From NCBI GenBank assembly GCA_024276655.1, contig JAJRWU010000011.1:1-41581 (forward strand): a stretch of DNA of 41,581 nt. The letters run 5' to 3'. The first letter of the stretch is position 1, and every line of letters starts with the position of its first letter. Both the position numbers and the translations under genes were made by a program. This stretch comes from Planctomycetota bacterium (GTDB taxonomy: Bacteria; Planctomycetota; Planctomycetia; Pirellulales; Pirellulaceae). Below are positions 1 through 41,581 of the stretch, one piece after another. Below the pieces are notes generated by a model. That model was given only the letters and a program-made list of their open reading frames with translations, searched no databases and was not told where the DNA came from.

Positions 1-210
1 GCCAATTGGAAATACGTGCTCACGATTCCGGCGGCGTTTATGTCGATCTTCTTAATTTGCATGCTGGTTCCCGATGTCGGCCGACGCACGATCAAATATT
101 CCGAAATCCGTTGGCAACACGCCGTCTCCCGAGACACCCCCGCCAGCCACGATTACCTGGAAGACGCCATCGGTCGTGAAACGCCCGTTCACGATCACTC
201 GGGTCATTAG
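1..210 (+). CDS. C-terminal end of a probable cytochrome c oxidase subunit IV family protein (partial)
   Basis: The reading frame is open from the first base, so the gene begins outside the window. About 69 residues are visible: one hydrophobic segment (VLTIPAAFMSIFLICMLVP) followed by a polar, His/Asp-containing tail ending HDHSGH. The 'NWKYVLTIPAAFMSIFLICMLVPD' style resembles the last helix and tail of small caa3-type subunit IV proteins of planctomycetes. This is recognition from memory, not an alignment. The context fits: the following genes are an ABC-2 exporter, SCO, DUF420 and DUF983, all usual companions of heme-copper oxidase operons. It is followed directly by a hairpin element that could terminate transcription. 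It could instead be another small oxidase-associated membrane protein. Confidence 0.5.
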   Translation, partial: ANWKYVLTIPAAFMSIFLICMLVPDVGRRTIKYSEIRWQHAVSRDTPASHDYLEDAIGRETPVHDHSGH

Positions 211-216
211 GGTTCG

Positions 217-300
217 TCCTGAATTTACATGCCGAATTAAAAGCCCGGCATTTTGAAAATGCCGGGCTTTTCTGAACTAAATCGGTAACTTATTTCAGGA
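217..300 (+). repeat. Hairpin element copy A, full length, with terminal inverted repeats
   Basis: This 84-base unit opens with TCCTGAA and closes with TTCAGGA, which are exact inverted repeats. Its centre is a perfect 16-base-arm hairpin (AAAAGCCCGGCATTTT, 239-254, pairing with 256-271) that ends in a T run. It lies between the subunit IV gene and the ABC ATPase, in the same direction as both. Further copies or derivatives are annotated near 7303, 9937, 10343, 11035, 22291, 28413, 29684, 31936 and 38740. The hairpin plus T run could act as an intrinsic terminator. Confidence 0.85.
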
Positions 301-331
301 CTATTCCTCTTATTCGAGGGTCCTCCCATTT

Positions 332-1288
332 ATGTCGGCCAGTTCACAGAGCGTTGCCTTACGCGTGGCGGAAGTGCGTTTTCGGTACGGTTCGCATGTC
401 GCGCTTCGGGGGGTTTCGTTCGAGGTTGGGAGTGGCGAGGTGTTCGCTTTTTTGGGGCCCAACGGCAGCGGCAAAACAACGCTTTTTCGTTTGTTGTCGA
501 CGCTCATTCCGTTGCAAGAGGGACGGGTCGAAATTCTAGGCTGCGATATTCGTTCGCAACTCCAGCGCGTTCGCGAGAGTATTGGCGTCGTCTTTCAGGC
601 GCCGAGCCTCGATATCAAACTGACCGTGCGCGAGAACATCCATCACCAGGGCGCGCTGTACGGGATGTCGGGAAAACTTCTTCGCGGCCGTTGCCGGGAA
701 GTGCTGGCGGAACTGGGGCTGGAAGACCGCGCCGATCATCGCGTGGAGACGCTCTCCGGCGGTTTGAAAAGACGCGTCGAACTGGCCAAGGGTTTGCTGC
801 ACCACCCCCGGCTCTTACTCATGGACGAACCCAGCACAGGGCTCGATCCCGGCGCGAGGAGCGATCTTTGGCGTTTTCTGCAAACCTTGCGACAGGAACA
901 GGGCATCACGGTCCTGCTCACGACGCACCTGTTGGAAGAGGCCGACCGCGCTGACCGCATCGCCATTCTCGACGCCGGCAAACTGGTAGCGCTCGACTCC
1001 CCGCACGCGCTGCGCGCGGCGCTCGGCGGAGATTGCCTGACCATCGAAACCGCGGAGCCGGAAGCCTTGGCGGCCGAAATGCAAGCCAGGTTTTCTCTCG
1101 CGGCGCGGGTGGTGGACGGCTCGCTACGATTGGAAACCAGCAATGGACCGGCGCAAATCCAGGAGTTGACGGCGGCGTTTGGGGAGCGCATCCGCTCTTT
1201 GCGTTTAGGAAAACCGACCTTGGAAGATGTCTTCATTGAAAAGACCGGGCGGCGGTTTTGGCAAACCGCGGAGGTGCAAGATGAATAA
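332..1288 (+). CDS. ABC transporter ATP-binding protein (ABC-2/DrrA type)
   Basis: This 318-residue ATPase should energise the membrane partner encoded next. Walker A is GPNGSGKTT at residues 42-50, the signature LSGGLKRRVELAKG starts near residue 141, and Walker B LLLMDEPSTGLDP lies near 161-173, followed by a switch-His region (TTHLLEEAD). The roughly 90-residue C-terminal extension ending VFIEKTGR is typical of DrrA/NatA-type exporters. Its stop overlaps the permease start by 8 bases, which implies translational coupling. Planctomycete oxidase clusters often carry such an exporter next to SCO and DUF420, suggesting a role in oxidase or cofactor maturation; the substrate is unknown. Start is ATG at 332 with only a weak upstream purine stretch (GAGGG near 316). 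Confidence 0.9.
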   Translation: MSASSQSVALRVAEVRFRYGSHVALRGVSFEVGSGEVFAFLGPNGSGKTTLFRLLSTLIPLQEGRVEILGCDIRSQLQRVRESIGVVFQAPSLDIKLTVRENIHHQGALYGMSGKLLRGRCREVLAELGLEDRADHRVETLSGGLKRRVELAKGLLHHPRLLLMDEPSTGLDPGARSDLWRFLQTLRQEQGITVLLTTHLLEEADRADRIAILDAGKLVALDSPHALRAALGGDCLTIETAEPEALAAEMQARFSLAARVVDGSLRLETSNGPAQIQELTAAFGERIRSLRLGKPTLEDVFIEKTGRRFWQTAEVQDE

Positions 1289-2150
1289 AACATCGCCCCA
1301 AAATGCTCCGGTGGAAACGCCGCTGGCGGTGCGCCCTTGGCTGGTGGCTAGGGCGTTATGCCAACGGGAAATAGTGCGGTTCGTGCGCCAACGCAACCGC
1401 GTGTTCGGCGCGCTGGGGCAACCGCTCGTATTTTGGATATTGTTCAGCGCCGGGCTTGATCGCTCCTTCCGGCTCTCGCCCGCCGGCCAGGGCGGTCAGA
1501 GTTTTCAGGCTTATTATTTTCCCGGCACGCTCGTATTGGTGCTGTTGTTCACGGCCATTTTCGCCACGATTTCCATTATCGAAGACCGCCGCGAAGGTTT
1601 TTTGCAGTCGGTGCTCGTTTCGCCCACGCCGCGTTGGGCGATGGTGCTGGGAAAAGTGATGGGCGGTTCGCTGCTGGCCATGTTTCAAGCCTTGATTTTT
1701 TGTCTCTTGGCGCTAACACTTTCAGTAAGCATCTAATGGCTCGCCCTGCTAGGACTGGTGGCCTTCCTTTTTTTGACCGCCCTGGCTCTGACCTCGCTCG
1801 GCTTTGTGCTCGCCTGGCGGATGGAGTCGACACAAGGCTTTCATGCGATCATGAACCTTTTTCTGATGCCCATGTGGTTGCTCTCGGGCGCTTTTTTTCC
1901 CGTGCCCAGCGCCACCGGCGCCGGGATATTGCATTGGGTGATGCGTTTGAATCCGCTGACGTATGGAGTCGGCGGAGTGCGCCACTTGTTGCTGGGCGGC
2001 GGCCAACCCGCCGCCAACCCAGATACCGCCGCATTGTTTTGGACGCCCAGTCTAGCGGCGTGTTGGAGTGTCACGATATTGTTCGCCCTGCTGGCCTATG
2101 CCGCCGCGTGGGCCATCGCCGGGCAACGCACCGCGGGAGACAGACTATGA
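1281..2150 (+). pseudogene. ABC-2 type permease interrupted by an in-frame TAA
   Basis: The membrane partner of the preceding ATPase. Start ATG 1281 follows GGAGG at 1270-1274. Reading is continuous except for TAA at 1734-1736 (codon 152 of 290); both sides are in the same frame and together give one normal ABC-2 permease of about 289 residues. The first part has QRNRVFGALGQPLVFWILFSAGL and the EDRREGFLQSVLVSPTPRW cytoplasmic motif typical of the family. The second part has the MPMWLLSGAFFPV and LNPLTYGV motifs. The TGA stop overlaps the SCO start (ATGA at 2147). It could be a recent nonsense mutation, a sequencing error or a readthrough site. The second half has no clear ribosome binding site of its own, and its first methionine is at 1758. 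Confidence 0.85.
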
Positions 2151-2869
2151 ACAGAACCCTTTTGTTTTTTCTAGCGACCATGCTGCTGGTCGTGGGCGGC
2201 GCTTCGTTTGTGTTGGCTTATCGCCATTTTCGTGAAACCAAAATCCAACTTGCCGAGCTAGAGCGAATCGCTCTGGAAAAAGAGGCCCAGGAAAAACTCG
2301 CCGGTCCGCCGCTGACCAGTTTTCAGTTGATCGACACCACTCGCCATGCGTTCGATTCCAGCAGCCTCCAGGGAAAAGTTTGGGTGACCAGTTTCTTTTT
2401 CTCCACCTGCCCGGCGTCGTGCGTGAAGCAGAATTTGCAAGTGGCCACGTTGCAACGCAAGTTTGGTCCTCGCGGCGTTCAGTTTGTCAGCATCACCTGC
2501 GATCCTGAAACCGATACTCCCGGCGTACTCTCGGCCTACGCCGCCCGGTTCAACGCCAACCCGCGGCAATGGAAGTTTCTCACGGGAAAAATGTCGTACA
2601 TCACGCGCGTGGGGGTCGACATTTTTCAGGTTCCGGTGGCCAAACAAGGGCATTCGGAAAACCTGATCCTGATCGACCAACAAGGCAAACTTCGCGGCTA
2701 CTACCATTGGAACGACGCCAACGAAATTTTGGCGTTGGAAAAAAAGATCAGCGGTTTGCTCGATGGCTCGGTCGGCCCGCTGGAAGAAAAAGAGAACGAT
2801 GCCTCCGAAGATGCGGAAGCCGCCGCTCAAGAAGATATCTCTCCGGAACAAGAGGCCACAGAGCTTTAG
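2147..2869 (+). CDS. SCO1/SenC family copper chaperone
   Basis: A 240-residue membrane-anchored thioredoxin-fold protein that delivers copper to, or reduces, the CuA site of cytochrome c oxidase. An N-terminal transmembrane anchor (about residues 4-22) precedes a short coiled segment. The CPASC copper/redox motif is at residues 88-92 and the expected distal His is at residue 169 (QGHSENLILID). Asp-containing SITCDPETDTP follows the family pattern. Start ATG 2147 overlaps the permease stop (ATGA). The last about 40 residues are Glu/Ala-rich and look disordered. The final codons (GAGGCCACAGAGCTTTAG) belong to a 'CCACAGAG' intergenic repeat that continues past the stop, so the natural C-terminus may have been altered by repeat insertion. 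Confidence 0.93.
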   Translation: MNRTLLFFLATMLLVVGGASFVLAYRHFRETKIQLAELERIALEKEAQEKLAGPPLTSFQLIDTTRHAFDSSSLQGKVWVTSFFFSTCPASCVKQNLQVATLQRKFGPRGVQFVSITCDPETDTPGVLSAYAARFNANPRQWKFLTGKMSYITRVGVDIFQVPVAKQGHSENLILIDQQGKLRGYYHWNDANEILALEKKISGLLDGSVGPLEEKENDASEDAEAAAQEDISPEQEATEL

Positions 2870-2960
2870 CCACAGAGCACAGCGCCATCGTGGGCGCAAC
2901 TCAAAAAAGTTTTAGCCACAGAGCTCACAGAGGTCACTGAGAATGTGAAAACAAGTTCTT
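2870..2960. repeat. CCACAGAG-type intergenic repeat fragments
   Basis: After the SCO stop, 'AGCCACAGAGC' recurs (around 2868 and 2922) with related CACAGAGGTCACTGAG sequence. The same words form the arms of a palindrome at 25320-25419. No coding signal is seen. Confidence 0.6.
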
Positions 2961-3107
2961 AGGCGAGCGGCAGATGAAAATTTACCTGACACAAGCACGA
3001 AGCGCAAGCGAGTGAATCAGCAAACGGTCATTCTATCGCAGGCGGGAACCCAAAAAAACTCACTGACTCCCGCTACGTGCGAGTAAGTTGTTTTCCGCCG
3101 CTCGCCT
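2961..3107. repeat. 147-bp inverted-repeat element (MITE-like), copy 1
   Basis: The unit starts AGGCGAGCGGCAGATGAAAA and ends with an imperfect reverse complement (TTTTCCGCCGCTCGCCT). A second copy with the same ends and about 85% visible identity lies at 10007-10154. It has terminal inverted repeats and no open reading frame, which fits a miniature inverted-repeat element. The remaining gap to 3218 contains nothing recognisable. Confidence 0.75.
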
Positions 3108-3218
3108 TACGAGATTGCCCAGCGGAGGTCAGTGAGAACGAAGTCAATAAGTTCATGAACGGAAGACAACACCGGAGCCATCAAATTCCGTGATTCATCT
3201 ATACAACGAGAGTGCCCC

Positions 3219-3752
3219 GTGAAAGATCTGGTGGAAATATTGCCGCATGTGAATGCCGGGCTGAACAGTTTGGCGGCGGTGTTGCTGGTGGCGGGCTTTG
3301 TTTTGATCAAGCTTCGCCGCGAACGGGCGCATAAGCGGGTGATGCTTGCGTGCTTTGCTGTTTCGGTGCTTTTTTTGGCGTGTTATTTGGTTTACCACAG
3401 CCAAGTGCTCAGCAAAAAATTTCCGTCCTATCCGCCAGACTCCGTACGTTATTTCTACTACGGCATTTTGCTCACGCACGTGGTGCTCGCCGCCACGGTT
3501 CCCTTTCTGGCGTTAGCCACGATCTACTTCGGTTTGCGGAACAACCGCTCTCGGCATGTTCGCCTGGCCCGTTGGACATTTCCCATTTGGCTCTACGTTT
3601 CGATCACCGGCGTGGTTGTGTATCTGATGCTGTATCAGATCTATCCTCCGCAGACTGCGGGAAGTACAATGGGGAGGTTGCCGGAAACGGTTGTTTCCGC
3701 GCCGGCGGCGTCGGTTTTGATGGCGGCTGATCGAGCGATGCGTTTAAGGTGA
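3219..3752 (+). CDS. DUF420 domain membrane protein
   Basis: A 177-residue protein with about four or five hydrophobic segments, matching the DUF420 family, which is found almost only beside cytochrome c oxidase and SCO genes. Family residues seen include the opening LPHVNAGLNSLAAVLL, RERAHKRVMLACF, CYLVYH and the YYGILLTHVVLA segment. The conserved His residues in these segments suggest metal or heme handling in oxidase assembly, but the biochemical role is not established. The start is GTG at 3219 because the family's usual beginning matches there; no strong ribosome binding site is visible. The C-terminal about 35 residues after IYPPQ are less conserved. The next gene may overlap or follow within 30 bases. 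Confidence 0.88.
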   Translation: MKDLVEILPHVNAGLNSLAAVLLVAGFVLIKLRRERAHKRVMLACFAVSVLFLACYLVYHSQVLSKKFPSYPPDSVRYFYYGILLTHVVLAATVPFLALATIYFGLRNNRSRHVRLARWTFPIWLYVSITGVVVYLMLYQIYPPQTAGSTMGRLPETVVSAPAASVLMAADRAMRLR

Positions 3753-3778
3753 GGATCGTCATTCGTTCAAGGAAAAGC

Positions 3779-4072
3779 ATGATGGTTTCGGCCGTGGGGA
3801 AAACGTTGTTGTGTTTGCTGGTGGCGGTGCTTGTTTTGTTTGCCGTCGCGTCGGTGGCGTATGCCTGTCCCACGTGTAAAGACAGTCTGGCCGGCAACGA
3901 CCCCGAACACGCGAACTTGGTGCGTGGCTATTTTTGGAGCATTATATTTATGATGTCTATGCCATTCCTGATTTTGTCGGGGCTCGCCACCCTGTTTTAT
4001 TTTGAAGTCCGCCGGGCGAGGCTGAATGCACTGGCGCCGGCGCCCGTTCTGGCCGCAACCGCGAAGAAATAA
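3779..4072 (+). CDS. Small membrane protein with an N-terminal CPTC motif
   Basis: This 97-residue protein has a hydrophobic signal/anchor (about residues 7-27), then YACPTCKDSL just after it and a second transmembrane segment (about 50-75), leaving a short cytoplasmic Arg-rich tail. The CxxC would lie on the outer face of the membrane, which suggests thiol or metal chemistry linked to the oxidase cluster; the role is inferred from position only. The start is ATG 3779 (ATG 3782 also possible), with AAGGA at 3770-3774. An earlier GTG at 3749 overlaps the DUF420 stop but would add basic residues ahead of the signal. It sits tightly between DUF420 and DUF983, so it is likely in one operon with them. 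Confidence 0.75.
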   Translation: MMVSAVGKTLLCLLVAVLVLFAVASVAYACPTCKDSLAGNDPEHANLVRGYFWSIIFMMSMPFLILSGLATLFYFEVRRARLNALAPAPVLAATAKK

Positions 4073-4076
4073 TTCG

Positions 4077-4454
4077 ATGCGTTTTTGGCAGCTCGTTTAC
4101 CGAGCCGTGCGTTTACAGTGCCCGCTCTGCGGCCAGACCCGCCTCTTCCGGAATATGTGGCGGATGCACGCCGCTTGTTCTCATTGCGGCTGCGAATATG
4201 AGCGCGAGCGGGGGTTTTTTCTGGGCTCGATCTATTTCAATTACGGTTTGACGGCCCTAATTACGGCCGTTGTTTATCCTCTGCTGCTGTTCAACCAGAT
4301 CGTCGCCGAACGAACGTTGCTGATTGCCGTGGCGGCGTTCGTGTTTCTCTTCCCGGCTTGGTTTTTTCGGTACGCCCGCAGCTTCTGGCTGGCGTTCGAT
4401 GAATTCTTCGATCCTCGCCCCAAGGAAATCGTGGCGGGAAAAAGTGGAGAATGA
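4077..4454 (+). CDS. DUF983 family protein with two CxxC zinc-ribbon pairs
   Basis: A 125-residue protein with CPLCG and CSHCG near the N-terminus (a probable zinc ribbon), the CEYERERGFFLGSIYFNYG stretch typical of DUF983, and two transmembrane segments after it. DUF983 proteins are common beside cytochrome c oxidase genes in alphaproteobacteria and planctomycetes, and their function is unknown. Start ATG 4077 was chosen because the family begins just before the first CxxC and the gene starts 5 bases after the preceding stop. It is the last gene of the oxidase-associated block; a dispersed repeat follows at 4488. Confidence 0.85.
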   Translation: MRFWQLVYRAVRLQCPLCGQTRLFRNMWRMHAACSHCGCEYERERGFFLGSIYFNYGLTALITAVVYPLLLFNQIVAERTLLIAVAAFVFLFPAWFFRYARSFWLAFDEFFDPRPKEIVAGKSGE

Positions 4455-4487
4455 GCAATGGCATGGCGCGGGCAAAAGAGAAAAAAC

Positions 4488-4516
4488 ACGCTGAAGCGTA
4501 CACTCCAACAGCGCGT
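4488..4516. repeat. Dispersed 'GCGTACACTCC' repeat, copy 1
   Basis: CACGCTGAAGCGTACACTCC followed by AACAGCGCG. Near-identical words occur at 11868-11890 and, shortened, at 37899-37919; an inverted relative is at 11829-11842. Because it is an intergenic repeat, an open frame running through it into the HD gene is not taken as coding. Confidence 0.7.
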
Positions 4517-4606
4517 ACGACTGAAAATGACGCCTCGAACGCTTCGGCGAATATTTATGGGTATGTAGGGCTGGGGAAATCCTCGCCGCCGGAGGTAAAA
4601 TGCAAG

Positions 4607-5263
4607 ATGACGCAGCTATCGGTGGTGACGAGAACACGCGATTTTATTCGCGGTAAATTCGAGAACGACGCCACCGGCCACGACTGGTGGCACATCGAAC
4701 GTGTGTGGCGAACGGCGCGCTGGCTGGCCGAACAGGAAGGCGCCGATTTGTTGGTGGTCGACTTGGCCGCCCTACTGCATGACGTGGCCGATTGGAAGTT
4801 TCACGCCGGCGACGAAACTGCTGGGCCGCGCGTGGCCCGAGAATGGCTGGTTGCCGAAGGCGTCGACCCGCCGGTCGTGGAACATGTGTGCGAAATCATT
4901 GCTTGCATCTCCTTCAAAGGCGCTGGCGTGCCGACGCCCATGGCCAGCGTGGAGGGAGAAGTCGTGCAAGACGCCGACCGCCTTGATGCGATCGGCGCTA
5001 TCGGCATCGCGCGAACATTCGCCTACGGCGGTCATGCGGGAAATGTGCTGCACGATCCTCACACGCCGCCGCTGATGCACGCTTCGTTTGCCGACTACAA
5101 GAACAAGTCGTGCTCGACGATCAACCATTTCCACGAAAAATTATTATTGTTGCGCGAGCGAATGAACACCGCCGCGGCTCGTCGATTGGCCGCCGACCGC
5201 CACGCCTTCATGGAGGAATTTCTGAGTCGCTTTGATGAGCAATGGCGTTTTCCGGATGCTTAG
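4607..5263 (+). CDS. HD-domain metal-dependent phosphohydrolase (YedJ-like)
   Basis: A 218-residue protein with the HD superfamily pattern: H in TGHDWWHIERVWRTA, the HD pair in LAALLHDVADWKF, and a distal D in VQDADRLDAIGAIGIARTF. The family hydrolyses phosphate esters, often of nucleotides, using bound metal; this subgroup's substrate is not known. The start is ATG 4607, with GGAGG at 4591-4595. The frame is open further upstream to 4451 but crosses the repeat at 4488-4516, so the longer form is unlikely. It converges with the peroxidase-related gene on the other strand, and the two ends overlap by four bases (5260-5263). Confidence 0.87.
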   Translation: MTQLSVVTRTRDFIRGKFENDATGHDWWHIERVWRTARWLAEQEGADLLVVDLAALLHDVADWKFHAGDETAGPRVAREWLVAEGVDPPVVEHVCEIIACISFKGAGVPTPMASVEGEVVQDADRLDAIGAIGIARTFAYGGHAGNVLHDPHTPPLMHASFADYKNKSCSTINHFHEKLLLLRERMNTAAARRLAADRHAFMEEFLSRFDEQWRFPDA

Positions 5264-5853
5264 TCGGAATATGGTTGCGGCTTGGGCGGGTTTGCGAGTT
5301 GGTCGTAGCCGGGGTCGTCGAGACCGAAGGCGTCGGCAACGCGATTAAAAAAGGCGAACATGGCCGTGATGTACACCGCTTCGGCCACTTGCGGTTCGCT
5401 CCAGCCGGCGGCGCGCAAACGCTCGATATCGTTGGGTCCGCAGCGGTGGGAGTGCAGGGTCAGGAGTTCGACCAGCTTGAGCAGTTCGCGCTCGGCGGGA
5501 GAAACGGGGGCGGCGTCAAGTTCTCCACGCCGCAGCGCCTCGACCACGGCCAGGTCTTCGTCCTGCAACTGCAGGAACATTGCGTGGGCGCCGAGTCAGT
5601 AACGGCATTTGTTCAAAGCCGAAACAAAGGTCGCGATCCGCTCCTTGGTGCGGCGGTCGAGATGCCCATCGGTGAAATGGACACGGTTCGAAAACGTGAT
5701 CACGTCGCGAAGGAAATCGGGGCGGTGGCTAAAGCACTTCAAAATACCGGGAATTTCGCTGCGTTCTGGGTTGTGCGAGAACCATTCTTCATACGTCTGC
5801 GACAACGCGCCGGTTGCCTGTTGTTCGTTGATCCATTCTATTTGGGGCGGCAT
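5260..5853 (-). CDS. AhpD-like / peroxidase-related protein, candidate selenoprotein (in-frame TGA read as Sec)
   Basis: Carboxymuconolactone decarboxylase/AhpD superfamily protein, expected to be a thiol or selenol peroxidase-type enzyme. The frame is continuous from ATG 5853 to TAG/TAA-side end 5260 apart from TGA at 5596-5598 (minus strand codon 86). The text around it reads NKCRY-[TGA]-LGAHAMFLQ, where relatives have CxxC followed by GAH. Reading TGA as selenocysteine gives C83-x-x-U86 and His90, exactly the family's redox and proton-relay residues, and a normal length of 197 residues. A perfect hairpin (UCCUGCA/UGCAGGA, 5561-5576) has its apical loop about 27 nt after the TGA, with G near the loop start, as in bacterial SECIS elements. 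The second half shows no decay. An alternative TTG start lies at 5934; ATG 5853 (MPPQIEWI) fits the family better, though its ribosome binding site is weak. A pseudogene or a sequencing error remain possible. Confidence 0.8.
5561..5576 (-). promoter_or_regulatory. bSECIS-like hairpin inside the AhpD-like coding region
   Basis: Perfect 7-base arms, TCCTGCA and TGCAGGA, around GT on the minus strand. The apical loop lies about 27 nt after the in-frame TGA, inside the window (roughly 16-37 nt) expected for SelB-bound bacterial elements. If the top A-U pair opens, the loop is AGUU with G at its second position. Confidence 0.6.
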
Positions 5854-6084
5854 GGCGGTCGTGGGGTAAGAGGTTTGATTTTGGATGGCCGGTGCAGAAA
5901 GGAAAAGTATGAAGCGGCGCGGGGAACATTTCAAGTTCCCCGCGACCTGTGCGCAAAAGCGAGCGCGCCTTGCGGTTTGCTATTGGTCTGCGTTCGAGAG
6001 AAGGCGTGGGGATAAGGGTGTTCGGAGAACCGGACGAGGTGCTTGCTTGACAGCACGGAACACCGCTATTACACAGAGGCCCAT

Positions 6085-6113
6085 CAGGCAGCCAACGGCG
6101 TTATAGTTATAAT
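6085..6113 (+). promoter_or_regulatory. Possible sigma-70-type promoter upstream of pheA
   Basis: A perfect TATAAT at 6108-6113 with a weak -35 (CAGGCA, 6085-6090) 17 bases before it. It lies about 70 bases ahead of the pheA start, in the 326-base gap that starts at 5854 and holds nothing else recognisable. Pattern match only. Confidence 0.35.
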
Positions 6114-6179
6114 TAGTCACGATTCATGAAACAGGCATGAGTGGTTCAGGCGAGAATTGCCGCGAGGATTGATATTGAT

Positions 6180-7274
6180 ATGGCCCAGCGCAAAGCAAAA
6201 AAACGCGAGCTTTCCGGAAAACAATTGTTGAAATTGGCCGAACGCCTCGATAAAGATTTGGTGAAGCTGCTCAATGAGCGGGTCAAACTGAGCAAGCAAT
6301 TAGCGAAATTGGCGCCGGAAAACGAGGCGTGGGCCATTCTCGACGCCCAACAAACCATCGCCCGCGCTATCTCGGGCAACGCCGGCCCTATTTCCGAACG
6401 CAGTTTGCGAACTGTATTCCGAGAGCTCTTGAGCGATAGCCGAATGCTGGTCGACCCGGTGCGAGTCGCGTTTTTGGGTCCTAAATACAGCTATTGTTAC
6501 TTGGCGGCGGTGGAGCGATTCGGCGGCGCGGTGGAGCTGATTCCCGTTTCCACGATTGCCGCCATTTTCGAGGAAGTCCAGCGGGGACGCGTGGAGTACG
6601 GCTTGGCGCCGATCGAAAATTCGACCGACGGACGCGTCGTCGATACGCTCAGCATGTTTTCCAAAATGCCTCTGCACATATCCGGAGAGGTGCAGCTGCG
6701 TATCCACCATATTTTATTGGCGAAGTGCGGTCGCGCCGAGATTCGCGAAGTGTATAGTAAGCCGCAGGCGTTATCGCAGTGCCGGAATTGGTTGGCGAAG
6801 AATCTGCCGACAGCGCGTTTGGTGGAAATGACCAGCACCACCGCAGCGGCGCAACTGGCCGCCGAACGGCAAGGCGCCGCGGCGGTTGCCAGCCGGGAAG
6901 CGGGCCGCAGCTACGGGCTGGAGGTTGTGTCTGAGAACATTGAAGACAGCGTCAACAACGTGACGCGGTTCGCGGTGATCGGCGGGGAGTCGCCCAAGCG
7001 AACTGGGAAAGACAAAACCTCGCTGATGTTTCAATTGGAGCATCAGCCGGGCGCTCTGGCCGACGCCATGTCGGTTTTCAAACGCAATGAACTGAATTTG
7101 ACTTGGATTGAATCCTTTCCGATTCCGGGCGCGGGAAGCGAATATCTATTTTTCGTCGAGATGGTTGGCCACGAAAGCGAAGCCAAAACAAAACGGGCGT
7201 TGGCGTCGCTGAAACGCAAAACATTGCGGCTCAACGTGCTGGGGTCTTACCCTCGCGCTGAACCCGCGGATTAG
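6180..7274 (+). CDS. pheA: Bifunctional chorismate mutase/prephenate dehydratase (P-protein)
   Basis: A 364-residue enzyme of phenylalanine synthesis: chorismate to prephenate to phenylpyruvate. The order is an N-terminal AroQ-like helical region (about 1-90; LNERVKLSKQLA), a prephenate dehydratase domain (about 95-280; RVAFLGPKYSYCYLAAVERFG, APIENSTDGRVVDTL, and the catalytic VNNVTRFAVIGG), then an ACT domain (about 285-360). Two family features are altered: the usual GPxGTFSHxAA start of the dehydratase domain reads GPKYSYCYLAA, and the Phe-binding ACT motifs GALV/ESRP read GALA/ESFP. This may mean changed feedback control. The N-terminal mutase part is also divergent and might be inactive. 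ATG 6180 is chosen over GTG 6141 because the upstream residues are unlike the family. A hairpin element follows. Confidence 0.88.
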   Translation: MAQRKAKKRELSGKQLLKLAERLDKDLVKLLNERVKLSKQLAKLAPENEAWAILDAQQTIARAISGNAGPISERSLRTVFRELLSDSRMLVDPVRVAFLGPKYSYCYLAAVERFGGAVELIPVSTIAAIFEEVQRGRVEYGLAPIENSTDGRVVDTLSMFSKMPLHISGEVQLRIHHILLAKCGRAEIREVYSKPQALSQCRNWLAKNLPTARLVEMTSTTAAAQLAAERQGAAAVASREAGRSYGLEVVSENIEDSVNNVTRFAVIGGESPKRTGKDKTSLMFQLEHQPGALADAMSVFKRNELNLTWIESFPIPGAGSEYLFFVEMVGHESEAKTKRALASLKRKTLRLNVLGSYPRAEPAD

Positions 7275-7302
7275 GAACTGCGTAGAATATAAATGCCGAA
7301 TT

Positions 7303-7335
7303 AAAAGTTCGGCATTTTGAAAATGCCGGACTTTT
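7303..7335 (+). repeat. Hairpin element copy B, with compensatory arm changes
   Basis: AAAAGTTCGGCATTTT pairs with the following arm ending CCGGACTTTT. Compared with copy A, one C-G pair has become U-A and the next a U-G wobble, so pairing is kept despite sequence change. Flanks ATGCCGAATT and ACAACCGGTA match copies A and D. It lies 29 bases after pheA in the same orientation, so it is likely its terminator. Confidence 0.85.
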
Positions 7336-7394
7336 CCCCACAACAACCGGTAGCATATTCTTCCGCGACGCTTTGAGAAACGGAGTAAGGAAAC

Positions 7395-8429
7395 ATGGCC
7401 ACGATTCGCGCAAAACACATGGCGCACCTCTGCCGCCGCGTGGGGACTTCCATCGGCGCCGGCGTCGATTTGCAGCGCGCCTGGCAGCAAGAAGGAGGAC
7501 GCGGCTCCCAACGCCAACGGGAAGCGGCGCAGATGGTGGTCCGGGGAATAAAGCAGGGCGACACCCTGGCCGAAGCCATGGAGCGCACGCGGGGATATTA
7601 TCCGTCGCTGGTCTGCGAAATGATCGAAGCCGGCGAAATGACGGGGCAGGTTGATCAGATTTTTCTCCGCATCGCCGACCAGTACGAGCACGCAATCAGG
7701 CTGCGGAGAACGTTCCTCTCGGGTATTCTGTGGCCGGCAATCGAACTGGGAATCGCCACGATCGTGATCGGCATTTTCATTTGGGTGATGGGGGAAGTGG
7801 TCCCCCGCATGCAAGACGGCAGCCCCGTGTTCGACTTGTTGGGAATTGGCGTCGGCAACGAGGGGCTGCGGAATTACGTGGGCATTTTGGCCCTGATCGT
7901 GGGCGCCGTTGTATTTGTCTATTACGCGCTCACTAGGAGTTGGTTCGGCCCCGTGCCCATGGCGCTCTTCATGCGCACGCCGCTGGTCGGCCAGAGCCTG
8001 CAAACACTGCTGCTCTCTCGCCTGGCCTGGACGCTGGCCATGGCCAATAACGCCGGAATGGACGCGCGCCGCAGCGTGGCGTCGGCGCTCCGCAGCACGA
8101 GCAACCCCTATTACACCAGCAAGTTGAAGCAGGTGGATCGGGTGATCAAGCGGGGCGATGAAATCCATGATGCGTTTCGGGAAGCCGGAGTGTTTCCCGA
8201 GGAATTCATGTATGTGGTGGAAAACGCGGAGCAGTCGGGCACGCTTCCGGAATCGCTGCTGCGGCTGGCCAATGAGTACCAGCAGCGGGCGGAGTCGTCG
8301 TCGAATGTGTTGACGGTCGTGGCCACGTTTATCGTGATGGGTCTCGGCTTCTCCATTCTGATCATGTTCATTTTCAGGTTGGCGTTCTTTTATCTGAACG
8401 CCATCAATCCCTCGACGTACGGACTCTAA
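7395..8429 (+). CDS. Type II secretion system F family protein (GspF/PilC-like)
   Basis: A 344-residue inner-membrane platform protein of the T2SF family, which links the secretion ATPase to pseudopilus assembly. Two T2SF repeats are visible: the first around residues 8-120 (MAHLCRRVGTSIGAGVDL; ALAEAMERT-like; EMIEAGEMTGQVDQIFLRIADQYE) and the second around 195-320 (LLLSRLAWTLAMANNAGMDARRSV; FMYVVENAEQSGTLPESLLRLANEYQ). Each repeat is followed by hydrophobic segments. Start ATG 7395 has AAGGAA six bases upstream. No GspE, GspD or pilin gene is next to it, so it is a lone copy, as often seen in planctomycetes. Only 38 bases separate it from the following metal permease. Confidence 0.9.
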   Translation: MATIRAKHMAHLCRRVGTSIGAGVDLQRAWQQEGGRGSQRQREAAQMVVRGIKQGDTLAEAMERTRGYYPSLVCEMIEAGEMTGQVDQIFLRIADQYEHAIRLRRTFLSGILWPAIELGIATIVIGIFIWVMGEVVPRMQDGSPVFDLLGIGVGNEGLRNYVGILALIVGAVVFVYYALTRSWFGPVPMALFMRTPLVGQSLQTLLLSRLAWTLAMANNAGMDARRSVASALRSTSNPYYTSKLKQVDRVIKRGDEIHDAFREAGVFPEEFMYVVENAEQSGTLPESLLRLANEYQQRAESSSNVLTVVATFIVMGLGFSILIMFIFRLAFFYLNAINPSTYGL

Positions 8430-8467
8430 CCTAGCCGCGCCTCGGTGGCGGTTTCGCGCGGTGCAGC

Positions 8468-9886
8468 ATGGTCTATGAAATTGCAGAACATTTGAGCGGT
8501 TGGACGTCGCTCGACACCTGGATCGTGATCACGGCGGCGCTGGCCGCGATGGCTTGCGCATTGCCGGGCAATCTGCTCCTGTTGCGGCGTCAAAGCATGA
8601 TGGGCGACGCGCTCAGTCATGTGGCGTTGCCGGGAATCGTGCTGGCGTTTTTGCTCTCGCATTGGCTGCAAGCCGGCGGTTGGATGAGCCGCCAGATGCA
8701 TGAGGCGATTTTGCACCCGATTTTTTTCGCCGGGGCGATGGCCTTGGGCGTGTTGTCGGCGGTGCTCACCGAATGGGTGCAAAAGTTGGGCCGCGTGGAA
8801 AGCAGCGCTTCGCTTGGCGCCGTGTTCACGACGCTCTTTGCACTGGGGCTGTTGCTCATGCGGGCCTTTGCCGACAACGTCGACATCGACCCCGATTGCG
8901 TTCTTTATGGAACCATCGAAACCGTGATCGTCGACACATGGCCGGGCACGAACATTCCTCGCGCCGCGGTCATCAACGGCGCTGCGTTGTTGGGCAATTT
9001 GGCGTTGATCGTGTTGTTCTACAAGGAACTGAAAATTTCGGCGTTCGATCCAGCATTGGCGACCACGCTGGGCGTGAACGCCACCGTCATGCACTATGCT
9101 CTGATGGCGGTCACTTCGGTCACGTTGGTGGCGGCTTTTGAGTCGGTAGGCAGTATCCTCGTGATCGCCATGCTGGTCACTCCAGCGGCCACCGCACACC
9201 TGCTGACCGACCGCCTGAGCAGCATGTTGGGCATCAGCCTTGTGGTGGCGGCGGCCAGTGCGCTGTTGGGACACGCCATGGCGATTGCCTTGCCGCCGGT
9301 GTTTTTTTCCCGCATCGGTTTCCCTGCCGACGTCGGCGCCAGCACGGCCGGCATGATGGGCGTGGCCGTGGGGATATTGCTTGTCGGGGCGGCGTTTTTG
9401 AGCCCTCGCTACGGCGTGCTGAGTCGCTCGGCGCGTCGTTTTCGTTTGCGGTTGCGCATCGTCGCGGACGACATTCTCGGCTTGCTTTATCGTTTGAACG
9501 AGCGCGGGAGCGCCGAACAACCGCGGACGTTTCTACAGATTTTCCGCAGCGCAATGGGCGTCGGCCGGCTGCAAACCTTTATGGCCTTTCGTTGGTTGTG
9601 CTGGCGGGGCGATGTCGCGATTCAGAGCGGGTATTGCTCCTTGACGCCCGCCGGCGAATCGGCCGCCCGCCGCCTGGTTCGCTCGCACCGCTTGTGGGAG
9701 GCGTATGTCGAAAAGCATTTCGGCGTGCCGCAAAGTCAGCTTCACCATTCGGCCGAACGGGCGGAACATTATCTTTCACCTCGTCTGCAAGAAGAGTTGG
9801 CGGGCGAACTGGAGAGCCCGCAACTCGATCCTCACGGCCGGCCGATTCCGAAGCCCGACAACCCGCCGCCCGCCGACGGCGCATAG
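8468..9886 (+). CDS. Metal ABC transporter permease (ABC-3 family) fused to a DtxR-like C-terminal domain
   Basis: A 472-residue protein. Residues about 15-310 form the multi-helix ZnuB/MntB-type permease (GNLLLLRRQSMMGDALSHVALPGIVLAF near the start; AFESVGSILVIAMLVTPAATAHLLTDRL later), which imports Zn, Mn or Fe with an ATPase and a solute-binding protein. From about residue 335 a cytoplasmic winged-helix-like segment begins (LGLLYRLNERG), followed by a DtxR/MntR metal-binding and dimerisation region (RLWEAYVEKHFGVPQSQLHHSAERAEHYL, then LDPHGRPIPKPD). This suggests metal sensing built into the transporter, or a repressor tethered to the membrane. The classical DNA-recognition helix is not obvious. 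No ATPase or binding-protein gene is adjacent within the window. Start ATG 8468; ribosome binding site weak. Confidence 0.9.
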   Translation: MVYEIAEHLSGWTSLDTWIVITAALAAMACALPGNLLLLRRQSMMGDALSHVALPGIVLAFLLSHWLQAGGWMSRQMHEAILHPIFFAGAMALGVLSAVLTEWVQKLGRVESSASLGAVFTTLFALGLLLMRAFADNVDIDPDCVLYGTIETVIVDTWPGTNIPRAAVINGAALLGNLALIVLFYKELKISAFDPALATTLGVNATVMHYALMAVTSVTLVAAFESVGSILVIAMLVTPAATAHLLTDRLSSMLGISLVVAAASALLGHAMAIALPPVFFSRIGFPADVGASTAGMMGVAVGILLVGAAFLSPRYGVLSRSARRFRLRLRIVADDILGLLYRLNERGSAEQPRTFLQIFRSAMGVGRLQTFMAFRWLCWRGDVAIQSGYCSLTPAGESAARRLVRSHRLWEAYVEKHFGVPQSQLHHSAERAEHYLSPRLQEELAGELESPQLDPHGRPIPKPDNPPPADGA

Positions 9887-9936
9887 CAAGTAGGAGCGTA
9901 CGCTGAATCGCGTTTAGAAAACGGCGCCCCGGTTCT

Positions 9937-9967
9937 GAAGCCCGGCATTTTCAAAATGCCGGGCTTC
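9937..9967 (+). repeat. Hairpin element copy C
   Basis: GAAGCCCGGCATTTT and its reverse complement form a perfect 15-base stem. It lies 50 bases after the metal permease stop and reads in the same direction; the A-T outer pairs of copy A are replaced by GAAG/CTTC. Flank ATTCGGTATTTAATGG resembles the right flank of copy A. Confidence 0.8.
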
Positions 9968-10006
9968 TCAGATATGAATTCGGTATTTAATGGTTCCACA
10001 CTTATT

Positions 10007-10154
10007 AGGCGAGCGGCAGATGAAAACTTACCTAATACAAGCACGAAGCGCAAGCGAGTGAATCTGCAAACGGTCATTCCCACATAGGCGGGAACCCTAA
10101 AAAAACTCACGGACTCCCGTTGCGTGCGGGTAAATTTTTATCTGCCGCTCACCC
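10007..10154. repeat. 147-bp inverted-repeat element (MITE-like), copy 2
   Basis: The same ends as the copy at 2961-3107: AGGCGAGCGGCAGATGAAAA at the left and TCTGCCGCTCACCCT at the right, with the internal words ACAAGCACGAAGCGCAAGCG and GCGGGAACCC conserved. Differences are scattered point changes and single-base indels, so the copies are old but clearly related. Confidence 0.75.
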
Positions 10155-10246
10155 TAATGCGCCAACGGGACCCGGCCTCGCATCACAAGGCGACAGGATT
10201 TGTCAAGCCGGAAAACGGTCCTTATTTCTCGCCTTACGAATGCCCT

Positions 10247-10275
10247 TTGTTTGGTGTTGGCAATGCGTCTATAAT
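10247..10275 (+). promoter_or_regulatory. Possible sigma-70-type promoter upstream of the DUF2617-like gene
   Basis: TTGTTT (10247-10252) and a perfect TATAAT (10270-10275) separated by 17 bases. It lies about 190 bases before the gene start, with a hairpin-element derivative in between. Pattern match only. Confidence 0.35.
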
Positions 10276-10342
10276 GAGTCTGTTCCATCTCCAGTGGTTG
10301 CGTGTTGTGAAAGCGCCCAAGCGAGAAGGAGCCAGGGAATGG

Positions 10343-10397
10343 TCCTGAATTTACATGCCGGGCTTTTTCGAGCTACAACCGGTTGCTTATTTCAGGA
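10343..10397 (+). repeat. Hairpin element copy D, internally deleted (one arm missing)
   Basis: TCCTGAA at 10343-10349 and TTCAGGA at 10391-10397 match the ends of copy A, and the flanking words TTTACATGCCG and CTTATTTCAGGACTATTC are shared. The first hairpin arm is gone, leaving 55 bases. Because both ends stay exact while the middle is lost, this copy defines the element's borders. Confidence 0.75.
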
Positions 10398-10467
10398 CTA
10401 TTCTTTAATCAATTCCGAGGCATCCTTTTCTAGTTGTCCTATTCTAAAATTTTGAGGTACTCAGGCC

Positions 10468-11007
10468 GTGCTTTCCGTCAGGCCAAAAGTCGCCGAACTT
10501 ATATTCCAACTCTATGGACGTTCGTTGCACCCTGAACTTTTCGAGATCTACGCCACGCGAACCGTCGAGCGCAATGGCTTCAAAGCCAAGATCGACATCA
10601 CGAGCGCCGGCCACGTAGTGACCTGGGTGTATGGCGGCATGACGTTAACCGAAGTGGCCGCTTCGGCCCAGCACCCGCTCCCGCAGCGGCGGCGTTTGAT
10701 GTCGTACCGCCTGCGGGGCGACCGGCACGACCGCGTGGAGTGCCGGGGAAAAATCACCTACCAGATGAGTTTTCAACTCGAACCGGTGGAGCCCGGCGTT
10801 TTCTGGACCTACCAAAAGGAACTCACGCACGACGCCAACCGCAAGGGAATGCTGCACACGTTTCATTCCAGCGGCCGCATTGAATTGGGCGCCTTGAGCT
10901 ACATCAACATTGAAACGCGGAACCGCAGTATGTTGGTGCAGGCCTTTCACACCTTCCCCGACGACTACGCCATCGTGAAGAGCCAATCGTTGTTCGAGTT
11001 GCCCTGA
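10468..11007 (+). CDS. Conserved protein, DUF2617-like
   Basis: A 179-residue soluble protein without signal peptide or membrane segment. It opens MLSVRPKVAELIFQLYGRSLHPELF and carries YRLRGDRHDRVECRGKITYQMSFQLEPVEPGVFWTYQKEL, with a C-terminal half predicted to be beta-rich. I associate this pattern with DUF2617, seen in planctomycetes and actinobacteria; the function is not known. The start is GTG 10468, since the conserved N-terminus begins there. A hairpin element (copy E) follows within 30 bases and may terminate the transcript. It stands alone between repeats, so the context gives no clue to its role. Confidence 0.75.
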   Translation: MLSVRPKVAELIFQLYGRSLHPELFEIYATRTVERNGFKAKIDITSAGHVVTWVYGGMTLTEVAASAQHPLPQRRRLMSYRLRGDRHDRVECRGKITYQMSFQLEPVEPGVFWTYQKELTHDANRKGMLHTFHSSGRIELGALSYINIETRNRSMLVQAFHTFPDDYAIVKSQSLFELP

Positions 11008-11034
11008 GAAAGCGTGCAAGCTACTTCCCGATTC

Positions 11035-11067
11035 AGAAGCTTGGCTTTTTGAAAAAGCCGGGCTTCT
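11035..11067 (+). repeat. Hairpin element copy E
   Basis: AGAAGCTTGGCTTTTT pairs with the following arm ending GCCGGGCTTCT through one G-T wobble position. It lies 27 bases past the DUF2617-like stop, in gene orientation, and differs in loop-proximal bases from other copies while staying paired. Confidence 0.75.
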
Positions 11068-11138
11068 TAGTCGCAATGGCGTGGGAAACGCGCTCTTTCC
11101 ACCAAACGCCACGGCACAAATGCAAGGAAGGTTTGGCC

Positions 11139-11606
11139 ATGCAGTTTTCCTTGAAAACGCTGCTGGAGTTCATGCTGGGGGCGTCGGTGTTGTGCGCCGT
11201 GCTTTTTTCAGCGCCGGCGTTTATCGCCTTTTTGATGTTTGCGGCGATCCTACTGTTTCTCCCGCCGGTGTCGATTTCGTTAATCGTTTACGGCTCCGGC
11301 CATGCGCGCGCCTTCGGCATCGGCAGCTTGGCGGCGGCCAGCCCGCTGTATATGTCGATGTCGTACCTGGGCATGTATGTGGTCGCGATCGTGTTTGATT
11401 CCGATATGCTCAGCAGCCTGGGCGGTTCGGAACTCTATGTGCGTCTCGCAATCGGCGGGTTTATCACGCTCGTTTTCATCGGCGGGGTCATCGCCGTGGT
11501 GATGCGCAAACTGCTGCAACCCAAAACGGTCGAAACTGAACGCCCCGTTGAACCAGTGCAGTACCTCTCCAAGGAAGGCGACACGCATGGTTCGAACGCT
11601 CCTTAG
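11139..11606 (+). CDS. Small planctomycete-type membrane protein of unknown function
   Basis: A 155-residue protein with four hydrophobic stretches (about residues 9-28, 30-52, 62-85 and 103-127) and a polar tail. It opens MQFSLKTLLEFMLGASVLCAVLF; the 'FSLKTLL...' opening followed by a hydrophobic helix is common in small planctomycete membrane proteins. No catalytic motif is visible. Start ATG 11139 has AAGGAAGG about ten bases upstream; a longer frame from 11049 would run through hairpin copy E and is rejected. The function is unknown. Confidence 0.7.
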   Translation: MQFSLKTLLEFMLGASVLCAVLFSAPAFIAFLMFAAILLFLPPVSISLIVYGSGHARAFGIGSLAAASPLYMSMSYLGMYVVAIVFDSDMLSSLGGSELYVRLAIGGFITLVFIGGVIAVVMRKLLQPKTVETERPVEPVQYLSKEGDTHGSNAP

Positions 11607-11669
11607 GAATCGTCCAAGATATATTCCGTGCAATGGTGTGATGAAATCCCCGCCAAGCCGAAGGCTTGC

Positions 11670-11975
11670 CAGCCATTAGCCGGTGGTCGAGCGCAGCGAA
11701 CACCGCCGGTAGGCTGCCGCAACGAACGACGCATCCCGGCGGGATGCCAGATGCAGCGGGCGCGAAGGCCGCGAAACAACATGCCTCAAAACAACGCTGT
11801 CATTACTGTCATTCGCGCCGCCCACCGTTGGAGTGTACGCTTTAGTGTGTTTTGTTCTCGGACGCACGCTGAAGCGTACACTCCATCGGTGCGCTGGCAT
11901 CCCGCTGGGATGCGGAATGTTGGAGCCTCTATCCTCCGGTGGTGTTCGCTGCGCTCGACCACCGGCTAATGGCTG
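11670..11975. repeat. 306-bp nested palindromic repeat block
   Basis: The outer arms (11670-11709 and 11936-11975) are inverted copies of CAGCCATTAGCCGGTGGTCG and its continuation GAGCGCAGCGAACACC. Inside are a second inverted pair around GCATCCC(G/C)GGATGC-type palindromes (about 11731-11748 and 11899-11918) and a third pair, GGAGTGTACGCTT (11829-11841) and AAGCGTACACTCC (11871-11883). The outer word recurs at 40204-40243, and the third pair is the repeat seen at 4488. The rest of the 11607-12159 gap has no coding signal. Confidence 0.75.
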
Positions 11976-12159
11976 CTATCCTTCTAGGATATGAAATCAA
12001 AGACGCCTGCCCTTTCGGCCTTACCCGCATCTGAAAAACACGGAATAGTTTTTGGATAGGTACTGAGGCCGGCGGCGGGAATAAATGCACCCGCCGCGCG
12101 CCTGTACGACGGCAATTCCCCGCTCGGCGCTTCGCGGCGTGGGAAGGAGTCGCGCGGGA

Positions 12160-13869
12160 TCAGTCGAGCCCTTCGTGTTCGATTTCCTTCCAGTATTTTT
12201 GGAAGGCGCCGCGAACGTGGAAATCAGGGCTGTTGTCGAGATCGTGGCAGTCCATGCAACTCGATTCAGCCTGTTCGAGCGATAGCCGCATGTTGGCGCG
12301 CAGGGCGTCGATTTGATCGTCCGACAAATCGCCCTCGCCCTCCTCCGCCGCAGCGTGATCAGCGCCAGGACTGTGGCAATTTTCACAGCCGTTGCCGTGC
12401 AGGTGTTCGTCGGCCGCGAGATCGAGGTAACCCGATTCGTAGGGGAAATGGCCCTGAGCATTCCAACCGGTCACATGGCAACTCAGGCATTCCGGGTCAA
12501 ACTGCCTGGGAATGTCGCCCCGTTCGGGAGGATGCACCAACGACTCCGTGGCCGTGGCGTGCGGCGAATTCTTCCAGACTTCATAGGCCGAAGTGTGGCA
12601 TTCGCCGCAGGTTTCGGAGCCGACATAGCGGCCGTCGGGATTACGCACGGGTTTCAGACCCAGCCCCTTGAGCCCCAAGGTTTTCAGTTGTTCCTGGTAG
12701 GCGGCCAAAAGCTGAAGCATTTCGGCGGAGTCGGCAAAACGGTGGTCGAGCGGCGTGCGTTGGTAACGGATGAGCTGCTGGGGGTCATCATAAAAACCGA
12801 CCACGCCCACATACATGCCCTTGACGCCGGTCTGAATGATTTGGGTGGATGACCCATCCACCGTTTCCGGGAGCCGCGTCGGTTCGCCGTCGGCTCCGGC
12901 GGTGACGATCAAATCGAACTCCGGAAATTGGCGCGCCAGTTCACGGGCTTCGTCGGTCGAGGTGAAGGCCAGTAGAATGGCGTGGTCGAGGCCCTCCTGT
13001 TTCATTTCCGGCAGTACTTTTTTCAACGCCTCCGCCGGCGCGCTCAGTTCCACTTCGGCCGCATTGACGCCTCGCTGTTTTGTTTTTCCCAGCACCGAAG
13101 TGACGCCGATTTTTACGCCGCCGGCGGTGAGAATGCGAAACCGGGGATGCAGCCCCAATACATTCACGTTCGCCGACACCAACGGCACGCCGCCAGAGGC
13201 TCCGTCGGCCACGACGGCCACCATTTCATTGAAGGACAGCCGGAGGTCGTCGGGTCCAAAACCGACGGCTTGGTAGTCCATCTGCTTCAAGCCGGAGAAG
13301 GTCATTTGAAACTTGATTTCGGCTTGTCGTCCTGAGCGGCGCACCTGGTTGCCGACGTCGAAGGTCAGCACATCCCACCCCTTTTTCCGCAACTGGCGGA
13401 GGAGTGTGTGCCGCCGGGCCAGCCCGCCTTTCTGGTTGGTCAGGCCGGTGCAGCCGCAGGGTTCGATGTATCCGTGCTGGCGGCCGGTAAAAAAGAGGGC
13501 GAATTTCGGTTTCGGCCAATCGACAAAGAGCGGCTCGAATTCATCGGCGTCGGCGTGTTCGGCTTCAGGTTCAGCGGTGTTAGGGGGATCGTTTTCGACG
13601 GCCGGGTTTTCTTGAGCAGCCGACGGCAAAACATCTTTGGGCGGCTCGGCCGCCGTGTCTTCGACGGGCTTGGGCTGGACGGGCTTTGTTTCCTCCAGTT
13701 GCGGGGAAGATTGTGGGCCCGATTGCGAGGCTGGCGGCCAGGACGCATCGGCCAGCTTGTTTTGGGGATTCGCCGGCGGCGACGATTTCGGACAGCCCAA
13801 AGAGGCCAGCATCGCGGCGGCGGCAAACATCGCCAATACCATGGCCGCCGCTTGAGAAAATGTTCGCAT
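12160..13869 (-). CDS. Exported four-heme cytochrome c with a 5'-nucleotidase-like domain
   Basis: A 569-residue protein. A signal peptide ends in a lipobox-like LASLGC (Cys26), then comes a Pro/Glu-rich linker to about residue 110. Residues about 115-395 resemble the UshA/metallophosphoesterase fold (FALFFTGRQHGYIEPCGCTGLTNQKGGLARRHTLLRQLR; VGVVGFYDD), with the motif PCGCTG seen in planctomycete multiheme proteins. The C-terminal part has four CxxCH heme sites, CGECH, CLSCH, CENCH and CMDCH, near residues 419, 460, 495 and 539. It is probably an outer-surface or periplasmic electron carrier. The nucleotidase part lacks an obvious full set of metal ligands (RQHG in place of DxHG), so it may be structural only. 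ATG 13869 is preceded by a G-rich stretch; GTG 13875 is an alternative start. Confidence 0.85.
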   Translation of the reverse strand: MRTFSQAAAMVLAMFAAAAMLASLGCPKSSPPANPQNKLADASWPPASQSGPQSSPQLEETKPVQPKPVEDTAAEPPKDVLPSAAQENPAVENDPPNTAEPEAEHADADEFEPLFVDWPKPKFALFFTGRQHGYIEPCGCTGLTNQKGGLARRHTLLRQLRKKGWDVLTFDVGNQVRRSGRQAEIKFQMTFSGLKQMDYQAVGFGPDDLRLSFNEMVAVVADGASGGVPLVSANVNVLGLHPRFRILTAGGVKIGVTSVLGKTKQRGVNAAEVELSAPAEALKKVLPEMKQEGLDHAILLAFTSTDEARELARQFPEFDLIVTAGADGEPTRLPETVDGSSTQIIQTGVKGMYVGVVGFYDDPQQLIRYQRTPLDHRFADSAEMLQLLAAYQEQLKTLGLKGLGLKPVRNPDGRYVGSETCGECHTSAYEVWKNSPHATATESLVHPPERGDIPRQFDPECLSCHVTGWNAQGHFPYESGYLDLAADEHLHGNGCENCHSPGADHAAAEEGEGDLSDDQIDALRANMRLSLEQAESSCMDCHDLDNSPDFHVRGAFQKYWKEIEHEGLD

Positions 13870-14142
13870 GCTCACCCCCGCCCCTTGAAGTTATCGAATA
13901 CCGTTGCGAAACAAGCGGCGTTCTGAAACGCGTGGTGAAAAACCAATTTCCGTTTTTCTCGCCCGAGGAGATCCGGAAAGCGTAAATCGGATCTCGCCCG
14001 TGGCGCCGAATGTTTCATCCAGGAATTCTACACGGCAGCGGCGATCCAGGGGAGACAGCTTCTCGATACATCAGGTTATCGGCGAGCGCGAGTTTGGTTG
14101 CCGCCCATCGCCGCTTGTCACACCACCCTAGAAAGCAAATAT

Positions 14143-14370
14143 CTTTCGGGCCACCTGTTTCTGTTGTGCAATCGCAGACGCGATTGCATTAAGCTGCTGT
14201 ATTGGGATCGCGACGGCTTGGCGATTTGGTGCAAGCAACTCGAAGCGGGCGGCGTTCAACCGCCGCAGGTGGATTCGAAAAGCGACACGATTGAAATCGA
14301 TCAGACGCAGTTATCACTATTGTTGGCGGGCATCGACTGGGCGTCGGTCAAGCAGCGCAAGCGTTATGGA
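14143..14370 (+). pseudogene. IS66 family TnpB (Orf2) remnant
   Basis: The frame reads YLSGHLFLLCNRRRDCIKLL, then YWDRDGLAIWCKQLEAGG, then LSLLLAGIDWASVKQRKRYG. This is the C-terminal two thirds of the IS66 accessory protein TnpB, whose core is SGHLF.F.NRRRD..K.L.WD.DG. The N-terminal third and the TnpC transposase are missing, so it is a dead fragment. The frame stays open into the next gene, but that gene has its own ribosome binding site. The rest of 13876-14427 shows no other transposase piece that I can recognise. Confidence 0.85.
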
Positions 14371-14427
14371 TTCGGCGTGACGTCTCAAATTATGTTAGAA
14401 GGTATAAGCAGGAATAAGGAGTGTCGC

Positions 14428-15792
14428 ATGAACAGTCGCCCGCTTTCCTCGCCGGAAGATTTTCATTGGACGCCGCAACCGGAGGCGGCCGCGCTGGTGG
14501 AGGAGGTTTTCAGGCGATTTCTCGATCATTTCCCACAGGCGAAACGCTGGGCCGAGACGCTTCTCTCAGCCGCCGGCGTGCGCATGTTCGATTTGCTCGA
14601 TCATCTAACGGCGCCGGCGGCCGAAATTGATACGGATGCTTGGGCGACGGCCGGTTTTTTTCAAATTGCTAGTGTGGAGGGCCAATACTGGCGGCATGAA
14701 CGCGGCATGTTTCCGCCGGTATTCACAACGAAGAGCACCATATGGCGGGCGGCGGTTAAGGTCGATTCGGTGGTCGATTTTCTCCGGACACAAAAACGAG
14801 ATGACCGCCCGGTCATTCTCGGCCAACCGAACGCTCGGCGGCGCTCGGCTGATTTTCTCGTCTGTGGCGAGAAGACCGTGGCGGCCGTTGAACGGCACGG
14901 CGCCCGTTTCTCGGAGTTGGTCGAACAGACGCCGCCAGCTGCGGATCTAGGCAAACACCAAGAGTCGTTCTTCCTCCGGCGGCGGTTTTTTGACGACGAG
15001 CGGCAAGGCTTCGCGCACGCATTGGCGTTGATCGACGCCGCCATTCAAGACCTGGGCGTTGCGCGAACGTGCGAACTGTTTTTCATGGCCGAACGCCGCT
15101 ATTGGCAATCGCGTAATCGGGCGGCGCGCGTGCAGAGCGAACGGCAAAACAGGTTGGGCATTGGCTGGGCGAACCACGACCATCACACGTATCGGAGCAG
15201 CCGGGCGTTTTTCGCTTCGCTGGTCGGCGTGCTCGAACGTTTGGGCTTTCAGTGTCGAGAGCGTTTTTACGCCGGGCGGGAAGCGGGCTGGGGCGCGCAG
15301 GTGTTGGAGCAACCCGAAGTGGGACTATTGGTGTTTGCCGATGTCGATTTATCAGAAGACGAAGTGACCGACGACTTTGCCCACGACGTCCTCCTCCCCC
15401 GCAACGAACTGGGTACGGTCGGTCTGTGGTGCGCGTTGCACGGAGAAGCCTTTTTGTCGGCCGGGCTGCATCACTTGGAGTGCCAATACGATTTCGCGGC
15501 CATTGCGGCGCAGTTGCGGCACGCCGGAGTGGACACCATGCCGCCCTTCACCGATTTCCCGCACCTGCGGCAAGCCTTCACGCAGGGCGAACAATGGGAA
15601 GTGCGGCCGGAGCGTTTGCAGGCGGCGCTGGCCCACGGCTGGATCAGCCGGGAGCAAGCCGAACGCTTTGGACGTGACGGCGCGCTCGGTTCTCACTTGG
15701 AGATTTTGGAGCGCAACGCGGGTTACAAAGGTTTCAATCAATCGGGCATCAGCGAAATTATTCGCGACACTGATCCTCGCCACGCACTTTGA
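14428..15792 (+). CDS. Conserved protein of unknown function (possible glyoxalase-like fold in the C-terminal half)
   Basis: A 454-residue soluble protein. I do not recognise a characterised family. The N-terminal third is helical. The middle has FFMAERRYWQSRNRAARVQS, and the C-terminal half is rich in His and acidic residues: GWANHDHHTYRSSRAFF, LGFQCRERFYAGREAGWGAQV, VFADVDLSEDEV, GLWCALHGE, GLHHLECQYDF. Paired His/Glu spacing such as NHDHHT and GLHHLE recalls metal sites of vicinal-oxygen-chelate proteins, but this is only suggestive. Start ATG 14428 has AAGGAG at 14416-14421. It sits right after an IS66 remnant in the same frame and before a long hairpin at 15913-15965, which may be its terminator. 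Confidence 0.75.
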   Translation: MNSRPLSSPEDFHWTPQPEAAALVEEVFRRFLDHFPQAKRWAETLLSAAGVRMFDLLDHLTAPAAEIDTDAWATAGFFQIASVEGQYWRHERGMFPPVFTTKSTIWRAAVKVDSVVDFLRTQKRDDRPVILGQPNARRRSADFLVCGEKTVAAVERHGARFSELVEQTPPAADLGKHQESFFLRRRFFDDERQGFAHALALIDAAIQDLGVARTCELFFMAERRYWQSRNRAARVQSERQNRLGIGWANHDHHTYRSSRAFFASLVGVLERLGFQCRERFYAGREAGWGAQVLEQPEVGLLVFADVDLSEDEVTDDFAHDVLLPRNELGTVGLWCALHGEAFLSAGLHHLECQYDFAAIAAQLRHAGVDTMPPFTDFPHLRQAFTQGEQWEVRPERLQAALAHGWISREQAERFGRDGALGSHLEILERNAGYKGFNQSGISEIIRDTDPRHAL

Positions 15793-15826
15793 AACTGCAG
15801 AACCGTTCTCGGGTTTTAAACTGTCG

Positions 15827-16023
15827 GATAGATAGCTGTCGCAAATTCATGCGACGCTGGCGGAAGTTCAGACGTTGCTCGACGGTCTCCAGGCGGGCAT
15901 TGCAACGCGGAGAACGGTCGAGTAGAGGAGGAGCGTCAATGACGCCCCTCCTCTACTCGACCGTTTCCCGTCTTCGTGACCGCATATCGGTTATTCGCTT
16001 GCGATAGATTGCTGTCGCAAATT
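15827..16023. repeat. Long hairpin flanked by 21-bp direct repeats
   Basis: GATAGATAGCTGTCGCAAATT (15827-15847) recurs with one mismatch at 16003-16023. Between them lies a hairpin with exact 17-base arms (AACGGTCGAGTAGAGGA, 15913-15929, and 15949-15965) that extends inward through GG/CC and GCGTCA/TGACGC pairs. There is no T run, so it is not a classic terminator. The remaining gap to 16250 shows nothing recognisable. Confidence 0.7.
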
Positions 16024-16250
16024 TCCGCAGCGCCGTGAATAGTTACGATTTCCCTCTTAAAAAAGGGTGAGGATGTCGCCCTTTCGCCACGCATTGTGTG
16101 GTGTTTTGCCTACGGGGAGGCAACGCTTCGGCCGTGACGACATTTTTTTCCTGGTTGTAACTGCCCGTTATGGCGAGAGTTGCGGCTTGTGAGTCTGGGG
16201 TGCGCCGAATTGGCGCGGCGTTCGCTCTACCGAAGGAGCGAAGGAGTCGC

Positions 16251-16282
16251 TGGGAGAGCCTTTGTCCCCTCGGGCTCTCCCA
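16251..16282. repeat. Hairpin upstream of the 16333 gene
   Basis: TGGGAGAGCC (16251-16260) and GGCTCTCCCA (16273-16282) form an exact 10-base stem with a 12-base loop, about 50 bases ahead of the next start codon. It could shape the leader of that gene or be part of a repeat; no T run follows. Confidence 0.5.
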
Positions 16283-16332
16283 GTGATGAATTCGTTTTTA
16301 CCCGAACCTCACACCCCAGACATGCCAGCGAT

Positions 16333-17130
16333 ATGCACGCTCGAGAACTTGTGGAGTTGGCGGCTTTGATAGCCACTAATGGCCCCCAACTGATCCGTCA
16401 CCGTGACCGCCTCTCCTCTAAAAGCGTGGAGAGTTATTGGACCACCAGCAAATGCCGGCTGGTTGCCTGGTCGCACGGACTCAAACGCTGCACGCTCGCC
16501 GCCAACTCGCCAAGTGCGCGACACGCCTGCGGCGCCAGACCGCTGGTGGAGGAAATACTGGCGGCCGAAGTGCTCACGCGCATCTGGTCGGCGGTGGCTT
16601 GCCTTCACGATGCACAGCACGGCCGCACCGAAGCCGATCCGCTGGTGAGGAGCATCTTTACGAGTCATCTTGAAGTGCGCAACCGGGCCTTGCGGTTGGT
16701 GGTGTCGAGCGACGTTTTCACGGCGGCGGAAGCTCGCTGCCTGAACCAACTCCGCCGACGCGCCGAACGCTGGACCGACCTGCTCTTGGGCTGCCTCTCC
16801 ACGGAATATGAAGCCGGCGAATTTGGCTTCGACCGCCACCGCGTGGCCGAATTCGCGACAGACCTGTGCGGCGCGACCGATGCCGAAGCGCGGCGCCAAG
16901 CCTGGGCCTTGGTGTTGCTTTCGCTGCCCAAGGTGTTTGCCGAAGTGCTGCCCTCGCCTTCGCCGAATCTGCTGCGGAACCGCGAGATTGCTACTTCGGT
17001 GCTGGCCTGTTTCGACGCTGATTGCTTCGCCTCGGTGGGGCCTCTCGACTCGCTCTGGATAACCCGCATGCGCAACACCGCCGCCGACGCCAATGAACTT
17101 CTCAACGAATGGCTGGCGTTTGCGAACTAG
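16333..17130 (+). CDS. Hypothetical protein, mostly helical
   Basis: A 265-residue protein with no signal peptide or clear membrane segment. It is rich in Ala, Arg and Leu with helical periodicity, and has many His/Cys residues (for example HDAQHGRTEADP, LRRRAERWTDLLLGCL, EFGFDRHRVAEFATDLCGATDAEARRQAW). The HDAQH and D-rich segments could suggest a diiron or ferritin-like helical bundle, but no full motif is present, so no function is assigned. The start is ATG 16333; an in-frame stretch back to 16180 crosses a hairpin and lacks conserved character. It converges with the Cys-rich gene on the other strand, with a 33-base gap. Confidence 0.6.
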   Translation: MHARELVELAALIATNGPQLIRHRDRLSSKSVESYWTTSKCRLVAWSHGLKRCTLAANSPSARHACGARPLVEEILAAEVLTRIWSAVACLHDAQHGRTEADPLVRSIFTSHLEVRNRALRLVVSSDVFTAAEARCLNQLRRRAERWTDLLLGCLSTEYEAGEFGFDRHRVAEFATDLCGATDAEARRQAWALVLLSLPKVFAEVLPSPSPNLLRNREIATSVLACFDADCFASVGPLDSLWITRMRNTAADANELLNEWLAFAN

Positions 17131-17163
17131 AACGAACCGGGCGAGCTTTGAAGCGGCGTCTGC

Positions 17164-17586
17164 TCAACTGCCCCAGCTATGCACCACGATATCGCCCCGG
17201 CGGCGGAACACAATGTCCACTTTATACCCGCTGCGCCACTCGTACGTGTAAGAAAAGCGGTGCAGGATATCCCGACCCGTGCACACGACCGGCGCGTCTT
17301 CGCAGCAAGAAGGAAGGCAAATCGAAACCAATACCGGACAACCGCAAGGATCTTTGACTTCCATCATCACCTGTTGGGTGGTGCAGGAAAGACGGCAGGT
17401 TCTGTAGTGGGGATGATTTTTGTAGACGGTGCAGTATTTCTTGTAAGCAGTCGCCGGCTCGGCGGCGGCAGGATGTGCAACAGGCAAGTGCAACACCAAC
17501 GGACGCAATTTCGCGGCCGGTTCCGCCGAAACGGCGCCCGCCAACAGGAACACCGCAACAGCCGGTAGGCAAAAGAATCGAATCAT
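17164..17586 (-). CDS. Secreted cysteine-rich protein
   Basis: A 140-residue protein with a clear signal peptide (MIRFFCLPAVAVFLLAGAVSA, cleavage near residue 21). The mature part has ten Cys in a regular arrangement (KKYCTVYK, YRTCRLSCTTQQ, DPCGCPVLVSICLPSCCEDAPVVC) and ends in a Tyr/Arg-rich beta-like stretch. It resembles the small secreted Cys-rich proteins typical of planctomycetes, which may be disulfide-stabilised cell-wall or surface components; the function is unknown. Start ATG 17586 is preceded by GAGAAG. The nearest minus-strand gene is distant, so it is probably a single-gene unit. Confidence 0.72.
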   Translation of the reverse strand: MIRFFCLPAVAVFLLAGAVSAEPAAKLRPLVLHLPVAHPAAAEPATAYKKYCTVYKNHPHYRTCRLSCTTQQVMMEVKDPCGCPVLVSICLPSCCEDAPVVCTGRDILHRFSYTYEWRSGYKVDIVFRRRGDIVVHSWGS

Positions 17587-18126
17587 GGTCGTTCTTCTCA
17601 GTGAAAAAAGGACTTCGAATATGTTGGAGGGCTTGAAAATGACTTACCCGCATGCCGTAACCGGGGTATTGATCCCAGGTAAGCTATTTTAACTCTGCGT
17701 CGCACGTCTGGGCAAGTGGCTAGGGCGCGGTTTTCCTGGCGGTCGGGCCAAGTCGAGTCCAGACTTGGCGGCTCCCACTACCTTCGAGACGAAGGGGCCC
17801 TTCCGCAGAGGGAGGTCGATGAGAGGGGCGCCTTGGCTGAAGAATATTGTCGTTTGTCAGTTGCTCCCGGGGAGTCGGGTGTTTTTTTCTTGCCGGCGAG
17901 GGTTGAGTACACAGCGTAAATCACGGCAAAATCTCCCCAGACCGTCTAAATTTCTCAAAATATTGTGGCGTAAACAAAACTCGAAGAATACAATGAACGG
18001 TATTCTCACATTCACTTTCGTCGACTGTTCAATAAGGTCGAAAAGTCTAGTGGCAAGGCAGGGCTTTCCTCTGTGGAGCAGAGATGGCTCTTTCGTGTAG
18101 GCACTTCCGAGGTTGGAGTTTCAATT
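17587..18126. other. 540-base intergenic region with a short hairpin
   Basis: The region separates two divergent genes and should hold both promoters, but no convincing -35/-10 pair is clear. A short exact hairpin (GCCAAGT/ACTTGGC) is present near 17748-17771, followed by purine-rich stretches. From about 17920 the sequence becomes AT-richer (AAATATTGTGG, AAAACTCGAAG), as expected of a promoter region. No coding potential is supported. Confidence 0.5.
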
Positions 18127-21100
18127 ATGTGCAAATGTAGTCAGTTTTCGCTGGCGCATGCCTCGCCTATTGCGATGGTTTTCGTAGCAATGTCTTTAGG
18201 CGCCATGTTCCTGGGGCAAGCCGTTTTCCCTGCGTCGTTGTTGGCCGACGATGGGTTGGCCGTTGACGGCGCGCGTTTGGCGACCTACCAGCATTCAGCG
18301 AACGAAAGTTATTTCGCGCTGAGCTTGAAGCCGCCGGCGGGGAGCGAAACACAGGCCCCTCGCGATGTGTTGGTATTGTTCGACACTTCGGCCAGCCAGG
18401 CCGGCGTGTATCGGGACGACGCCCTCGCAGCCACGCTGTCGCTGTTGGGCCGGCTGGGCGAGAACGATCGCGTGAAGTTGGTGGCTGTCGACTTGAACGC
18501 CATCGACATGAGCGAAGGTTTTGTGCCGCCGCGGGGGTCCGCCATGCAGGCGGCCCTTGAAAAACTCCGCCACCGCGCGCCGCTCGGTTCCACCGACATG
18601 GTGCTTGGTCTGCAAAAAGCCGTCGAGAGTTTTCCGGCCAACGGCAACAGCCGTGTCTTGATCTACGTGGGAGATGGTCAGAGCCAAGCCAACGCGTTTT
18701 CCGAAAAAGAACTGGAACAAACCATCAGTATGTTGGTCGAAGCGCGTGTTCCCGTTTCCAGTTTTGCGATTGGCCCCCAGCGCGACATGCGCTCCCTGGC
18801 CGTGCTGGCCAACCAGACCGGCGGTCAGATCGTGATTGATCGCGAAGACGCAAACCCGCAGGAAAATGGCGTGGTCTTGGCGCAAATCGCGGCGGCGGCG
18901 GTGCTTTGGCCGACATCGGTCACATTACCCGCTGGCCTGCAAGAGATTTATCCTCGCCAGTTGCCGCCTCTCCGCACCGACCGCGACACCGTCGTGATTG
19001 GCGTATTCCAGAAAGACTCCATCAAAACCCAGCAAGTCGCCGCCAGCCTGGAAGTCGGCGGACGCCAACTGAAATTGTCGTGGCGCGTCCAGCCGGACGC
19101 CTCCAGCGACGACTTCGCGTTTTTGCCGAAACTCGTCAAAGACGCCCGTCGCGACGGCGGGCTGACATTACCCACCGTGGGCTCGGCCGGTTTGCGAGAA
19201 GTGGCTCGTATGATGGCCGCCGACTCGCACCAGCTTGCCAAAATGAGCGGCCGCGCGCTGGCTCTGGGCGACGCCGCCGCAGCCGAGCGACTGGCCGGAG
19301 CCGCGGAGGAAAACGATCCTGCAAACCCGCAGGCGTTAATCATAAAGAAAGCCATTCACCGCACCCGCCATGGTTCCGCCAATGGTTCCGCCAATGGTTC
19401 CGCCAATGGCGATTCCAATGCCGCGGCAAAAGGCGACGCCAAGCGAAAAGGCGTGAAAGCGGAAATCAAGAGTTTCACTCCGGGCGAGGCCGATTTGACC
19501 TTGGTCCAACTATCCGCTCCCAGCGACGAGGAAGCGGCGCCCGATAGTTTGCTCTCCGATTTCGAGGCCAACGAAGGCGAATTTCTCAAGTCGGTCATCA
19601 ACGATACGGCCGCGCAAACGCAAGTCATCAAAGCCGAAGTGGAAGTCGGCTTGCTGGCGGCGAGAAACAGCCTCGCGACCGACCCCGAAGGCGCGAAGCA
19701 GTCGCTCAAACTGCTGCTGGAAAATGTGGAGCGCGCTCCCGACCTTTCCGCAGAGGACCGTGGCGCATTGCGTAATCAAATCGTGGAGGCGATTCGCGAA
19801 GCGGGCCGTTTGCAACTTGAATTCGAAGATCGAAAGGTTCGCGAGGAGGCGTTGCAGGCGGCGGCCGTTGATCGCCAACGCGCTTTGAAGGCGGTCAGCC
19901 GTAAGGAAGAACGCATTCGCCAGCTAATGGCCCGCTTCGACTCCTTGCTCGATGAAGGGCGTTACCGCGAAGCGGAAGATCAGGTCGCCCAACAAGTGGT
20001 GGAAGAGGAACCCGACGGCACGATCGGCATTTCAGCGTTGTTGCACTCACGCGAGGTGCGCATGCAGGCGGATATCATGCGGCTCCGCGACATGCGTTGG
20101 CACAATTTTGCCGACGCTTTGTTGACGGTCGAGGAGTCGGCGGTGCCATTCCCCGATGAGCCCTCAATCGTTTACCCCGACGCCCAGTTCTGGGAAGAAT
20201 TGACGATCCGTCGTAAAAAGTACAAATCGTTGGATCTGCTCAGTTCGGGTGGGTCGGAAGAGAAAATCTTCACGGCCCTTGATGAACAAACAACGTTTGA
20301 GTTCCTTGAAACGCCGCTTTCAGAGGTGCTCGATTATATCGGCGAATTGCACGATATTCCCATCGTGATCGACAGTAAGGCGTTGGACGATCTGGGGCTC
20401 GATTCCGATACCCCCGTGACCCGCAACTTGGCCGGTGTTACGTTGCGATCCGCCTTGAGAATTACTTTGAAGGAATTGGAGCTAACGTACATCATCAAGA
20501 ATGAAGTGCTGATGATCACCACGCCGGAAGAAGCCGAAACGCAGCTTGTAACACGCGTTTATCCCGTGGGCGACTTGGTCATGCCGATCGGCATCCTCAG
20601 CGGCAGTGGCGGCGGCGGCGGCGGCTTCGGCGGCCAGGGCGGCGGTCAAGGCGGCGGCGGTTTCGGCGGCGGCGGCGGCGGTTTCGGCGGCGGCGGCGGC
20701 GGTTTCGGCGGCGGCGGCGGTCAGTTCGACGTGGAAGATGATATCTCGCTGGGCGTGAAAAAGTCCAGTAAAACGGCGGCGCCCGTGAAGCGAACGCCCG
20801 TTACGCGAACACCCGTGAAAAAAGCCGCTGTTAAAAAAGCCGCTGTCAAAAAAACAACGGGCCGCGGAACAACACGCGTGCAGCCGATTCGACTGACAAA
20901 TGAAAATGGCCAAGTATCGCCCCAGCGAGCCTGGAACGACTATTTCGCCGAACATCAGCCTTCGTTGGCGGTGGTCCGGGAAACGGTGCGGGTTTTGCGA
21001 CGAAAATCCCAGTGGGAAGATGTTTCAGCCTTAATTTTAGCCGCCCTGCGGCAGGGCCGCGCCCAACCCTGGATGTACGAAGCGTTGGCGCTTTCGTTGC

Positions 21101-22278
21101 AGGCATCTGGCGCTGAGGAATCGGAAGTCGAGCGGGCGATGATGTCGGCGGTCGATTTCAGCCAAAATGTGGAATTCACGCTCTACGCGGCAAATTACAT
21201 GAGCCGAATGGGCTTGGACCGGCGTGCGTTGTCGTTGTATCGTGAAATCGCGGCGGCGCAGCCTTATCGTCCTGAACCGTATATTCAGGGAATGGCGGCG
21301 GCCCAGCGGTTGGACGATCTTGAAGCGCTGCAATGGGCTTGCGCCGGTGTGCTCAAGCAGGCTTGGCCGCCAGAGCAGCAGGCTATTGAAATGAAAGCCC
21401 GGGGAGTGGCGCGAGACGTCATGACACAACTGCACAAGGCGGGCGCTCGGGAAGAAGCCAAATCGTTTGAAACCGCATTACGCAGCGCGCTCGGCCGGGA
21501 CTGCACCGTGACCGTAAGTTGGTCGGGCGATGCCGACATCGATCTGCTCGTCGAAGAGCCCAGCGGAACGATCTGCTCGTTGAGCAACCCTCGCACGCCG
21601 GCCGGCGGCGTCATGCTAGGCGACGCCTTCTCCAGTCGGGCGAAAAAGTCGGGCTTCTCGGAGTCGTATGTCTGCCCTCAAGGCTTCAGTGGCGAGTATC
21701 GCTTGCTTCTGCGGCGTATTTGGGGAATGCCGACTGCCGGAAAAGTGACCGTCGACATCGTCACCCACTCTGGCACGCCTCAAGAGACACGCATCCACAA
21801 GCAAATTCCCTTGGGAGAAAAAGACGCCTTGGTTCTCTTCGCCTTGGAGGATGGGCGTCGTCGGGAGCCTCTGAAAGAACAGCAACTGGCCAACGTGGTG
21901 GTGCAACACATCGCGTTGAATAACGCGATTCTCGCGCAGCAATTGAATCTGGCCAACGGAGTGCATGCGGTTGGGAATGGCCGGGCGCAAGTGGCTCGCG
22001 CACTTTCACGCGTCGATGGTTCGATTTCCGCTCGCGACTTTGAGCTGGCCCGTCGCCGTGGTTTGGCGGCTGGGCGTTTTGGTTTGGGGCGCCGCGGCGC
22101 GGTCGGCTTCCGGCCGCAACTTGGTCGGCTTTTCGAGGGGCCGCGTTTGACCGCGTTGGCGGTTATTTCAGCCGATCGGCGTTATGTGCGCATCGACTCG
22201 CTGCCAACCTTCTCCGGCACTGGCACGCTGCAATCGTTTAGCGTCCAATCTCCGACGCCCGTGAACAACAACAATTAG
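18127..22278 (+). CDS. Giant exported VWA protein with STN-like, Gly-rich and DUF2135-like regions
   Basis: A 1383-residue protein. It has an N-terminal signal or anchor (about 15-45) and a von Willebrand factor A domain (about 75-250) with the metal-site motif DTSAS near residue 84. A linker around 415-430 has three GSAN repeats, and a coiled-coil region spans about 500-640. A segment at about 720-810 (TTFEFLETPLSEVLDYIGELHDIPIVID...VTLRSALRITLKELELTYII) resembles the short secretin/TonB N-terminal (STN) domain. Next come a Gly/Phe/Gln-rich stretch (about 826-868), a KKAAVKKAAV basic patch, TPR-like helices (about 920-1110), and a beta-domain near 1126-1220 (VSWSGDADIDLLVEEPSG, CPQGFSGEYRLLLRRIWG) resembling DUF2135/YfaP. 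It is likely an envelope scaffold. Start ATG 18127 has GGAG ten bases upstream. A strong terminator follows. Confidence 0.8.
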   Translation: MCKCSQFSLAHASPIAMVFVAMSLGAMFLGQAVFPASLLADDGLAVDGARLATYQHSANESYFALSLKPPAGSETQAPRDVLVLFDTSASQAGVYRDDALAATLSLLGRLGENDRVKLVAVDLNAIDMSEGFVPPRGSAMQAALEKLRHRAPLGSTDMVLGLQKAVESFPANGNSRVLIYVGDGQSQANAFSEKELEQTISMLVEARVPVSSFAIGPQRDMRSLAVLANQTGGQIVIDREDANPQENGVVLAQIAAAAVLWPTSVTLPAGLQEIYPRQLPPLRTDRDTVVIGVFQKDSIKTQQVAASLEVGGRQLKLSWRVQPDASSDDFAFLPKLVKDARRDGGLTLPTVGSAGLREVARMMAADSHQLAKMSGRALALGDAAAAERLAGAAEENDPANPQALIIKKAIHRTRHGSANGSANGSANGDSNAAAKGDAKRKGVKAEIKSFTPGEADLTLVQLSAPSDEEAAPDSLLSDFEANEGEFLKSVINDTAAQTQVIKAEVEVGLLAARNSLATDPEGAKQSLKLLLENVERAPDLSAEDRGALRNQIVEAIREAGRLQLEFEDRKVREEALQAAAVDRQRALKAVSRKEERIRQLMARFDSLLDEGRYREAEDQVAQQVVEEEPDGTIGISALLHSREVRMQADIMRLRDMRWHNFADALLTVEESAVPFPDEPSIVYPDAQFWEELTIRRKKYKSLDLLSSGGSEEKIFTALDEQTTFEFLETPLSEVLDYIGELHDIPIVIDSKALDDLGLDSDTPVTRNLAGVTLRSALRITLKELELTYIIKNEVLMITTPEEAETQLVTRVYPVGDLVMPIGILSGSGGGGGGFGGQGGGQGGGGFGGGGGGFGGGGGGFGGGGGQFDVEDDISLGVKKSSKTAAPVKRTPVTRTPVKKAAVKKAAVKKTTGRGTTRVQPIRLTNENGQVSPQRAWNDYFAEHQPSLAVVRETVRVLRRKSQWEDVSALILAALRQGRAQPWMYEALALSLQASGAEESEVERAMMSAVDFSQNVEFTLYAANYMSRMGLDRRALSLYREIAAAQPYRPEPYIQGMAAAQRLDDLEALQWACAGVLKQAWPPEQQAIEMKARGVARDVMTQLHKAGAREEAKSFETALRSALGRDCTVTVSWSGDADIDLLVEEPSGTICSLSNPRTPAGGVMLGDAFSSRAKKSGFSESYVCPQGFSGEYRLLLRRIWGMPTAGKVTVDIVTHSGTPQETRIHKQIPLGEKDALVLFALEDGRRREPLKEQQLANVVVQHIALNNAILAQQLNLANGVHAVGNGRAQVARALSRVDGSISARDFELARRRGLAAGRFGLGRRGAVGFRPQLGRLFEGPRLTALAVISADRRYVRIDSLPTFSGTGTLQSFSVQSPTPVNNNN
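19369..19412 (+). repeat. 12-bp tandem repeat encoding Gly-Ser-Ala-Asn
   Basis: GGTTCCGCCAAT is repeated three times plus a partial unit inside the VWA gene, giving GSAN-GSAN-GSAN-GDSN. The copies are nearly identical, which points to recent slippage. Confidence 0.85.
20604..20730 (+). repeat. GGC-rich low-complexity tract encoding a Gly-rich segment
   Basis: Repeated GGCGGCGGC and GGTTTC units encode GGGGGFGG blocks within the VWA protein, between its STN-like and basic regions. Slippage-prone and probably variable between strains. Confidence 0.85.
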
Positions 22279-22290
22279 GCATTCAGGACC

Positions 22291-22325
22291 AAAAGTGGGG
22301 CGTTTTGAAAACGCCGGGCTGTTTT
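22291..22325 (+). repeat. Hairpin element copy F, degenerate
   Basis: AAAAGTGGGGCGTTTT faces a partly matching arm; the inner GGCGTTTT/AAAACGCC pairing (22299-22315) is intact while the outer stem is eroded. TTCAGGA occurs just before it. It lies 12 bases after the VWA stop. Confidence 0.65.
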
Positions 22326-22344
22326 GCTGTTTGACGAAAAACAA

Positions 22345-22379
22345 AACGTCGCCGCCTATTTTGGGTGGCGGCGTTTTTT
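22345..22379 (+). terminator. Rho-independent terminator after the VWA gene
   Basis: CGCCGCC (22350-22356) and GGCGGCG (22367-22373) form a strong stem directly followed by TTTTTT. It lies about 70 bases after the VWA stop and 180 bases before kdsB. Confidence 0.8.
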
Positions 22380-22560
22380 CATGCGATCATACGCGTCTTC
22401 TTGCAATTGCTCTTATCGTGGAACGGCGTTTTGGCTAGAAATAGGGCCGCCGCGAGTGGCCGCTCCCCTGGCGCCCAAGAAAAGCGGGCGTTTCAGGATA
22501 AAACGCGTTCGGCAGCGTCTCGCCGGCAAGGAGTCTCGACGGCAAGGAAGGCCGATCGGA

Positions 22561-23364
22561 ATGGACCGCACCAACCAAGAGCAAGACGCCAACCCCCGCA
22601 GCCGGATCGTGATTCCGGCGCGTTTGGAGTCGACGCGCCTCCCTCGCAAGTTGCTGCTGCGTGAAACCGGCCAATCGCTGCTGCAACACACGTACGAAGC
22701 GGCCTCGCAAGCGAGGCTGCCCGAAAACGTGTGCGTGGCGGCCGATCATCTCGAAATCGTGGCGGAAGTGAAACGCTTTGGCGGTCAGGCGTTGATCACC
22801 GATCCGGCAGCCGCCAGCGGAACCGACCGCGTGGCGGAAATCGCGCAAACCCGCCCCGACGCCGACATTTGGGTCAACGTACAGGGCGACGAACCGGAAA
22901 TATCGGGCGCCGCGATCGACCAAGCCATTCGTCTGCTGCAACAGCATCCGAGTGCTTCCATTTCCACGCTGGCCACGCCGATTCGCAGCCGCCGCCAGTT
23001 GGAGGATCCGGCCTGCGTCAAAGTCGTGATGAACAACGAAGGCCGCGCCCTGTACTTCAGCCGCAGCATTATTCCGCATCCTCGCCAATGGAGCGACGAT
23101 CTTCTCCAGCGGCGGCCGCCCATTTTTTACCAGCATGTCGGCCTGTATGCTTACCGACGGGAATTTTTGTTGGGGTTGTCGGACTTACCGCCTTCACCAC
23201 TCGAACAGGTGGAGCGGTTGGAGCAACTGCGTGCTCTAGCGGCCGGTTGCGAGATTCGCGTCGGCGTGGTCGATGAACCGACGTGCGGCATCGACACCGC
23301 CGCCGACTATCGGGCCTTTGTCAGCCGACATCGAAACCGCTATCATGCATCGCGGCGGGCTTAA
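22561..23364 (+). CDS. kdsB: 3-deoxy-manno-octulosonate cytidylyltransferase (CMP-KDO synthetase)
   Basis: A 267-residue enzyme that activates KDO with CTP for lipopolysaccharide core synthesis. Family motifs are in order: IVIPARLESTRLPRKLLL (nucleotide loop), VAADHLEIVAEV, GGQALITDPAAASGTDRVAEIA, VNVQGDEPEI (with the catalytic Asp), and later the FYQHVGLYAYRREFL and PLEQVERLEQLRAL motifs. Its presence suggests an LPS-type outer membrane. Start ATG 22561 follows GGAAGG; a frame open to 22324 crosses the terminator and is not coding. Downstream, pyrG supplies CTP, the co-substrate of KdsB, and is separated by 123 bases, so the pair makes functional sense. Confidence 0.95.
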   Translation: MDRTNQEQDANPRSRIVIPARLESTRLPRKLLLRETGQSLLQHTYEAASQARLPENVCVAADHLEIVAEVKRFGGQALITDPAAASGTDRVAEIAQTRPDADIWVNVQGDEPEISGAAIDQAIRLLQQHPSASISTLATPIRSRRQLEDPACVKVVMNNEGRALYFSRSIIPHPRQWSDDLLQRRPPIFYQHVGLYAYRREFLLGLSDLPPSPLEQVERLEQLRALAAGCEIRVGVVDEPTCGIDTAADYRAFVSRHRNRYHASRRA

Positions 23365-25242
<1,878 letters not shown>

Positions 25243-25319
25243 CTGGGAGAAGAATAGATAGGGGAGAAACGACGAAAGGAATGAAAACGAAATCTCGCTC
25301 GAACAAATCAGGCAATAAA

Positions 25320-25419
25320 TTTGCCACAGAGGGCACGGAGCACTCAGAGTTTGATGCGTCGGACGTCATCCATAGACATTGAATCCTTTCTCGGCGTCCT
25401 CTGTGGCCTCTGTGGCAAA
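25320..25419. repeat. 100-bp palindromic element with TTTGCCACAGAGG arms
   Basis: TTTGCCACAGAGG (25320-25332) and its exact reverse complement (25407-25419) bound an 85-base centre. The same CCACAGAG word lies after the SCO gene. It sits between pyrG and the DUF1844 gene; the 25243-25562 gap holds nothing else identifiable. Confidence 0.7.
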
Positions 25420-25562
25420 AACGATTCTTTGGTTGCGGCCATGGCCTCACCGTGTTCCCTGCGTGGTAATGTTCACCCGGAAACCGCGGAGGAATGTCTG
25501 AACTTTCGCCGGGGGCGCGTGGAAATGCGATCGCCGTCTATTCAAATGCATGGGAGCCGAGC

Positions 25563-25979
25563 ATGTCTGGAAACGAAGAGCAATCACAAAATGAAGAGCA
25601 GCCGAAAATCATCATCGATAGCGACTGGAAAGAACAAGTCGCGGCCGAAAAGGAAGCCTTGCGTCAACAAGCACAAGAAACCCAAGAGAACAAAAATACG
25701 CCCGAGGCAGCTTGGCCGCCGGCTTCCTTCGCCACGCTGGTCTCGACCTTGGCCACTCAAGCCGTGGCGGCGTTGGGCCAAATGGTCGACCCCGAGCAGG
25801 AAGAAGTGGTGGTCAACCTCGATTTCGCCAAACACATGATCGACACCCTGGCTCTCTTGGAGGAAAAAACCAAGGGCAATTTAACGCCGGAAGAATCGAC
25901 CATGCTGGCAGATGTGCTGCACCAACTGCGTATGCTTTTCGTGGCGATCGATGGCCAAGCGAAAGCGGCCGATCAATAG
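25563..25979 (+). CDS. DUF1844 domain protein
   Basis: A 138-residue soluble protein with an acidic Glu/Gln-rich N-terminus (about 1-45), then the DUF1844 core: PPASFATLVSTLATQAVAALGQMVDPEQEEVVVNLDFAKHMIDTLALLEEKTKGNLTPEESTMLADVLHQLRMLF. The family is widespread in planctomycetes and related phyla and has no known function. Start ATG 25563 is preceded by GGGAG; a longer frame from 25494 is less likely. It is followed by a spaced inverted repeat, ACATGTCCGGCGGCGA (26008-26023) and a one-mismatch reverse complement (26106-26121), which may be a transcription stop for this or the facing gene. Confidence 0.88.
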   Translation: MSGNEEQSQNEEQPKIIIDSDWKEQVAAEKEALRQQAQETQENKNTPEAAWPPASFATLVSTLATQAVAALGQMVDPEQEEVVVNLDFAKHMIDTLALLEEKTKGNLTPEESTMLADVLHQLRMLFVAIDGQAKAADQ

Positions 25980-26007
25980 AAATTGAAAGGCCAGTAGAGG
26001 TTGAAAG

Positions 26008-26121
26008 ACATGTCCGGCGGCGATGGTCAATCCTCTGGCCTGGCAATCGTCAGACTGACTTGCAATCCTTCCGAGCGACTATAAATGCAAGGCCGGCGAG
26101 GCTCCTCGCCGTCGGACATGT
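26008..26121. repeat. Spaced inverted repeat between convergent genes
   Basis: ACATGTCCGGCGGCGA (26008-26023) and TCGCCGTCGGACATGT (26106-26121) are complementary except for one position, 82 bases apart. They lie between the DUF1844 (+) and DUF1501 (-) ends. There is no clear T run. Confidence 0.55.
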
Positions 26122-26201
26122 GCATTCAATCTAGCCGCTGCCGGGCGCCTGACAAGGACGGAGCAAATGTACATCCCCCCACTCTCTGGGTGGAAGCAGC
26201 C

Positions 26202-27566
26202 TCACAGCAATTCGGGAATCGGTCGACCGCTGGGCAGGATGGCGTTCGGACGGCCCGCGTAGTCGTTGAAAGTTGCCGCGGGATTAATACCCAAGTGCCG
26301 ATAAACCGTGGCCAGCAAATCTTGCGGCGTGTAAGGACGCTCGGTCGGATACTCCGCCTTGCTGTTGGTGGCGCCAATGACTTGCCCCATTTTCAAGCCG
26401 CCGCCCGAGAGTAACGCCGTGTACGCCTGCGGCCAATGGTTTCGTCCGGCGCCGCTGTTGTTTTGGCTCAAACGCGGCGTACGGCCGAATTCGCCCACCA
26501 CCACGACCAAAATCTTGCGGTCCAGGCCGCGCTGGTAAATGTCTTGGATGAGCGTCGCGAGGGCTTGGTCCATGTAGGGCAGGCGAACGCGCATATATTT
26601 GGCGAAATGGCCGGGTCGGCCGGAGTTGCCGATGTGGTCGTCCCAGTTGGTGAATTCCTGGCCGGTCTTCGGCGTGTTGAAATACAAATTGACCACCGCC
26701 GCGCCCGATTCCGCCAACCGCCGCGCCAGCAAGCAACCTTGCCCCCAGAGATTGCGGCCGTATTGATCTCGCAGCTTTGCGTCTTCCTGACTGATATCGA
26801 ACGCCTTCGCGACCGTTGGGCTGGTGAGCATTTGAAAAGCGAGTTGCTGGTATTTGTCGACGCTTTCCAACACGCCGCCGGTATCGAGATCGAGCCGCAA
26901 CCGATCAAACTCGCGCAACAGCCGGCGGCGGTCGTCGAGGAATGTTTCATCACGACCCGCGGCCAGCTTCAGTTGCGGCGGCGCGTAGCTCGACGACGAA
27001 GGGTCGCCCGTTTCGAAAGCATTGTGGTGCAAACCAAGATACGTCGGTCGCGTCATGTACGGCTTTTGAGGAATCGCGATGTAGGGCGGCATGGCCTGCC
27101 GCATGCCGCGTAATTTGCTGGCTACCGAGCCAAAGTCAGGATGCTCGCTTTTCGACTGCGAAGTGGGGTCGAGTTTTTTCGGCCGCTTGCCGGTCAACAC
27201 AATAATACCGCCATCGCTATGAATGCCGACATCGTGGTGCAGCGAACGAACCAGGGAAAACTTGTCGGCCAACTTGGCTTGCAAGGGAAAGTGCTCGCAA
27301 ATATTCATGCCTGGAACGTTGGTGGCAATCGGCGAGAACACGCTCCGATACGCCGTGGGCGCTTGCGGTTTGAGGTCGTAGGTTTCGAGCTGCGAAGCGC
27401 CGCCATGTTGGTACAACATGATAACCGACGTATCGCTCCCGGCCCCGCCGGCCGCGGCGCGCTGCTCCAACAAAGAGGCCAGGGAGCATCCGCCCAGAGC
27501 CAACGCCCCAACTTGCAGGAAGTTACGGCGGTTGACAGGCCCCGCGCATCGGTGGAAATCCTGCAT
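26202..27566 (-). CDS. DUF1501 family protein with Tat-type signal
   Basis: A 454-residue exported protein of the DUF1501 family (alkaline-phosphatase-like superfamily), abundant in planctomycetes and usually next to DUF1549/DUF1553 cytochromes. Seen here: a twin-arginine-type signal (VNRRNFLQVGALALGG), then IMLYQHGGASQLETYDLKPQAP, FSLVRSLHHDVGIHSDG, WDDHIGNSGRPGHFA, and near the end VVVVGEFGRTPRLSQNNSGAGRNHWPQAYTALLSGGGLKMGQ and YTPQDLLATVYRHLGI. These match the family, including probable metal-binding Asp/His residues; the substrate is unknown and hydrolase activity is inferred from the fold. Start ATG 27566 has GGAG upstream. No DUF1549/1553 partner is in the window. Confidence 0.93.
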   Translation of the reverse strand: MQDFHRCAGPVNRRNFLQVGALALGGCSLASLLEQRAAAGGAGSDTSVIMLYQHGGASQLETYDLKPQAPTAYRSVFSPIATNVPGMNICEHFPLQAKLADKFSLVRSLHHDVGIHSDGGIIVLTGKRPKKLDPTSQSKSEHPDFGSVASKLRGMRQAMPPYIAIPQKPYMTRPTYLGLHHNAFETGDPSSSSYAPPQLKLAAGRDETFLDDRRRLLREFDRLRLDLDTGGVLESVDKYQQLAFQMLTSPTVAKAFDISQEDAKLRDQYGRNLWGQGCLLARRLAESGAAVVNLYFNTPKTGQEFTNWDDHIGNSGRPGHFAKYMRVRLPYMDQALATLIQDIYQRGLDRKILVVVVGEFGRTPRLSQNNSGAGRNHWPQAYTALLSGGGLKMGQVIGATNSKAEYPTERPYTPQDLLATVYRHLGINPAATFNDYAGRPNAILPSGRPIPELL

Positions 27567-27919
27567 TTTTTCACGCTCCGTTTCCAATGCCAGCATAGCA
27601 CTCCCGCCGCGACATTATTATTTTCATCTATTTTCACACTGTGAGCAAGCGAAACCCGGAGGAGCTTCAGCGACATGCGATGTTCTTCGCGATGCTCTTC
27701 GCCAGAATATTTTGACAGGTTCCCGAGGCCGAACGCGTTCTCGCGTCGGCGGACCAATATAACTGCCATTGTCTTTCTGGTGTATCACCGCTGTTCTGGG
27801 GCTGGCCATGCCATACTGCGGTAGGTCTGCCGAAATTTGATTGTGGCGGGCCGCCGGAAAAAAGTGCTCGGGCGGCCCCGCTTTCGCTTTCTTGGTCGAA
27901 CCAAAGGACGCGCGAACCC
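27567..27919. other. Divergent intergenic region with a G+C-rich hairpin
   Basis: This 353-base gap lies between the DUF1501 gene (-) and the TPR gene (+) and must hold both promoters. An exact hairpin, GGGCCGCC (27848-27855) and GGCGGCCC (27871-27878), lies about 40 bases before the TPR start. No reliable promoter or coding signal was found. Confidence 0.5.
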
Positions 27920-28375
27920 ATGAAGCATCGATTCACGATCATCGCCGCGTTGGTGCTCTCACTGTCGGCAACGCAACTAGCATTTTCACGGGAAGTGGGT
28001 GAAGCAGTCGCGGGATGGGGCGAGCAGGTCCGGGCGGCGCAAGCCCATTATCGATTGCGTGAATACGATCAGGCCGTGGTCGCCGCAAAAAAATCTCTTG
28101 AACTAGCGGAGGAAAACGGCGGCCCCGACGATCTTGCCATTGCTCTGAGTTTGAATAGCTTGGCCATGTCTTACCAAGCACAAAAGAAGTACGCCGAGGC
28201 CGAGTCGCTCTACCAGCGTGCGTTGGCGATTTTGGAAAAGGAAAAAGGGCCCGAGCATGCCAGCGTGGTCAAAATTTTGAACCCGTTGGCCGAACTGTAT
28301 CGTGCCATGGACCGCGAGCAAGATGCAGAACCGCTGGAGCGGCGGGCAGCGCGAATCGACGCAATTCAAAGATGA
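27920..28375 (+). CDS. Secreted tetratricopeptide repeat protein
   Basis: A 151-residue protein with a signal peptide (MKHRFTIIAALVLSLSATQLAFS, cleaved near residue 23) followed by about three TPR units of the kinesin-light-chain type: AHYRLREYDQAVVAAKKSLELAEE, ALSLNSLAMSYQAQKKYAEAESLYQRALAILEKEKGPEHASV and LAELYRAMDREQDAEPLERRA. These form a helical scaffold for protein contacts; the partner is unknown. Start ATG 27920 follows AAAGGA. It converges with the polyprenyl synthetase gene. A degraded hairpin element follows the stop. Confidence 0.85.
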   Translation: MKHRFTIIAALVLSLSATQLAFSREVGEAVAGWGEQVRAAQAHYRLREYDQAVVAAKKSLELAEENGGPDDLAIALSLNSLAMSYQAQKKYAEAESLYQRALAILEKEKGPEHASVVKILNPLAELYRAMDREQDAEPLERRAARIDAIQR

Positions 28376-28390
28376 GAAACCGGCCACGGG

Positions 28391-28438
28391 TTTTGAATTT
28401 ACAGACCAAATTAAAAGCCCTGCATTTTCAAAACGCGG
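28391..28438 (+). repeat. Hairpin element copy G, degraded
   Basis: TTTTGAATTTACAGACC and AATTAAAAGCCCTGCATTTT match the left half of copy A, while the right arm is eroded (CAAAACGCGG). It is 16 bases after the TPR stop, in the gene direction. No other structure is seen up to 28560. Confidence 0.6.
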
Positions 28439-28560
28439 TGGCGGCGGTCAGGAAGATGGGCGGCAGTTATTTTTATGAATTTCTACCAGACGCGACGGGC
28501 ATTCTTCTTTTGCTCGACCTTCGCCGCCAAGAAACATCCGCATTCCAGCAGCAGGAACCC

Positions 28561-29583
28561 TCAGGCGGAACGGGCGACAACAAACTGTGCTATTTGCTGC
28601 AAGACCTGCTTGGCGTCGCTTTCGGGAAGCGGCGAAATTTCCTCCATGGCCCGGTCTGCATATGCCTGCGCTTTTTCCCGGGAATAACGTATGGCGTCGA
28701 AACGGTCATACCAGAGCGCCAGTTGCCTCGCCCGGCAGGCAGACCCATCTTGCGGCGAACTGTCTTCGTTGAGAATGGCTTCGAGTTGCTGACGTTCTTT
28801 CAGATTCGCACATTGCAGCGTGCGAATGAGCGGCAGGGTTGGTTTTTGTTTTTCCAGGTCGGTTCCCAGACTTTTGCCGGCGACTTTTTCTTCGCCCACC
28901 ACGTCGAGCAAGTCATCGGCAATTTGAAAGGCCACGCCAAGGTAACGGCCATAGCGGGCTAGGCGGGCTACGAGTTGTTCGTCGACTCCGGCGTAGTGGG
29001 CGCCCAGTTCGCAGCAGCAGGCACAAAGTTCGGCGGTCTTGGCTTCAATGATTTCCAGGTAGGCTTCCTCGGTGAGCGAGAAGACGCCGCAACTGCCCAT
29101 CTGGCGGATTTCGCCTTCGCAAACGATGTTGGTCGCGCGGCCAATCACACGGCAGGCGAAAGTCGTTTCGAGCGTGCTGGCTAAATAAAAGGCGTGTGTG
29201 AAGAGGAAGTCGCCCAGCAAGACGCTGGCCTCATTGCCCCAACGGCTGTTGACCGTCGCCAAGTGGCGGCGCACGTCGGCTTCATCGAGCACGTCGTCGT
29301 GGACCAGCGTGGCGGTGTGAATCATTTCCACCACAGCCGATAGCGTGTGGTGCTCCGGTGTGATTGTTCCACACGCTTTTGCCGAGAGTAAAAGCAGAGC
29401 GGGCCGCAGACGTTTACCGCCGAGCTTAAAACCGTATTTCACGAGTTCGTCGACGAAAGAATCTTGGCTGACCATTTCCGCCGCCAGAATTCGCTCCACT
29501 TCGCCCATGTCTTCCAAGACGGGCGCGTAAAGAAGGCGTAACGATTCGGGAAGCGCGGCGAAGTTCATTGTCGACGGGGTCAC
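28561..29583 (-). CDS. Polyprenyl diphosphate synthase (trans-isoprenyl type)
   Basis: A 340-residue enzyme that condenses isopentenyl diphosphate onto an allylic primer. Both Asp-rich motifs are visible: HDDVLDEAD (first) and QIADDLLDVVG (second), together with the GGKRLRPALLLL substrate-binding motif near residues 54-65. Length and motifs fit IspB/HepT-like long-chain synthases used for quinone side chains; chain length cannot be told from sequence alone. The start is GTG 29583 with AGGA about ten bases upstream; ATG 29568 is an alternative. It is the next minus-strand gene after moaC, about 160 bases on, with hairpin copy H between them. Confidence 0.92.
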   Translation of the reverse strand: MTPSTMNFAALPESLRLLYAPVLEDMGEVERILAAEMVSQDSFVDELVKYGFKLGGKRLRPALLLLSAKACGTITPEHHTLSAVVEMIHTATLVHDDVLDEADVRRHLATVNSRWGNEASVLLGDFLFTHAFYLASTLETTFACRVIGRATNIVCEGEIRQMGSCGVFSLTEEAYLEIIEAKTAELCACCCELGAHYAGVDEQLVARLARYGRYLGVAFQIADDLLDVVGEEKVAGKSLGTDLEKQKPTLPLIRTLQCANLKERQQLEAILNEDSSPQDGSACRARQLALWYDRFDAIRYSREKAQAYADRAMEEISPLPESDAKQVLQQIAQFVVARSA

Positions 29584-29683
29584 GTTGATCGGTCCTGAAT
29601 AAGTGGATGGCGGCGTTGCTAGGCTTCGGGCTGCTTGTTTTTTTTAAGTCGTGTTCTGAATCCGTTACCGAATTGCGGTGCAA

Positions 29684-29716
29684 AAAAGCCCGGCATTTTG
29701 AAAATGCCGGGCTTTT
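29684..29716 (-). repeat. Hairpin element copy H, perfect stem
   Basis: The same 16-base-arm stem as copy A. On the minus strand its right flank reads AATTCGGTAACGGATTCAGAA, matching the copy A flank, so the element is oriented with moaC and lies just past its stop. A T run follows the stem on the minus strand. Confidence 0.85.
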
Positions 29717-29745
29717 AATCCGGCAGGTTATTCCACCCCGACGTT

Positions 29746-30231
29746 TTAGGTTTGCTGGGAATCACGGAGGAAGTGTCCGCTGCGCCCACCCGATTTTTCC
29801 AATAGTTTGATGCTGCTGATCGTCATTTCCCGGTCTACGGCTTTGCACATGTCGTAAATCGTGAGCGCCGCGACGCTGACCGCCGCGAGCGCTTCCATTT
29901 CGACGCCCGTTCTGGCAAACACGCCGACGCGGGCTTCGATCTGTAATGTGCGGTTGTCCGCGAAGTCGAAGGTTATTTCGACGGAATCGAGGCCCAGCGG
30001 ATGACACAGAGGAATTAGGTCGGCGGTTTTTTTGGCGCCCATCACGCCCGCCAGCCGGGCCACCTGGAGAACATCTCCCTTGGCGGCGGTTTGCTGGCGA
30101 ATCATCTGCAAGGTTTCTGGCCGCATTGAAACTTCGCCGCCGGCGCGGGCCAGCCGCTGTGTGGGCTCTTTGTGGCTGACGTCGACCATGCGCGCCGCGC
30201 CAGTTTCGTCGAAATGCGTGAGTTTGTTCAT
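29746..30231 (-). CDS. moaC: Cyclic pyranopterin monophosphate synthase
   Basis: A 161-residue enzyme of molybdenum cofactor synthesis, converting the MoaA product to cyclic pyranopterin monophosphate. Signature stretches are all present: [20 protein letters not shown] at the start, [13 protein letters not shown] with the conserved His, [25 protein letters not shown] with the catalytic Lys and Asp, and the [13 protein letters not shown] end. The length is normal for the family. Start ATG 30231 fits; the ribosome binding site is weak. MoaA is not in the window. A 450-base gap with stem-loops lies upstream, and hairpin copy H lies downstream. Confidence 0.97.
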
Positions 30232-30256
30232 GACGCGTGAAAAATTCGGGATTGAG

Positions 30257-30469
30257 CAAAACCTTATTCTACGAAGGGTTTTGCAGTCGTCGAGCGGGGT
30301 GGCGCCGGAAGAACGCTGCTGGCATTCCGTCCACGCGACGACTCTCACGGGGGTGAACCGCAACCTCAAGCAGAGGTTAACCGAAATTCGCCAGAATTGA
30401 CGAGAAGAATTGCCTTGGGAGGACGCCGGGGCCGGGACCCCGGCGACTCTCAGGCCGAATCATTCGGCC
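30257..30469. other. Three hairpins in the moaC upstream region
   Basis: Exact or near-exact stems are seen at 30257-30283 (CAAAACCTT with AAGGGTTTTG, one bulge), 30424-30445 (CGCCGGGG/CCCCGGCG) and 30453-30469 (GGCCGAAT/ATTCGGCC). They fall between the HTH/receiver stop and moaC, both on the minus strand, so they may terminate the first gene or structure the moaC leader. Nothing else is recognised in 30232-30681. Confidence 0.5.
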
Positions 30470-30681
30470 GCCCAAAAGCAAAATATCTTGTTCGCCGCAC
30501 GGTGAGATACACCCTGCGACGCGATAATCCGTGCGGAGGGAACGCGTGTTTTCGCATGATAGTTTGAATGCGAAGCCGTCGTCCCGACCGCGTGAGGTAA
30601 AATAAGCCGCTACGGGGGTCTAGCCGTAACGGATGAAACTCATTTCGGCGAAAAGCAGAACGCCCGCAGGCGCTCTCTATT

Positions 30682-31254
30682 CTACACCAGCTCTTTTTTC
30701 GAGCCGATCAAGGTTCGTAGTCGCTCGGCCAGCAAGCTGGCGTCGAACGGCTTCTTAAAGGTTTCGTTGATCGTGGAGCGATCAAAGCTCATCGGGCTGC
30801 CGTCGTCGGGCAGCAGAGCAATCAGGATCGTTTCCGAAAAATCAACGTTCTTTCGCAGGTTCTGACAAATCTGCAATGCTTCGACTTTACCAATCGAAAA
30901 ATCGCAAATGATGCAGTCCGGGTGGAAGCTCTCGGCTTGAATTCCAGCCTCAAAGCCGCTGGCGGCCACAGCCACCTTAAACGACCTCTCGGGTGGGAGC
31001 TCTCGTTTCAAGTTTTCAATGAGCACTTGGTCTTGAGCGACGATCAGCACTTTGGCCATCGCTTCATCTTCCAGGTCGCCCAGGGGCATACCATGCTCTT
31101 TGAGAAATTTTATAAGATACTCTCGCGGAATTCGCCGGTCTTGTGAACCGGGAATGCGGTAACCCTTCAGACGGCCAGAATCAAACCATTTACTGACCGT
31201 GCGCGGGGCCACTTTACAGATCTTGGCGACCTGTCCAGTTGTGAAGACCTTCAT
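30682..31254 (-). CDS. Excisionase-type HTH plus receiver domain regulator
   Basis: A 190-residue protein. Residues about 1-56 form a MerR/excisionase-like winged helix (MKVFTTGQVAKICKVAPRTVSKWFDSGRLKGYRI), and residues about 68-185 a response-regulator receiver-like fold. The likely phospho-acceptor Asp is in CIICDFSIGKVEAL and the conserved Lys in TFKKPFDAS. The order, DNA-binding domain first and receiver second, is the reverse of classical regulators and is common in planctomycetes. The receiver's acidic pocket looks incomplete, so it may be a pseudo-receiver. Start ATG 31254; the leader upstream has a strong hairpin with T run. No partner kinase is in the window. Confidence 0.85.
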   Translation of the reverse strand: MKVFTTGQVAKICKVAPRTVSKWFDSGRLKGYRIPGSQDRRIPREYLIKFLKEHGMPLGDLEDEAMAKVLIVAQDQVLIENLKRELPPERSFKVAVAASGFEAGIQAESFHPDCIICDFSIGKVEALQICQNLRKNVDFSETILIALLPDDGSPMSFDRSTINETFKKPFDASLLAERLRTLIGSKKELV

Positions 31255-31344
31255 CGCAGGTTCTCCGTTACTCTCGTTGAATCAATCTGAACCACATCAG
31301 AACGGCAGGTTCCCGATGCGGCGTCTATGGCCCCTATGACTGGT

Positions 31345-31398
31345 AAAAAATCGACGCTCGTTTCGTTCCTTCTCTGCGGTACGCTAGTCGATTTTTTT
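31345..31398 (-). terminator. Terminator-like hairpin in the leader of the HTH/receiver gene
   Basis: AAAAAATCGAC (31345-31355) and GTCGATTTTTT (31387-31397) pair exactly around a 31-base loop. On the minus strand the stem ends in a T run. It lies about 90 bases before the regulator's start codon, so it may be an attenuator, or end a small RNA. It could work in both directions. Confidence 0.6.
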
Positions 31399-31500
31399 CC
31401 ATCATCTGGGTCGGGGCCTTACGTTAATCTGTTCAGCTTGACCAGGTTCAGATCCTTCCGAATTCTGGCCACGCCAATAACATCGGCATTTTTGGCAGTT
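31399..31500 (-). ncRNA. Candidate structured leader RNA upstream of the terminator
   Basis: On the minus strand this segment holds GGATCTGAACCTGGTCAAG and, further on, AACGTAAGGCCCC, with an ATCTG/CAGAT stem (about 31423-31452). It partly recalls a TPP riboswitch core (GAACCTGATC...GCGTAGGG) but lacks the CTGAGA motif, so that assignment is not made. Placement before a terminator and a gene start is riboswitch-like. Tentative. Confidence 0.3.
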
Positions 31501-31615
31501 GAGAATGGTGAAAACCCGTAAAATAGAGAAGGTCAAAAGCAACCCTCTATTCAGGCGCATCCTCGCAAGCCAAATAACATTCTTTCGGCGCAATACTCAG
31601 CAGGGGGAGCAACGC

Positions 31616-31650
31616 AAAAAACGCCCTGGTCGTTAGGTCGACAACCAGCG
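31616..31650 (-). terminator. Rho-independent terminator on the minus strand
   Basis: On the minus strand, CGCTGGTTGTCG and CGACCAGGGCG form a stem with a TCGACCTAACGA-type apex, directly followed by TTTTTT. Two short hairpins lie upstream of it: AGGCA/TGCCT near 31661-31675 and GTCACC/GGTGAC (31683-31700). The nearest minus-strand gene ends at 32039, so this may end that transcript or an unannotated small RNA. Confidence 0.55.
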
Positions 31651-31935
31651 CATTAGCTTGAGGCAGAGATTGCCTAAGGCAGGTCACCCCCCTTGGTGAC
31701 AAATTCCGTAGCCCGCCCAAAACCCATAGAGGCCAAGACGAAGAAACGGAACAAGCCTTCTGAATCTTAATTTCGATTCAAATGGGGGTCATTCTTGAGG
31801 CTGTTTCTCGAACGGCCCGTTTAGATCGTTATTTTCCGCATTTTAGCCAGGAAAATCCCCGAGATTTTTGATGTGCCGGGCTCTTAATTGGGCAAGCTGC
31901 GCTGACTTACCTCTTGGAGGCGTTCCGCCCGAACT

Positions 31936-31968
31936 AAAAGCCCGGCATTTTGAAAATGCCGGGCTTTT
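31936..31968 (+). repeat. Hairpin element copy I, perfect stem
   Basis: Identical 16-base arms to copy A; the flanks GAACT and ACAAGCTACAACGGGGGAACG match copies A and D in plus orientation. Unlike the other copies it faces against the neighbouring minus-strand genes. A half copy (TGCCGGGCTCTTAATTGGG) lies at about 31874. Nothing else is recognised in 31700-32038. Confidence 0.8.
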
Positions 31969-32038
31969 ACAAGCTACAACGGGGGAACGTATTTCGGGAC
32001 GGTTCCCTACGCCTTGACGACAACACTCGGCAACGCCG

Positions 32039-32473
32039 CTATTTCCTAAGTTTGACGCCGTCTAACTTGCCGTCCTTCAGCAATTCGCCATACGTTTCGC
32101 CTTCGGGCGATTTTTCTTTCTCGACTTGCTCCAGAGCGGTGAGAAAATCAGCCACGACCGCATCCACCACTTCCTTCTTCTTAGGATCGCTACGGCTCAA
32201 GCTCTTAACCGATTTAATTCGTCCGGTGAGGTCCTTGTCAGCCAAAATCGCATCGAACGCCTTGCCAAAGTCGTTGCGGTGCGTTTTAGGATCTTTGGTT
32301 CCCTTTTCAACATGGGCGTGGCAGGTGTAGCACGATACCGATTTGAATCGATATTTCTTTTGCAGAGCCTTGCGCAACTCCGATTGCCCGAATGCCGGCG
32401 CAAAACTGCTCGCCAAGATAGAAAGACAACAGATCGCCGACAAAAGCCGCTTGGCCATGAATCGCTTCGCCAT
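32039..32473 (-). CDS. Exported monoheme cytochrome-like protein
   Basis: A 144-residue protein with a signal peptide (AKRLLSAICCLSILASSFAPAFG, cleaved near residue 30) and one CxxCH motif (CYTCH) early in the mature part, followed by a charged helical region rich in Lys/Glu. This is a small periplasmic c-type cytochrome or a heme-binding relative; an axial Met is not obvious. Family members often appear in planctomycetes next to electron-transport genes, but here gyrA is upstream. Start ATG 32473 has GGGGA about ten bases before it; a TTG at 32491 is a weaker option. Likely a stand-alone gene. Confidence 0.75.
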   Translation of the reverse strand: MAKRFMAKRLLSAICCLSILASSFAPAFGQSELRKALQKKYRFKSVSCYTCHAHVEKGTKDPKTHRNDFGKAFDAILADKDLTGRIKSVKSLSRSDPKKKEVVDAVVADFLTALEQVEKEKSPEGETYGELLKDGKLDGVKLRK

Positions 32474-32652
32474 GAGATTTTCCCCATTCAATGTAGGTGT
32501 GTAGACAAAGACACACAGTTCACGAAATTACGTCTCGCCGCCGCGGGTAGGTTCAGGCGGGCGGCCCTGGGGGGGCGTTTATTATAGCAAGAATTTTTTT
32601 CGCGGGCGACTCTATTCCACCGCGAGGAAATTCCCCTGCTCCCCGCGCCCCA

Positions 32653-32700
32653 GCAATGAGCCCCCGCAATGAGCCCCCGCAATGAGCCCCCGCAATGAGC
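32653..32700. repeat. 13-bp tandem repeat (GCAATGAGCCCCC)
   Basis: About four units in direct tandem between the cytochrome gene and gyrA, followed by two copies of CCCAGCCTCCGGCT (about 32737-32772). The units are adjacent without spacers, so this is not a CRISPR array. The 32474-32822 gap otherwise shows no signal. Confidence 0.85.
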
Positions 32701-32822
32701 GACGGCGCGAATGACGACGTTGTTTGGCGGCGTTTGCCCAGCCTCCGGCTAATGACCGCCCAGCCTCCGGCTTGATGAGAATTCCATAACACCATTGCGC
32801 GGAATAGATCTTGGACAGCCGC

Positions 32823-35663
<2,841 letters not shown>

Positions 35664-35965
35664 TCGGCCACCCCTTTTTCAAAGTGCTCGCGCCGCTAGA
35701 TGCCGCGGCGATCTCGATTATGCGAAACCGCCATGATAGCAAATTCGCGTCTCGCCCACAACCGGGCGGTCAATAAACGGCTCGACGCAAGCTACTACAA
35801 GGAAACACTTTACGGATCACACCGAAAGGCGATCCTGCGGCGGTCGTGCGGTCCGCTGGAGCGTGTTTTCGTCATGCCAGCGTTGGGCATGGCGTACTCC
35901 TGTGCTTTCCTGGGCTGCTGATGCACATGCGATTGGTCAGCTAGGCGCGAAGCCTTTTTCCGGCC
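35664..35965. other. Intergenic region upstream of gyrA
   Basis: A 302-base gap that should hold the gyrA promoter, on the minus strand. No convincing promoter, hairpin or coding sequence was found. Confidence 0.4.
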
Positions 35966-37726
35966 CTATTCTCCCTTGGTGCGAGCCCCCTTTTTGTCCT
36001 GTGCTCCCAATACTTCTATTCCCGTCAGATAAATTCCCTGGGAGGCGCCGTCGACGCCATTGTTAACGCACGGCGACCGAGCACTCAGAGTATAGTTGTC
36101 ATTTCTCGCATCAATAAACAGTGGGTTTCCCGATGAATCATTCGCGCCGAAACCACTGGCGGCGTTTAATCGAGACGAGCTCTTATAGGCAAGGCTTAGA
36201 TATTCGTAATGCATACGGCCCGTGCCAAACTCATGGTTATAGTCTGCGTATTCTAAAACAGCGGCCGTTGTGTCGCTTTGGCGGCTTGTCTTTTCCGGCA
36301 TGTCCCACATTTTGCGGCAGTTAAAAAAAATGTTGTTGAAAATTTGTTGGTCGTAAGTATCTGTCGATCGGATCGCGCCGTTGTCTCCGCCACCACAATT
36401 ATCGAAGACATTATTGCATATCCAATGCTTTCCGGCTTGGTCTGGGCTCGCCCCCGTATGCTGAATCGCTGTGTAGGTTGCACAGTTTTTGAATAGATTC
36501 GACTGGACTATTCCATAATTCGGCTCCTGCACCGAGGAGCCATAGCCAAACCGAACGCCAACATTGGTGTCCTTTATAATATTGAATCGCACGACCGCGA
36601 CCACATCCCCCGCATTCATGCGCTTCATGAATATACCACAGCCGCTATTGGAAAATTCACACCTTTGAATCGACAAATTTGTTGACGAATAATAAAAAAC
36701 GCCAGCGGTGTTCTGATGCGAATTGCTACCGTTGTTTTGGATGTTACTTGAAGTGCATCGCCATATTTTTCCACCGTCTACGCCCCAAAGCATATAAGCT
36801 CCATCGTTAGTGGTCCCGTTTACGTTGACAGCCGAACAGCGTTCGATATTGATCATTTTGCTGTTTCCGTAATGGTGGAAAATTGCCGCGCCGTTGTTGA
36901 AGCGAGGCACGCCGGTCACGTCGAGATCCCTAAATTCGATTCCTCGATAGGTCAGGTAGGACTGCCCGCCCTTGGCATAGAACCCATTGCAGTCCGACAG
37001 TCCCGCCCCGTCCACGATTAGCTTGAATCCAGGCCAATTCCTAACGTAGACGCGAGCTTCCTCGTTTGGGCGCGAAGCAGGTGGAGTAATGCATTTGAAA
37101 CCGCCTTCCACATTGGTGTTCGTTCCGTCAGGTGTTACTACGCCTTTGCCATAGATATAGCGCTTAGACCCTACATTTGCGATGGCGTCGTATATGTTGT
37201 TGTAGGGGTTGGACTGCGCACCCACACCGTTCGTTGTCGCTTCTGCGTCAAAAAATACGGCGTTGGAATCTGCGGCAATCGTTTCATCTTCTATCACGCC
37301 ATAGGCGATCGTGTTGCCGCCGTTATGGAGAACAACGCCGCCATTCGCATTGGAAAGCCGAGCGTAAATCCTGTGGTCTCCGTCGGATTTCGTTAAAACC
37401 TTGGCTGTAAATGACTTGATACTTGCATCTCCGTCTTCCCAGACCAACGCGCCTGATACGTTTTGGTGAGGGTCTCCATGTGTTGCGTAGTCCGCACTGA
37501 CCCGCCCAGCGGTGCCGTGAGTGCGGCAAACATAAAAAGTATGTTCACCGACCGACGACCTCTCAGAATAATCCACATAAAAACCAATCCGCCCATGCGT
37601 TGTTAGGTTTATTTTCAGCCTCTTGGCAAGAGTGCTTGAGTTATCCGAAGCATTCGCCGAGGCTGGCCAAATGCATATAGCGAAAAACAGCAGAGCCAAG
37701 CCTCTCGGAAGGACGCGCCTTTTCAT
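35966..37726 (-). CDS. Secreted right-handed beta-helix (pectate-lyase-like fold) protein
   Basis: A 586-residue exported protein with a signal peptide (MKRRVLPRGLALLFFAICIWPASANA, cleaved near residue 26). The N-terminal about 110 residues look like a beta-sandwich, and from about residue 150 there are parallel beta-helix turns rich in Asn and Gly (YRGIEFRDLDVTG, INIERCSAVNVNG, KIWRCTSSNIQNNGS, LSIQRCEFSNSGCGIFMK, AVVRFNIIKDTN, GIVQSNLFKNC, NNVFDNCGGG, QIFNNIFFNC). This pattern suits a polysaccharide-binding or -cleaving surface protein; no catalytic set is evident. The coding sequence is visibly AT-richer than its neighbours, suggesting acquisition. Start ATG 37726 has GAGGTG upstream. It stands at the head of the glycan-related gene block. 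Confidence 0.85.
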   Translation of the reverse strand: MKRRVLPRGLALLFFAICIWPASANASDNSSTLAKRLKINLTTHGRIGFYVDYSERSSVGEHTFYVCRTHGTAGRVSADYATHGDPHQNVSGALVWEDGDASIKSFTAKVLTKSDGDHRIYARLSNANGGVVLHNGGNTIAYGVIEDETIAADSNAVFFDAEATTNGVGAQSNPYNNIYDAIANVGSKRYIYGKGVVTPDGTNTNVEGGFKCITPPASRPNEEARVYVRNWPGFKLIVDGAGLSDCNGFYAKGGQSYLTYRGIEFRDLDVTGVPRFNNGAAIFHHYGNSKMINIERCSAVNVNGTTNDGAYMLWGVDGGKIWRCTSSNIQNNGSNSHQNTAGVFYYSSTNLSIQRCEFSNSGCGIFMKRMNAGDVVAVVRFNIIKDTNVGVRFGYGSSVQEPNYGIVQSNLFKNCATYTAIQHTGASPDQAGKHWICNNVFDNCGGGDNGAIRSTDTYDQQIFNNIFFNCRKMWDMPEKTSRQSDTTAAVLEYADYNHEFGTGRMHYEYLSLAYKSSSRLNAASGFGANDSSGNPLFIDARNDNYTLSARSPCVNNGVDGASQGIYLTGIEVLGAQDKKGARTKGE

Positions 37727-37898
37727 GGTGCACCTCAAAAGCATAAAGGAATACGCATTCACGAATTGAAATGAGTATATACCGCTCGCGGTTGCAAGTG
37801 GCGGCTTTTTTCCTTAAACGGCTGGCCGTTCAGCCAGCCAGCGGCAACCGAGCAAAGCCAGTGCCGCACTCGGTGAGAATCGCGCGGCGATCTCTTAT

Positions 37899-37919
37899 GT
37901 GTACACTCCAACGGCGCGG
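37899..37919. repeat. Dispersed 'GTACACTCC' repeat, shortened copy
   Basis: GTGTACACTCCAACGGCGCGG resembles the repeats at 4488 and 11868. It lies just after the FkbM stop. Confidence 0.6.
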
Positions 37920-37957
37920 ACTCAAAAACCGAGGCGCCCAGCGAAGCAAGTCATCCG

Positions 37958-38680
37958 TCAAGCCAGCTTGTCGTTGCGCATCATGCAGTCCATTTCGATG
38001 ACCGAGAAGTCGTCTTTCCGGCTGATCGGATACAAGCCGGTCACGACGAAGCCATGCTCTTCATACGTCCTTAATGCATCGAGGTAATGCGGCATCTCGG
38101 AGTAGATGGGGAGCAGCGAAAGTTACGACAGCATGAACACTATATTCCCAATGGTGTTCGTCGCTCCAGCGAACACTTTGAGGTCGTAGCCTTGGGTGTC
38201 CATCTTCAAGAGAATGCGGCGCTTGTGAATGTCGACGATATGTTCGGCCGCGAAACTATCCAGGGCGCCAACTTCGACCGTCTCCCGTTGCGCCGCGCCC
38301 ATGGCGGAGAATTGCGATTCTCCGAACTCATTAGGATCGAGAAAAGACGATAGGTCGGTCGATTCGGCCACGTTCATCGTTTGCTGGCGGCAGGCATCGC
38401 CCAAAGCCAGCCGGTGCGCGAACCAATTGTGGTCGCCAAGGCTGGCGCTTTGCAACTGCTCGAACACTTTGCTTGCCGGTTCGAAGGAGTGGATTTCGCC
38501 TTGGTAGCCTCGGCGCCTGAGCCGTTGCGAGAATTGCCCGCGGTTGGCCCCGACATCGAACACTAGGTCGATAGCATAGTGTTTGATCACGTTGCTCAGG
38601 TGAGCATCCACACTTGGGTGACGCTTAATCTTGATAAGTTCATACCCAAATGCTTGGGCGAGCGATTGATGAGGCTTCAT
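37958..38680 (-). pseudogene. FkbM family methyltransferase interrupted by an in-frame TAA
   Basis: A SAM-dependent methyltransferase of the FkbM type, often acting on sugars or glycan parts. The frame from ATG 38680 has the SAM motif DLVFDVGANRGQFSQ, EIHSFEPASKVFEQL, and LLKMDTQGYDLKVFAGA. It then meets TAA at 38123-38125 (codon 186 of 241) right before the expected C-terminal stretch, which resumes in the same frame as LSLLPIYSEMPHYLDALRTYEEHGF...GLYPISRKDD and ends at TGA 37958-37960. The last 55 residues match the family end well, so the stop is either recent, an error, or read through. The GT2 gene lies upstream on the same strand. The GCGTACACTCC repeat follows at 37899. Confidence 0.85.
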
Positions 38681-38739
38681 CGTTCAAGACCCTGGGCGCC
38701 ATGGAATAGCCGTGAAATAAGTTATCGGTTGTCGTTCCG

Positions 38740-38772
38740 AAAAGCCCGACATTTTCAAAACGCTGGGCTTTT
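38740..38772 (-). repeat. Hairpin element copy J overlapping the glycosyltransferase 3' end
   Basis: On the minus strand AAAAGCCCAGCGTTTT pairs with the following arm through two altered positions. The flanks GCCGAATT and ACCGATAACTTATTTCA match copy A, so it is oriented with the upstream gene. The stop codon of that gene lies inside the element; its last codons (PRRIKSPAF) come from element sequence. Confidence 0.8.
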
Positions 38773-39719
38773 AATTCGGCGCGGGTGCGCCGGCCATGCC
38801 GCCGGGCGCAGCTTCCGCCTAAAGGCTCGTAATTCCGCTTCGATCAATTTGCCGATGATCGAAATTTCCGACGGATAGCTTTTCAACAGCCGCCAACCGG
38901 CGCTCCACGCCTGGGCGCGTTGCCCGGCGGTGTGGCGCGCCCGCACCACGGACCTCGCCAGTTGCTTATCAAGGAACGGATGGCGGCGGAGAAAATCGTC
39001 GTGCTTGGCCCGAAGGTGCTCCAGCGAAACAAGCTCGGTGTCTGACCCGCTAGGACGGGTGAGGCTGACGCCTTCATGGACATACGCGTCGATCAGCATT
39101 TCGGGAATGGCGGCGTATCGCAAGCCGGCGTCGACCATTCTGATCATAATGTCCAGATCTTCGCCGCGCGCAAGATTCGTGTCGAACAGCCCGACAACGT
39201 CGAAGCACTCACGGCGAAACGTCACGCCTTGCGACATTGCGGTGCGGGTGAGGAAAAGAGGCTCCACGATTCCGCTGGTGGCGTCGTCGCGCCAGACCAT
39301 TTCCACGACTCGCTCCTCCAAGCCGCCACAAGAAACGATGCGGCGCACTCCGGTCCAGCAAAAGTCGATCGCCTCGCCATGATGCTCGAAGTGTTGGCGA
39401 GTGCGTTCCAAGAATTGGGGCGTGAGCTCATCATCGTCGTCGAGGAAAGGCAGCAGTTGACCGCTCGCGGCGGTGATGGCGGTATTGCGCGCGGCCGAAA
39501 CCCCTTGGTTTTTTTGTGTGGCAGCGGAATAATTCGCCTATCGTGAAACTGGCGAATCACTTCGGCCGTGGCGTCGGTGGAGCAATCGTCGACGATCAGC
39601 AACTCGAAATCTTGCTCGGTCTGACTGAGAACGCTCTGGATCGCGCGGCCCAGCAGATCTTCACGATTGAACGTCGGCATTACGACGCTGAACGTGGGCG
39701 TGTTGTTTTTCGCGGGCAC
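38755..39719 (-). pseudogene. GT2 glycosyltransferase with a -1 frameshift at a run of seven A
   Basis: A GT-A fold family 2 enzyme that transfers sugars during surface glycan synthesis. From GTG 39719 the frame reads FSVVMPTFNREDLLGRAIQSVLSQTEQDFELLIVDDCSTDATAEVIRQF, then leaves the family pattern after PHKKTKG. In the -1 frame the expected NQGVSAARNTAITAASGQLLPFLDDDDEL (acceptor and DXD region) continues to the stop at 38755. The crossover lies at seven A on the minus strand (T7 at 39509-39515). Total length is 321 residues if one base is read twice. A homopolymer sequencing error, polymerase slippage on A7, or true inactivation are all possible. GTG start with AAAGGA upstream. The end runs into hairpin copy J. 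Confidence 0.85.
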
Positions 39720-39885
39720 GGTGCTGGCGTCCTTTCACTCAAAATCGGAGTGAGCAATCGATCGCATTTCCCTGGAGCAGATGACGGCCTTCTTCGTGAG
39801 ACGCGTGTTAGGTCGCGGAATTTAGCAAATTCACGTTAGGGCGGCAAGATCAAGCCAAAACCAAAAACTTGTCGCTTATCGGGCG

Positions 39886-40017
39886 TCAGCCAGTCTTCGA
39901 CACAAGATTTTCGGCCTCGCGGGCGGAGCGAAGTTTCCAGAGTTGCCGAAGCAATTGTTGGCGTTCGGCGAAGTCCTTGGTTGCGTCGAGTGTTTCTTGG
40001 AGGGTGTTTTCGTTCAT
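39886..40017 (-). CDS. Candidate small protein of 43 residues
   Basis: ATG 40017 to TGA 39886-39888. It reads MNENTLQETLDATKDFAERQ followed by QLLRQLWKLRSAREAENLVS and KTG, a single highly charged amphipathic helix. AAAGG lies about twelve bases before the start. It is in the same direction as the glycosyltransferase genes around it, in a gap of about 650 bases. Coding character is reasonable (no low-complexity, strong helix pattern), but no family is recognised, so it may also be chance. Confidence 0.4.
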   Translation of the reverse strand: MNENTLQETLDATKDFAERQQLLRQLWKLRSAREAENLVSKTG

Positions 40018-40203
40018 GGTTCGGGCGCCTTTATTTCTTGTCGTTGGTGCTTTGAGTTTTCGGCGTGGCTCGGCGCGACGCCGCTCTATTGGCAGAGCGA
40101 GAAATCGGGCGATTTGTTACACGGAATAAGGTTCTTCAGTGATTTTAGTGGGCGATTGCAGTCCGATTCACTTGAATGACGCGCGTCGATCTTGGAGGGA
40201 TCG

Positions 40204-40294
40204 CAGCCATTAGCCAGTGGTCGAGCGCAGCGAACACCACCGGTTGCGAGCGGGGTCCCTTCCTTTCCGTCATTCCCGCCCGAGCGGGAATGAC
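40204..40294. repeat. Intergenic repeats: CAGCCATTAGCC word and a CATTCCCGC palindrome
   Basis: 40204-40243 repeats the outer arm of the palindrome at 11670 (CAGCCATTAGCCAGTGGTCG and onward). 40269-40294 is a perfect short palindrome with GTCATTCCCGC and GCGGGAATGAC arms. Both types are common intergenic repeats; no gene is seen in 40018-40372. Confidence 0.7.
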
Positions 40295-40372
40295 GGTGCG
40301 CAGTGGTCGGCTTTGTGCGGCCTGCCGGAGTAGCGGCTTGAATCCGGGATGCATGCATTCCAACGGTTCGCG

Positions 40373-41341
40373 TCAGGCGGCGCGGCGAATTTTTGGCGCG
40401 TCGCTGAAATTGAGCAGACGACGAACGGTGTATGTCTTTTGTTCGTTGCCGGAAAAATAGATGCGGGCGTTCACTTCGCCCAGCAGTCCCAGGCTGACGA
40501 ACTGCAAAGCGGCCAGGGCAAAAAACACAGTCAGCAGGAGCAGCGGGTTGCCTGTCATATCGACGCCGGCGAAAATCCGCATCGCGATGGTTGCCACGCC
40601 CGAAAGCGCCGCCGCGCCGCCGCAACACAAGCCGAAGTTGCCGAACAATTTCATCGGGCTGGCGAAATAATCGAGCAGGAATTTGACCGTCAACAGATCG
40701 AGCACCACGCGCAGCGTGCGCGAGATTCCGTACTTGGTTTTTCCATGAATGCGAGGCCGGTGCTTGGTGACCACCTCCACGCACTTCGCGCCGCGCTGGT
40801 GCGCCAAGATCGGAATAAAACGGTGCATTTCGCCATACAGCTCCAACTCCTGGGCGATCTCGCGGCGCATCGCCTTGAGCGTGCAGCCCAAGTCGTGAAT
40901 GGCGAAGCCGGTGGTGCGCGAGATCAGCCAATTGGCGATCATCGAAGGCAGGCGGCGGTTGATCCAGGTGTCTTGCCGGTTCTTGCGCCAGCCATGCACT
41001 AGGTCGAACCCTTCTTCCAGCTTGGCGCACATCATGGGGATATCGGCGGGGTCGTTCTGGAGGTCGCCATCGAGGGTGATCACGAGATCGCCGCTGGCGT
41101 GTTGTATTCCGGCGTACATGGCGGCCGATTGCCCAAAATTGCGGCGAAAGAAAACGACTTTCACGTGGGCGTCGGCGGCCGCCAATTCGGCCAATTTTTC
41201 CACGCTGCCGTCGTTTGAGCCATCGTCGACGAAAATGATTTCGTAGTCGCCCAGCGGCGGCAGCACTGCCGTCAGTTCGTTGTGGAGAATCTCCAGGTTA
41301 TCCACTTCATTGTAGATTGGCGCCACAACAGATAAATACAC
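40373..41341 (-). CDS. Membrane-bound GT2 glycosyltransferase (GtrB/DPM1-like)
   Basis: A 322-residue enzyme that typically moves a sugar from a nucleotide donor to undecaprenyl or dolichyl phosphate. It starts at GTG 41341 ([27 protein letters not shown]), with GGAGG six bases upstream; the frame is open further, but no better start exists. Motifs include [26 protein letters not shown], the DXD in [11 protein letters not shown], and [14 protein letters not shown]...[15 protein letters not shown], followed by two C-terminal transmembrane segments (about 235-260 and 270-295). It lies at the end of the glycan block. Family and activity are well supported; the substrate is not known. The C-terminal tail [12 protein letters not shown] is as in homologues. 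Confidence 0.92.
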
Positions 41342-41581
41342 GGCATCCTCCGGCAGTTTAAGCAGACTCCTGAAATTCGAGAGGAAGTGTAAGAAACCGC
41401 TCGCAAACGAACAATGCCAGTTGTGTGAGAAGGGAGGGCCGGGTGCAAGTCGCACTTTGCGCGCGGGCGTTGTTTAGGTTAGGTTGGGGCTGTGTTTTTT
41501 GGGTGTGTTGGGTCATATTTCCGTAAAGCTGGATAAAGTAAGGAGCCAAGGATGGCAACTAGCGATCAAATCAGGGGATGA
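41342..41581. other. Window end, no gene supported
   Basis: The gap upstream of the GtrB-like gene. A possible nine-residue frame starts at 41552 after AAGGAG and ends at the last three bases (TGA), so it may be a leader or the beginning of an overlapping gene outside the window; the evidence is insufficient. Confidence 0.3.

What the first reader, a model, noticed from the sequence alone, without database searches (positions are those of the whole stretch)
5260..5853. AhpD-like protein with an in-frame TGA in a CxxU motif and a bSECIS-like hairpin
The gene is open across a single TGA at the exact position of the family's second redox Cys (C83-R-Y-U86-L-G-A-H). The sequence after the TGA is fully conserved, and the frame is not disturbed. 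A perfect hairpin has its loop about 27 nt downstream, the placement expected of bacterial SECIS. AhpD-like selenoproteins with CxxU have been described, as far as I recall, mainly from metagenomes; this would be a planctomycete example. SelA, SelB and tRNA-Sec are not in this window.
Basis: partly seen in the sequence, partly recalled or inferred. Interest (0 to 1): 0.85.

Follow-up and report, generated by a model that had tools for sequence, protein, structure and literature searches.

The report
Planctomycete AhpD-like selenoprotein gene
A planctomycete gene for an AhpD-like redox enzyme very probably reads one UGA stop codon as selenocysteine in its active site; this is a sound new example of an already listed kind of bacterial selenoprotein.

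Summary
Minus strand 5853-5260 encodes a 197-residue AhpD-like protein, open except for TGA at 5598-5596, exactly at the second redox Cys (C83-R-Y-U86). Of 61 related loci found in named genomes, 57 have TGA, 3 TGC and 1 GGG at this codon. SelA passes its cut-off in 55 of 57 close TGA genomes and 1 of 4 Cys genomes. A 6-bp hairpin with loop AGUU starts 25 nt after the UGA. In this one sequence it is not beyond chance, but its codons are frozen across relatives (synonymous identity 0.97; mean 0.46), and none of four Cys homologues keeps it. The protein matches TIGR01926, already listed with CxxU in a 2026 selenoproteome review (PMC13188914). So it is a new member of a known kind; Sec insertion and peroxidase or reductase activity are inferred.

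The parts
5260..5853 (-). AhpD-like selenoprotein gene, 197 codons plus TAA (5262-5260); TIGR01926 type, CMD (PF02627) domain
5596..5598 (-). In-frame TGA read as selenocysteine 86 (CxxU motif C83-R-Y-U86)
5561..5576 (-). bSECIS hairpin: 6-bp stem UCCUGC/GCAGGA, loop AGUU (5570-5567), loop starts 25 nt after the UGA
5641..5643 (-). Codon of Glu71, the first residue of the AhpD-type proton relay (E71-C83-Y85-U86-H90)
   Evidence: invariant column in 18 rows; relay residues from PMC3141380

Best explanation
The gene encodes a selenocysteine-containing AhpD-like enzyme. During translation, SelB with Sec-tRNA(UCA) binds the hairpin 25 nt downstream of the UGA and inserts Sec at residue 86 instead of terminating. 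The Sec replaces the second Cys of the AhpD CxxC motif. Together with Glu71, Cys83, Tyr85 and His90 it forms the proton-relay active site of the AhpD fold, where it most likely acts as the attacking selenol that reduces a peroxide (or an oxidised partner such as a peroxiredoxin), with Cys83 resolving the selenenylsulfide. Shown here: the reading frame, TGA conservation, Sec machinery in the genome, hairpin conservation, predicted fold and active-site residues. Inferred: actual Sec insertion, which residue attacks, and the substrate. The confidence given is for 'Sec-encoding gene'; for the peroxidase or peroxiredoxin-reductase activity I would say about 0.7.
For: Frame open across a single TGA at the catalytic position. 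Own genome: tRNA-Sec 66.4 bits, ARAGORN tRNA-SeC anticodon tca; SelA 552 bits and SelB 340 bits about 0.4 kb apart on contig C296; SelD 271 bits as an Ndh-SelD fusion. Four further redoxin genes of this genome carry one in-frame TGA at the active-site position, in the contexts UPYC, UPVC, TGGU and LTUPP. TGA in 57 of 61 named-genome loci and in 17 of the 18 genomes of the close clade in a scan of 396 genomes of the order. SelA over cut-off in 17 of 17 close TGA genomes and 38 of 40 further ones; Cys genomes 1 of 4. tRNA-Sec at 60 bits or more in 16 of 17 close TGA genomes. Hairpin: 98.8% of 330 cells paired and 3 cells changed on both sides, which 0 of 500 shuffles reach; synonymous identity 0.97 in codons 94-97 against a mean of 0.46 over 93 columns; 50 of 56 TGA loci meet all four bSECIS constraints, while none of the four Cys homologues does. 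The Cys pair L029/L081 branches inside the Sec clade. Model pLDDT 94.3 (with Cys standing in for Sec); best solved matches are AhpD-like proteins, 6k40 Z 23.1 over 182 residues. Relay positions E71, C83, Y85, 86 and H90 are invariant columns in 18 of 18 rows (86 being Sec in 17 and Cys in 1), with the spacing given for PA0269 in PMC3141380.
Against: No direct evidence of Sec insertion or of activity. The hairpin of this sequence alone is not stronger than chance, and 6 of 56 TGA relatives fall short of the -7.5 kcal/mol bound as I evaluated it. Covariation is thin: only 1 of 6 pairs has a change on both sides, a count that 122 of 500 shuffles reach, and slid versions of the structure reach 2 such pairs and up to 4 such cells. 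One of the two search patterns behind the 61 loci contains FLQLQ, so Cys forms without it are probably under-sampled and 57 of 61 is an upper-leaning figure. The congener G369 lacks a tRNA-Sec hit above 47 bits; 2 of 57 close-family TGA genomes lack SelA over the cut-off; among genomes with a more distant TGA relative 5 of 18 lack it. One Cys genome (Silvibacterium, G438) has SelA and a 70.5-bit tRNA-Sec, so loss of the machinery does not explain every Cys form. Nearly all are draft genomes. Rfam finds no SECIS family here. The neighbouring genes give no functional hint.
Confidence: 0.95

Rival explanations
1. The gene is a pseudogene or the TGA is a sequencing error; the protein is normally Cys-containing.
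For: Standard ORF calling truncates it; one relative (L084/L032) does show a frameshift near its 5' end.
Against: Same TGA in 57 of 61 loci; dN/dS below 1 on both sides of the TGA; frozen hairpin codons.
Confidence: 0.02
2. UGA is read as Cys or Trp by an opal suppressor tRNA rather than as Sec, or the genome has reassigned UGA.
For: UGA-decoding tRNA-Cys variants are known in some bacteria (recalled, no call).
Against: Full Sec machinery is present and tracks the TGA across genomes; the hairpin is kept in TGA forms and in the one Gly row L103, and in none of four Cys rows; two close relatives appear to end this same gene with TGA (L021, L032), against a general reassignment. A suppressor tRNA was not searched for.
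Confidence: 0.02
3. It is a selenoprotein, but its reaction is not peroxide reduction: it may be a reductive dehalogenase or a disulfide reductase for another partner, using the same AhpD fold.
For: The debrominase Bmp8 (6ohi/6ohj) is a structural relative, Z 17.2 over 173 residues; Sec is the halogen-attacking residue of thyroid deiodinases (recalled). Close solved relatives are titled mainly 'peroxidase-related', antioxidant or AhpD.
Against: Nearest solved structures (6k40, 2oyo, 3c1l, 2pfx, 2prr; Z 21.7-23.1) are AhpD/peroxidase-related; all five AhpD relay positions are present. No halogenated-compound genes among the nine neighbours scanned. A shared fold shows no function.
Confidence: 0.2

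Closest known systems
AhpD-like selenoprotein family, TIGR01926, CxxU (row in PMC13188914; 'AhpD-like' COG2128, CxxU in PMC1088965 and PMC2398784)
   Same: TIGR01926 match above cut-off (97 vs 81.8 bits; 18 of 18 rows of A1 match it at E 0.001), CxxU with Sec at the second redox position, bSECIS-like hairpin right after the UGA.
   Different: Nothing categorical. Here it is tied to named genomes, 46 of 61 loci with planctomycete titles; Sec is the rule among the loci found (57 of 61). Whether the review's exemplar MCB9421940.1 belongs to this clade was not checked; that COG2128 covers the same proteins as TIGR01926 is recalled.
AhpD-related selenoprotein CFYUT, NF041238
   Same: CxxU motif family; weak profile match (51.2 bits).
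   Different: Far below its cut-off of 175 bits; a separate family.
PA0269 of Pseudomonas aeruginosa and M. tuberculosis AhpD (Cys enzymes)
   Same: Related fold (2ijc/2o4d Z 17.0/16.9; 1gu9/1knc Z 11.3/11.2) and the relay Glu-Cys-Tyr/His-Cys-His (PMC3141380).
   Different: Cys instead of Sec; chains of 144 and 171-174 residues in the solved entries against 197 here.
Bmp8 debrominase (6ohi, 6ohj)
   Same: Related fold, Z 17.2 over 173 residues, 16-17% identity.
   Different: Complexed with tribromopyrrole in 6ohj (title); no test of such activity here.

Membership tests
Bacterial selenoprotein | In-frame TGA aligned with Cys of homologues | tested here: met
   TGA in 57 of 61 loci, TGC in 3, GGG in 1; Cys also in L029; Cys at this place in the four solved homologues aligned
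Bacterial selenoprotein | Host encodes tRNA-Sec, SelA, SelB, SelD | tested here: met
Bacterial selenoprotein | bSECIS: 3-9 nt loop, 4-16 bp stem, G in first two loop positions, loop 16-37 nt after UGA, MFE at or below -7.5 | tested here: met
   Window: loop AGUU (4 nt), 6 bp, spacing 25 nt, -8.7 kcal/mol; model quoted from PMC13188914. Weak specificity: 14 of 175 other codons of the gene also pass
Bacterial selenoprotein | Sec shown in the protein (75Se, mass spectrometry) | not testable with these tools
TIGR01926 AhpD-like (peroxidase-related enzyme) | Score above the curated cut-off | tested here: met
   97 bits vs 81.8
AhpD-like active site | Proton relay Glu / Cys / Tyr or His / Cys(Sec) / His at the AhpD spacing | tested here: met
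   E71, C83, Y85, U86, H90; invariant columns in 18 of 18 rows, position 86 Sec in 17 and Cys in 1; reference residues PMC3141380
AhpD-like active site | Peroxidase activity | not testable with these tools
   needs purified Sec protein
NF041238 AhpD_rel_CFYUT | Score above the curated cut-off of 175 bits | tested here: not met
   51.2 bits
Bmp8-type debrominase | Debromination of bromopyrroles | not testable with these tools
   only fold similarity seen

The most novel reading that the evidence does not exclude
In these planctomycetes the AhpD-like protein and one or more peroxiredoxins of the same cell are both selenoproteins and work as a pair, so that electrons pass from one Sec centre to another (a Sec-to-Sec AhpC/AhpD-type relay), which would explain why this clade keeps Sec with so few exceptions.
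Probability: 0.1. Interest if true: 0.6.

Novelty: new member of a known kind. Interest (0 to 1): 0.3.

Why it matters
It corrects a gene that a plain ORF call cuts in two, and it gives the CxxU AhpD-like selenoprotein, first reported from marine metagenome reads, a set of named genomes in which TGA is the rule among the loci found, including the named strain Tautonia sociabilis GM2012 (L056). The window's genome carries at least five putative selenoprotein genes, so a planctomycete could serve to study why Sec is kept in such redox enzymes.

Tried and rejected
Rfam scan of 5400-5900 for a SECIS family: only two matches, to unrelated families, at E 3.3 and 9.7. Single-sequence folding statistics as proof of the hairpin: rejected, not significant; over 55 TGA loci the mean z against synonymous shuffles is -1.47 and 11 of 55 reach the 5% level. 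The bSECIS constraints alone pass at 14 of 175 other codons of the gene. Covariation as the main proof: thin, because LQLQ is itself conserved as protein; synonymous codon freezing is the better argument. Operon or neighbour argument: of eight neighbouring window proteins searched in the 61 loci, seven match only the congener L048; the ABC ATPase also matches four others at 27-35% identity. Neighbours are HD, chorismate mutase-prephenate dehydratase, SCO1, DUF420, DUF983, ABC and T2SSF genes. Pseudogene and sequencing-error readings: rejected on the relatives. NF041238 membership: rejected, below cut-off. In the structural second look the rows with Z above 4.7 are AhpD/CMD-type entries and sestrin-2; RclX stands at 4.7. 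Paper search for Bmp8, debrominase and deiodinase together returned nothing. One search translated minus-strand loci on the wrong strand; one search replaces it.

Full report
What is there. On the minus strand, 5853-5260, a 197-residue frame is interrupted once, by TGA at 5598-5596, in the motif NKC83RYU86LGAH90. Mechanical ORF listing splits the gene at this codon. The protein matches PF02627 (60.2 bits) and TIGR01926 'peroxidase-related enzyme' at 97 bits against a cut-off of 81.8. It converges with an HD-domain gene on the plus strand (4451-5263), and the two stop codons overlap within 5260-5263.

Sec machinery of the genome. The window is contig C121 of a 5.96-Mb, 328-contig draft (96.14% complete). 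tRNA-Sec: 66.4 bits over a gathering score of 47, and ARAGORN calls tRNA-SeC with anticodon tca. SelA 552.1 bits and SelB 339.9 bits lie about 0.4 kb apart on the same strand of contig C296. SelD 271.4 bits is the C-terminal part of a long frame with a CLGC motif; I read the N-terminal part as NADH-dehydrogenase-like, as in the Ndh-SelD fusions with CxxC described in PMC2398784 (passages), but did not scan it. A search for AhpC-TSA domains in this genome gave 20 matches; four genes have one in-frame TGA each. Read through, the contexts are UPYC, UPVC, TGGU and LTUPPF; the last also matches the iodothyronine deiodinase family PF00837 just above its cut-off (28.5 vs 27 bits). Hairpins with G in the first two loop positions follow these TGAs too, and all four loops hold GU; by my simple evaluation one of the four reaches -7.5 kcal/mol and the others lie between -6.7 and -7.4. 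The genome also has one distant AhpD-like paralogue with an ordinary CNYC motif (C25, 29% identity).

Relatives. Of 396 genomes of the order scanned with the read-through protein, 151 have some match at E 0.001. The close clade (E 3e-28 or better; the next match is 5.5e-19) comprises 18 genomes: 17 with TGA at this codon (one of them, G023, with two copies) and one, G071, with TGC. Many of the more distant matches are Cys proteins without an in-frame stop. A scan of the GTDB species genomes with alignment A1 gave 61 loci: 57 TGA (56 by script, L097 by eye), 3 TGC (L081, L106 Silvibacterium, L107 Granulicella) and 1 GGG (L103). One of its two search patterns contains FLQLQ, so Cys forms are probably under-sampled. 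Of the 61 titles, 46 name planctomycetes, 4 say only 'bacterium' and 11 name Armatimonadota/Abditibacteria, Acidobacteria or Actinomycetota. The congener (95% identical) sits on a 34,750-base contig, the same length as the contig of L048, 'Planctomycetaceae bacterium SZUA-33', so the window is very probably from a planctomycete. In a quick tree of 72 rows the Cys pair L029/L081 lies inside the Sec clade, suggesting Sec-to-Cys change, while the placing of L106 and L107 is unsure because of long branches.

Co-occurrence. SelA over its cut-off: 17 of 17 close TGA genomes, 13 of 18 genomes with a more distant relative that holds one TGA (the TGA was seen at the CxxU place in 9 of these 18; for the other 9 only the stop count was seen), 12 of 34 other genomes of the order (three of them just over the cut-off, 274-280 bits), and not in G071 (70 genomes chosen from the 396). 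In 44 further genomes reached through the named loci: 38 of 40 TGA genomes, 1 of 3 Cys genomes, and the Gly genome. Hence 55 of 57 for TGA and 1 of 4 for Cys in the close family; the split into 17 and 40 rests on matching contig lengths to avoid counting a genome twice. The two TGA exceptions are G410 (no SelA; best tRNA match 46.4 bits) and G434 (a SelA fragment of 54.9 bits at a contig edge and a tRNA-Sec of 75.8 bits). tRNA-Sec at 60 bits or more: 16 of 17 close TGA genomes, G369 lacking it (best 46.5); of the four Cys genomes only G438 has one (70.5), G439 reaching 47.6 and G071 and G419 staying below the cut-off. These are mostly drafts, so single absences mean little.

Hairpin. UCCUGC-AGUU-GCAGGA lies 20-35 nt after the UGA. 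It meets the bSECIS model quoted in PMC13188914 (passages): loop 4 nt, stem 6 bp, G at loop position 2 followed by U, spacing 25 nt, -8.7 kcal/mol. Alone it proves little. Across 17 TGA sequences, codons 94-97 have a synonymous identity of 0.97 against a mean of 0.46 over the 93 columns that could be scored, the highest four-column stretch of the gene; codon 96 is TTG in 17 of 17. Across 56 sequences (55 distinct; the TGA rows without L108, which holds Ns, plus the window; L097 not included), 98.8% of 330 cells are paired, with C-G to U-A in 3 sequences and one-sided changes in four pairs. Cells changed on both sides exceed all 500 shuffles, but the number of pairs changed on both sides does not (122 of 500 reach it) and slid controls reach 2 such pairs and 4 such cells. 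Some relatives change the protein from LQLQ to LRSQ (CUGCGGUCGCAG) while keeping the stem and a GU in the loop, which protein constraint alone hardly explains. Of 56 TGA loci evaluated, 50 meet all four constraints; none of the four Cys forms does; the Gly form L103 keeps a hairpin of -11.7 kcal/mol.

Protein. AlphaFold2, with Cys in place of Sec, gives mean pLDDT 94.3. The best solved matches are AhpD-like or peroxidase-related proteins, 6k40 Z 23.1, rmsd 2.0 over 182 residues, then 2oyo, 3c1l, 2pfx and 2prr (Z 21.7-22.2); M. tuberculosis AhpD Z 11.3; Bmp8 debrominase Z 17.2; sestrin-2 entries 11.7-14.6. PMC3141380 (abstract and passages) gives the relay of PA0269 as Glu36, Cys48, Tyr50, Cys51, His55; at the same spacing the window protein has Glu71, Cys83, Tyr85, Sec86, His90, all invariant in 18 rows apart from the Sec/Cys exchange. 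That the second Cys is the attacking one in AhpD is recalled, not from a call.

Mechanism. UGA at codon 86 is decoded by SelB/Sec-tRNA guided by the hairpin (inferred from anatomy and co-occurrence). Sec86 would attack the peroxide or a disulfide partner and Cys83 would resolve the selenenylsulfide, with Glu71/His90 moving protons (inferred). Substrate and electron donor are unknown; a dehalogenase role is an open rival.

Known or new. AhpD-like CxxU selenoproteins: 27 sequences in the Sargasso data (PMC1088965, passages), 299 'AhpD-like 1' COG2128 and 70 'AhpD-like 2' in GOS (PMC2398784, passages), and a row 'AhpD-like protein, TIGR01926, CxxU' in the 2026 review (PMC13188914, passages). A planctomycete genome paper (PMC4807772, passages) reports Sec use in planctomycetes; its main text has no occurrence of 'AhpD' and its supplement was not seen. 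Other papers were seen as search listings only. The finding is therefore correct but of a listed kind. Interest 0.3.

Noticed in passing
L109-L112 (own genome contigs C238, C6, C196, C190): Four redoxin-type genes with one in-frame TGA each (UPYC, UPVC, TGGU, LTUPPF), the last deiodinase-like; with the window gene, at least five putative selenoprotein genes in this genome. All four hairpin loops hold GU.
   Followed up: partly
L115 (own genome contig C177): SelD is the C-terminal part of a long, apparently NADH-dehydrogenase-like fusion with a CxxC motif.
   Followed up: partly
L103:5001-5525: A relative with Gly (GGG) where the others have Sec, but with an intact strong hairpin, and SelA and tRNA-Sec in its genome; either a draft error or a relic.
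   Followed up: partly
L067, L093, L099: C-G to U-A compensatory exchange in the hairpin stem (CTG..CAG to TTG..CAA).
   Followed up: yes
L036-L047 and other distant order-level matches: A more distant group of AhpD-like genes with one TGA; 5 of 18 such genomes gave no SelA over the cut-off.
   Followed up: no
window 8468-9883 (+): ABC-3 permease fused to an iron-dependent repressor metal-binding domain (PF00950 plus PF02742).
   Followed up: no
window 5260-5263: Stop codons of the AhpD-like gene (-) and of the HD-domain gene (+) overlap tail to tail.
   Followed up: no
L084/L032: Frameshift near the 5' end of the AhpD-like gene in isolate BJ22, real or an assembly error.
   Followed up: partly
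L015 (own genome contig C25): A distant AhpD-like paralogue with an ordinary CNYC motif.
   Followed up: no
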